DNA of 37,549 bases from an uncultured Bacteroidota bacterium (GTDB taxonomy: Bacteria; Bacteroidota; Bacteroidia; JABEUT01), in contig CAIWVW010000001.1 in NCBI GenBank assembly GCA_903916255.1, positions 1 to 37,549 on the forward strand, given 5' to 3'. Within the stretch, counting starts at the first letter, position 1, and each line of letters opens with the position of its first letter. A model generated the notes under the pieces. That model was not told the origin of the DNA and did no database searches. It saw only the letters and a list, made by a program, of their open reading frames with translations. The translations under genes were made by a program, and so were the position numbers. This document shows positions 1 through 37,549 of the stretch, one piece after another.

Positions 1-10
1 CTGTTAAAAC

Positions 11-84
11 AGGTCACTCCTAACGGAGTTTATTGTGGGGTTGTTTGGGCTTGGCTACAAACAGGTTGCTCCGATGGAGCAAAA
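11..84. repeat. Two copies of a short palindromic repeat
   Basis: Two similar units lie here, each beginning ACAGGT. The first has stem ACTCC (16-20) pairing with GGAGT (25-29). The second has stem TTGCTCC (66-72) pairing with GGAGCAA (76-82). The same framework with compensating stem differences suggests members of a dispersed palindromic (REP-like) family. No gene is visible in bases 1-109. Confidence 0.55.
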
Positions 85-109
85 TAACAATATATTCCAT
101 ATCTATTTA

Positions 110-139
110 TTTGCTTAATTTTACTCAATTATAATTTTG
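110..139 (+). promoter_or_regulatory. Bacteroidota-type promoter of the Shedu gene
   Basis: TTTG at 110-113, an 18-base spacer, then TAATTTTG at 132-139, which matches the -7 consensus TAnnTTTG. The ATG at 146 is only six bases after the box, so the transcript should have almost no leader. Confidence 0.6.
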
Positions 140-145
140 CGCCTA

Positions 146-1309
146 ATGAAAGATGATGATGAATATAAAGATGATCAGTTTTATTTTGACATAAGAAGTG
201 ATGAGTATGCATATATAAGTCAAGTTTTTACAGGGCGTGTTAAAACCAGCCGTGAAAAAAGATTTGTTCAAAAAAAATTTAATTTTAATGAAGAACTGAA
301 GCTAGAAAAAACACAAATTAAAGGTGAATATCTAATTAGAAGCTCACAAGCAAATCGAATTCAATTAAAAGCGTTATTAACTCAGGATAACCAAAAGATA
401 TTTAGTATTATTATACAAAGTTTTAATGGTTCAAACCCAAAACCAGAGAGCGTTTCTTTACACAGTTTTGAATTTCAGCAATTAGTAGACTTTTTATCAA
501 AGATAAAATTTATCGATTTCTCCAATAAAGAAAGGTTTAAATTAAGAGTCGCAGATATTGATGCGAAAAAAGTGTTAGTTACGGAAGGTGATGATCAATT
601 GATTGAATTAATAAAGACCTTAAAAGATAATAAAAAACAGTTGTTGCTTGATACATTAAGTAATGAACAGTTGACTAGGGAGGATTTAAATATGTTATCA
701 GGCCGTAAAAAAGGATTAGAAGAGTTTAAAAAAAATCTATTTGAAATAAATGTATGGGATGAGAAAGAATGGCAAACCTTTTTTAACAATAATACTTGGA
801 TTTTTGGATATGGTCTTGATTACAAATTTTTTCAGATTTTACAAAAAGAACCTCGCGTTTCTGGGGTTGACTTGGATGGTAAAAATACTGTTACTGCCGA
901 TTTCCTATTAGGAACTAATAAATTTACAGTTTTAGTTGAATTAAAAAGACCGGATACCCCTCTTTTTAACTCTTCTCAGAATAGGGCAGAAACTTGGGAT
1001 TTATCGAATGACCTAACTAGATCAGTTTCTCAAATATTAATTCAAAAGGCAGAATGGGAAATTAAAAGCAGAGGTGTAAATTTTGATTCAAAAGGGAATC
1101 CGATAAAACAAAATACTTTTGATCCTAAAACAATTTTAGTTATTGGTAGCTCCAAACAATTTGATGGAGAAACAAAGGATGCTACAATAAAAGCTAAAAC
1201 ATTTGAATTGTACAGAAGAAACTCAAGAAATATAAAAATAATAACATATACAGAGTTATATGAAAGAGCATATTTTATAGTGAACCAAACAAATTACGAG
1301 GAAAAATAA
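146..1309 (+). CDS. sduA: Shedu-type anti-phage nuclease (SduA, DUF4263)
   Basis: A 387-residue protein of the Shedu family, a single-gene anti-phage defence whose conserved C-terminal DUF4263 is a PD-(D/E)xK-like nuclease. Numbering from an upstream TTG nine bases earlier, the C-terminal half shows EWQTFFNNNTWIFG (211-224), a catalytic-type Asp255, the E268-L-K270 triad followed by RP, WDLSNDL (287-293) with Gln299 downstream, and the terminal FELYRRNSRNIKIITYTELYERA block, all typical of the family. The first 190 or so residues are lysine-rich and match no domain I know; Shedu N-termini vary and are thought to sense or regulate. The ATG at 146 is preferred because the TTG at 137 lies inside the -7 box. 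The gene stands alone, is clearly AT-richer than its neighbours and is flanked by palindromic repeats, so horizontal acquisition is likely. Family assignment is firm; activity is inferred. Confidence 0.88.
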   Translation: MKDDDEYKDDQFYFDIRSDEYAYISQVFTGRVKTSREKRFVQKKFNFNEELKLEKTQIKGEYLIRSSQANRIQLKALLTQDNQKIFSIIIQSFNGSNPKPESVSLHSFEFQQLVDFLSKIKFIDFSNKERFKLRVADIDAKKVLVTEGDDQLIELIKTLKDNKKQLLLDTLSNEQLTREDLNMLSGRKKGLEEFKKNLFEINVWDEKEWQTFFNNNTWIFGYGLDYKFFQILQKEPRVSGVDLDGKNTVTADFLLGTNKFTVLVELKRPDTPLFNSSQNRAETWDLSNDLTRSVSQILIQKAEWEIKSRGVNFDSKGNPIKQNTFDPKTILVIGSSKQFDGETKDATIKAKTFELYRRNSRNIKIITYTELYERAYFIVNQTNYEEK

Positions 1310-1389
1310 TCTATCTATCCTTTCCACATTTCAATCCTAAAATCCCCCATTCACATCGTTGTAATAAAACCCCAATACTAACCTCAACC

Positions 1390-1417
1390 GTAGGGACACG
1401 ACATGTCGTGTCCCTAC
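1390..1417. repeat. Perfect 28-base palindrome, copy 1
   Basis: Left half GTAGGGACACGACA is the exact reverse complement of the right half TGTCGTGTCCCTAC. It shares its nine outer bases on each side with the palindrome at 1438, while the ten central bases differ yet remain self-complementary. Confidence 0.8.
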
Positions 1418-1437
1418 AAAACATTATTTGAGAATTT

Positions 1438-1465
1438 GTAGGGACATCATATATGATGTCCCTAC
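1438..1465. repeat. Perfect 28-base palindrome, copy 2
   Basis: Left half GTAGGGACATCATA and right half TATGATGTCCCTAC are exact reverse complements. The outer arms equal those of copy 1; the core TCATATATGA replaces CGACATGTCG. Confidence 0.8.
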
Positions 1466-1483
1466 ATTACAGGCAGGGATATT

Positions 1484-1568
1484 CAACCCAAACAGGGTTG
1501 TAAACCCATGTTTGTTTCTTTACCCCCGATTTCATCGGGGGCTACTAATATTTAAGCCCCACGGGCTT
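1484..1568. repeat. Cluster of three small hairpins
   Basis: Three further dyads follow: CAACCC (1484-1489) with GGGTTG (1495-1500); CCCCCGAT (1523-1530) with ATCGGGGG (1534-1541); AAGCCC (1554-1559) with GGGCTT (1563-1568). With the two 28-base palindromes they fill almost the whole 280-base gene-free stretch between the Shedu gene and the acetyltransferase. None has the T-run of a terminator, so I read them as dispersed repeat debris. Confidence 0.55.
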
Positions 1569-1589
1569 CCGTATTTCGATTCTTAATTC

Positions 1590-1865
1590 CTAATTAACCA
1601 AATCCTGTTCCTCCTTATGCCCAACAATATACCCATGCATATAGGGGCATTGGGGAATTACTTTAAATTTATTGGCACGGATATAATTGAGCGCAAATTT
1701 GGCAATTTGTGCAGCAATGCCTTTTCCACGGTATTCGGGCGGGGTATAGACATGGAAAATGGTCATTACATTTCCGGATATATGATAATCGGCATGGGCA
1801 ATTTTATCGCCTAATTCAATTTCAAAGCGGCTGGCTTCGGGGTTATGTTTTACCTCGTAATTCAT
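1590..1865 (-). CDS. Small GNAT-type N-acetyltransferase (Acetyltransf_CG, YjdJ-like)
   Basis: A 91-residue single-domain acetyltransferase of the short YjdJ/Acetyltransf_CG type (PF14542), expected to use acetyl-CoA in the cytoplasm; the substrate is unknown. The diagnostic stretch is VYTPPEYRGKGIAAQIAKFAL, the acetyl-CoA pyrophosphate-binding loop (RGKGIA) and following helix, then the family's PQCPY...Y motif and a C-terminal HKEEQDLV. The reading frame is open for 12 codons upstream, to 1901, but a -7 box lies at 1871-1878 between the two possible starts, so translation from 1901 would need a different promoter. The start at 1865 gives the usual family length. It is divergent from the DUF6629 gene, with 94 bases between the starts. 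Confidence 0.8.
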   Translation of the reverse strand: MNYEVKHNPEASRFEIELGDKIAHADYHISGNVMTIFHVYTPPEYRGKGIAAQIAKFALNYIRANKFKVIPQCPYMHGYIVGHKEEQDLVN

Positions 1866-1870
1866 ACTTG

Positions 1871-1878
1871 CAAAATTA
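1871..1878 (-). promoter_or_regulatory. -7 box TAATTTTG that decides the acetyltransferase start
   Basis: On the minus strand TAATTTTG matches TAnnTTTG and ends five bases before the ATG at 1865. This implies a leaderless or nearly leaderless mRNA. Confidence 0.55.
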
Positions 1879-1959
1879 GGAAATTTCAAGGCATGAACCA
1901 ACTCAAGTCATTGGAATTTCCCGTTTAAATTGTAACTTGCAAAATCTATTTTACTGCCT

Positions 1960-2619
1960 ATGTGTTTTTCTGCCACAGCAAGTTTTGGTGCAAGTGTTGT
2001 GCTTGCAGGTATTGGTATTGCCTCGATAAAACAAGTGCAACACAAAACACATGTTGTGTTTGCCTGTATACCTGTATTTTTCTCTCTTCAGCAGTTTACA
2101 GAAGGGTTAGTTTGGGTGTCATTTGCACCACCTTTTAATGCCTCCTTAAATTTATTCGGGACGTATGCCTTTCTCATCTTTGCACAAGTCGTCTGGCCAC
2201 TGTGGATACCTATTGCTATGGTTTCCGTGGAGAGCAAAGGAGTCAGGAGGAAAATGCAACGGGTATTTGTTGTTATAGGAGTAATTGAAGCGATTTATCA
2301 ATCCTTTTGTTTAATCAAATATCCGGTTATTTCAGAAATTATGGGTCAGCATATTTATTATCACATTGCGCACCCTGATACCTTCAATTATATAGAACCT
2401 GTATTCTATGCCTCCGCTACTATTATTTCACCCTTCTTTACAAGCATTAAAAAAATGTGGATAGTCGCGTTAGCTATTCTTATTTCCTGCATTATAACAT
2501 TTGTGTTTTTTCAGCATGTAACGGTGTCGGTATGGTGTTTTTTCGCCTCTATTATAAGCGTTTCGGTATTTCTGGTTATGCGGGAAATCAAAATTTCCTA
2601 TAAGTTGATGAAACAATAG
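1960..2619 (+). CDS. Polytopic membrane protein, DUF6629 family
   Basis: A 219-residue integral membrane protein of unknown function. It opens with MCFSATASFGAS, the hallmark N-terminus of the DUF6629 family, followed by about seven hydrophobic segments (roughly residues 10-25, 33-52, 63-85, 97-118, 145-160, 167-186 and 190-207). The QQFTEGLVW motif after the second segment is also typical. There is no signal peptide beyond the first membrane segment and no obvious catalytic motif. It is transcribed away from the acetyltransferase. A weak box TAACTTG lies at 1931-1937, one base short of the consensus. I know of no established role for the family. Confidence 0.65.
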   Translation: MCFSATASFGASVVLAGIGIASIKQVQHKTHVVFACIPVFFSLQQFTEGLVWVSFAPPFNASLNLFGTYAFLIFAQVVWPLWIPIAMVSVESKGVRRKMQRVFVVIGVIEAIYQSFCLIKYPVISEIMGQHIYYHIAHPDTFNYIEPVFYASATIISPFFTSIKKMWIVALAILISCIITFVFFQHVTVSVWCFFASIISVSVFLVMREIKISYKLMKQ

Positions 2620-2656
2620 AATACGCCATTCCTCTATCGTTCTCTACTATTTTTCT

Positions 2657-2664
2657 TACATTTG
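2657..2664 (+). promoter_or_regulatory. -7 box TACATTTG of the yidD-like operon
   Basis: It matches TAnnTTTG and lies 23 bases before the ATG of the yidD-like gene. No convincing -33 element is visible. It probably drives the whole three-gene overlap group. Confidence 0.5.
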
Positions 2665-2687
2665 AAACTGAAAACCATAGCAAAACC

Positions 2688-3116
2688 ATGAAGGTATTTT
2701 TCCTTGCCGTTATATTTATGATTTCATCCTTTGCAGGTATGGCTCAAACAAGTGATATGGCTGTTTTAAAACAACACACTCAAAAGTATGAAACAATGGA
2801 AATGGCCCAATCAAAGCGTATTGTAAAATTCCAAAAGACGTATAATCCTGTCAAGTTGTTGCTGTATCTACCGCTGTTTGTATATCAAAAAGTGGTATCG
2901 GAACAGATATCCGCATCCTGTTCTTTCGAGCCATCGTGTTCGGCATTTTCCATACTTGCCATAAAAAAACTCGGGTTCATAAAAGGCCTTTTCCTTACCG
3001 CCGACAGGCTTACCCGTTGCAATGGGCAGGCTCAGGAAGAATCGGAGTTCTATTTATATGACCCCATAAAATCAAAAGTATTTGATGACCCGGAAATGTA
3101 CAGGCTTAAGAATTAG
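2688..3116 (+). CDS. Exported YidD-like (DUF37) protein
   Basis: A 142-residue protein whose second half is the YidD (haemolytic domain, DUF37/PF01809) family: YNPVKLLLYLPLFVYQKVVSEQ, then the cysteine-centred signature CSFEPSCSAF (Cys78, Cys84), the AIKKLGFIKGLFLTADRL helix and RC (Cys111). In Escherichia coli, YidD is a small membrane-associated factor that assists YidC-dependent insertion. Unlike that protein, this one starts with a clear Sec signal peptide (MKVFFLAVIFMISSFAGMAQ), so the domain would sit outside the cytoplasm. It lacks the usual CHP after the last cysteine (CNGQ instead). The next gene begins inside its 3' end, overlapping by 32 bases. A genuine insertion role is therefore uncertain. 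Confidence 0.75.
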   Translation: MKVFFLAVIFMISSFAGMAQTSDMAVLKQHTQKYETMEMAQSKRIVKFQKTYNPVKLLLYLPLFVYQKVVSEQISASCSFEPSCSAFSILAIKKLGFIKGLFLTADRLTRCNGQAQEESEFYLYDPIKSKVFDDPEMYRLKN

Positions 3117-3927
3117 CTGGCTGCTCCTGCTTCTTCCTTTCATTTCCATGGCTCAAAGCGCCCGTTTCGATACGTTAGGCTTCTACAATCATCTTGTCAG
3201 TAATAATCTGCTCCGCGAACAGTTGGCATTCAATAATCTGTGGCTGCATGCACATAAGGGCAATTCAACCCTTGCCGACAGTACCAATTTGAATAATGCC
3301 ATTCTGTATTATAAATTAAATGTGCATGATTCGGTAATTACTAATTTAGAAAGAATATCGCCAAGGCATAATTTCACCGAACACTCCGAACGCATTTACC
3401 TTTCCATGCTTCTGTTACAAGCCAAATTGAGGGAGGCTGATACAGCGTTAAACGGAGGCAAAAACATACTAAAAAGCGGCACGTATTACAATGACGCTCG
3501 GCTATCTATAACTATATTGAGGCATGAAAAAATAATGGGAGATAGTTCAAGCATTGGGCTATCTGAAAAGATGCTGCAAATACGGAACAACTATGAAAAA
3601 ATACCGCATCACTCGGCTTTTTTGGCAACGGCATATTCAACGGTAATTCCGGGCTTGGGGAAATGGTATCTCGGATACAGGCACGAGGCTGTTACAGCAT
3701 TTATACCGAGTATTTTTTTAGCGGGGCAGTGTGTGGAATCCTATATTAAGGCAGGGCCCGGCAGCGGAAGGTTTATTGTTTCAGCCAGTTTATTCGGGCT
3801 TTTTTACGGTGGAAATATTCTGGGCACATTAATACTTGCCCACAAGCAAAAACATGATTATTTAAAACAAATGGACTATGAAATATTGGATTTTCATAAC
3901 GCTGTTGTTGGCAAGCCTGTGCGCTAA
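3085..3927 (+). CDS. Signal-peptide protein with PGLG membrane motif (YidD-linked, gene 2)
   Basis: A 280-residue protein of unknown function. The start at 3085 gives a textbook signal peptide (basic TRKCTGLR, hydrophobic ISWLLLLLPFI, cleavage near SMAQS); a TTG one codon earlier adds nothing. Residues 30-170 are helical and TPR-like in feel. Residues 181-200 carry STVIPGLGKWYLGY, followed by two hydrophobic segments and a basic tail. The PGLG-x-x-Y-x-G motif resembles TM2/DUF5683-type small membrane modules. It overlaps the yidD-like gene by 32 bases and the next gene by 50, which indicates strong translational coupling. The neighbour downstream repeats the same plan, so the two are probably distant paralogues. 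I do not recognise a named family with confidence. Confidence 0.6.
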   Translation: MTRKCTGLRISWLLLLLPFISMAQSARFDTLGFYNHLVSNNLLREQLAFNNLWLHAHKGNSTLADSTNLNNAILYYKLNVHDSVITNLERISPRHNFTEHSERIYLSMLLLQAKLREADTALNGGKNILKSGTYYNDARLSITILRHEKIMGDSSSIGLSEKMLQIRNNYEKIPHHSAFLATAYSTVIPGLGKWYLGYRHEAVTAFIPSIFLAGQCVESYIKAGPGSGRFIVSASLFGLFYGGNILGTLILAHKQKHDYLKQMDYEILDFHNAVVGKPVR

Positions 3928-4669
3928 CGCGCAAGTGAGCGATACACTGGACAAGTCGTTAATGAGTGCCGAATTAAATTTCTGGCATGCAAAAAACGAT
4001 TCCTGCCGCTTTGTTGCTGTTTTGAATAAAGTACGGCTTTACCGCCATGCAGGCTTATATGAACAAGCTCTTACTGAAGCTGACCGTATTGATGCCTACA
4101 CGTTAACCCAAAAGGAAGATGCCGCATTAAAATATGAAAAACTGACAGCTAATTTTTTATCGGACAACTATAAATATTGCCCTGCCATTACATTCGATAG
4201 CAGCGAACTGGGGGCTCATGCCAAAGAAATTAAGTTTATGACGCTCTACTCCCTAAATGAATCGGAAAACTGGGTGGGCTGCAAAACCCAAATGGTGAAA
4301 TACGTTTTGGCGGGAGACAGCGCAAGAATAAAAGAAATACAAAAACTTCCGGTGGGATATAAATACAAGGACCCGGATAAAAGCAAACACCTGTCGGCTA
4401 TCTTGCCCGGTCTGGGAGAAACCTATGCCGGGTATCCGTTGAAAGGAATTACATCCTTCGTTTTAAATGCCGGTTTTTTGGCCTTTGCAGGATATAATAT
4501 TTATGCCGGTTATTATGTAACCAGTATAGATTTAGGCATATTTCCGTTTTTAAAGTTCTATAAAGGGGGTAAACGCCTTAGCCCCATTCTGGCAGAAAAG
4601 CATAATGAGAAAGAATCGGAAAAAGTAAAAAGTCAATTCAGAAAGGAGATAGACTCTATACTGAATTGA
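3878..4669 (+). CDS. Signal-peptide protein with PGLG membrane motif (YidD-linked, gene 3)
   Basis: A 263-residue protein of unknown function with a signal peptide (MKYWIFITLLLASLCANAQ), a helical region of about 140 residues containing TPR-like spacing (YRHAGLYEQALTEADRI), then HLSAILPGLGETYAGY at 171-186, a hydrophobic stretch of about 45 residues, and a charged C-terminus rich in Lys and Glu. The architecture parallels the preceding gene, with which it overlaps by 50 bases in another frame. A membrane-anchored periplasmic complex with the YidD-like protein is a reasonable inference from the coupling but is not shown by the sequence itself. Confidence 0.6.
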   Translation: MKYWIFITLLLASLCANAQVSDTLDKSLMSAELNFWHAKNDSCRFVAVLNKVRLYRHAGLYEQALTEADRIDAYTLTQKEDAALKYEKLTANFLSDNYKYCPAITFDSSELGAHAKEIKFMTLYSLNESENWVGCKTQMVKYVLAGDSARIKEIQKLPVGYKYKDPDKSKHLSAILPGLGETYAGYPLKGITSFVLNAGFLAFAGYNIYAGYYVTSIDLGIFPFLKFYKGGKRLSPILAEKHNEKESEKVKSQFRKEIDSILN

Positions 4670-4680
4670 CTTTTACAACA

Positions 4681-4700
4681 ACCGTAATTTTACTTACGGT
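4681..4700. terminator. Possible bidirectional terminator between convergent genes
   Basis: ACCGTAA (4681-4687) pairs with TTACGGT (4694-4700) around a six-base loop, between two convergent stop codons. The flanks are A/T-rich but lack a long T-run. Confidence 0.35.
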
Positions 4701-4715
4701 AATTATTCTATCGGC

Positions 4716-6335
4716 TTATTTAAACTCGAATCGTGCCAGTTTATATTTGGATGAACCTCCAAAGAAACAGCAAGAAGCCGCAATGTGAACAGACGGAACA
4801 ATAAGTTCGCTATTTCCAATTGATAACGCTTTGCTGGGGGTTAAGGTAGATTTATTTTCTTTGTTATTAAACAATGGGCTTTTTGTAAACTGGCCAGAAC
4901 TTGAAAGTTCCACTAAAACAGCCATCGATTTAGAAGGGCTTGTCATTGTTTTAAGGTCTTTGGTTGTTTCCCTTGGGTGGTTAGGGTCATAGTTCCGAGC
5001 ATCATCATTATATACAAACTCCATTTTATCGCCCTTTATTGCGTACATATATGAGCTATATAATCCTCCATCATTTTGTGTATGTTGCTTTTTGGGAATA
5101 TTGGCATACCATTTAATACTTCCATCAGGATTAATATTAATTACAATAATATTATTCCGAATATAGTGATAAACATAGTGTGTACCATTTTTATCTGAAT
5201 AAGCAATAACATAAAAATCACGGTATTCTGCAATAAGAATAGCTCCACCATCACCACGCTTGGTGAAGTTTGTTATAGTGAAGTTATTGGAAATTCCTTT
5301 TCCTTTATTGGCACTTTTCTCGCTGGTTAAGTCTGCTATAAAATCCCTGTCCAAAGGCTTCACCCCGGTAGATTCAATTTCCTTTGTTTCTTTATTTATG
5401 CGAAAATAGAATATACCGTCGATTTGTCCGGTGGAGTATTTACTACCCTTTACGTTTCCATAAAAACCCGAACAAACAATATATTTCCCTTCTTCCAGGC
5501 TATAGGAAATATCTGTAATAGCTTTTTCAGGTAATTTTAAATCATAAGTAGTAATATCCCCATTACCTTTAGGGTTAATGGCAAACAACTGAAAATAAAA
5601 ACCAGCTTCGCCTTTTACTTTCGTATTACGTTGCTCGGTAATCTCGGCCATCATATAAGCCATTCCGTCGTTCGACAAGCGCATAGCGTCTTCCGTAATG
5701 GTAGTGGTTCCCGGAATATTCGGCAAGCTGATTTGGGCCGTATTAAGTATGTTCAGGTTCTGGTCAACGATTTCGATATTAAACTTTCCGGAGGAGTTTT
5801 TTTCTACCGGAGGGATATCTACCAACATAAATTTAGAAGAATCCTTACAAACAATAAAGTCGAAAGCACCGGTGTTATGCTTGCTCTTTGCATCCATGGT
5901 AATAATCTTCTTCAACCCGCCTTGTAAATGCCCTGAATTATCAAACTCCTGCATATATAAGGTATTTCCTTTAGAGGATTTATCATACGCTGTTACACAT
6001 ACATAATTTTTATCTTTTAAAATCAATATCTGGTCGAATGTATAATCTTTCGATATTACTTTTCCGCCATCTTTCGATGTTTTTCCAATAACAGGAACTT
6101 CACCGCTGACTTGCAAATCGTCGTATGAATATGTAATAATGCTTACATTCTTGCCATCCTTCTTATATCCAACTATTGAATTACCTCTTTTACCCAACAG
6201 GTAAATTGAACCTGACTTAGGCAATGGATTATCTTTCCCCCAAAAAACGTTGGTTTCTGTTTGGGCCATCATGGCTGAAGCAGCCATTGAAATTAAACCC
6301 ACAAATGCGAATAGTTTTTTATTCATAATATTCAT
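4716..6335 (-). CDS. Secreted protein of unknown function
   Basis: A 539-residue protein with a signal peptide (MNKKLFAFVGLISMAASAMMAQ). The rest is soluble and beta-rich, with repeated short stretches such as GNSIVGYKKDGKNVSIITY, GKYIVCSGFYG and GGAILIAEYRDFYVIAY, spaced as in the blades of a beta-propeller or in Bacteroidota large exported proteins that read like logged key-value outputs. A CC pair occurs near the C-terminus (AASCCFFGGSS). I see no T9SS sorting domain, no lipobox and no catalytic motif. A second in-frame ATG three codons in may be used instead of the first. It is transcribed divergently from the next gene from overlapping promoters. Confidence 0.6.
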   Translation of the reverse strand: MNIMNKKLFAFVGLISMAASAMMAQTETNVFWGKDNPLPKSGSIYLLGKRGNSIVGYKKDGKNVSIITYSYDDLQVSGEVPVIGKTSKDGGKVISKDYTFDQILILKDKNYVCVTAYDKSSKGNTLYMQEFDNSGHLQGGLKKIITMDAKSKHNTGAFDFIVCKDSSKFMLVDIPPVEKNSSGKFNIEIVDQNLNILNTAQISLPNIPGTTTITEDAMRLSNDGMAYMMAEITEQRNTKVKGEAGFYFQLFAINPKGNGDITTYDLKLPEKAITDISYSLEEGKYIVCSGFYGNVKGSKYSTGQIDGIFYFRINKETKEIESTGVKPLDRDFIADLTSEKSANKGKGISNNFTITNFTKRGDGGAILIAEYRDFYVIAYSDKNGTHYVYHYIRNNIIVININPDGSIKWYANIPKKQHTQNDGGLYSSYMYAIKGDKMEFVYNDDARNYDPNHPRETTKDLKTMTSPSKSMAVLVELSSSGQFTKSPLFNNKENKSTLTPSKALSIGNSELIVPSVHIAASCCFFGGSSKYKLARFEFK

Positions 6336-6354
6336 TCTGCTGATTTTTTATACA

Positions 6355-6384
6355 TTTGGGCGCAAAAATAAGAAAATAACTTTA
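6355..6384 (+). promoter_or_regulatory. Promoter of the beta-barrel-like gene, overlapping a divergent one
   Basis: TTTG at 6355-6358, an 18-base spacer and TAACTTTA at 6377-6384, one mismatch from TAnnTTTG. It ends 12 bases before the ATG at 6397. Confidence 0.4.
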
Positions 6385-6393
6385 CCTACCAAA
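6363..6393 (-). promoter_or_regulatory. Consensus Bacteroidota promoter of the secreted protein
   Basis: Read on the minus strand: TTTG (6393-6390), a 19-base spacer, TATTTTTG (6370-6363). Both elements are exact matches to TTTG and TAnnTTTG at the expected distance. The start codon is 27 bases further on. Confidence 0.7.
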
Positions 6394-6396
6394 AAA

Positions 6397-7140
6397 ATGA
6401 TAAAAAAAACCCTCTTTATCTTGTTAATTTCCTTTTATTTAGGTTCATACGCACAATCAATACACGTTTTTAAACCTAATGAACAAACTGAACCTGTAGA
6501 AACACCCGGACACAAAGATTCTATGCGGATTCAGGACAGAAACTGTATAAAATGGAACTGGTCGCTGCTGGCACGCGGGGTATTTCAACTTAATTACGAA
6601 GTATATCTTGCCGGCAATGTGACTGCCGAATTGGGGCTAGGAATTACCTATCGCGATTTCGAGTTTGAATTGACAAAAAATTTAGGAGCCACCGGGGCTG
6701 ACTCAATTCAGCAATTTTCAGGAGCAAGTTCTTCGTATGGTGCAGCCCGAGCAGGCTTTAGCGGCGAGGCCGGATTGAGATGGTATCCCGAAAAGTTCGA
6801 TAATATGGAAGGCATCTTTCTGGAGGCAACCTTTAGCTACCGTACCTATTCGTTCCCGAATTCCACATATACCAGCCAAAGCATAAATACTCCGTCATCT
6901 TTTGTGCCGGGCTATAAATTTCTCGACGGACAATTTAAGTTTGGATATGCTTATTCTCACTTATTGAGTGATTTAATAACAGAATTCTATGTCGGTATAG
7001 GTATCCGAAATATGACTGCTAATGCTTATGTATACACTACCCCGAATTATTATTTAAACACCTCGCAAGTTGAGGGGTTAACATTTAAAGAAAGCTACCC
7101 TCAGCCAATTTTGGGTTTTAAATTAGGGTACCCCTTCTGA
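6397..7140 (+). CDS. Probable outer-membrane beta-barrel protein
   Basis: A 248-residue protein. The ATG at 6397 gives a clean signal peptide (MIKKTLFILLISFYLGSYAQS) and follows its own promoter; the frame is open for 49 more codons upstream but those overlap the divergent promoter and gene. The mature part has alternating aromatic/small beta-strand patterning (for example LNYEVYLAGNVTAELGLGITYRDFEFEL, GIFLEATFSYRTYSF, LITEFYVGIGIRNM) and ends near GFKLGYPF, an aromatic C-terminus typical of outer-membrane barrels. It resembles DUF3575-type small barrels but I cannot assign a family firmly. There is no partner gene on its strand within 70 bases. Confidence 0.6.
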   Translation: MIKKTLFILLISFYLGSYAQSIHVFKPNEQTEPVETPGHKDSMRIQDRNCIKWNWSLLARGVFQLNYEVYLAGNVTAELGLGITYRDFEFELTKNLGATGADSIQQFSGASSSYGAARAGFSGEAGLRWYPEKFDNMEGIFLEATFSYRTYSFPNSTYTSQSINTPSSFVPGYKFLDGQFKFGYAYSHLLSDLITEFYVGIGIRNMTANAYVYTTPNYYLNTSQVEGLTFKESYPQPILGFKLGYPF

Positions 7141-7188
7141 TTTTAAAATAAAACAAAACTTCTTCATCCTCCATTCATTAAACTAATT

Positions 7189-7196
7189 TACTTTTG
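7189..7196 (+). promoter_or_regulatory. -7 box TACTTTTG of the W-rich lipoprotein gene
   Basis: An exact match to TAnnTTTG, 17 bases before the ATG. No clear -33 element. Confidence 0.5.
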
Positions 7197-7213
7197 CCCT
7201 CAATATAACCATT

Positions 7214-8608
7214 ATGCAAACAAACTCCCTGAAATTAGTAGTATTGGCAATAGGCACTTCCCTCATTGCCGTATCGTGCAGCGGTCCAACGTATGTTCAA
7301 AGTTCCCCGCCACCACCTGTTTATACACAGGCTCCCCCTCCGCCTCCACCGGCTTATACGCCCCCGCCTCAGGATACGTACTATGACCGTGGCCAGTCAG
7401 CCCCGGCTCCTGCCCCTGTGCAGGATGAAGCTCCTGTTGTTACGTATCAATCTTTTTACAATGAATTAAGCCCTTACGGACAGTGGGTAAACACACCGGA
7501 ATATGGCAATGTATGGGTTCCTGCAGCCGGAGCGCAGTTTCAGCCTTATGGCAGTTGCGGCCACTGGGTACTTACCGATTATGGCTGGACCTGGGTTTCC
7601 GATTACAGCTGGGGTTGGGCACCATTCCATTACGGAAGATGGGAATTCGACGGACTAATGGGCTGGTATTGGATACCGGGCTATGAATGGTCTCCTGCCT
7701 GGGTAAACTGGAGAACTTGCAATGGATATTACGGATGGGCTCCGTTAGGCCCTGCTTATGTAAGTGGAGGATATGCTACTTATAGCTGCCCTCCGGAAAG
7801 GTATGTGTTTGTAAACGCTACCTATATTAATAGCCCGAATGTGTATAACTATTACGAACCGCGGAATCTGAACACTACCTACTATAGTCGTTCTTCAGTA
7901 GTTACCAATACCTATTATGACAGAAGCAGTAACAGTACTTACTATGCAGGCCCGCAAAGCAGCGAAGTGCAACGGTATACCGGAGCCCCTGTTCAGCCCG
8001 TGCATATGGTGTCGGCCACAAGCCCAGAAAGAGGAGGTGTTTCAGGTTCTGAAGTACGCATGTTCCGACCTACCGTCCAGCAACCAAGCAGCAATGCAAG
8101 CGAAAGGCCTGCACCACCAAAGGTTTATCAAAAAAGCGATATAACTCCGATAGCACAGCGCCCGGTACTTACACAGCCTAACCAACCTCGTGTTGCCCCA
8201 TTCAAACCTGAAAATATTCAGCGCCCTGCCACCCAGAACCCTCAGCAACAACAAAGGCAGCAGCCACCAGTTCAGGAACAACGGCCTGCTCCACAACAAC
8301 AGCAACCGGCCCCTCAACAACAAAGGCCTCCGGTTCAACAACAACCCGTTCAGGAACAACGACCGGCTCCGCAACAACAACAATCGGCTCCGCAACAACA
8401 AAGGCCTCCGGTTCAACAACAACCTGTTCAGGAACAACGGCCGGCCCCGCAACAACAGAGACAACAATCATATCAGCAACCTGCACAACAACAGCAGAAG
8501 CAACAAAGACAGTCTGCCCCGCCAAGACAACAACCTAAACAACAAAAGCAACAAAAACCGGCTAAGCAACAGAACCAATCTGCTCCTAACCAAAGAGACA
8601 AACAATAA
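7214..8608 (+). CDS. W-rich DUF6600-like lipoprotein with Gln/Pro repeat tail
   Basis: A 464-residue predicted lipoprotein: signal with lipobox LIAVSC (Cys22), then a Pro-rich linker (about 23-75). Residues 80-195 carry Trp/Tyr/Gly repeats (YGQWVNTPEYGNVWVP, YGWTWVSDYSWGWAPFHYGRW, GWYWIPGYEWSPAWVNWR, YYGWAPLGP), as in DUF6600 or YXWGXW-repeat proteins. From about 310 onward the sequence is almost only Gln, Pro, Arg, Ala and Val, including a 26-residue unit present about 2.3 times, and it ends in a Lys/Gln-rich segment. It is probably anchored to a membrane with the tail in the periplasm or outside, where a basic Gln/Pro tail could bind surface polymers; that is inference. It is closed by a strong terminator. 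Confidence 0.75.
   Translation: MQTNSLKLVVLAIGTSLIAVSCSGPTYVQSSPPPPVYTQAPPPPPPAYTPPPQDTYYDRGQSAPAPAPVQDEAPVVTYQSFYNELSPYGQWVNTPEYGNVWVPAAGAQFQPYGSCGHWVLTDYGWTWVSDYSWGWAPFHYGRWEFDGLMGWYWIPGYEWSPAWVNWRTCNGYYGWAPLGPAYVSGGYATYSCPPERYVFVNATYINSPNVYNYYEPRNLNTTYYSRSSVVTNTYYDRSSNSTYYAGPQSSEVQRYTGAPVQPVHMVSATSPERGGVSGSEVRMFRPTVQQPSSNASERPAPPKVYQKSDITPIAQRPVLTQPNQPRVAPFKPENIQRPATQNPQQQQRQQPPVQEQRPAPQQQQPAPQQQRPPVQQQPVQEQRPAPQQQQSAPQQQRPPVQQQPVQEQRPAPQQQRQQSYQQPAQQQQKQQRQSAPPRQQPKQQKQQKPAKQQNQSAPNQRDKQ
8273..8455 (+). repeat. In-frame 78-base tandem repeat inside the lipoprotein gene
   Basis: Units begin at 8273, 8351 and 8429 with CAGGAACAACG and encode QEQRPAPQQQQ-[P/S]-APQQQRPPVQQQPV (26 residues). 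The third unit is partial. The copies differ at only a few bases, which points to recent slippage or unequal exchange. Confidence 0.8.
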
Positions 8609-8630
8609 ACTTTTCTCTGCATAAATAAAG

Positions 8631-8657
8631 AAGCCACGTTAATAGCGTGGCTTTTTT
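8631..8657. terminator. Rho-independent terminator, probably bidirectional
   Basis: AAGCCACG (8631-8638) pairs with CGTGGCTT (8646-8653) around a seven-base loop, followed by a T-run on the plus strand and an A/T-rich flank on the other side. It sits between the convergent lipoprotein and ABC exporter genes. Confidence 0.8.
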
Positions 8658-8675
8658 ATTTAGGAAAGAATAGAA

Positions 8676-10502
8676 TTAGTTTAATTCGAATTGCAACTTG
8701 CTAAGGCTGCGGTACAGTCCATCCGGTATTTGCATAAGTTGTTCATGCGTACCGCTCTCTTTTATGACGCCCTTTTCAAGCACCAAAATTTTATCCGCCT
8801 TGCGGATGGTCGATAAACGGTGGGCTATAACAAAGGAGGTTCTGCCTTCCATTAATTTATCCAATGCTTCCTGAACCAACCGTTCCGATTCAGAATCAAG
8901 CGAACTGGTAGCTTCATCTAAAATAAGAATGGCAGGGTTCCTCAACACTGCGCGGGCAATGGCAATACGTTGTCTTTGTCCGCCGGAAAGAGAAATGCCC
9001 CTCTCCCCTACCAAAGTCTCATATTTTTGAGGAAAGCTCATGATAAAATCGTGGGCATTGGCTTTGCGCGCTGCTTCTTCAACTTCCTTTTCTGTAGCCT
9101 TATGTTTACCGTATAATATGTTTTCTTTTATGGTTCCTCCAAAAAGCAACACATCCTGCGGAACCAGCGCCATTTGGGAACGAAGAATGGAAAGGGGGTA
9201 ATCCTTAATATTTTTATCATCTATGGTAATACTGCCGCTTGTTGGGTCGTAAAAACGGAGCATTAATTGCGTCATAGTAGTTTTTCCGGCTCCGCTTGGG
9301 CCAACAATAGCAATAGTTTCGCCCTGTTTAATACTAAAAGATATACCATTTAATACATTAAAATCTTTACGGGACGGATAGTTAAAATGCACTTCAGAGA
9401 AAACAACATTTCCTTCAATTTTGAGATTGGCTGGAACAGCGTCTATCTCTTTGATGGCAATCTCTTCAAAGGGTTCTTCCAGAATATCCATAAGACGCTC
9501 GGTTGCACCTATGGCCTTTTGCAAGGTAGCATAAAGCTCGGCAATTCCGGCAAATGAAGCACCTAAAAATGCTGTATAAAGCACAAAGCCGAACATATTA
9601 CCGGAAGATAATTGTCCTTTTGCCATAAGTATAGAGGCACGCCAAATAACTGCAACAATAGAACCAAACATGCAAAAGATTATAAACGCAATGAATGCCG
9701 CCCTGGCTTTTCCACCAATTACAGCTTGTTTTACAACAGCTTCGGTGCTTTTTTTATGCCGTAAGGTCTCAAAAAACTCGTTGGCAAATGCTTTAACGGT
9801 AGCAATAGCCTGCATGGTTTCTTCCACTATGGTATTTGATTCGGCCACCTTATCCTGCGTTTGCTTCGAGAGCTTTCGTATATAACGGCCAAAAAATACT
9901 GCACTTATAGCAACCACGGGAACAATGGAAAGCATAATAAGCATCAACTTAAACGATATAAGCGCAAGCAGGGTTACTCCGCCCACTATCATAAATATCT
10001 GCCTGAAAAATTCTGCAATAGTTGTTGTAAATAAATCCTGAAGCATGGTAACATCAGATGTTATGCGGCTGGTAAGTTCACCAATTCTGCGTTGAGAAAA
10101 GAAATCCATGTGAAGCCTTACCAAACGGGAATAGGTGGCTTGCCGTATTGAAGCAAGCGTATTTTCAGTTACATAAACGAAAATAGTAACCCTGAAATAA
10201 GAAAATATAGATTGCAAAAAGAATAAGCCGAAAAGTATATACGCATCTTCATTTATAGCGTCGAAATATTTATGCCCTCCTGCATCCACAAGTTTACCAA
10301 GCATCCATGGAAAAGCCAGTGTGGTTAGGCTGGTAAGCACAAGAAAAATAAAACCGATAAAATACCTTGCCCTGTAAGGCCTGAAAAACTTCCAAACCCG
10401 TGCCGCCCTTTTAAACGATTCCTTCGTTATGCGTTTGCTTTTCTTATCTGTATCTGTTGCTTTGCCCGAAAGGTCCTCAGGGGCATCTTGCCCTCTTGCC
10501 AT
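8676..10502 (-). CDS. ABC exporter, fused membrane and ATPase domains (MsbA/BmrA type)
   Basis: A 608-residue half-transporter expected to work as a homodimer in the inner membrane, exporting lipid or drug-like substrates with ATP. After a charged N-terminus, six membrane helices occupy roughly residues 45-320. The ATPase follows: Walker A GPSGAGKTT (401-409), Q-loop VPQD (447-450), signature LSGGQRQR (505-512), Walker B ILILDE (525-530) with catalytic Glu530, D-loop SSLD and switch His561 (IAHRLST). All motifs are intact. The best family match is the MsbA-like, ABCB-type group; substrate cannot be told from sequence, and Bacteroidota carry several such paralogues. It is a single gene with its own promoter and a shared terminator. 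Confidence 0.9.
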   Translation of the reverse strand: MARGQDAPEDLSGKATDTDKKSKRITKESFKRAARVWKFFRPYRARYFIGFIFLVLTSLTTLAFPWMLGKLVDAGGHKYFDAINEDAYILFGLFFLQSIFSYFRVTIFVYVTENTLASIRQATYSRLVRLHMDFFSQRRIGELTSRITSDVTMLQDLFTTTIAEFFRQIFMIVGGVTLLALISFKLMLIMLSIVPVVAISAVFFGRYIRKLSKQTQDKVAESNTIVEETMQAIATVKAFANEFFETLRHKKSTEAVVKQAVIGGKARAAFIAFIIFCMFGSIVAVIWRASILMAKGQLSSGNMFGFVLYTAFLGASFAGIAELYATLQKAIGATERLMDILEEPFEEIAIKEIDAVPANLKIEGNVVFSEVHFNYPSRKDFNVLNGISFSIKQGETIAIVGPSGAGKTTMTQLMLRFYDPTSGSITIDDKNIKDYPLSILRSQMALVPQDVLLFGGTIKENILYGKHKATEKEVEEAARKANAHDFIMSFPQKYETLVGERGISLSGGQRQRIAIARAVLRNPAILILDEATSSLDSESERLVQEALDKLMEGRTSFVIAHRLSTIRKADKILVLEKGVIKESGTHEQLMQIPDGLYRSLSKLQFELN

Positions 10503-10524
10503 GTTATTTTATAAAAAAGAGTCG

Positions 10525-10532
10525 CAAAGGTA
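10525..10532 (-). promoter_or_regulatory. -7 box TACCTTTG of the ABC exporter gene
   Basis: An exact TAnnTTTG match on the minus strand, 22 bases before the ATG at 10502. Confidence 0.5.
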
Positions 10533-10556
10533 TGATTAAAGAAGCAATGCAATGTA

Positions 10557-10649
10557 AGTTGAAAGTGAAAAGTGAAAAGTTGAAAGTGAAAAATCAATAT
10601 TTTGTACTCAAATTAAATAGAAGGAATTTGGCACCTACTTTCAACTTTT
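10557..10649. repeat. AAAGT-type repeats ending in a long inverted repeat
   Basis: Bases 10557-10592 are a run of GAAAGT/AAAAGT units. AAAAGTTGAAAGT (10575-10587) is the exact reverse complement of ACTTTCAACTTTT (10637-10649), 49 bases apart. The element lies between the exporter and rpmH promoters and resembles the repeat at 27694-27840. Confidence 0.6.
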
Positions 10650-10650
10650 A

Positions 10651-10681
10651 ATTGTTTGTATTGAAAAAGATAATATCTTTG
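10651..10681 (+). promoter_or_regulatory. Promoter of rpmH
   Basis: ATTG (10651-10654), a 19-base spacer and TATCTTTG (10674-10681), an exact -7 match. The leader to the ATG at 10701 is under 20 bases. Confidence 0.55.
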
Positions 10682-10700
10682 CGCCTCCATTTAAAGAATC

Positions 10701-10859
10701 ATGAAGAGAACGTACCAGCCCTCGACCCGTAAAAGACGCAATAAACACGGTTTCCGTGAAAGAATGTCAACTGCAAATGGCAGAAGAGTACTTTCAGCCA
10801 GGAGAAGGAGAGGACGCAAGAAACTGACCGTTTCTGATGAAAAGTTACACAAGAGATAG
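10701..10859 (+). CDS. rpmH: 50S ribosomal protein L34
   Basis: A 52-residue, highly basic protein beginning [20 protein letters not shown] and continuing [28 protein letters not shown], the complete and highly conserved L34 sequence of the large ribosomal subunit. In many bacteria rpmH sits beside rnpA, yidD and yidC near the origin. Here none of these follow: the next gene downstream is a T9SS protein, and the yidD-like gene 8 kb away is a different, exported form. The promoter lies directly upstream. Confidence 0.97.
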
Positions 10860-10919
10860 TACTCCGCTTACTGTTAATAAATACTGTTTTACATCAGGTA
10901 ACTCCACTTTAGGGAGTGT

Positions 10920-10927
10920 TACTTTTG
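10920..10927 (+). promoter_or_regulatory. -7 box TACTTTTG of the CHU_C/PorP pair
   Basis: An exact TAnnTTTG match, 16 bases before the ATG at 10944. Confidence 0.5.
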
Positions 10928-10943
10928 CTACCATCAATCCCTG

Positions 10944-12044
10944 ATGGCAAGCATGGTTTTCCCTTACAAGCAACTGATTATACTTCTTTCTACCCTGCTG
11001 CCATTTTGCGGAAAAGCATCCATTACCTCCTATTCTTATAATAAGGCCCCACAACTCGTTGCATCTGCGGGAAACAGTAATAAAGTTTGCCATCCCGGCG
11101 ACAGCATCGTATTAGGAAATGCACCTACAGCTCAGGGCGGGGTATCCCCTTACACCTATTACTGGACACCCTCTGCCAATATGAATGATAACCGCCTTGC
11201 CAACCCTAAGGCAGCTATTTTTAATTCTTCTGTTAAATTTCGTTTGCTTGTAATAGATAATGTGGGAGACAGCGCTACCGATTCGGTTACCATCTATATA
11301 GACTCTATTTTTTACGCCAGCGCCGGAGGAAGGCAAAGCCTTTGCGGAGGAAAATCGGTTAAATTGGGTGGAAACTTGAATTTAAAATCATTTCAATACC
11401 AATGGCTTCCGGTTGATTCCATGAGTTGTACCAACTGCCCAAATCCTACAGCTACTCCGCTATTTGAAACCACCTATACCATGATTATTACCGACCAAGT
11501 ATTTGGCTGTTCAGATACCTCTGAAGTTACTATTACTCCATACGGAGCAACTGTAACAACCGTTTCGCCGGTATACCTTACCCAAGGCCAGAATACTAAC
11601 CTGCAAGCCAGCGGAGCCGATACCTATCAATGGTTTCCGACAGGAGCCATGTTCAATTCTAACACACCCACACCGGAGGTAGAACCTACACAAACCTATA
11701 CCTATTATGTAGCCGGATACGATGGCAATGGCTGTGCGGGCTTCGATTCGGTTGTTGTTCTCGTTAAATCCGATTCAGACCTAGTGTTCTATAACACTTT
11801 TACCCCAAACGGAGATGGAATTAATGATACTTGGTACATTGGCAATATTTTCATGTATCCTAACAACGACCTCTATGTATATAACAGGTATGGGAAATTG
11901 GTCTATTTTTCGCATCAATATCAAAACCAATGGGATGGCAAAGGTATGGACGCAATATTGCCAGCCGCCACTTATTACTATGTTTTGAATACCGGCACAG
12001 GGCGAACATATCACGGAGCTGTAACTATACTCAGGGTAGAATGA
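10944..12044 (+). CDS. T9SS-exported Ig/PKD-like protein with gliding-motility C-terminal domain
   Basis: A 366-residue secreted protein. It has a signal peptide (hydrophobic LIILLSTLLPFCGKA), at least two Ig/PKD-like beta domains with the motif VCHPGDSIVLGN...GGVSPYTYYWTPSA and SLCGGKSVKLGG...YQWLP, a Cys-x2-Cys near residue 157 (CTNCPN), then the type B T9SS sorting domain (CHU_C, TIGR04131): FYNTFTPNGDGINDTWYIG, LYVYNRYGKLVYF, WDGKGMDAILPAATYYYVL. Such proteins are exported through the type IX system and attached or released at the surface. Starts at 10944 and 10953 are both possible. The stop overlaps the start of the porP/sprF-like gene (ATGA), the classical pairing of a type B cargo with its dedicated PorP/SprF partner. 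Confidence 0.88.
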   Translation: MASMVFPYKQLIILLSTLLPFCGKASITSYSYNKAPQLVASAGNSNKVCHPGDSIVLGNAPTAQGGVSPYTYYWTPSANMNDNRLANPKAAIFNSSVKFRLLVIDNVGDSATDSVTIYIDSIFYASAGGRQSLCGGKSVKLGGNLNLKSFQYQWLPVDSMSCTNCPNPTATPLFETTYTMIITDQVFGCSDTSEVTITPYGATVTTVSPVYLTQGQNTNLQASGADTYQWFPTGAMFNSNTPTPEVEPTQTYTYYVAGYDGNGCAGFDSVVVLVKSDSDLVFYNTFTPNGDGINDTWYIGNIFMYPNNDLYVYNRYGKLVYFSHQYQNQWDGKGMDAILPAATYYYVLNTGTGRTYHGAVTILRVE

Positions 12045-13039
12045 GAAACAAAAGAAATATCCTTCTTGTTTTACTATTGTTTTCCGGAACCTGTTCCGAT
12101 GCGCAGCAATTACCGTTTTTCACCCAGTTTGTATCCAACGAACTACTTTTTAATCCCGCAATAGCCGGCACAAAAAGAACATACGACATCCGCATAAATT
12201 ACCGCGACCAGTGGGTAGGCTTTGCCGATGCTCCTACAACAGAAGCTCTCAGTTTGAATTATTCCATCAAAAACAAAATGGGAATTGGAGCATACATATA
12301 TCAGGATGCAACAGGCTTTACCAAACGGACAAATTACAGCCTTGATTATGCATTTCAAATCCATTTTAAAGACATTACTTTTTCCTTCGGACTGGCAGGC
12401 TCTATGGTAAATTATTCGGTTGATGAAAGTAAAATTACCACCAACCAAACCCTGGACCCTGCTATAGACAGGCTTGCCAGCCCCAACGTATGGGCGCCCG
12501 ATGCCAGTGCAGGAGCCTATTTATATAACGACAAATGGAGATTCGGGTTAAGTGCTTTGAATATGCTTACCTCTACCGAAAATTTCTATAAAGAGTATGG
12601 CTTTCCATACGATACTTCTCATGCAGGAGCTTTGCAGCTATTTACCCATTTGTATGCCTATCTGGGTTATATATATGGAGCCGATGAAAATATTACCTGG
12701 CAAAACAGCCTTCTTGTAAATTATACCGGCGGCGCCCCTATCGATTTGGCTTATGACCTAAGATGTTACATTGAGCACAGGTTTATTGCAGGGCTTTCCA
12801 TTCGCCTGAATGACGCATTAGCCATGGAAGTGGGCATTATATCGCACAACAGCCTGCAGGTTTGTTATTCGTATGATTATGTTATTACCCAACTTACTCA
12901 TTACACTTCTGGCTCGCAGGAAATATCACTCATTTACAGTTTCGATAAACTGGGCGGAACAGGTAAAAATGCTTCAGATGGCGGACGTGCAACCGACAAT
13001 AATTCATTCAAGAAAAGGAGATATGGGTATATGTTTTGA
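12041..13039 (+). CDS. PorP/SprF family T9SS outer-membrane protein
   Basis: A 332-residue outer-membrane barrel of the PorP/SprF family (TIGR03519). It begins with a signal peptide (MRNKRNILLVLLLFSGTCSDAQ) and the diagnostic LPFFTQFVSNELLFNPAIAGTKRTYDIRINYRDQWVGF, followed by NYSIKNKMGIGAYIYQDATG and regular barrel strands to the C-terminus. In Flavobacterium johnsoniae SprF is needed for secretion of the linked SprB adhesin, and similar pairs are widespread in Bacteroidota. The start at 12041 overlaps the upstream stop by four bases and gives the signal peptide; the frame is open 37 codons further, but those lie inside the partner gene. A specific role in exporting the upstream protein is strongly suggested by coupling. 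Confidence 0.9.
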   Translation: MRNKRNILLVLLLFSGTCSDAQQLPFFTQFVSNELLFNPAIAGTKRTYDIRINYRDQWVGFADAPTTEALSLNYSIKNKMGIGAYIYQDATGFTKRTNYSLDYAFQIHFKDITFSFGLAGSMVNYSVDESKITTNQTLDPAIDRLASPNVWAPDASAGAYLYNDKWRFGLSALNMLTSTENFYKEYGFPYDTSHAGALQLFTHLYAYLGYIYGADENITWQNSLLVNYTGGAPIDLAYDLRCYIEHRFIAGLSIRLNDALAMEVGIISHNSLQVCYSYDYVITQLTHYTSGSQEISLIYSFDKLGGTGKNASDGGRATDNNSFKKRRYGYMF

Positions 13040-13121
13040 GTAATGTGATTAACAAAACGTCTTTGTTAATAGCCCTGTTCATATCCATTTTTCGGGCAAC
13101 ATATCTCACCTGAAAATTTCG

Positions 13122-13129
13122 TAACTTTG
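13122..13129 (+). promoter_or_regulatory. -7 box TAACTTTG of trxA
   Basis: An exact TAnnTTTG match, 21 bases before the ATG at 13151. It overlaps the TTG at 13127 that would otherwise extend the frame, which excludes that start. Confidence 0.6.
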
Positions 13130-13150
13130 CAAACTATTAAATTTAACTAT

Positions 13151-13468
13151 ATGGCAATTGAAATAACCGACGCTAACTTTAAAGACTTAGTGCTCAATTC
13201 AGATAAACCGGTAATGCTCGATTTTTGGGCGGAATGGTGCGGACCCTGCCGCATGGTAGGTCCGTTTGTAGAAGAACTTTCGAAAGAATATGATGGAAAA
13301 GCCGTTGTAGGCAAAGTGGATGTGGATAATAATCCTGCCGTGTCTATGGAGTTTGGCATCCGCAATATTCCAACCATCCTTTTCTTTAAAGACGGAAAGA
13401 TTGTCGACAAGCAAGTTGGCGCTGTGCCAAAATCTGTGCTCGAAGGCAAATTAAAAGGACAGTTATAA
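13151..13468 (+). CDS. trxA: Thioredoxin
   Basis: A 105-residue cytoplasmic thioredoxin, the usual length. It has the redox motif WCGPC at 29-33 within VMLDFWAEWCGPCRMVGPFVEEL, the buried Asp of the DFWA strand, and the cis-proline loop GIRNIPTILFF. It reduces protein disulfides using electrons from thioredoxin reductase. The gene has its own promoter. The DUF58 gene follows after 57 bases that include a perfect dyad. Confidence 0.95.
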   Translation: MAIEITDANFKDLVLNSDKPVMLDFWAEWCGPCRMVGPFVEELSKEYDGKAVVGKVDVDNNPAVSMEFGIRNIPTILFFKDGKIVDKQVGAVPKSVLEGKLKGQL

Positions 13469-13476
13469 CCTTAATT

Positions 13477-13507
13477 AGTAATTAGCAATTAGTAATTGCT
13501 AATTACT
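13477..13507. repeat. 31-base near-perfect palindrome between trxA and the DUF58 gene
   Basis: AGTAATTAGCAATTA (13477-13491), a single G, then its exact reverse complement TAATTGCTAATTACT (13493-13507). It is embedded in more AATTA-type sequence. It lacks a GC-rich stem and a T-run, so it is a poor terminator. Confidence 0.7.
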
Positions 13508-13525
13508 GATTATTAATTAAAATGA

Positions 13526-14446
13526 ATGCCTGTTCAGCTAAAACCCGAAGAATTAAAAGAGCTTTCTCATCTCGAGTTACTGGCTAAACAGGTGGTGGAA
13601 GGCTTTATTACAGGCCTTCACAAAAGCCCGTTTCATGGTTTTTCGGTGGAATTTGCAGAACACCGCATCTATAATCCCGGAGAATCAACCCGGCATATAG
13701 ATTGGAAGCTCTATGGCAAAACTGAAAAGCTTTTTGTAAAAAGATATGAAGAAGAAACCAATTTGCGTTGCCAGATTGTTATCGATGATTCTTCTTCCAT
13801 GTATTTTCCTGAGACCGGATTAAATAAAATTACTTTCTCTATTCAATGCGCCGCCGCACTTATTGAACTGCTGAAAAGACAACGCGATGCAGTTGGATTG
13901 ACAGTATTCTCAGACACAGTAGAGGTTCATACGCCTGCCAAATCCACATCTGTTCATCAAAAACTGCTATATGCTGAACTGGAAAAACTGCTGGTAAAAT
14001 ACAAACAGGAAAATAGCAAGAAAACATCTACGGTAGAAGCATTGCACCATGTAGCGGAAAACATACACAAACGTTCGTTGGTTATATTATTCAGCGATAT
14101 GTTTGATTCAAGGATAGGAAATGAAAATGAAATCTTCTCTGCCTTGCAGCATTTGCGCCACAATATGCACGAGGTGATTTTATTCCATGTTACCGATAAA
14201 GATAAGGAAGAAGAATTTCAATTTGACAACCGCCCCTATCGCTTTATTGATATGGAAAGCGGAGAAGAAGTGAAGGTTCACCCCTCGGAAGTGCGCGATT
14301 CGTATATTTCATCCATGAATGAATACCGCAAAGAGCTTTTATTAAAATGCCGCCAATATCGCATCGAGTTTGTTGAAGCCGATATCAAAAATGGTTTCCG
14401 GCAGGTGTTGATGCCTTATTTGGTCAAGCGCGTGCGGATGAAATAA
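13526..14446 (+). CDS. DUF58 domain protein
   Basis: A 306-residue cytoplasmic protein of the DUF58 family (PF01882), a vWA-like fold. Residues 36-75 show the family hallmark FHGFSVEFAEHRIYNPGESTRHIDWKLYGKTEKLFVKRYEEE. A MIDAS-like IDDSSSM motif follows near residue 90, and FSDMFDS later. DUF58 proteins usually act next to a MoxR AAA-ATPase and vWA partners in chaperone-like complexes. Here no moxR is adjacent: trxA is upstream and an unrelated membrane gene ends two bases away on the other strand. The moxR partner, if any, must lie elsewhere. Confidence 0.85.
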   Translation: MPVQLKPEELKELSHLELLAKQVVEGFITGLHKSPFHGFSVEFAEHRIYNPGESTRHIDWKLYGKTEKLFVKRYEEETNLRCQIVIDDSSSMYFPETGLNKITFSIQCAAALIELLKRQRDAVGLTVFSDTVEVHTPAKSTSVHQKLLYAELEKLLVKYKQENSKKTSTVEALHHVAENIHKRSLVILFSDMFDSRIGNENEIFSALQHLRHNMHEVILFHVTDKDKEEEFQFDNRPYRFIDMESGEEVKVHPSEVRDSYISSMNEYRKELLLKCRQYRIEFVEADIKNGFRQVLMPYLVKRVRMK

Positions 14447-14448
14447 TT

Positions 14449-15867
14449 TTACTTGCCGGCAATACTATCGCAACAGATTTTATTCAATCCATAAAACTGT
14501 GCAAACTGCTCATTAATCCAATGGTTGCAACCGGGTTGAATATCCAATACAAATAAACTGGCAGGTTTGTTTTGCAATGAATGCATACTGATTTGAGTTT
14601 GGCCTTGCTTTTTGGCTGCATCAATCAATGCATAACGGCTATTCATCTCTCTATCGAAGCCGGTTATTTTCCCCGATGCAAAATCCATAAGAATAGTTCC
14701 GGAATTCCCCGAAAACAAAAGCGAGATGGCCAATACTATTGTTAGTCCTGTTTTTAAACGAGGATTTAAAGCAACACTTGCTTTTTCAGCCAAATTATTT
14801 CGGGAATAAACAGAATGAATAAACGCCAACCAAACAAGAACAAAAAAGAAACAAGCTGTATTCAACGTGCGGTGTTGCCCGAGTATAGCGGTACTCCAGT
14901 AGGCGGGGAAAATGCAGAAAAATAAAACACCCCACAAAAAGCAGAAGAAAATTAAAGGATTCATTTGTCCGAGTTTGCGGAAAAAGTCAGATTCTTTTGT
15001 CAATATCAAACTAACGGGAGCAAATAAAATAGTCCCAATCCACAAAGGCGCATAGGAAATCCAGGAGAAGAAGAACCGTGGCATTTGTAAAGCCGTCATA
15101 AGTAATGAATGTAATAGATTATGGTTGTCCGGAAAAAAGCTTTCCCTGCCGTGATTGCCCGGTGCAAAAAACATAATACCCGAAAACAACATACATAGCA
15201 GCAGCAAAGGGAACCAAACAGATTTGAAACGCTCTTGCTTTTTTAAACTTATCCAAACACTAAAATGCACAAACATAAACAGCGACATTTGAACCTCATT
15301 AAAGCCAATACTTATGAAAAGCAGAATTACTGATATAACAAAATGAAATAACCTATTTATAATAAAATTACCTTGCAGGTAGCGGATTACCATACCTGTA
15401 TAAAACATTGCTATACAGCATCCTAAAATATATGTCATAGCCCCCGGATGCCAATAAATACCTTCCGGCAAGGATGGCAAAAGGCTGAGAATAAAAACAG
15501 AAAGCATAATACTGAAAGCTAATCTACCACTCCCGTAAAGGACTTTGCCTAAAGAAGATGCTATAATAAAAAACAAAGAAACAGGAATAAGCAGGAGTAA
15601 TAAAAGGGCCGCTAAACGATATCCTGTAAATGAAAAATTCAGAATCGGATTTACCATCACCATAAAGTTGGCCGAGAAACGCCCATTCCAATGCAAGTAA
15701 AGCTCTTTTTGGGTTTGCCAAAATGGTGAGGAAGGAATATATGTATAGTCATCGGCAATGGGATGAGCATAGAAACACAGAACAGCAAACGGGATTAATA
15801 ACAAGCTGAAAAGCCTAATTAATAAATGAACTTTGCCAATAGCGCCTGTTTTTTGAAATACTTGCAT
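14449..15867 (-). CDS. Polytopic membrane protein, DUF6056-like
   Basis: A 472-residue integral membrane protein with about eleven hydrophobic helices and a short soluble C-terminus. The start region HPIADDYTYIPS, with an aspartate pair after the first membrane helix, followed by LHWNGRFSANFMV, resembles the first periplasmic loop of GT-C type glycosyltransferases and of DUF6056 proteins, where Asp residues in this loop are catalytic. The motif GIYWHPGAMTYILG also fits. A lipid-linked sugar transferase is a plausible but unproven role. It is convergent with the DUF58 gene, with two bases between the stops, and is followed upstream by a 700-base gene-poor stretch. Confidence 0.6.
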   Translation of the reverse strand: MQVFQKTGAIGKVHLLIRLFSLLLIPFAVLCFYAHPIADDYTYIPSSPFWQTQKELYLHWNGRFSANFMVMVNPILNFSFTGYRLAALLLLLLIPVSLFFIIASSLGKVLYGSGRLAFSIMLSVFILSLLPSLPEGIYWHPGAMTYILGCCIAMFYTGMVIRYLQGNFIINRLFHFVISVILLFISIGFNEVQMSLFMFVHFSVWISLKKQERFKSVWFPLLLLCMLFSGIMFFAPGNHGRESFFPDNHNLLHSLLMTALQMPRFFFSWISYAPLWIGTILFAPVSLILTKESDFFRKLGQMNPLIFFCFLWGVLFFCIFPAYWSTAILGQHRTLNTACFFFVLVWLAFIHSVYSRNNLAEKASVALNPRLKTGLTIVLAISLLFSGNSGTILMDFASGKITGFDREMNSRYALIDAAKKQGQTQISMHSLQNKPASLFVLDIQPGCNHWINEQFAQFYGLNKICCDSIAGK

Positions 15868-15887
15868 TTGGTAAAACTACACTAAAC

Positions 15888-15921
15888 AAAAAATCCCTCT
15901 GAAAATTCAAAAGGATTTTTT
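15888..15921. other. Hairpin with T-run upstream of the DUF6056-like gene
   Basis: AAAAAATCC (15888-15896) pairs with GGATTTTTT (15913-15921) across a 16-base loop. It has terminator form on the plus strand, but no plus-strand gene ends here. It may be a remnant or part of the leader of the divergent gene. Confidence 0.3.
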
Positions 15922-16062
15922 TGTCACATTTGCGGTCCGAACAGGATACGCATAAAAATTGCTATAAATAGCCACACACATAAAAAGCAGGTATTATTCC
16001 CTCCCTTTAAATAACCGTTATAAACATCTGTCCAAACATATAAACGTTTGACCGAATATTGT

Positions 16063-16173
16063 TTATCGAGAAGTCGAAGTCTTTTTTGCTATAAGTTTCA
16101 TAGCTTTCTTTTTCTCACCCCTTTTAACAGCACGTTTTTTCCTTGCTATATTTTTTCTTAGAATTTGTTTCAT
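16063..16173 (-). CDS. Very basic 36-residue small protein (possible)
   Basis: An intact ORF from ATG (16173) to TAA (16063) encoding MKQILRKNIARKKRAVKRGE and then KKKAMKLIAKKTSTSR. Eleven Lys and five Arg in 36 residues suggest a nucleic-acid or ribosome-associated peptide. The leader is A-rich (AAAAATAACC before the ATG), as at other starts in this window. It is the only gene candidate in the 700-base interval between the DUF6056-like gene and the MerR gene. I do not recognise a family, and a good -7 box is lacking (TACATTTA far upstream is the nearest). Confidence 0.45.
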   Translation of the reverse strand: MKQILRKNIARKKRAVKRGEKKKAMKLIAKKTSTSR

Positions 16174-16345
16174 GGTTATTTTTATTGTTTGTTTTATATT
16201 TTATTATTAATATGCATATGGTCATTAGCTGCACCCATAATCATTAAAACAGTGTAAATGTACGATTATATATACTCTCTCTCCAAAATAATCTGTGATT
16301 ATTTAAGTTGACCACAGGGAACCTATTCCCAATAAGGGTTTCAGC

Positions 16346-16442
16346 GAATGTTTGCGTGTATCTTGTACTAACACAAAAATGAAAGCCTGTAATTTATTCA
16401 ACTACAGGCTTCTCTTCTTCTTTTAGCGGTCCGGACGGTACT
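16346..16442 (-). repeat. tRNA-Asp 3'-end remnant with its terminator (left copy)
   Basis: Bases 16346-16442 align in the same orientation with 23318-23415 at roughly 80 percent identity by eye. The similarity covers the tRNA-Asp discriminator, 3' acceptor strand and edge of the T arm (16427-16442, 15 of 16 bases equal), and the downstream hairpin AAGCCTGTA (16383-16391) / TACAGGCTT (16403-16411) with its minus-strand T-run, then stops abruptly. No tRNA body follows to the right, so this is a fragment. It marks the left edge of the carotenoid block. Confidence 0.75.
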
Positions 16443-16589
16443 AAGTTAAAAGCACCTACAATAACCTATACAAGCGTTAAAAGCGATTCTCATCCTAACC
16501 TTTTATTAAATAACCTACCTACAATTCTACATGCAGGGTGCAAATAAAGTACTATTAAAATGATTGCATTTCTAATCAATAATTTACTG

Positions 16590-17462
16590 TTACAAAATTC
16601 CTTCCAAGTCATCAATGTTTTTTAACCATTTCATTTTTGGCGGAAATTTAACTTTGGACAGGACTTCGGGATTACCGGAAATAAAAATTTCGGACTTAGA
16701 AATGAGTTTGCTTAGTTTGTCGAGGTAATCCTGAACTTCTTCCACTGGTTGTGTGGTAGTTACGAAAGCTAATAGATTGGCAGGGTGGCAGGTTTTATAT
16801 ACGCTAACTGCATCTTCCAAAGGCACATTTTGCCCCAGATAAATTACAGGATGCCGGCTGGATTTAACCAGGTAATGCGCTGTTAGCAGACCAATTTCAT
16901 GAAATTCGCGTTCAGGCAAAAACAACATAAATTTGCTTTTTGACTTATCAGGCGGTAATTGGGAATCGATGGCGGTTATTATCTTTTGCCTGATTAAATT
17001 GGAAACAAAATGTTCTTGAGCAGGATTAATTTTTCCGATAGACCAGAACAAACCGACTTTTTCGAGCAATGGGTATATAAGTTTTAATAAAGTATCCTTG
17101 AAACCTAAGCTAAGCAGGGAAGATGAAAATATTTTTTCAAACATTTCCTCATCCAGTTCTATCATTGAAACGACAAGCCCGCTCAACTTATCCTCCGGAT
17201 ATGATGTGCTTTCAATATCCTCAGCCAGCAGATGCTTGTTTATTTCATCCGGTTTTAGTTTACTTATCTTCGAAATTTTAAAACCTTTCTTTAGAAGTAA
17301 GGCAACATTCAGAAGCCGCTTTAACTGTTCATCATCATAAATGCGTATATTGGTATCTGTCCGTTTCGGTTTCAATAATCCATAACGAACCTCCCAAATC
17401 CGGATTGTATGGGCCTTTATTCCCGATAACTTTTCTAATTCTTTAATGGAATAGTTTCCCAC
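16590..17462 (-). CDS. CarH-like MerR regulator with B12-binding photoreceptor domain
   Basis: A 290-residue regulator. Residues 4-70 are a MerR winged-helix domain (YSIKELEKLSGIKAHTIRIWEVRYGLLKPKRTDTNIRIYDDE). Residues 90-165 form the helical B12-cap with the W-x9-EH signature (Trp140, Glu150, His151). The Rossmann-like cobalamin domain follows, with ExHxxG (Glu186, His188, Gly191), His188 being the expected lower ligand. All light-sensing residues known from Thermus CarH are present at matching spacing. Such proteins bind adenosylcobalamin, tetramerise on DNA in the dark to repress carotenoid genes, and fall apart in light. The start is GTG, supported by the canonical MerR N-terminus. It is divergent from folE-crt, with an operator-like array over its own promoter. 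Confidence 0.9.
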   Translation of the reverse strand: MGNYSIKELEKLSGIKAHTIRIWEVRYGLLKPKRTDTNIRIYDDEQLKRLLNVALLLKKGFKISKISKLKPDEINKHLLAEDIESTSYPEDKLSGLVVSMIELDEEMFEKIFSSSLLSLGFKDTLLKLIYPLLEKVGLFWSIGKINPAQEHFVSNLIRQKIITAIDSQLPPDKSKSKFMLFLPEREFHEIGLLTAHYLVKSSRHPVIYLGQNVPLEDAVSVYKTCHPANLLAFVTTTQPVEEVQDYLDKLSKLISKSEIFISGNPEVLSKVKFPPKMKWLKNIDDLEGIL

Positions 17463-17479
17463 GTTTTATTTTTTGAATA

Positions 17480-17526
17480 ATGTTTAATAACTTGGCAAAT
17501 ATATTAAACATATCAATATGTTTCAT
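17480..17526. promoter_or_regulatory. Operator-like array A over the MerR promoter
   Basis: ATGTTTAATA (17480-17489) and TATTAAACAT (17502-17511) form a perfect 10-base inverted repeat, followed by ATGTTTCAT (17518-17526). The last two also form AAACATAT-CA-ATATGTTT (17506-17523). The array straddles the -7 box at 17496-17503, consistent with autorepression by the MerR protein. Confidence 0.65.
17496..17503 (-). promoter_or_regulatory. -7 box TATATTTG of the MerR gene
   Basis: An exact TAnnTTTG match on the minus strand, 33 bases before the GTG start, lying between the arms of array A. Confidence 0.6.
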
Positions 17527-17647
17527 TGTATTTATTTCCGAAAAAAAATGGATTCTTCAACAAGATAGTAGGTATTCCATATTGAATCATTTAGCCACAT
17601 AAAAATAACTTACTCATTATCAAGAAATTTACCTTGCAATGTATTTT

Positions 17648-17685
17648 GTTTAATCTTTTAATGATTTTATTAAACATAATGTTTC
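17648..17685. promoter_or_regulatory. Operator-like array B over the folE-crt promoter
   Basis: TGTTTAAT (17648-17655), ATTAAACAT (17669-17677) and ATGTTTC (17679-17685) repeat the three half-sites of array A in the same order and orientation, with slightly different spacing. The array abuts the -7 box at 17686. Confidence 0.65.
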
Positions 17686-17693
17686 TATATTTG
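17686..17693 (+). promoter_or_regulatory. -7 box TATATTTG of the folE-crt operon
   Basis: An exact TAnnTTTG match, with the same sequence as the divergent MerR box. It is 54 bases before the ATG at 17748 and makes the longer frame from 17634 untenable as the translated form. Confidence 0.65.
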
Positions 17694-17747
17694 TACTGTC
17701 AATTTAAAAATGAGCTTGCTTTTAAGACCAATAAGAAACCACTACTT

Positions 17748-18467
17748 ATGAAAACGAAAGAAATTTCATTAAACAACCTGATAGACGGAGACAGAATATC
17801 CTTAAGCGCATTAAGTATCGACGAAATCGGGGATGAGCACATATCGACGGGAATAGAAACGCCGATGAAAACAACAGCATTCGATATGAGCGATGATGAA
17901 AAAATAGAGAAGATTGAATTTCATTTCCGGGAGATAATGGAAACAATGGGGCTCGACCTGAATGATGACAGCCTGAAAGGAACTCCACTCCGGGTTGCCA
18001 AAATGTATATTAAGGAATTATATAGTGGCCTCAATCCTGCCAATAAGCCTAAAATTGCCCTGTTTGAAAACAAATATAAATATGACCAAATGCTTGTGGA
18101 GAAGGGGATTGCGTTTTACAGTAATTGCGAGCATCACTTTGTTCCCATATTCGGGAAAGCTCATGTGGCCTATATTTCATCCGGAAAAGTTATAGGCTTA
18201 TCTAAACTGAACCGGATTGTTAATTATTATGCTAAACGCCCGCAGGTGCAGGAAAGACTGACCGTGCAAATAGCAAAAGAATTGCAGCAATGCTTACAGA
18301 CTGAAAATGTGGCCGTATTGATTGATGCCAAGCATTTATGTGTTGCATCAAGAGGCATAAAAGATAATAACTCATCAACAGTTACTTCCTTTTATGGAGG
18401 CACGTTTTTAGAAGACCAGACAAAAAAGGAGTTTCTTGCCTATCTAGGTTTAAATACCGATTACTGA
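17748..18467 (+). CDS. folE: GTP cyclohydrolase I
   Basis: A 239-residue cytoplasmic enzyme converting GTP to dihydroneopterin triphosphate, the first step of folate and pterin synthesis. The zinc ligands are present: Cys127 and His130 region in SNCEHHFVP, and Cys198 in HLCVASRGI. The conserved VIGLSKLNRIVNYYAKRPQVQERLTVQIA and TSFYGGTF blocks are intact. The N-terminal 50 residues are a poorly conserved extension. The start at 17748 is the first in-frame ATG after the promoter. It heads the carotenoid operon, 38 bases before crtI. folE genes recur beside CarH/LitR-type regulators, possibly to feed pterin or folate cofactors for light responses; here that link is inference. Confidence 0.93.
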   Translation: MKTKEISLNNLIDGDRISLSALSIDEIGDEHISTGIETPMKTTAFDMSDDEKIEKIEFHFREIMETMGLDLNDDSLKGTPLRVAKMYIKELYSGLNPANKPKIALFENKYKYDQMLVEKGIAFYSNCEHHFVPIFGKAHVAYISSGKVIGLSKLNRIVNYYAKRPQVQERLTVQIAKELQQCLQTENVAVLIDAKHLCVASRGIKDNNSSTVTSFYGGTFLEDQTKKEFLAYLGLNTDY

Positions 18468-18505
18468 AAACAATGAATGAACCAGGACTAACAATATAAT
18501 AACAA

Positions 18506-19999
18506 ATGCCCTGCATATCAATAATTGGAAGTGGATTCTCCGGGCTTTCTGCTGCATGTTTTGCGGCAAGTGGCGGGGCTGATGTGCAAGTATTTGAAAA
18601 AAATAACATGCCCGGCGGACGGGCGGGGTATTTTAAGGAACAGGGATTTCTTTTTGAATCAGGGCCAAGCTGGTATTGGATGCCCGATGTTTTTGAGAAG
18701 TTCTTTAACCGGTTTGGCAAATCGGCAAAAGATTATTACAACTTAGTTCAACTCGACCCGGGATTTCAAATATTTTTCAAAGACAAGGATTGCTTAAAAG
18801 TCCCCGCTTCTTTAAATGAACTATATGAGGTTTTCGAGAATATTGAGCCCGGAAGCGCAGCTAAACTTAAAAGGTTTTTGAAGGAAGGCGAACTAAAGTA
18901 TAATTTAGGAATGCGAGAACTGGTTTACAAACCAGCCTACTCATGGAAAGAATTTGCTCGCTACGATGTGCTCGTAGGGGTAGCAAAATCAAATGTGTTT
19001 AAATCATTAAGGAGTTATGTACGTAGCTTTTTTAAAGATGAACGTCTGATTGCCTTAATGGAATTCCCGGTGTTGTTTTTAGGCGCTATGCCTCAACAAA
19101 TACCTGCTTTGTATAGCCTGATGAATTATGCAGCCTTGGAAATGGGTACCTGGTATCCAATGGGCGGAATGTATAAAGTAGTGGAAGGAATGCATGCACT
19201 TGGGTCTTCACTAGGAGTTCACTTTTATATGAACAGTGAGATAAAGAAAATTTCAGTTTCTGATGAGGCAGCTTATGGCGTTCGAACCGTTGACAGAAGT
19301 TTCAGAACAGATGCAATAGTAGCCTCTGCCGATTATCATTATGTGGAAAACAATTTACTGGATGAACACTACCGGAATTACACGGAGCAGTATTGGAATA
19401 AAAAAACATTGGCCCCTTCTTGCTTGCTATTCTTTGTTGGGGTAAATAAAAAAATAAAAAAACTGATTCACCACAATTTGTTTTTCGATACTGATTTTGA
19501 AACCCATGCCACTGCCATTTACAAAAGCCCGAAATGGCCTGAAAATCCCTTATTCTATGTTTGTTGCCCATCGAAAACAGACCCGTCGGTAGCTCCCGAT
19601 GGCATGGAGAACCTTTTTATTCTGGTGCCAATTGCGCCTGGAATGGAAGACACGGAAAGCATACGTAACGGTTATTTTGATTCACTGATTAAGCGCATAG
19701 AAATACAATGCGATGACTCTTTTGGAGAACATATTGTTTTCAAAAAAAGTTACTGCATAAATGATTTTGAAAAAGATTATCATGCCTATAAAGGTAATGC
19801 CTACGGCTTGGCAAATACATTGTCGCAAACTGCATTTTTGAAACCATCTATGCGCAATAACAAACTAAATAACCTTTTTTATGCCGGACAACTTACGGTG
19901 CCAGGTCCGGGTGTTCCTCCGGCTATAATATCCGGACAAATAGCAGCTGAACAAGCATTGAAATTTTGCAATAAATTGATGTATGAAAAGGTTATTTGA
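18506..19999 (+). CDS. crtI: Phytoene desaturase
   Basis: A 497-residue FAD-dependent desaturase of the CrtI family, expected to turn phytoene into lycopene at the membrane. The dinucleotide-binding fold is at the N-terminus (IIGSGFSGLSAACFA, with Glu31 to bind ribose, then PGGRAG at 36-41), followed by FESGPSW. The C-terminal FAD motif is NNLFYAGQLTVPGPGVPPAIISGQIAAEQ. Length and motifs are typical of Bacteroidota CrtI. Its 3' end overlaps crtB by 17 bases, so the pair is translationally coupled. Confidence 0.95.
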   Translation: MPCISIIGSGFSGLSAACFAASGGADVQVFEKNNMPGGRAGYFKEQGFLFESGPSWYWMPDVFEKFFNRFGKSAKDYYNLVQLDPGFQIFFKDKDCLKVPASLNELYEVFENIEPGSAAKLKRFLKEGELKYNLGMRELVYKPAYSWKEFARYDVLVGVAKSNVFKSLRSYVRSFFKDERLIALMEFPVLFLGAMPQQIPALYSLMNYAALEMGTWYPMGGMYKVVEGMHALGSSLGVHFYMNSEIKKISVSDEAAYGVRTVDRSFRTDAIVASADYHYVENNLLDEHYRNYTEQYWNKKTLAPSCLLFFVGVNKKIKKLIHHNLFFDTDFETHATAIYKSPKWPENPLFYVCCPSKTDPSVAPDGMENLFILVPIAPGMEDTESIRNGYFDSLIKRIEIQCDDSFGEHIVFKKSYCINDFEKDYHAYKGNAYGLANTLSQTAFLKPSMRNNKLNNLFYAGQLTVPGPGVPPAIISGQIAAEQALKFCNKLMYEKVI

Positions 20000-20819
20000 C
20001 CAGATTTCAAATACTTGCAGCAAGCTGACAACAAGAACGTACAGCACAAGCTTCTCGTTAGGGATTTATTGCCTTAACCGGAAATTGCACAATCCAATTT
20101 ATAGCATCTATGGATTTGTTCGGTTGGCCGATGAAATAGTTGACTCCTTTCATGAATATGACAAAACATCCCTGCTAAAGGAATTCAAAACTGAAACCTA
20201 CAAAGCGATAGAGCGCAAAATCAGTTTAAATCCTATATTGAACAGCTTTCAGGAGGTAGTAAATACATGCGGAATAGAACAGGTACTTATAGATAGTTTC
20301 TTTTACAGTATGGAGCTGGATTTAAATAAAAACACTCACAATGCAAGCTCTTATACTAAATATATATTTGGCTCTGCAGAGGTTGTGGGTTTGATGTGTT
20401 TGCGTGTTTTTACCCAAAATTCGGAGGAGGATTACCAACGGCTGAAACCAGCGGCTATGAAGCTTGGCTCGGCATTTCAGAAAGTAAATTTTCTGCGCGA
20501 TTTGAAATCCGATTATCAAACATTGGGCCGTGTGTATTTTCCTGATGTTGACATGAAGTGCTTTTCTGATGCCGAAAAAAATAAAATTGAAAAGGATATA
20601 GAAAACGATTTTACAGCAGCATTGGAAGGCATCAGGAATCTTCCCGATTCATGCCGTTTTGGGGTTTATTTGGCCTATGTTTATTATAAAAGCCTTTTTA
20701 ATAAAATTAAATCGGTATCGCCTGAAGGCGTAATGACAGGGAGAATAAGGGTTCCCAATTATAAGAAGTTTAGTTTGCTTGCAAGTTCCTTTTTAAAACA
20801 TGGTTTACGGATTTTATAA
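19983..20819 (+). CDS. crtB: Phytoene synthase
   Basis: A 278-residue synthase joining two geranylgeranyl diphosphates into phytoene. Both aspartate-rich Mg-binding motifs are present: D50-E-I-V-D54 in YGFVRLADEIVD and D173-L-K-S-D177 in KVNFLRDLKSD. The N-terminal TYSTSF motif (20-24) is also typical of squalene/phytoene synthases. It starts inside the crtI 3' end, in another frame. The isomerase gene starts right after its stop. Confidence 0.95.
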   Translation: MKRLFDQISNTCSKLTTRTYSTSFSLGIYCLNRKLHNPIYSIYGFVRLADEIVDSFHEYDKTSLLKEFKTETYKAIERKISLNPILNSFQEVVNTCGIEQVLIDSFFYSMELDLNKNTHNASSYTKYIFGSAEVVGLMCLRVFTQNSEEDYQRLKPAAMKLGSAFQKVNFLRDLKSDYQTLGRVYFPDVDMKCFSDAEKNKIEKDIENDFTAALEGIRNLPDSCRFGVYLAYVYYKSLFNKIKSVSPEGVMTGRIRVPNYKKFSLLASSFLKHGLRIL

Positions 20820-20820
20820 A

Positions 20821-21342
20821 ATGAATTTTAAAATGGAGAAAGAGTATGTAGTATTAGTAGATTCCGAAGACACTGAGATTGGTGTAATGGATAAGATACA
20901 AGCGCACAAAGAGGGTAAATTACATCGTGCCATATCTGTGCTGATATTTAATTCGAAGCAGCAACTTTTGCTGCAAAAAAGGGCTGCTATAAAATACCAC
21001 TCGCCGGGGTTGTGGAGCAATACATGCTGTTCCCATCCAAGGCAAAATGAAAAAAACCATCAGGCGGCATCGCGAAGATTAAAAGAGGAAATGGGGTTGG
21101 ATTGTCATCTCAACTTTCTATTTAATTTAACCTATAAATTAAATTTGGAAGATAATTTAATAGAACATGAATACGACTACATTTATGTTGGACAAAGCGA
21201 CACCTTGCCTAATCCTGACAGTAAAGAAGTAAGTGAATGGCGCTATGAAGATATACAAAGCATAGAAAGAGAAATTAAATTAAACCCACATGCCTTCACG
21301 CCTTGGTTTAAATTAATAATGGAACAATTCAAAACTCGTTAG
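20821..21342 (+). CDS. idi: Isopentenyl-diphosphate delta-isomerase, type I
   Basis: A 173-residue Nudix-fold isomerase interconverting isopentenyl and dimethylallyl diphosphates, the C5 precursors for the pathway. The catalytic Cys motif is SNTCCSHP, the Nudix-like helix is ASRRLKEEMGLDC, and EHEYDYIYVG carries the second catalytic Glu. The ATG at 20821 follows the crtB stop by one base; an upstream ATG at 20800 overlapping crtB and a downstream one at 20833 are alternatives. Its presence suggests the cell makes precursors through a pathway that benefits from type I Idi. Confidence 0.94.
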   Translation: MNFKMEKEYVVLVDSEDTEIGVMDKIQAHKEGKLHRAISVLIFNSKQQLLLQKRAAIKYHSPGLWSNTCCSHPRQNEKNHQAASRRLKEEMGLDCHLNFLFNLTYKLNLEDNLIEHEYDYIYVGQSDTLPNPDSKEVSEWRYEDIQSIEREIKLNPHAFTPWFKLIMEQFKTR

Positions 21343-21351
21343 ACTAAAAAA

Positions 21352-21813
21352 ATGGTTGCCGCAATAATAACGATAAGCGCATTTCTTATAATGGAGGCAG
21401 TTACATGGCTTACCCATAAGTTTGTAATGCATGGCTTTTTATGGAATTTGCACCGCGACCATCATAAAAAAGACCATGATTCGTTTTTTGAAAGGAATGA
21501 CTACTTTTTTGTAATCTTCGCCATACCCTCCATTATTTTATTTGCCATAGGAAATGCAAATCAGCATGTATGGTATTTGTTCTATATCGCTCTTGGAATT
21601 ACGCTCTATGGGTTTGCTTACTTTATGGTTCACGAAATTTTCATTCATCAGCGGTTTAAACTTTTTAGCCGTACAGATAATATGTATTTTCGGGCTATAC
21701 GCAAAGCGCATAAGGTACACCACAAACATTTGGGTAAGGAAGACGGGGAATGCTTTGGTATGTTAATTGTGCCATTCAAATATTTTATGGAAGCGAAAAA
21801 GAACCATAAATGA
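21352..21813 (+). CDS. crtZ: Beta-carotene hydroxylase (CrtZ type)
   Basis: A 153-residue di-iron membrane hydroxylase adding 3-hydroxyl groups to beta-carotene rings (to zeaxanthin). The four histidine motifs are HKFVMH (22-27), HRDHH (34-38), HEIFIH (94-99) and HKVHH (120-124), set between membrane helices as in CrtZ. The start is nine bases after idi. Its stop overlaps the crtY start by four bases (ATGA). Confidence 0.94.
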   Translation: MVAAIITISAFLIMEAVTWLTHKFVMHGFLWNLHRDHHKKDHDSFFERNDYFFVIFAIPSIILFAIGNANQHVWYLFYIALGITLYGFAYFMVHEIFIHQRFKLFSRTDNMYFRAIRKAHKVHHKHLGKEDGECFGMLIVPFKYFMEAKKNHK

Positions 21814-22535
21814 GCTTAGTTCATTACACATATTTGCTTGTTGACATAGGGTGCTTTATTATTCCCTTTATTTTTTCCTATCATCCCAAAATTGAATTTT
21901 ACAAGGAAGTAACATTCCTCCGCTTACCGAATTTAATAACAGCATTTCTTTTTTTAGTTTGGGATGCCTTCTACACCAGAATGGGTATTTGGGGGTTTAA
22001 TCCAAAATATCTGACAGATTTTTACATTTTTAATTTACCCCTGGAAGAAGTTTTGTTTTTCTTACTTATCCCCTACTCTTGCGTCTTCATATATTGGTGC
22101 TTTCGGTTATTTGTTAAAACATCTGCACCCAAAAGCACTTTTTATCTTTCCCTCAAGCTTTTAGCTCTCAGTCTTTTTGCAACAGGTGCTGTTAACTATA
22201 GCAAATACTATACGTCGGCTACATTTATATTGTTGGCTATTATTCTCTACCTGTTGGCCCAACTGAAAGCAATTTTCTTAAAACCATTTATGATTTCGTT
22301 CGGAATAGTTCTTATCCCCTTTTTCATTTCAAATGGGTTGCTCACAGGCAGTTTTCTTGCCGAACCTGTAGTGCAGTATAATAACACTTATAATCTTGGC
22401 ATCCGTTTATTTACAATCCCTTTAGAGGATATCTTTTATGCTATGCTACTTTTAATTTTAAATGTTTCAGGATATGAATATATCAAAGCAAGGAACAATT
22501 CTTCAAAATTGAAACAATCTAATTTTTACTTATAG
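21810..22535 (+). CDS. crtY: Lycopene cyclase, CrtYcd-type fused
   Basis: A 241-residue membrane protein of the heterodimer-derived lycopene cyclase family (TIGR03462, two fused domains), closing both ends of lycopene to beta-carotene. The family motif occurs once per half: NLPLEE (75-80) and FTIPLED (201-207). About seven membrane helices are predicted. This class differs from the FAD-dependent soluble CrtY; the symbol here denotes function, and crtYcd is equally apt. It is translationally coupled to crtZ. Confidence 0.9.
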   Translation: MSLVHYTYLLVDIGCFIIPFIFSYHPKIEFYKEVTFLRLPNLITAFLFLVWDAFYTRMGIWGFNPKYLTDFYIFNLPLEEVLFFLLIPYSCVFIYWCFRLFVKTSAPKSTFYLSLKLLALSLFATGAVNYSKYYTSATFILLAIILYLLAQLKAIFLKPFMISFGIVLIPFFISNGLLTGSFLAEPVVQYNNTYNLGIRLFTIPLEDIFYAMLLLILNVSGYEYIKARNNSSKLKQSNFYL

Positions 22536-22587
22536 TATTTTTCCAGTATTCCCCTATACTCGATACTTTCACTCAAATCAAATCTAC

Positions 22588-23064
22588 ATGACTAAGCTCA
22601 ATCCAATAATTAAACTCATTCTATCTTTAGCCCTTACTTTAGCAGCAGGAGGAATTGCAGGAGTGTTTACGGCAACAGCCATCGGAACGTGGTTTGAAAC
22701 ATTACACCACCCTTCATTCAGGCCGCCTAATTGGCTTTTTGGCCCTGTTTGGACCATTCTATATATTCTAATGGGTATTTCTCTTTATTTAATTTGGAAG
22801 CAAGAAGCAACGCCAATAAGGAAAAACGCACTTCTAATTTTTGCCCTGCAATTATCTTTAAACTTTATTTGGAGTTTTTTGTTCTTTTATTTTCATGCAA
22901 TTGGGTTCGCACTTATTGAGATAGTTGCCTTATGGGTTTGTATTTCCATTATGATTTTGCAATTTAATAAAGTAAAACCCGTGGCTGCTTATTTGAATAT
23001 TCCGTATATAGTATGGGTGACATTTGCATTGATATTGAACGCTGCTTATTTTGAACTTAATTAA
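22588..23064 (+). CDS. tspO: TspO/MBR family protein
   Basis: A 158-residue, five-helix membrane protein of the TspO (peripheral benzodiazepine receptor-like) family. The conserved pattern is visible: ATAIGTWFETLHHPSFRPPNWLFGPVWTILYILMGIS and the tryptophan- and asparagine-bearing LNFIWSFLFF. TspO binds porphyrins, and in Rhodobacter it tunes photosynthesis gene expression. It follows crtY by 52 bases on the same strand, so it is probably the last gene of the operon, although a separate promoter in that gap cannot be excluded. A role in light or oxidative responses fits the neighbourhood. Confidence 0.92.
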   Translation: MTKLNPIIKLILSLALTLAAGGIAGVFTATAIGTWFETLHHPSFRPPNWLFGPVWTILYILMGISLYLIWKQEATPIRKNALLIFALQLSLNFIWSFLFFYFHAIGFALIEIVALWVCISIMILQFNKVKPVAAYLNIPYIVWVTFALILNAAYFELN

Positions 23065-23317
23065 AATGATTTTCCAAAAGGTTTTATGCACCCATATCTG
23101 TTACTGAGTTAATTGATTTTAGTGATTTTTTTAATATTGCACTTCAGTTTTACCACAAATGCTTGCAGACCATATAAATGTTTTTAATAGATACCGAAAA
23201 AAGTATTCGTGTTTTAAATTGCTTGACGCTATTGAACATTTACCAAAGCAGCAATAAATGACAACCAATCCAAATGCTTAACAACTCTTCAAGTTATTTT
23301 CCAGTAAGTATTTTAGA
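23065..23317. other. Gene-free stretch with one doubtful tiny ORF
   Basis: Between tspO and the tRNA repeat there is no convincing gene. A 32-codon ORF runs 23159-23257 on the plus strand (MLADHINVFNRYRKKYSCFK and on), after a near-consensus TAATATTG at 23132-23139. It has no recognisable relative, so I do not call it a gene. Confidence 0.3.
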
Positions 23318-23415
23318 GAATGTTTGACTGAATATTGTACTTACACAAAAAAGAAAACCTGCAACTCATTGAATTACAGGTTTCTTTTTCTTCTCTTAGC
23401 GGTCCGGACGGGACT
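23318..23415 (-). repeat. tRNA-Asp 3' end and terminator (right copy of the flanking repeat)
   Basis: This is the counterpart of 16346-16442 in the same orientation. It begins GAATGTTTG in both copies and ends in the T-arm edge of the tRNA. Here it is continuous with a complete tRNA-Asp gene. Confidence 0.75.
23343..23383 (-). terminator. Terminator of the tRNA-Asp gene
   Basis: AAACCTG (23355-23361) pairs with CAGGTTT (23377-23383). On the minus strand the stem is followed by CTTTTTTGTG. Confidence 0.6.
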
Positions 23416-23473
23416 CGAACCCGCGACCTCCTGCGTGACAGGCAGGCATTCTAACCAGCTGAACTACCGAACC
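23400..23473 (-). tRNA. tRNA-Asp (GTC)
   Basis: A 74-base tRNA read on the minus strand. The acceptor GGTTCGG pairs with CCGGACC (one G-U). The D arm begins GTTCAGCTGGTTAGAAT. The anticodon stem CCTGC/GCAGG encloses loop CTGTCAC with anticodon GTC. The T arm is GCGGG-TTCGAGT-CCCGT and the discriminator is G. CCA is not encoded. All stems close, and nothing suggests it is inactive. Confidence 0.96.
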
Positions 23474-23488
23474 GTTTTTTAAGAGGTG

Positions 23489-23516
23489 CAAAAATACACC
23501 ATTTTTTAAATCCCAA
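23489..23516 (-). promoter_or_regulatory. Promoter of tRNA-Asp
   Basis: On the minus strand: TTG (23516-23514), a 17-base spacer, TATTTTTG (23496-23489), exact to the -7 consensus, 15 bases before the tRNA 5' end. Confidence 0.65.
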
Positions 23517-23550
23517 CACATTTATTATTTTTTTAATGCGGCCATTAAAT

Positions 23551-23579
23551 AAAAAATCCCGCAAAAAGCGGGATTTTTT
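23551..23579. terminator. Strong bidirectional terminator
   Basis: AAAAAATCCCGC (23551-23562) pairs perfectly with GCGGGATTTTTT (23568-23579) around a five-A loop. It ends the lipoprotein gene at 23600 and insulates the tRNA-Asp promoter. Confidence 0.9.
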
Positions 23580-23599
23580 ACTATTATACTGGTTTCTAA

Positions 23600-24025
23600 T
23601 TATGGCTGACTAATAATAACCACCTTCACATATATCTGCTGGGTAGGCGCTGCAGTTCCGGCATACAATACATTTACTTCGTAATTTGAATAATTAAAAT
23701 AGAGCCAGTCAGCGGTAGTAAAATTAGGTGAAAGAGGAAGTTCATAATATACCCCTAATTGGCCTAATGAAAGAGAATAATATACCTCTACAATATTGCT
23801 GTTTGATGTAGTTAAATAGCTTACCGGTGCAATTGTAAAATAATAGGGGCCGCTGCCTAACCATTGGGAAGGCTGAATACTATCTATAGTGAGCGCATAG
23901 GAAGAAGCCGAACCTTGGTTACCTTGCGGTCCGGTTGGGCCTGTTGGGCCGGCAACATCTTTTGTGCAGGAATTAAATATAAATACAGAAGCCGCCAGAA
24001 TAATTATATAGTTTATTGCCTTCAT
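23600..24025 (-). CDS. Small lipoprotein with collagen-like Gly-X-Y stretch
   Basis: A 141-residue predicted lipoprotein: hydrophobic signal and lipobox FIFNSC (Cys20), then GPTGPTGPQGNQG at 26-38, four collagen-like triplets, and a beta-rich domain of about 100 residues without known motifs (ending YVKVVIISQP). The shape matches many Bacteroidota collagen-like lipoproteins in which the short Gly-X-Y segment joins the lipid anchor to a small globular domain. It lies 28 bases downstream of a similar lipoprotein gene, and the pair probably arose by duplication. Function is unknown. Confidence 0.7.
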   Translation of the reverse strand: MKAINYIIILAASVFIFNSCTKDVAGPTGPTGPQGNQGSASSYALTIDSIQPSQWLGSGPYYFTIAPVSYLTTSNSNIVEVYYSLSLGQLGVYYELPLSPNFTTADWLYFNYSNYEVNVLYAGTAAPTQQIYVKVVIISQP

Positions 24026-24053
24026 TTTATGGTTATTAAGATTTTTTCGTTGT

Positions 24054-24515
24054 TTATTGTTGTGGAATAATGATGAACTTACAGGAAATTGACGAGTCAG
24101 CTGAAGCAGGGAAGGTACCTCCGCTTGGGTTAAAATACCATACCTTTATGGTATCGTTTCCAAGAGAACAGTAAAGTTCATCACCTGTTACGTAAACATT
24201 TGTCCATGGCATTTTATACCATTCAGGATACCTTACAGTATCATAGGGTAACACCTTGGTTCCGTATCCGGTAATCATATATGTGTTGTTCTTGTTATAG
24301 TAAGGATACCAGATACTATAGTGAAATAATTTACCGGAGCCTTGCAAATCCGTATAACTTAATGTAGCATATTTAATAGCATATATTAAATTCCCCCCAG
24401 GAACGCCACTTACTCCTTGTGCACCCGCCGGGCCTGTAATAGGGTTTTGTTTGCTGCAACTCGCAAAGAAAACGACAACTGCTGCGAGCAAAAGGCCATA
24501 TTTAATTTTTTTCAT
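24054..24515 (-). CDS. Small lipoprotein with collagen-like Gly-X-Y stretch (paralogue)
   Basis: A 153-residue predicted lipoprotein: MKKIKYGLLLAAVVVFFASC gives lipobox FFASC (Cys20), followed by GPAGAQGVSGVPGG and a beta-rich domain with many Tyr/Trp residues (YSIWYPYYNKNN, VWYFNPSGGTFPASADSSIS). The frame is open for 19 more codons to 24572, but the start at 24515 gives the exact lipoprotein signal, and a near-consensus -7 box TATTATTG lies at 24542-24535. It is organised like its downstream neighbour. Both follow a large T9SS protein gene on the same strand, so surface or envelope localisation is plausible. Confidence 0.7.
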   Translation of the reverse strand: MKKIKYGLLLAAVVVFFASCSKQNPITGPAGAQGVSGVPGGNLIYAIKYATLSYTDLQGSGKLFHYSIWYPYYNKNNTYMITGYGTKVLPYDTVRYPEWYKMPWTNVYVTGDELYCSLGNDTIKVWYFNPSGGTFPASADSSISCKFIIIPQQ

Positions 24516-24581
24516 TTTCCCGATTCTATTTTTTGCAATAATACCATTTTTTTTGCCAATTAGTAACCTCATTTTTTATCT

Positions 24582-26828
24582 TTACCTTACAAGGGCTGTA
24601 TTTCCGCTTCTTACAACGGAAGTTCCGTCATATTCCAATCCGCTTAAATACCATACATAGGTTCCCATTTCCATTTTCTTGCCATGGAAAGTTCCATCCC
24701 ATCCGTCATTCACATCGGTGGTTTCATATAGCTTATTCCCCCAACGGTCAAACACAGCAAAATCAAGGCTTTGCAAGCATTCGCTCCTTACTCTTAATAT
24801 ATTATTATACGATTTTTCAGGCGAGAACGCTGTAGGAACGAATACATTACAGTTGAAAATATCAATCGTAACCGAATCCTTTACGGTACATAAGGTTAAC
24901 ACATCCTGAAAGGTAACAACATAAGTAGTTGTTTTGCTCACTGTAGCAATGGGGTCGGCACAGGTAGAACAATTCAATCCGTATGTTGGAGCCCATCCCT
25001 GCACTATATAAGGCCCTGAACCAAGGGTAGTTTCCAGTTGAACAGGCGTTCCGCCCGATACTGTTGTATCGCAACACACCTTGCCATTCGGGCCGGGTAT
25101 TATATTCACAGTTATAGTGGTGTCTTTACAACACCCCCACGTACAAACCTTTACGGTATAATTCGTTTTTACAAGCGGTGCGGCACTGTTTCGGTCGGTA
25201 TCATTATTTGTGTAATATTTGTAGTGGTTCAACCCTGAATTACTTGGCGACCATATAAAGTAATCACCTCCGGCGGCTGTCAACTGAACCGTATCATATT
25301 CGCAAAGTGTAGTATCTACCGGATATGCAGCCGGCTTAGGATGAGGATACACCTTTACCGATATTTTAGCGGAATCTTTGGAACAAGCTCCCTTGGTAAC
25401 GGTTACATAGTATGTATATAAACCTGAAGTAGGATAAACCTGATGAACGCTGTCAGTGGTATTACCAGTGGTCCATGCGTAAGTAAGCCCGCCTGAAACT
25501 TTAATGGTTGTGCTGTCTCCGGTACATATTGAGGTATCTCCTGCAAACTTTACATATGGCATAGAATCAACTATAATAGTGAACGTGGTATCTTTTTTGC
25601 AAGCTCCGTTTATAACGTCAACGGTATAGGTAATACTTGCCGGTGGTTTCGCATCCACACAGGATGTTGTTCCTAAGCCATTGCTCCAATGGTATTGTGT
25701 TCCACCTGTAGCACATATAATAGTAGTGCTTCCCTGGCACAGGTTAGTAGCTCCGGTTAAATAAACCACGGGTGGGTTGTTCACTTTTATTTTTATTAAC
25801 GAATCAAAATAACAGCCTTTATTCCTGACAACCAATGTATATGTGGTGGTAATATTTGGTGAAACCTTCCAGATATTGCTGGTATCTTGTCCGCCTAAAG
25901 GGCCAAACCAAAAATACTGGTAAGTACCTCCTCCCGGCGAAGCAATTAATGTAGCTGTACCGGGATAACAAATGCTATCGGGGCTTGATATGGTAAAATG
26001 CGGCACAGGATATGGATAAACAGTAAACAGGGCTACACTTTGGCATCCTCCGGCACCTGACCTTACTGTGCAACTGTAGGTAGTAGTTACAGATGGGCTA
26101 ACAGTTATGGTCGAAGTAGTTTTACCATTGCTCCACACAAAAAACGTATTAGCTGAAGAATTTGACGCTGCACCTGAAATTATAAGTGTATCCACATACC
26201 CTTGACATATAGAGTCTTTTCCTGTTATTTTAGCTATAATACTACCGGACGTTACAGTATCGGTTACTACGGTTGTACATCCGCCGTTTCCGGTTACAGT
26301 TAACGTATATACAGTGGTAACACTAGGATATGCGCGTGGGTTTGAACAGGTGCTGCAAGAAAGGCTTCCCGCTGGAGCCCACGAATAGGTATAAGCTGCA
26401 TTTTTGGTAGCGCTGAAATACACAGTATCAAAAGCCTGACCACCTGCTGTGTCGCAAATACCGCCCGATGGAGGGGTAATAGTAACTGAAGGAGGTGCAA
26501 GCACTTGAATTATATTAGTAGCTGTTACACTATCTTTACCCGATAAATTCCTAACAACACAGGTTACATAATAGAAACCAGGAGTGCAGTATGTAATAGC
26601 CGGAGGATTACCCGGAGATATAGTTGTGTAGTAAGTAGAAGGAGAACCACCCGGAAAATACCAGGTCCAGGAAGTGGGAGCATTCGTAGATACATTGGTG
26701 TAAAGTTCAGTAGCACATTCACAAATGGTAGGGGTTCCGGCTGTAATGGCAACCGTTGGAGATTGAGCTTTAGTAATGATTACCAGTGCAAAAATACCGG
26801 CTAAGAGGGCGGTAATTTTCTTTTTCAT
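24582..26828 (-). CDS. Large T9SS-exported Ig/PKD-like protein
   Basis: A 748-residue secreted protein. A signal peptide (MKKKITALLAGIFALVIITKAQ) is followed by a PKD-type domain (NAPTSWTWYFPGGSPSTY) and then about seven Ig-like repeats sharing the pattern CxG-[ST]-T-x-hydrophobic...YxWSNG...SITV...TYTV (for example DSICQGYVDTLIISGAASNS, TNLCQGSTTIICATGGTQYHWSNG, TSICTGDSTTIKVSGGLTYAW). The last 90 residues are a type B T9SS sorting domain: FVPTAFSPEKSYNNILRVRSEC, DFAVFDRWGNKLYETTD, GWDGTFHGKKMEMGTYVWYLSG. The usual NGDGxND loop is replaced by EKSYNN. An adhesin-like surface role is the usual interpretation. No PorP/SprF partner is adjacent; the one at 12041 is paired elsewhere. Confidence 0.85.
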   Translation of the reverse strand: MKKKITALLAGIFALVIITKAQSPTVAITAGTPTICECATELYTNVSTNAPTSWTWYFPGGSPSTYYTTISPGNPPAITYCTPGFYYVTCVVRNLSGKDSVTATNIIQVLAPPSVTITPPSGGICDTAGGQAFDTVYFSATKNAAYTYSWAPAGSLSCSTCSNPRAYPSVTTVYTLTVTGNGGCTTVVTDTVTSGSIIAKITGKDSICQGYVDTLIISGAASNSSANTFFVWSNGKTTSTITVSPSVTTTYSCTVRSGAGGCQSVALFTVYPYPVPHFTISSPDSICYPGTATLIASPGGGTYQYFWFGPLGGQDTSNIWKVSPNITTTYTLVVRNKGCYFDSLIKIKVNNPPVVYLTGATNLCQGSTTIICATGGTQYHWSNGLGTTSCVDAKPPASITYTVDVINGACKKDTTFTIIVDSMPYVKFAGDTSICTGDSTTIKVSGGLTYAWTTGNTTDSVHQVYPTSGLYTYYVTVTKGACSKDSAKISVKVYPHPKPAAYPVDTTLCEYDTVQLTAAGGDYFIWSPSNSGLNHYKYYTNNDTDRNSAAPLVKTNYTVKVCTWGCCKDTTITVNIIPGPNGKVCCDTTVSGGTPVQLETTLGSGPYIVQGWAPTYGLNCSTCADPIATVSKTTTYVVTFQDVLTLCTVKDSVTIDIFNCNVFVPTAFSPEKSYNNILRVRSECLQSLDFAVFDRWGNKLYETTDVNDGWDGTFHGKKMEMGTYVWYLSGLEYDGTSVVRSGNTALVR

Positions 26829-26865
26829 TTGTTGTTTTGTTTGTTAGGTCGAAAAATTACGAATG

Positions 26866-26873
26866 CAAATATA
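26866..26873 (-). promoter_or_regulatory. -7 box TATATTTG of the large T9SS protein gene
   Basis: An exact TAnnTTTG match on the minus strand, 37 bases before the start at 26828. Confidence 0.55.
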
Positions 26874-27140
26874 ATAAGATTCTCTAACATAGGCTTAATA
26901 CGCCAAGTTGCACTTACTAACATCGAATTCTTAATATTCCGCGGTTTAATTAGTTATTGTTCATTTTACTATCCCGTTCAAAAGATTAAACGCACTCGCT
27001 TTTTAAAACGTTGGGTACTTTCATAAAAAAAGATGTGAGAAAACACTAAAGCGCTCTAAACTCCGTTTGATAGTCGGAAAAACATTTTTTTAAACTGCAT
27101 TACATTAAAAAACTCTACTTTTATAATCCAATTTTATACC
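26874..27140. other. Intergenic stretch without recognisable features
   Basis: AT-rich sequence between two divergent genes. Apart from a partial -7 match TACTTTTA at 27117-27124 that could serve the next gene, I see no ORF, repeat or structured element. Confidence 0.5.
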
Positions 27141-27693
27141 ATGGATGCGAACATAATTACTGCGATAGAACTTATTACCATTCCCATTATTGTGGCAGGG
27201 CTTGCCATCTACATTTTCTCTAAATATTTGAAATATGAAGAAACCCGCCAAAAACTGGCCATCGATAAAGCGAGGCTTGAAATTGTGGTTCCGGCGCGTA
27301 TGCAAGCCTATGAAAGAATAGTGCTTTTTATGGAGCGCACCCAGCCTGAGAATCTGGTTCGCCGCACTTTACGCGCCAATATTTCGGCAAGAGCCTTCCA
27401 AGCGGAGTTGGTTTCTACTGTACGAGGCGAATATGAACATAACATTTCCCAGCAAATTTATATTTCGCTGAATGCATGGGCTATGGTAAAAACAGCTACC
27501 GAAGAAACTATACGCCTTGTGAATGTTGCGGGCACCAAGGTTTCTGCCAATGATTCGGCTACTGATTTGGCTGAAAAAATTATTGAAATCACTTCTCAGA
27601 TAGGTAAATTTCCTACCTCTATGGCTATCGATAACGTAAAAAAAGAATTTGCCCAGTATTTTATACAAGCTACACAACCGGAGCTAAGTGATA

Positions 27694-27698
<5 letters not shown>
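27141..27698 (+). CDS. Membrane-anchored conserved hypothetical (DUF7935-like)
   Basis: A 185-residue protein with one N-terminal membrane helix (residues 5-27, IITAIELITIPIIVAGLAIYIF) and a long, mostly helical, charged cytoplasmic part. The core ARLEIVVPARMQAYERIVLFMERTQPENLVRR, with a following EYEHNISQQIYISLNAWAMVKTATEE, is a conserved pattern of a Bacteroidota hypothetical family that I believe is DUF7935. No function is known. Convergent neighbour DUF1883 lies beyond an AAAGT repeat array. Confidence 0.6.
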
Positions 27699-27840
<142 letters not shown>

Positions 27841-27848
27841 CAAACCGG

Positions 27849-28112
27849 CTAAGCTACTTCCACAGCAGCCACAATATTTTTAGGGTGATAGTAGCTTCCC
27901 CGTTCAACCACTATATGCCACAGGCCGTCATTCGGAATAACAAACATTTGCGGGCTATGCTGCAATGAACCGCCGCGATAGTCATACGTGCGGTGTTCTT
28001 TGTAGTTTTTATATTGATAATCGCCCAGTAATAAAACTTTAGCCGGCTGGCTAAAATGCACTTTAATATTTGTACCTTTCTTAGCCTTTAAAATACGATG
28101 TAAATATTTCAT
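27849..28112 (-). CDS. DUF1883 domain protein
   Basis: An 87-residue soluble protein matching DUF1883 (PF08980): KGTNIKVHFSQPAKVLLLGDYQYKNYKEHRTYDYRGG, then PQMFVIPNDGLWHIVVERG, a compact beta fold in which the Asp-Tyr core and the GLWHIVV strand are conserved. The domain is sometimes fused to TIR modules; here it is free-standing. No function is established. It is 57 bases downstream of the next membrane protein gene on the same strand. Confidence 0.7.
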   Translation of the reverse strand: MKYLHRILKAKKGTNIKVHFSQPAKVLLLGDYQYKNYKEHRTYDYRGGSLQHSPQMFVIPNDGLWHIVVERGSYYHPKNIVAAVEVA

Positions 28113-28169
28113 AGTAATTGTGGGTTTAGGAGTGTATTTATATAACGCTGCCGGGAATAAATTGTTACA

Positions 28170-28895
28170 TCAGTTAAAGTAAGGGCTGTTCCAGCATATT
28201 TTGCTGAATTTTTTATAAAAAGTAAATCCGCCAAAAACCAGCACGAAAACAGCGTATACAACAAACGCTGCTAAATAGAGCATTTGATAATATTGTATAT
28301 CCTTTGCCGTGTGAAAGATAATTAACGGAAGGATAAAAACAATGGGTAAGCAAATAATAGCCATACTGATTAATAAGGACATTATACTTCTAAACGGGTA
28401 GGCCATTATTTTATTGTACCAGGCAAAATCGTTGCCCCATTTATGTATCAGGTAATAGTTGGCATCATCTATGCGGGCAAATAGCAAAGGGTCCTTATTG
28501 CTATCTTCCAATTTAAAAAACCGGGCAGCGCCCATTATTTTCAAATGCTTCACATCTTCGCCTAAATGTTTTTCCAAATTTTTAACGGCAATAAGGGCAT
28601 CGTAGGGCAGTTCTTCCATTTTAAAGTATTTGCTGTCTAAAAACCGGAGTCGGTAGTTCACGCAAATGGTTTTAATATCATCTAACGAAAAGATGCGGTT
28701 TTTTTCCAGCAAATCCGGATTTATGTTCGATTTCCCTGGTTTTGGTGCTGTTCTCAACCGGCTCAATACATACTCGTCAGCCTGTTTACCTTGTTTTATG
28801 GCGGCTTGCACCTCTTTCATAAGCGCACCTTGTACTTCGGCATGTTTTTGCCTTACTCTTATTAACTCTTCCTGAATATCTACCGGAGAAAACAT
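28170..28895 (-). CDS. Conserved hypothetical membrane protein
   Basis: A 241-residue protein with no family I recognise. The N-terminal two-thirds are soluble and helical with many Lys, and the stretch RIDDANYYLIHKWGNDFAWYNKIMAYPFRSIMSLL leads into two C-terminal membrane helices (about 170-192 and 204-222) and a short basic tail. A cytoplasmic domain anchored by a helical hairpin is the likely topology. It has its own promoter. Confidence 0.55.
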   Translation of the reverse strand: MFSPVDIQEELIRVRQKHAEVQGALMKEVQAAIKQGKQADEYVLSRLRTAPKPGKSNINPDLLEKNRIFSLDDIKTICVNYRLRFLDSKYFKMEELPYDALIAVKNLEKHLGEDVKHLKIMGAARFFKLEDSNKDPLLFARIDDANYYLIHKWGNDFAWYNKIMAYPFRSIMSLLISMAIICLPIVFILPLIIFHTAKDIQYYQMLYLAAFVVYAVFVLVFGGFTFYKKFSKICWNSPYFN

Positions 28896-28912
28896 ATCGT
28901 CTTTTGTTTATG

Positions 28913-28920
28913 CAAATATA
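28913..28920 (-). promoter_or_regulatory. -7 box TATATTTG upstream of the hypothetical membrane protein
   Basis: An exact TAnnTTTG match on the minus strand, 17 bases before the ATG. The 318-base stretch to the thioesterase gene otherwise holds only the divergent promoter at 29162. Confidence 0.55.
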
Positions 28921-29161
28921 TACACATTTTTTCGGATAAGGCATCTGTTAAAACTACCTTTTTTACAGTTTGTACATAATTTATTTTACAAATGGCATAC
29001 ATTTACTATGCAACTTATTCGCTACAGTAGCCATTTCTACAGCACAACCTGTTAAAAACATGAATATCAACAAGTATAAACTTTTTGCCGTACTTCATAA
29101 ACCCTATAAAAGTGCAGCGTTTAGATTTTCATTATCCGCTAAATTTCGACGGCTTTTATTG

Positions 29162-29169
29162 TACTTTTG
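29162..29169 (+). promoter_or_regulatory. -7 box TACTTTTG of the thioesterase gene
   Basis: An exact TAnnTTTG match, 44 bases before the ATG at 29214. Confidence 0.5.
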
Positions 29170-29213
29170 TGTTCATTCTTTACAACAGATTACTGACAAC
29201 TTACGACTAAACT

Positions 29214-29624
29214 ATGTATACCTCCGAAATTAAAATAAGGGTTCGCTATGCTGAAACCGACCGCATGGGTTATGTGTATTATGGCAACTACGCGGCCTAT
29301 TATGAAGTGGGCCGTGTAGAGGCTTTGCGCGCATTAGGCTTAAGCTACCGCGTTATGGAGGAACAAGGCGTTATGCTGCCTGTTCTATCGTATCAAACCA
29401 AGTATTTCAAGCCGGCTTTTTTTGACGATGAATTGGTAATCCGAACAATAGTAAATGAAATACCCTCTGGCACACGCATCACCTTTAGTTACGAATGCCT
29501 GAAAGATGGTATCTGCATTAACAAAGCCGAAACCCAACATGTATTTGTAAAAACAACAAACGGCCGCCCCTGCCCTGTTCCGGAAAAAGTAATCGAACTG
29601 ATTAGCCCGTATTTTAAAAGCTAA
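29214..29624 (+). CDS. Acyl-CoA thioesterase, YbgC/FadM (4HBT) type
   Basis: A 136-residue hot-dog-fold thioesterase hydrolysing acyl-CoA in the cytoplasm. The family signature RVRYAETDRMGYVYYGNYAAYYEVGRVEALRALG includes the catalytic Asp (AETD). The later core PVLSYQTKYFKPAFFDDELVIRT and the TFSYECLKDG strand are also standard. Length is typical. The gene is monocistronic, with its own promoter and a REP-like element directly downstream. Substrate chain length is not determinable from sequence. Confidence 0.88.
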   Translation: MYTSEIKIRVRYAETDRMGYVYYGNYAAYYEVGRVEALRALGLSYRVMEEQGVMLPVLSYQTKYFKPAFFDDELVIRTIVNEIPSGTRITFSYECLKDGICINKAETQHVFVKTTNGRPCPVPEKVIELISPYFKS

Positions 29625-29631
29625 GGTTCGG

Positions 29632-29723
29632 CATTGCGAACGTAGTGAAGTAATCTTACCCGAAGAATTGCAATTACACTTCTTACTTAAATCAAGACTG
29701 CTTCGTAAAGCCTCGCAGTGACG
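29632..29723. repeat. REP-like palindromic element, left of the TlpA-like gene
   Basis: GCATTGCGAAC at the left edge faces CCTCGCAGTGACG at the right edge, and GTGAAGTAATCTT faces GACTGCTTCG, giving an imperfect long dyad of the class that begins CGTCAYTGCGAGG. It is related to but more degenerate than the element at 30922. Confidence 0.55.
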
Positions 29724-29728
29724 TATGG

Positions 29729-30892
29729 CTATGGTTTCGGCTTATTCAAAAGTTCATCCAGTTTACGGTCCAACTCTTCGTCACCTAATTTTTTTGCAAT
29801 AATTTTCCCATCCGGTGAAACCAAAACAGTGAACGGTATTCCGTCGAAGTTATAAAGGCTTACAACTTTAGAACTCCAGTATTTTAATTCGCTAACTTGT
29901 GTCCACGGCATGTTGAAATGCTGTATGGCAGCCTCCCAATCAGGTTTATATTTATCGAGCGATACGCTGAAAACGGTAAAGTTTTTATCTTTATATTTTT
30001 CATAAATTTTCACTAATCCGGGTAAACTTTCCTTGCAAGGCCCGCACCACGACGCCCAGAAATCTATCAATACATATTTACCGTGCAAGCTCGATAAAGC
30101 AACCATATTGCCACTGGTATCGGGCAGATTAATTTCAGGTGCCAATGTGCCAACAGCCACTTTCAGCATGGCAGAAGTTTTGGTATGGAATATCTGAACA
30201 TAGACAGAATTTGGATATGCCTTTGTTAATGCACTATCTAATGATTTATAATATCCCATATCCTTTTCCGGGGACAATTGCTGAATAGCTGCCAAACAAG
30301 CAAATGAGGTTAAATTGGAACTCACAAATTTCTTTATAAAAGCGCTTTGTTCATCCATCAGGGCATCATAAGGCTTTTCAAATGCATCATTCAACGAATC
30401 AAGTTTCTTTTTGTTGCCGCCCAAGGTGTTCATAATTGCTTCAAACATGTGCTGCATCGAATCGCGCTTCATCATATTAACCTTCGATTCCATATTGAAT
30501 TCCCAAAACAGTTTCGAGTCATTGGAACCATCCACCGTATAGGTATATCCCAGATTCTGCGCATTGCCGTTCAGTTGCACCTTCTCGGCAGAATCAAGAA
30601 TAAGGGTAGCATAATCCTGCTCAGTAATACGAAGCGTATAAAAACCCTTGTAAATACCTATGGTATGAAAACTGAATTTGCCTTCTTTATCGATAGTTGT
30701 CGAATCAATATGCTGAACTGTATCGGGCAATAACCTGTCCAAATAAACCTTTATCCCTTCCCCAGCCTGCGACAGTTGGCCAGTCAACTCAAATGTTGAG
30801 GACATAGACTTATTATGTTTGCAGGAAGAAAAAAACAAAGCTCCGGCAATTAGCAAAGGGATTGTGAGACTAACTATTTTTTTTGTTTTCAT
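29729..30892 (-). CDS. TlpA-like thioredoxin-fold lipoprotein
   Basis: A 387-residue predicted lipoprotein: lipobox LFFSSC (Cys24), a DUF4369-type beta domain (about 32-130, FELTGQLSQAGEGIKVYLDRL...GKFSFHTIGIYKGFYTL), a helical middle, then a TlpA/ResA-like thioredoxin domain: GTLAPEINLPDTSGNMVALSSLHGKYVLIDFWASWCGPCKESLPGL, with active-site WCGPC and cis-Pro FDGIPFTVLV. It probably works as a periplasm-facing disulfide reductase, for cytochrome maturation or general thiol repair. This domain order is common in Bacteroidota. It is flanked by REP-like elements on both sides. Confidence 0.88.
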   Translation of the reverse strand: MKTKKIVSLTIPLLIAGALFFSSCKHNKSMSSTFELTGQLSQAGEGIKVYLDRLLPDTVQHIDSTTIDKEGKFSFHTIGIYKGFYTLRITEQDYATLILDSAEKVQLNGNAQNLGYTYTVDGSNDSKLFWEFNMESKVNMMKRDSMQHMFEAIMNTLGGNKKKLDSLNDAFEKPYDALMDEQSAFIKKFVSSNLTSFACLAAIQQLSPEKDMGYYKSLDSALTKAYPNSVYVQIFHTKTSAMLKVAVGTLAPEINLPDTSGNMVALSSLHGKYVLIDFWASWCGPCKESLPGLVKIYEKYKDKNFTVFSVSLDKYKPDWEAAIQHFNMPWTQVSELKYWSSKVVSLYNFDGIPFTVLVSPDGKIIAKKLGDEELDRKLDELLNKPKP

Positions 30893-30921
30893 GTCTTAAT
30901 GAGTTACTTGTTAAATCCTAT

Positions 30922-30986
30922 CGTCACTGCGAGGAGCGAAGCAGTCTCCGTTAAATGGGAGAGATTGCTTCGCTCCTCGCAATGAA
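30922..30986. repeat. REP-like palindromic element, right of the TlpA-like gene
   Basis: The left arm CGTCACTGCGAGGAGCGAAG plus CAGTCTC pairs with the right arm GAGATTGCTTCGCTCCTCGC plus AATGA, around a ten-base loop. This is the widespread CGTCAYTGCGAGGAGCGAAGC type of dispersed repeat. Confidence 0.75.
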
Positions 30987-31025
30987 GTACTGACTTTCTA
31001 TATGTTGCTATGATAAAATTCACGT

Positions 31026-32486
31026 CTATTTCTCCAACGCTTCTTTCAATAATTGTGTAGCTTTTTTGGGGTCGGCTTTGCCTTTGGATAGTTTCATAAT
31101 CTCACCCATAAAAAGCCCCAGCAGGCTTGCTTTACCATTTTTATATTCCATTACTTTTTCGGGATATTTCGCCAAGGCTTCTTTTATGAATTCCTCTAAA
31201 ACTCCTGTATCACTTTCCTGCACAAGGTTATTTTCATGCGCTATTTCAGACGCAGTTTTACTCGGTTCCTTTAATAGTGCCGGAAATATACGTTGCGAAG
31301 CTATCGTATAATTCACCTTGCCGGAATCAATCAGCGCTATGATATCTGCAATATTAGCAGGTTTCAAAGGAAACCTATCAATGGTAATTGCATTCTCATT
31401 CAAGTGTGATTTCACATCGCCCATCATCCAGTTAGCGGCTGCTTTATGGTTTGTTGTAAGTTTACTCAACTCTTCAAAGTAAAGTGCAAATTCCTTATTA
31501 TCTATTATTACAGAAGCATCATAATCACTTAGCTTGAATGCGCCTGTATATTTATCATACAACTCATCAGGCAAAGGCGGTAATGTTAGTCGAACCTCAT
31601 CAATATATTTCGGGTAAACCATTACGGGGGGCAAATCAGGTTCGGGGAAATAGCGGTAATCATCGGCACTTTCTTTCGTTCGCATGGTGAATGTCTTTCC
31701 TGTATTGGCATCGTAACTCCGCGTTTCCTGATATATGGTCCCACCTGCCTCCAATTCTTCTATCTGCCTGTTAATTTCATATTGTATAGCAGCGTGCACA
31801 TTGCTGATAGAGTTCATATTTTTCACTTCTACTTTCGTACCAAATTTGGCTGCGCCTTTCAACTTAACTGACACATTCGCATCGCAACGCATACTGCCTT
31901 CTTCCATATTTCCGTCGCAAATTTCCAAATAACGAACCAAGCGCCTTAGTTCGGTAAGATAGCTGTATGCCTCATCTGCATTGGATATTACAGGCTCCGT
32001 TACCATTTCAAGCAAAGGAACTCCGGCACGGTTTAAATCGAGTAAAGTATAGTCAGGGTCTTGCTCATGGAGGCTTTTTCCGGTATCTTCCTCCATGTGG
32101 ATACGGGTTAATTCAACCTTTTTATTTTTCCTTCCGCCGTTGGTGTTTATTGCAATATATCCACCCGTACAAATAGGTGTAGGCTGCTGGGTTATCTGAT
32201 AGCCTTTTGGCAAATCGGGGTAGAAATAGTTTTTCCGGGAATATTGATTCTCCTCGGTTATATTGCATTTGCAAGCCAAGCCAAGTTTAACCGCATATTC
32301 AATTACCTTTTTATTCACCATCGGCAATGTGCCGGGGTGCCCTAATGAAATAGGGCTGACTTGTGTATTTGGCAATGCGCCAAACTCGGTAGAATCGCTG
32401 CAATAGGCCTTACTCTTGGTTAAAAGCTGTATGTGTACTTCCAACCCTATAATAGGCTCATATTTATCAAAAATGTCTTTATCCAT
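31026..32486 (-). CDS. gatB: Asp-tRNA(Asn)/Glu-tRNA(Gln) amidotransferase subunit B
   Basis: A 486-residue subunit of the GatCAB complex that makes Gln-tRNA(Gln) or Asn-tRNA(Asn) by transamidation. The N-terminus YEPIIGLEVHIQLLTKSKAYCSDS, the signature LLDLNRAGVPLLEMVTEP, the DANVSVKLKG strand and the C-terminal YqeY-like tail domain are all present. Full length. It is the last gene of a minus-strand group lpxH-mtgA-gatB, 35 bases after mtgA. Confidence 0.97.
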   Translation of the reverse strand: MDKDIFDKYEPIIGLEVHIQLLTKSKAYCSDSTEFGALPNTQVSPISLGHPGTLPMVNKKVIEYAVKLGLACKCNITEENQYSRKNYFYPDLPKGYQITQQPTPICTGGYIAINTNGGRKNKKVELTRIHMEEDTGKSLHEQDPDYTLLDLNRAGVPLLEMVTEPVISNADEAYSYLTELRRLVRYLEICDGNMEEGSMRCDANVSVKLKGAAKFGTKVEVKNMNSISNVHAAIQYEINRQIEELEAGGTIYQETRSYDANTGKTFTMRTKESADDYRYFPEPDLPPVMVYPKYIDEVRLTLPPLPDELYDKYTGAFKLSDYDASVIIDNKEFALYFEELSKLTTNHKAAANWMMGDVKSHLNENAITIDRFPLKPANIADIIALIDSGKVNYTIASQRIFPALLKEPSKTASEIAHENNLVQESDTGVLEEFIKEALAKYPEKVMEYKNGKASLLGLFMGEIMKLSKGKADPKKATQLLKEALEK

Positions 32487-32521
32487 AGTGGATTTTGGGC
32501 TGTGAAATTAGGTAAAAAATC

Positions 32522-33226
32522 CTACTTAGGCGGGTTATTCAAATCAAGAGTCCCGTAATGATCCATCTGGCCCAATATCCATGCTTGCCTTTCCGCTACA
32601 TAAGGTCCGGGATTAACAGGACTCCATTTCAACGGGTCGGGCAAAATGGACGCAAGGGCAGCGGCTTCCTGTCGGGTTAAATCTTTTGCATGTTTATGGT
32701 AATAAAACTCCGCAGCGGCTTCTGCTCCAAAAATTCCTTTGCCAAATTCAATTACATTCAGGTATACTTCCATGATGCGTTTTTTGCTCCAGCATAATTC
32801 CATCAACCCGGTGAAATAAACTTCAAAACCTTTACGAACCCAACTGCGGTGCGTAGTCAGGAACGCACAACGCGCAGCCTGCTGGCTGATAGTGCTTGCA
32901 CCCCGTATCTTTTTAGAATGCTCATCATGCTTCCAGGCATCCTTAATAGCATCGAAATTAAATCCGTGATGGGTGAAGAATTGCTGGTCTTCGGAACAGA
33001 AAACAGCTAATTGCAGGTTGGGTGATATTTTATCAATCGAAACCCACTCCTTACGAATGGGGACGGGCTTTTTGTCAAACTTCTCTTTAATGCTGCGGAT
33101 TATGACCATAGGTGTAGTATAAAATGGCACCCACCTGAAAACAATTACCGACAGAATACTTATTCCGAAGAACAATACTAGAGCCCATTTGGTAACCTTC
33201 CAAACTATTTTTAAAACATTCTTCAT
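32522..33226 (-). CDS. mtgA: Monofunctional peptidoglycan glycosyltransferase
   Basis: A 234-residue GT51 enzyme polymerising lipid II into glycan chains at the inner membrane. One N-terminal membrane helix (about 12-32) anchors it. GT51 motifs: SEDQQFFTHHGF with catalytic Glu, RGASTISQQAARCAFL, KRIMEVYLNVIEFGKGIFG and RQEAAALASILPDP. No transpeptidase domain follows, which defines the MtgA type. It begins seven bases after the lpxH stop. Confidence 0.95.
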   Translation of the reverse strand: MKNVLKIVWKVTKWALVLFFGISILSVIVFRWVPFYTTPMVIIRSIKEKFDKKPVPIRKEWVSIDKISPNLQLAVFCSEDQQFFTHHGFNFDAIKDAWKHDEHSKKIRGASTISQQAARCAFLTTHRSWVRKGFEVYFTGLMELCWSKKRIMEVYLNVIEFGKGIFGAEAAAEFYYHKHAKDLTRQEAAALASILPDPLKWSPVNPGPYVAERQAWILGQMDHYGTLDLNNPPK

Positions 33227-33233
33227 AAATGAA

Positions 33234-33989
33234 TTAAACAGGGTTTTTATTGTCCTTTTTATACTCTTTCAACTCCAGTTTCTCTCCATCAAAAACAGCG
33301 TATGTAGAAAAATTAACCCACTCACCAAGGTTAATATAAAGGGCATCTCCAATTGGAATAGTTAAGGGTAAATGCCTGTGCCCAAAAATAAAATAATCAA
33401 AATGTTCGGTCTTTAATTTTCCTTTAACAAAGGAAACCAAGTATTCGTTATCATCGCCCTTATATGTCTCCTTTCCTTGTGCCAGCCTGCTTTTCCGTGA
33501 CCAATAATTAGCGATACCAATCCCTAAATTAGGATGTATTCTTGCAAAGAGCCATTGGCAAAGCGGATTGGCAAAAACCTTTTTAATGAATTTATAGCCA
33601 TGGTCACCGGGCCCAAGCCCATCGCCATGGGCAAGGAAAAATTTCTTGCCGTTATATTCGCGCTCTATCGGTTTGCGGTAGATAGTGACACCCAATTCTT
33701 CATGCAAATAATCAAACATCCACATGTCATGGTTGCCTGTAAACACGGAAACAGGAATTCCTGAATCGGTTAGCTCGGCAATCTTCCCCAATAGCCTTGT
33801 ATATCCTTTTGGGATGGCTGTTTTATATTCAAACCAAAAATCAAACAAGTCGCCCATCAAATAGATTTCCCGGGCATCTTTCTTTATATCATCCAACCAT
33901 TGAACAATGCGTTTTTCACGAATAAGGCTTTCTTCGCGGTTTGGAGCGCCTAAATGAAAATCGGATGCGAAGTAGATATTTTTTTTCAT
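33234..33989 (-). CDS. lpxH: UDP-2,3-diacylglucosamine diphosphatase (LpxH-like)
   Basis: A 251-residue calcineurin-like phosphoesterase of lipid A synthesis, hydrolysing UDP-2,3-diacylglucosamine to lipid X. Metal motifs are complete: SDFHLG, GDLFDFW, GNHD, FLAHGDG and FGHRHLP. The Bacteroidota form with the ARIHPNLGIGIANYWSRKSR insert is typical. It leads a short operon with mtgA and gatB, joining lipid A, cell-wall and translation genes. Its promoter lies just past the stop of the upstream gene. Confidence 0.92.
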   Translation of the reverse strand: MKKNIYFASDFHLGAPNREESLIREKRIVQWLDDIKKDAREIYLMGDLFDFWFEYKTAIPKGYTRLLGKIAELTDSGIPVSVFTGNHDMWMFDYLHEELGVTIYRKPIEREYNGKKFFLAHGDGLGPGDHGYKFIKKVFANPLCQWLFARIHPNLGIGIANYWSRKSRLAQGKETYKGDDNEYLVSFVKGKLKTEHFDYFIFGHRHLPLTIPIGDALYINLGEWVNFSTYAVFDGEKLELKEYKKDNKNPV

Positions 33990-34018
33990 CGTGAGCTTGC
34001 GATACTTAATAAGGGTAA

Positions 34019-34026
34019 CAAAATTA
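34019..34026 (-). promoter_or_regulatory. -7 box TAATTTTG of the lpxH operon
   Basis: An exact TAnnTTTG match on the minus strand, immediately after the stop of the MORN-repeat gene and 29 bases before the lpxH start. Confidence 0.55.
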
Positions 34027-34989
34027 CTATTTCAAAGTTTTAGTTGCTGGTATCCCACCATTAAAAGGATACACCATTGTTTTCATATCTTGTTTGATAA
34101 ACTTTCCATTTTCATATGTTTCAACCATATACTCCTTTCCTTTCATATCATACAGAATAACAGTACCAGTTCCATTAATCAAAGTGCCCTTTTCGCGTGT
34201 GTTTCCGTGCTCGTCAAAATTTGAAACCACCTCCATCAATAAACCATTTTGATAATGCTTTTCTGTCCATAGTTGGCCATTTTCATAATAATATTTGTAA
34301 ACGCTATCTTTTCTCCCTTTTTTAAAATAACATGATTCCATGAGTTTTCCGCTTTCATAATACTTTTGTAAGCGGCCGTTATAGTCACCGTTTAAAGTAG
34401 TAACCTGACTTTTTAGGGCACCGTTCCGATAGAATTCTTTTCCATCAGCAACTATTGAGTCCTTTTTTGATTGAAATATACTCTTCACTTCGCAAAACAA
34501 CTTTCCATCGTGATAATAACCCTTATGAAGCCCAATAACAGTATCTGCTTGAAAATTCACTTCTTCTGCAACTGTTCCATCACTGTAATAAATGGAACAT
34601 TTACCGTTTCTTTTGCCACCTTCATATAAAATTTCCAAGTATTTTATCTTTTTAAATGTTTTATCCTCCAACATATAATCTACCCATAGCCCTTCCCTTC
34701 TATTGTCTTTGTAATTACCCTCCTCATCCAATAAAAATTTTCCCCGTGCAAGTTGTACCAAATTATTATTATTTACCATAACGACTATTCTTTTCAGATT
34801 ATACTCCAACCATTTCCCTTGCTTGAGGCTATCTTTATCCATTACACCTTCAGGCTTAAAATACTTGTCAGCTATGCCACTTGTCTTGTAAATATCCAAA
34901 ATACTATCATTCACAAAAATTGTTTCTTGCCCGAAACAAAGAGAATAAAAGAAAAGCGAAATAATGGATGTAAAGAGGACTGATTTCAT
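34027..34989 (-). CDS. Exported MORN-repeat protein (YwqK-like)
   Basis: A 320-residue protein with a signal peptide (MKSVLFTSIISLFFYSLCFG) and a series of MORN_2-type repeats of about 22 residues: KRNGKCSIYYSDGTVAEEVNF, HKGYYHDGKLFCEV, GKEFYRNGALKSQVTTLNGD, NGRLQKYYESGKLMESCYFKKG and YKYYYENGQLWTEKHYQNGLL. Databases label such proteins YwqK antitoxin components, but that name comes from a Bacillus pair; here there is no toxin neighbour and a signal peptide argues for an exported, envelope role. It follows acs by 24 bases on the same strand and may be co-transcribed. Confidence 0.75.
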   Translation of the reverse strand: MKSVLFTSIISLFFYSLCFGQETIFVNDSILDIYKTSGIADKYFKPEGVMDKDSLKQGKWLEYNLKRIVVMVNNNNLVQLARGKFLLDEEGNYKDNRREGLWVDYMLEDKTFKKIKYLEILYEGGKRNGKCSIYYSDGTVAEEVNFQADTVIGLHKGYYHDGKLFCEVKSIFQSKKDSIVADGKEFYRNGALKSQVTTLNGDYNGRLQKYYESGKLMESCYFKKGRKDSVYKYYYENGQLWTEKHYQNGLLMEVVSNFDEHGNTREKGTLINGTGTVILYDMKGKEYMVETYENGKFIKQDMKTMVYPFNGGIPATKTLK

Positions 34990-35013
34990 GATTACATAAA
35001 GGCTATTTCCATA

Positions 35014-36912
35014 TTAACTCGCTACTCCGTTTTTAATTTCTTCCACAACTGTAGGATCAATCAAAGTAGTGGTATCTCCAAGGTTTGAGGTATCTCCTTC
35101 TGCAATCTTACGGAGAATTCTACGCATTATTTTACCCGACCGTGTCTTCGGTAATCCACGCACAAACTGAATTTTATCCGGCTTTGCAATAGGGCCAATC
35201 AGGTTAGTGACGTTATGAAGTATATCTTGTTTTAACGCAGCATATTCATGTTCGGCTTTATCACAGGTAACAAACGCATAAATACCTTGCCCTTTCACCG
35301 GATGCGGATACCCTACTACAGCCGATTCAACCACTTCAGGGCAGTGGTTAATCGCATCTTCAATATCAGCTGTGCCTAAACGATGTCCCGAGACTTTCAA
35401 CACATCATCTACCCTTCCAATAATGCGATAATCCCCATCCGCATCACGTCTGCATCCATCGCCCGTGAAATACATATTCGGGTAAGTATCGAAATAAGTC
35501 TGGCGGCAGCGCTCATGGTCACCGTATGTGGTGCGAATCATAGAGGGCCAAGGGAACTTAATGCACAAATTGCCTTCCACTGCATTTCCGGTTAATTCAT
35601 GGCCCGTGCTGTCCAACAACACAGGTTGCACTCCAGGCAAGGGCAGCATAGCATAACTTGGTTTGGTTTCCGTTATTCCCGCAAGCGGGGAAATAAGAAT
35701 ACCACCCGTTTCCGTTTGCCACCAGGTATCAACTATCGGGCATTGGTTTTTGCCAATATTTTCATTATACCAAATCCAGGCTTCTTCATTAATTGGCTCA
35801 CCTACACTACCAAGAACCCGCAAGGAGCCTAAATCGTAGGGCTTTACAAAATCCAATCCGGAAGCCATAAGTGAACGGATGGCTGTAGGTGCAGTATAGA
35901 AAATATTTACTTCATGTTTTTCAATAACGCTCCAAAACCGCCCCGCATCAGGGTAAACGGGAATACCTTCAAACATTACAATTGTCGCACCGGCTAAAAG
36001 CGGAGCATATACAGTATAGGAATGCCCCGTAACCCAACCTATATCGGCAGTGCACCAATACACATCCCCATCGTTATACTGAAATACATTGAGGAAAGAA
36101 TACCAAGTATAGACCATGTATCCTGCCGTTGTATGCACCACCCCTTTGGGTTTGCCTGTGGAGCCTGATGTATAAAGGATATATAGCATATCCTCCGAAT
36201 CCATTTCCTCCGAAGAGCAATCACCCGAACTGTTTTGCATTTCCTCTGTCCAGTAAATATCGCGCCCTTCCTTCATTTCAACAGGAGTGCCTGTACGTTT
36301 CAAAACGATTACGTTCCGGACACAAGGGCATACCGCCAATGCTTCATCCACTATCTTTTTTAGTTCAACCGTCTTCGCTCCTCGGAAAAGCCCATCACTG
36401 GTAATAACAACTTCGCAATTACAATCATTAATCCTGTCAGAAAGTGATTGCGTTGAGAATCCGGCAAACACCACCGAATGAACTGCTCCTATCCTTGCGC
36501 AGGCAAGCATAGCAACAGCTGCTTCCGGTACCATTGGCATATAAATACAAACACGGTCGCCTTTTTTAACACCTTGCTTTTTCAGCACATTGGAGAACGT
36601 ACACACCTGCTCATGCAGCTGGTTATATGTTAGTGTAATACTTTTTTCAGATGGGTCGTTAGGTTCCCAAACAATGGCTGGTTGATGGCCTTTATGCGCT
36701 AAATGCCGGTCAATGCAATTCTCGGTAATATTAAGTTTGGCATTAAGGAACCATTTTATATTGGGTTCTTTAAAATTCCATTCCAGCACCTTATCCCATT
36801 TCTTTTTCCAGGTAAAGTTTTCAGCAATACCCGCCCAGAAACCTTCAGGGTCTTCGATGCTCTTCTTATACTCTTCCTGATATTGTTCAAAAGTGGAAAT
36901 ACGTGCTGTCAT
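35014..36912 (-). CDS. acs: Acetyl-CoA synthetase (AMP-forming)
   Basis: A 632-residue adenylate-forming enzyme making acetyl-CoA from acetate, CoA and ATP. The AMP-binding motif YILYTSGSTGKPKGVVHT, the WWQTETGG block, YFTGDGCRRDADGDYRIIGRVDDVLKVSGHRLG and the C-terminal KTRSGKIMRRILR with the Lys that is acetylated for regulation are intact. The ATG at 36912 gives the usual N-terminus MTARISTFEQYQEEYKKS; the TTG nine bases upstream adds only MPF. It is 54 bases after comF, with its own near-consensus box. Confidence 0.96.
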   Translation of the reverse strand: MTARISTFEQYQEEYKKSIEDPEGFWAGIAENFTWKKKWDKVLEWNFKEPNIKWFLNAKLNITENCIDRHLAHKGHQPAIVWEPNDPSEKSITLTYNQLHEQVCTFSNVLKKQGVKKGDRVCIYMPMVPEAAVAMLACARIGAVHSVVFAGFSTQSLSDRINDCNCEVVITSDGLFRGAKTVELKKIVDEALAVCPCVRNVIVLKRTGTPVEMKEGRDIYWTEEMQNSSGDCSSEEMDSEDMLYILYTSGSTGKPKGVVHTTAGYMVYTWYSFLNVFQYNDGDVYWCTADIGWVTGHSYTVYAPLLAGATIVMFEGIPVYPDAGRFWSVIEKHEVNIFYTAPTAIRSLMASGLDFVKPYDLGSLRVLGSVGEPINEEAWIWYNENIGKNQCPIVDTWWQTETGGILISPLAGITETKPSYAMLPLPGVQPVLLDSTGHELTGNAVEGNLCIKFPWPSMIRTTYGDHERCRQTYFDTYPNMYFTGDGCRRDADGDYRIIGRVDDVLKVSGHRLGTADIEDAINHCPEVVESAVVGYPHPVKGQGIYAFVTCDKAEHEYAALKQDILHNVTNLIGPIAKPDKIQFVRGLPKTRSGKIMRRILRKIAEGDTSNLGDTTTLIDPTVVEEIKNGVAS

Positions 36913-36938
36913 AAAGGGCAAGGGAATTTTCTATTCTA

Positions 36939-36946
36939 CAATAATA
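36939..36946 (-). promoter_or_regulatory. Near-consensus -7 box TATTATTG of acs
   Basis: One mismatch from TAnnTTTG, 26 bases before the ATG at 36912. Confidence 0.4.
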
Positions 36947-36966
36947 CAAATTAATCAAGTTATACC

Positions 36967-37549
36967 TTATGATATTTCATCGGTAACATACCCGATAGAT
37001 GCTACCGAAACACTCGCTGCACCTGCTCCATTTATAGCATGAATACAGGCTTCCATAGTAGCTCCGGTGGTTATAATATCGTCCACTATTAAAACGTTTT
37101 TGCCTTGCAATTGTTCTTTATCCCCAACTGTAAATACATCCTTCACGTTCTCCCAGCGGGAAAATCGCGATTTATTGGTCTGTGTTTCGGTATCTTTAAG
37201 CCTTACAAGTGCATTAGGCAAAACAGGCACTTTCATTGTTGTTGAAAGCCCCTCTGCAAAGCATTCACTTTGGTTATAGCCCCTTCGTTTAAATTTTTTA
37301 GGATGCAACGGCACAGGAATTATATAATCCAGTTCAGAAAAAGGAGGCGTATTCTTTAAATCCGCACCATACCATCCGCCAAGGCGGACACCCAAATCCT
37401 TTTTACCGTTATATTTTACCTGATGCACCAAATCTTGCACCATGCTGCCTTTGGTAAAGTAGCAATAGGCAGCAGCAGTTTTTATTTCAGCCCTGCCGTA
37501 AAAGGCTTTGTAAAGCGGGTTTATCGGATGATTGTGATAATCCGTTTTA
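36967..37549 (-). CDS. comF: ComF-like phosphoribosyltransferase (5' end outside the window)
   Basis: The frame is open from the stop at 36967 to the right edge, so the true start lies outside. A Met at 37443 is internal: upstream codons read TDYHNHPINPLYKAFYGRAE and then a helix leading to KGSMVQDLVHQVKYNGKKDLG, the conserved ComF pattern. The phosphoribosyltransferase signature is NVLIVDDIITTGATMEACIHAI, and DYIIPVPLHPKKFKRRGYNQSE is the typical core. ComF proteins are linked to DNA uptake and nucleotide salvage. The zinc-finger N-terminus expected for the family would be beyond the edge. Confidence 0.9.
   Translation of the reverse strand, partial: KTDYHNHPINPLYKAFYGRAEIKTAAAYCYFTKGSMVQDLVHQVKYNGKKDLGVRLGGWYGADLKNTPPFSELDYIIPVPLHPKKFKRRGYNQSECFAEGLSTTMKVPVLPNALVRLKDTETQTNKSRFSRWENVKDVFTVGDKEQLQGKNVLIVDDIITTGATMEACIHAINGAGAASVSVASIGYVTDEIS

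Follow-up and report, generated by a model that had tools for sequence, protein, structure and literature searches.

Known members of the CarH family bind tandem 11-bp direct repeats in the dark as tetramers (or dimers) loaded with adenosylcobalamin (AdoCbl), and are released by light (PMC9304148, PMC8156234). The repeat of the characterised operators is nnnnTnnACAn, with TnnACA as its core, and three or four copies in tandem make up the operators of Thermus thermophilus and Bacillus megaterium (PMC9304148). The CarA/CarH operator of carotenogenesis in Myxococcus xanthus is long and overlaps the promoter; it was first proposed to contain inverted repeats, but relatives do not conserve these, and the current view is that the protein reads direct repeats (PMC9304148). 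The class II LitR proteins of Pseudomonas (PplR/PmlR2) are MerR/B12-binding_2 repressors of light genes, including the known light-induced targets folE and photolyase, and have a bipartite site with a fixed spacer, T(G/A)TACA-N12-TGTA(C/T)A, with a LOV protein as the light sensor (PMC9758184). In the open-access literature searched, no operator or regulon has been described for any CarH of the Bacteroidota, and a search with the letters of the motif reported here returned unrelated papers only.

We analysed a stretch of 37,549 nucleotides (the window) from an uncultured Bacteroidota bacterium (assembly GCA_903916255.1, contig CAIWVW010000001.1), in which two 30-bp palindromes lie between a CarH-type regulator gene and a carotenoid cluster. 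The palindromes are likely to be operators at which the neighbouring B12 photoreceptor-repressor of the CarH type acts and, by the same reading, to serve as such across the Bacteroidia, where they would define a light-response regulon.

The regulator gene and the folE-crt cluster

The regulator gene (16590..17462, minus strand) was assigned to the CarH type based on Pfam and PDB searches, AlphaFold/Foldseek and the AdoCbl residues. The 290-residue protein comprises a MerR helix-turn-helix (residues 4-69), a four-helix B12-binding_2 bundle and a Rossmann domain, with Pfam matches to PF13411 (MerR-type, 4e-18) and then PF02607 (B12-binding_2, 4e-8). The Wx9EH signature at the upper face of AdoCbl is present as W140, E150 and H151, and the ExHxxG lower-ligand motif of the Rossmann domain as E186, H188 and G191 of EFHEIG; almost all homologues in the Bacteroidia retain both. 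The MerR DNA-binding domain, the Wx9EH bundle and the ExHxxG Rossmann domain are all shared with CarH from T. thermophilus and B. megaterium. The best PDB match is T. thermophilus CarH (5c8d/3whp, 6e-24), and when the AlphaFold model (31 homologues, pLDDT 88.5) was compared with the PDB by Foldseek, the top matches were all T. thermophilus CarH, with a TM-score (target) of up to 0.87 for the B12 domain. Domains, AdoCbl-binding signature and structural matches agree with the CarH-like regulator of the original prediction.

The best match of the regulator to the NCBIfam CarH equivalog model NF052513 scores 99.7 bits, far below the 400-bit cut-off, so that by this model it is a distant member of the family and not an equivalog. 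In T. thermophilus CarH, His132 forms the bis-His light state, a residue that is not required family-wide. The matching position is Ser in the regulator and mostly Gln across the class, and its light-state chemistry may therefore differ. The genome encodes a PduO-type cobalamin adenosyltransferase, which points to a supply of AdoCbl.

The cluster lies on the plus strand and consists of folE (GTP cyclohydrolase I, 17748..18467; Pfam/NCBIfam), a crtI-type phytoene desaturase gene (18506..19999; NCBIfam CrtID model), crtB (phytoene synthase, 19983..20819; Pfam SQS_PSY), idi (isopentenyl-diphosphate isomerase, 20821..21342; NCBIfam), a crtZ-like hydroxylase gene (21352..21813), a gene for a lycopene cyclase of the CarR/CrtYcd type (21810..22535; Pfam PF18916, TIGR03462) and, as the last gene of the crt cluster, one for a TspO-type protein (22588..23064; Pfam PF03073). 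Pfam and NCBIfam gave no family match at cut-off for the crtZ-like gene, which we take to be such from the usual composition of these clusters; its position in the operon, its length and the presence of homologues in syntenic crt operons were also used. TspO is known elsewhere as a photoresponse protein linked to porphyrins and carotenoids. Photolyase was considered as a further target in the source genome and rejected, as a search of the whole genome for the photolyase FAD domain (PF03441) found none. The pterin from this presumed light operon with folE may have another use, or the photolyase gene may be absent from the assembly.

Repeats between carH and folE-crt

The region between the regulator gene and folE-crt contains two copies of TGTTTAAT-N14-ATTAAACA (17481-17510 and 17647-17676). 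These two matches in the window compare with 0.00 expected from 100 dinucleotide shuffles and are the only ones in the whole genome (3.74 Mb), in which the reversed control pattern gave 0 matches. Palindrome 1 (TGTTTAATAACTTGGCAAATATATTAAACA, 17481..17510, no strand assigned) is the proposed autoregulatory operator and holds the -7 box of the carH promoter (TATATTTG, 17495..17502, minus strand) within its spacer. Palindrome 2 (TGTTTAATCTTTTAATGATTTTATTAAACA, 17647..17676, no strand assigned) is the proposed folE-crt operator; the putative -7 box of the folE-crt promoter, recognised like the other from its sequence, is again TATATTTG (17686..17693, plus strand).

The same ordered set of three half-sites had been claimed to lie over the -7 box of the MerR gene and just upstream of that of folE-crt, and all three elements were located at both promoters. 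At carH these are TGTTTAAT (17481-17488), ATTAAACAT (17503-17511) and ATGTTTC (17518..17524, plus strand), and at folE, in identical order, they occupy 17647-17654, 17669-17677 and 17679..17685 (plus strand). The first array straddles the carH -7 box and the second stops immediately before the folE -7 box. The first two elements are in constant register, their arm centres being 22 bp apart in both copies; the distance of ATGTTTC past the second arm centre differs, at 17 bp in the carH copy and 11 bp in the folE copy.

In a sister species, whose CarH is 82% identical to the regulator, identity is 83% for palindrome 1, 90% for palindrome 2 and 100% for both -7 boxes, compared with 61% for the remaining intergenic region, while ATGTTTC is identical at folE and degenerate at carH. 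The sister genome (G010; loci L035 and L036) also encodes, on another contig, a second CarH paralogue that is 59% identical to that of the window. About 2.4 kb from this paralogue is a palindrome with TATATTTG in its spacer, which precedes a long ORF with a start similar to that of a carboxypeptidase-like/TonB-dependent receptor.

Conservation of the palindrome in the Bacteroidia

Spacing was examined in 80 carH regions of the class Bacteroidia together with the window (81 sequences, 1.24 Mb). TGTTTA...TAAACA pairs occur 71 times at N18 and 13 times at N19, and every other spacing between 6 and 34 has two pairs at most; in the same 81 sequences, the histograms of divergent, direct and reversed control pairs were flat. 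At least one palindrome is found in 22 of the 29 bacterial families sampled, and the original prediction of an operator conserved upstream of orthologous Bacteroidota MerR-B12/crt loci is borne out for the palindrome. The aligned class-wide profile reads WTTTGTTTAAY, a W-rich stretch and then the mirror image, with no informative flanking positions beyond the mirrored arms. The unit conserved across the class is an inverted repeat of 30 bp, TGTTTAAY-N14-RTTAAACA, with arms 22 bp apart.

A survey of 396 Bacteroidia genomes with TGTTTAA-N16/17-TTAAACA gave 525 matches; the reversed pattern gave 73. CarH homologues (E <= 1e-40) are encoded in 269 of these genomes, and 222 of the 269 have an exact palindrome (491 sites versus 53 control matches), compared with 28 of the 127 genomes lacking CarH (34 sites versus 20 control matches). 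The co-occurrence of CarH and palindrome has an odds ratio of 16.7 (Fisher p = 1.5e-31, 396 genomes), the p-values being overstated and a guide only because related genomes are not phylogenetically independent. Among 223 Bacteroidota genomes outside the Bacteroidia there are 18 sites versus 23 control matches, and only two encode CarH (E <= 1e-30).

The exact site is missing from 47 CarH-encoding Bacteroidia genomes, some of which are GC-rich. These include family f9 (L193-L206, mostly GC-rich), in which the recognition-helix region of CarH is unchanged and there is no exact palindrome, any excess of TGTT-N22-AACA being weak at best. In a contig scan of named organisms, the other locus being that of the sister MAG, the carH locus of an Emticicia sp. 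had no exact site.

Genes behind the palindrome

The unique sites number 138, and for 119 of them the gene faced, at a distance of up to about 320 bp, belongs to one of 13 recurring families. These are the ECF sigma factor (60 sites), carH (17), DUF4397 (12), folE (8), crtI (7), a family without a Pfam match that we named SRPBCC-like (6), fasciclin (5), pterin synthase (4), rhodopsin (3), DUF2911 (3), beta-carotene 15,15'-dioxygenase (2), photolyase (2) and DUF2867 (2), and they are mostly families of light protection or light use. Secreted DUF4397 and fasciclin proteins are found time and again immediately behind the palindrome (L124, L128, L134, L142, L143, L166 and L173).

Many Bacteroidia have the site between carH and an ECF sigma gene that adjoins crt genes, which suggests a cascade from CarH to the ECF sigma factor in these organisms. 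The window has no intervening ECF sigma gene, folE-crt being directly behind palindrome 2. A site before an ECF sigma gene that is itself flanked by carH and crt genes is seen at L126:1605-2111 and at 50 or more similar loci.

Since two of the pattern matches adjoined rhodopsin genes, rhodopsins were searched for independently. A rhodopsin is present in 92 of the 396 Bacteroidia genomes, and 91 of these 92 also have CarH. A palindrome with no more than one mismatch over 14 positions was found within 250 bp upstream of rhodopsin in 25 of 47 regions, versus 2 of 615 other upstream regions from the carH-region loci (p = 4e-30); in the 47 regions the reversed control gave 0 and the shuffled mean was 0.06. 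The loci concerned are L153:1501-1564 (genome G259), L141 and L209-L258. At L153, in one genome, two tandem palindromes lie between the rhodopsin gene and a divergent beta-carotene 15,15'-dioxygenase gene, an arrangement that brings opsin and retinal supply together.

Proposed mechanism

The reading of the palindromes as CarH operators draws on their observed sequence, class-wide conservation, geometry, co-occurrence with CarH, gene content and overlap with promoters. In the simplest mechanism, AdoCbl-bound CarH would occupy both TAAACA arms, which are separated by two helical turns and share one face of the DNA, and would cover or flank the -7 box, giving repression of the pigment genes in the dark together with autorepression; light would break the Co-C bond and CarH would then leave the DNA. 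Across the class the regulon would take in the ECF sigma factor, pterin and carotenoid synthesis, photolyase and rhodopsin. Autorepression and repression of folE-crt are the simplest reading of the promoter overlap, and binding by CarH, repression in the dark, release by light and dependence on B12 are to be expected by analogy with the CarH family. As the palindrome recurs class-wide before light-protection genes and, in many cases, before those of the light-driven proton pumps (rhodopsins), it is most likely the DNA switch of this photoreceptor.

It is unlikely that the regulator binds the palindrome without photolysis of B12, either under the control of a partner as in class II LitR, or as a sensor of B12 level, or as an activator. 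Such a mode has a parallel in the LOV-controlled class II LitR of Pseudomonas with its bipartite TGTACA-N12-TGTACA (PMC9758184), and would accommodate both the lack of conservation at the H132 equivalent and the -7 boxes that are not covered by sites; nevertheless, the retention of Wx9EH and ExHxxG in nearly all homologues, the light genes that form the regulon and the cobalamin adenosyltransferase of the genome all argue for a photolytic mechanism. The sites themselves differ too, those of the Bacteroidia being TGTTTA/TAAACA with N18, with neither the TGTACA half-site nor the 12-bp spacer of class II LitR.

Geometry of the proposed operator and the third half-site

The palindrome is often doubled, with second copies (up to three mismatches) at 33-36, 41-44 and 61-64 bp, the last two offsets corresponding to about 4 and 6 helical turns. 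Relative to the palindrome, the -7 boxes favour the positions -6, 4-8, 15, 35-39, 47-48 and 56-59, which amounts to a phasing with a period of 10.7 bp that was reached in 0 of 2000 permutations, or in 1 of 2000 when overlapping positions were left out.

The operator had been predicted to consist of three half-sites, matching those of tetrameric CarH. That three DNA-binding domains of the tetramer each read a half-site, as in T. thermophilus, now appears improbable, given that the class-wide unit is a two-arm palindrome. An ATGTTTC does follow both palindromes, and the one at folE, with its distance of 11 bp to the second arm centre, has an identical counterpart in the sister species; however, the spacing of the element differs between the promoters, the sister carH has a degenerate form of it, and no fixed flanking position is enriched class-wide, so a third half-site was rejected as a class-wide element. 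In the flanks of isolated palindromes TGTTT/AAACA adjoins 32 of 122 sites, compared with 14 of 122 further out, and an auxiliary role for extra half-sites is therefore possible, although much of the extra flank signal is made up of whole second palindromes at the offsets given above. In other species a second tandem palindrome can begin at an offset of +33, and the ATGTTTC at folE has just this offset from palindrome 2; it may for that reason belong to a weak second palindrome as its left arm, the right arm being poor here. Tandem 11-bp direct repeats, as in the known CarH operators, were also rejected as the operator: in the carH/folE intergenic region TnnACA does not recur in direct orientation at 11, 22 or 33 bp, and the 11-bp period of TnnACA is at background level class-wide.

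It is very improbable that the palindrome is bound by a different transcription factor found alongside CarH in pigmented Bacteroidia, for although the exact site occurs in 28 genomes without CarH and association is not proof of binding, those genomes are near background (34 sites versus 20), the site is commonly found before carH itself or in the gap that separates carH from the neighbouring gene, and its half-site fits the TnnACA core of CarH. MliR (PMC9478572), a MerR-like regulator of the Bacteroidota, was rejected as the binder, being a different protein without an effector domain.

The palindrome of the Bacteroidia shares with the operators of T. thermophilus and B. megaterium the TnnACA core, to which its TAAACA arms conform, the overlap with promoters and the carotenoid targets. 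It differs from them in that the arms are inverted and 22 bp apart, and in that the targets across the class include the ECF sigma factor, folE and rhodopsin. MerR-type DNA-binding domains also read inverted half-sites ending in ACA in GlnR/TnrA and classical MerR, with arms about one helical turn apart, whereas those of the Bacteroidia are two turns apart. Unlike in M. xanthus, the inverted repeat is the conserved feature throughout the class. The sequence had been thought undescribed; this does not hold for the half-site, which fits the published TnnACA (PMC9304148), and it does hold for the inverted geometry and for an operator in the Bacteroidia, of which no description was found. As characterised CarH proteins bind tandem direct repeats head-to-tail (PMC9304148), an inverted operator would need a different arrangement of the DNA-binding domains.

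Implications for light responses in the Bacteroidia

On balance, we lean towards a Bacteroidia-wide scheme in which one B12 photoreceptor, acting through a palindromic operator with arms two turns apart, would switch pigments, photoprotection and the capture of light energy by rhodopsin, in one genome together with the divergent retinal-forming dioxygenase. For flavobacterial rhodopsin genes, both light-induced and constitutive expression appear in the titles cited in PMC3587595, and the palindrome is a testable candidate for their control. CarH is common in the Bacteroidia, and with a 30-bp palindrome this sharp and searchable a light regulon can be predicted for each genome. The palindrome also raises the question of how a family known to bind direct repeats head to tail would read an inverted one.
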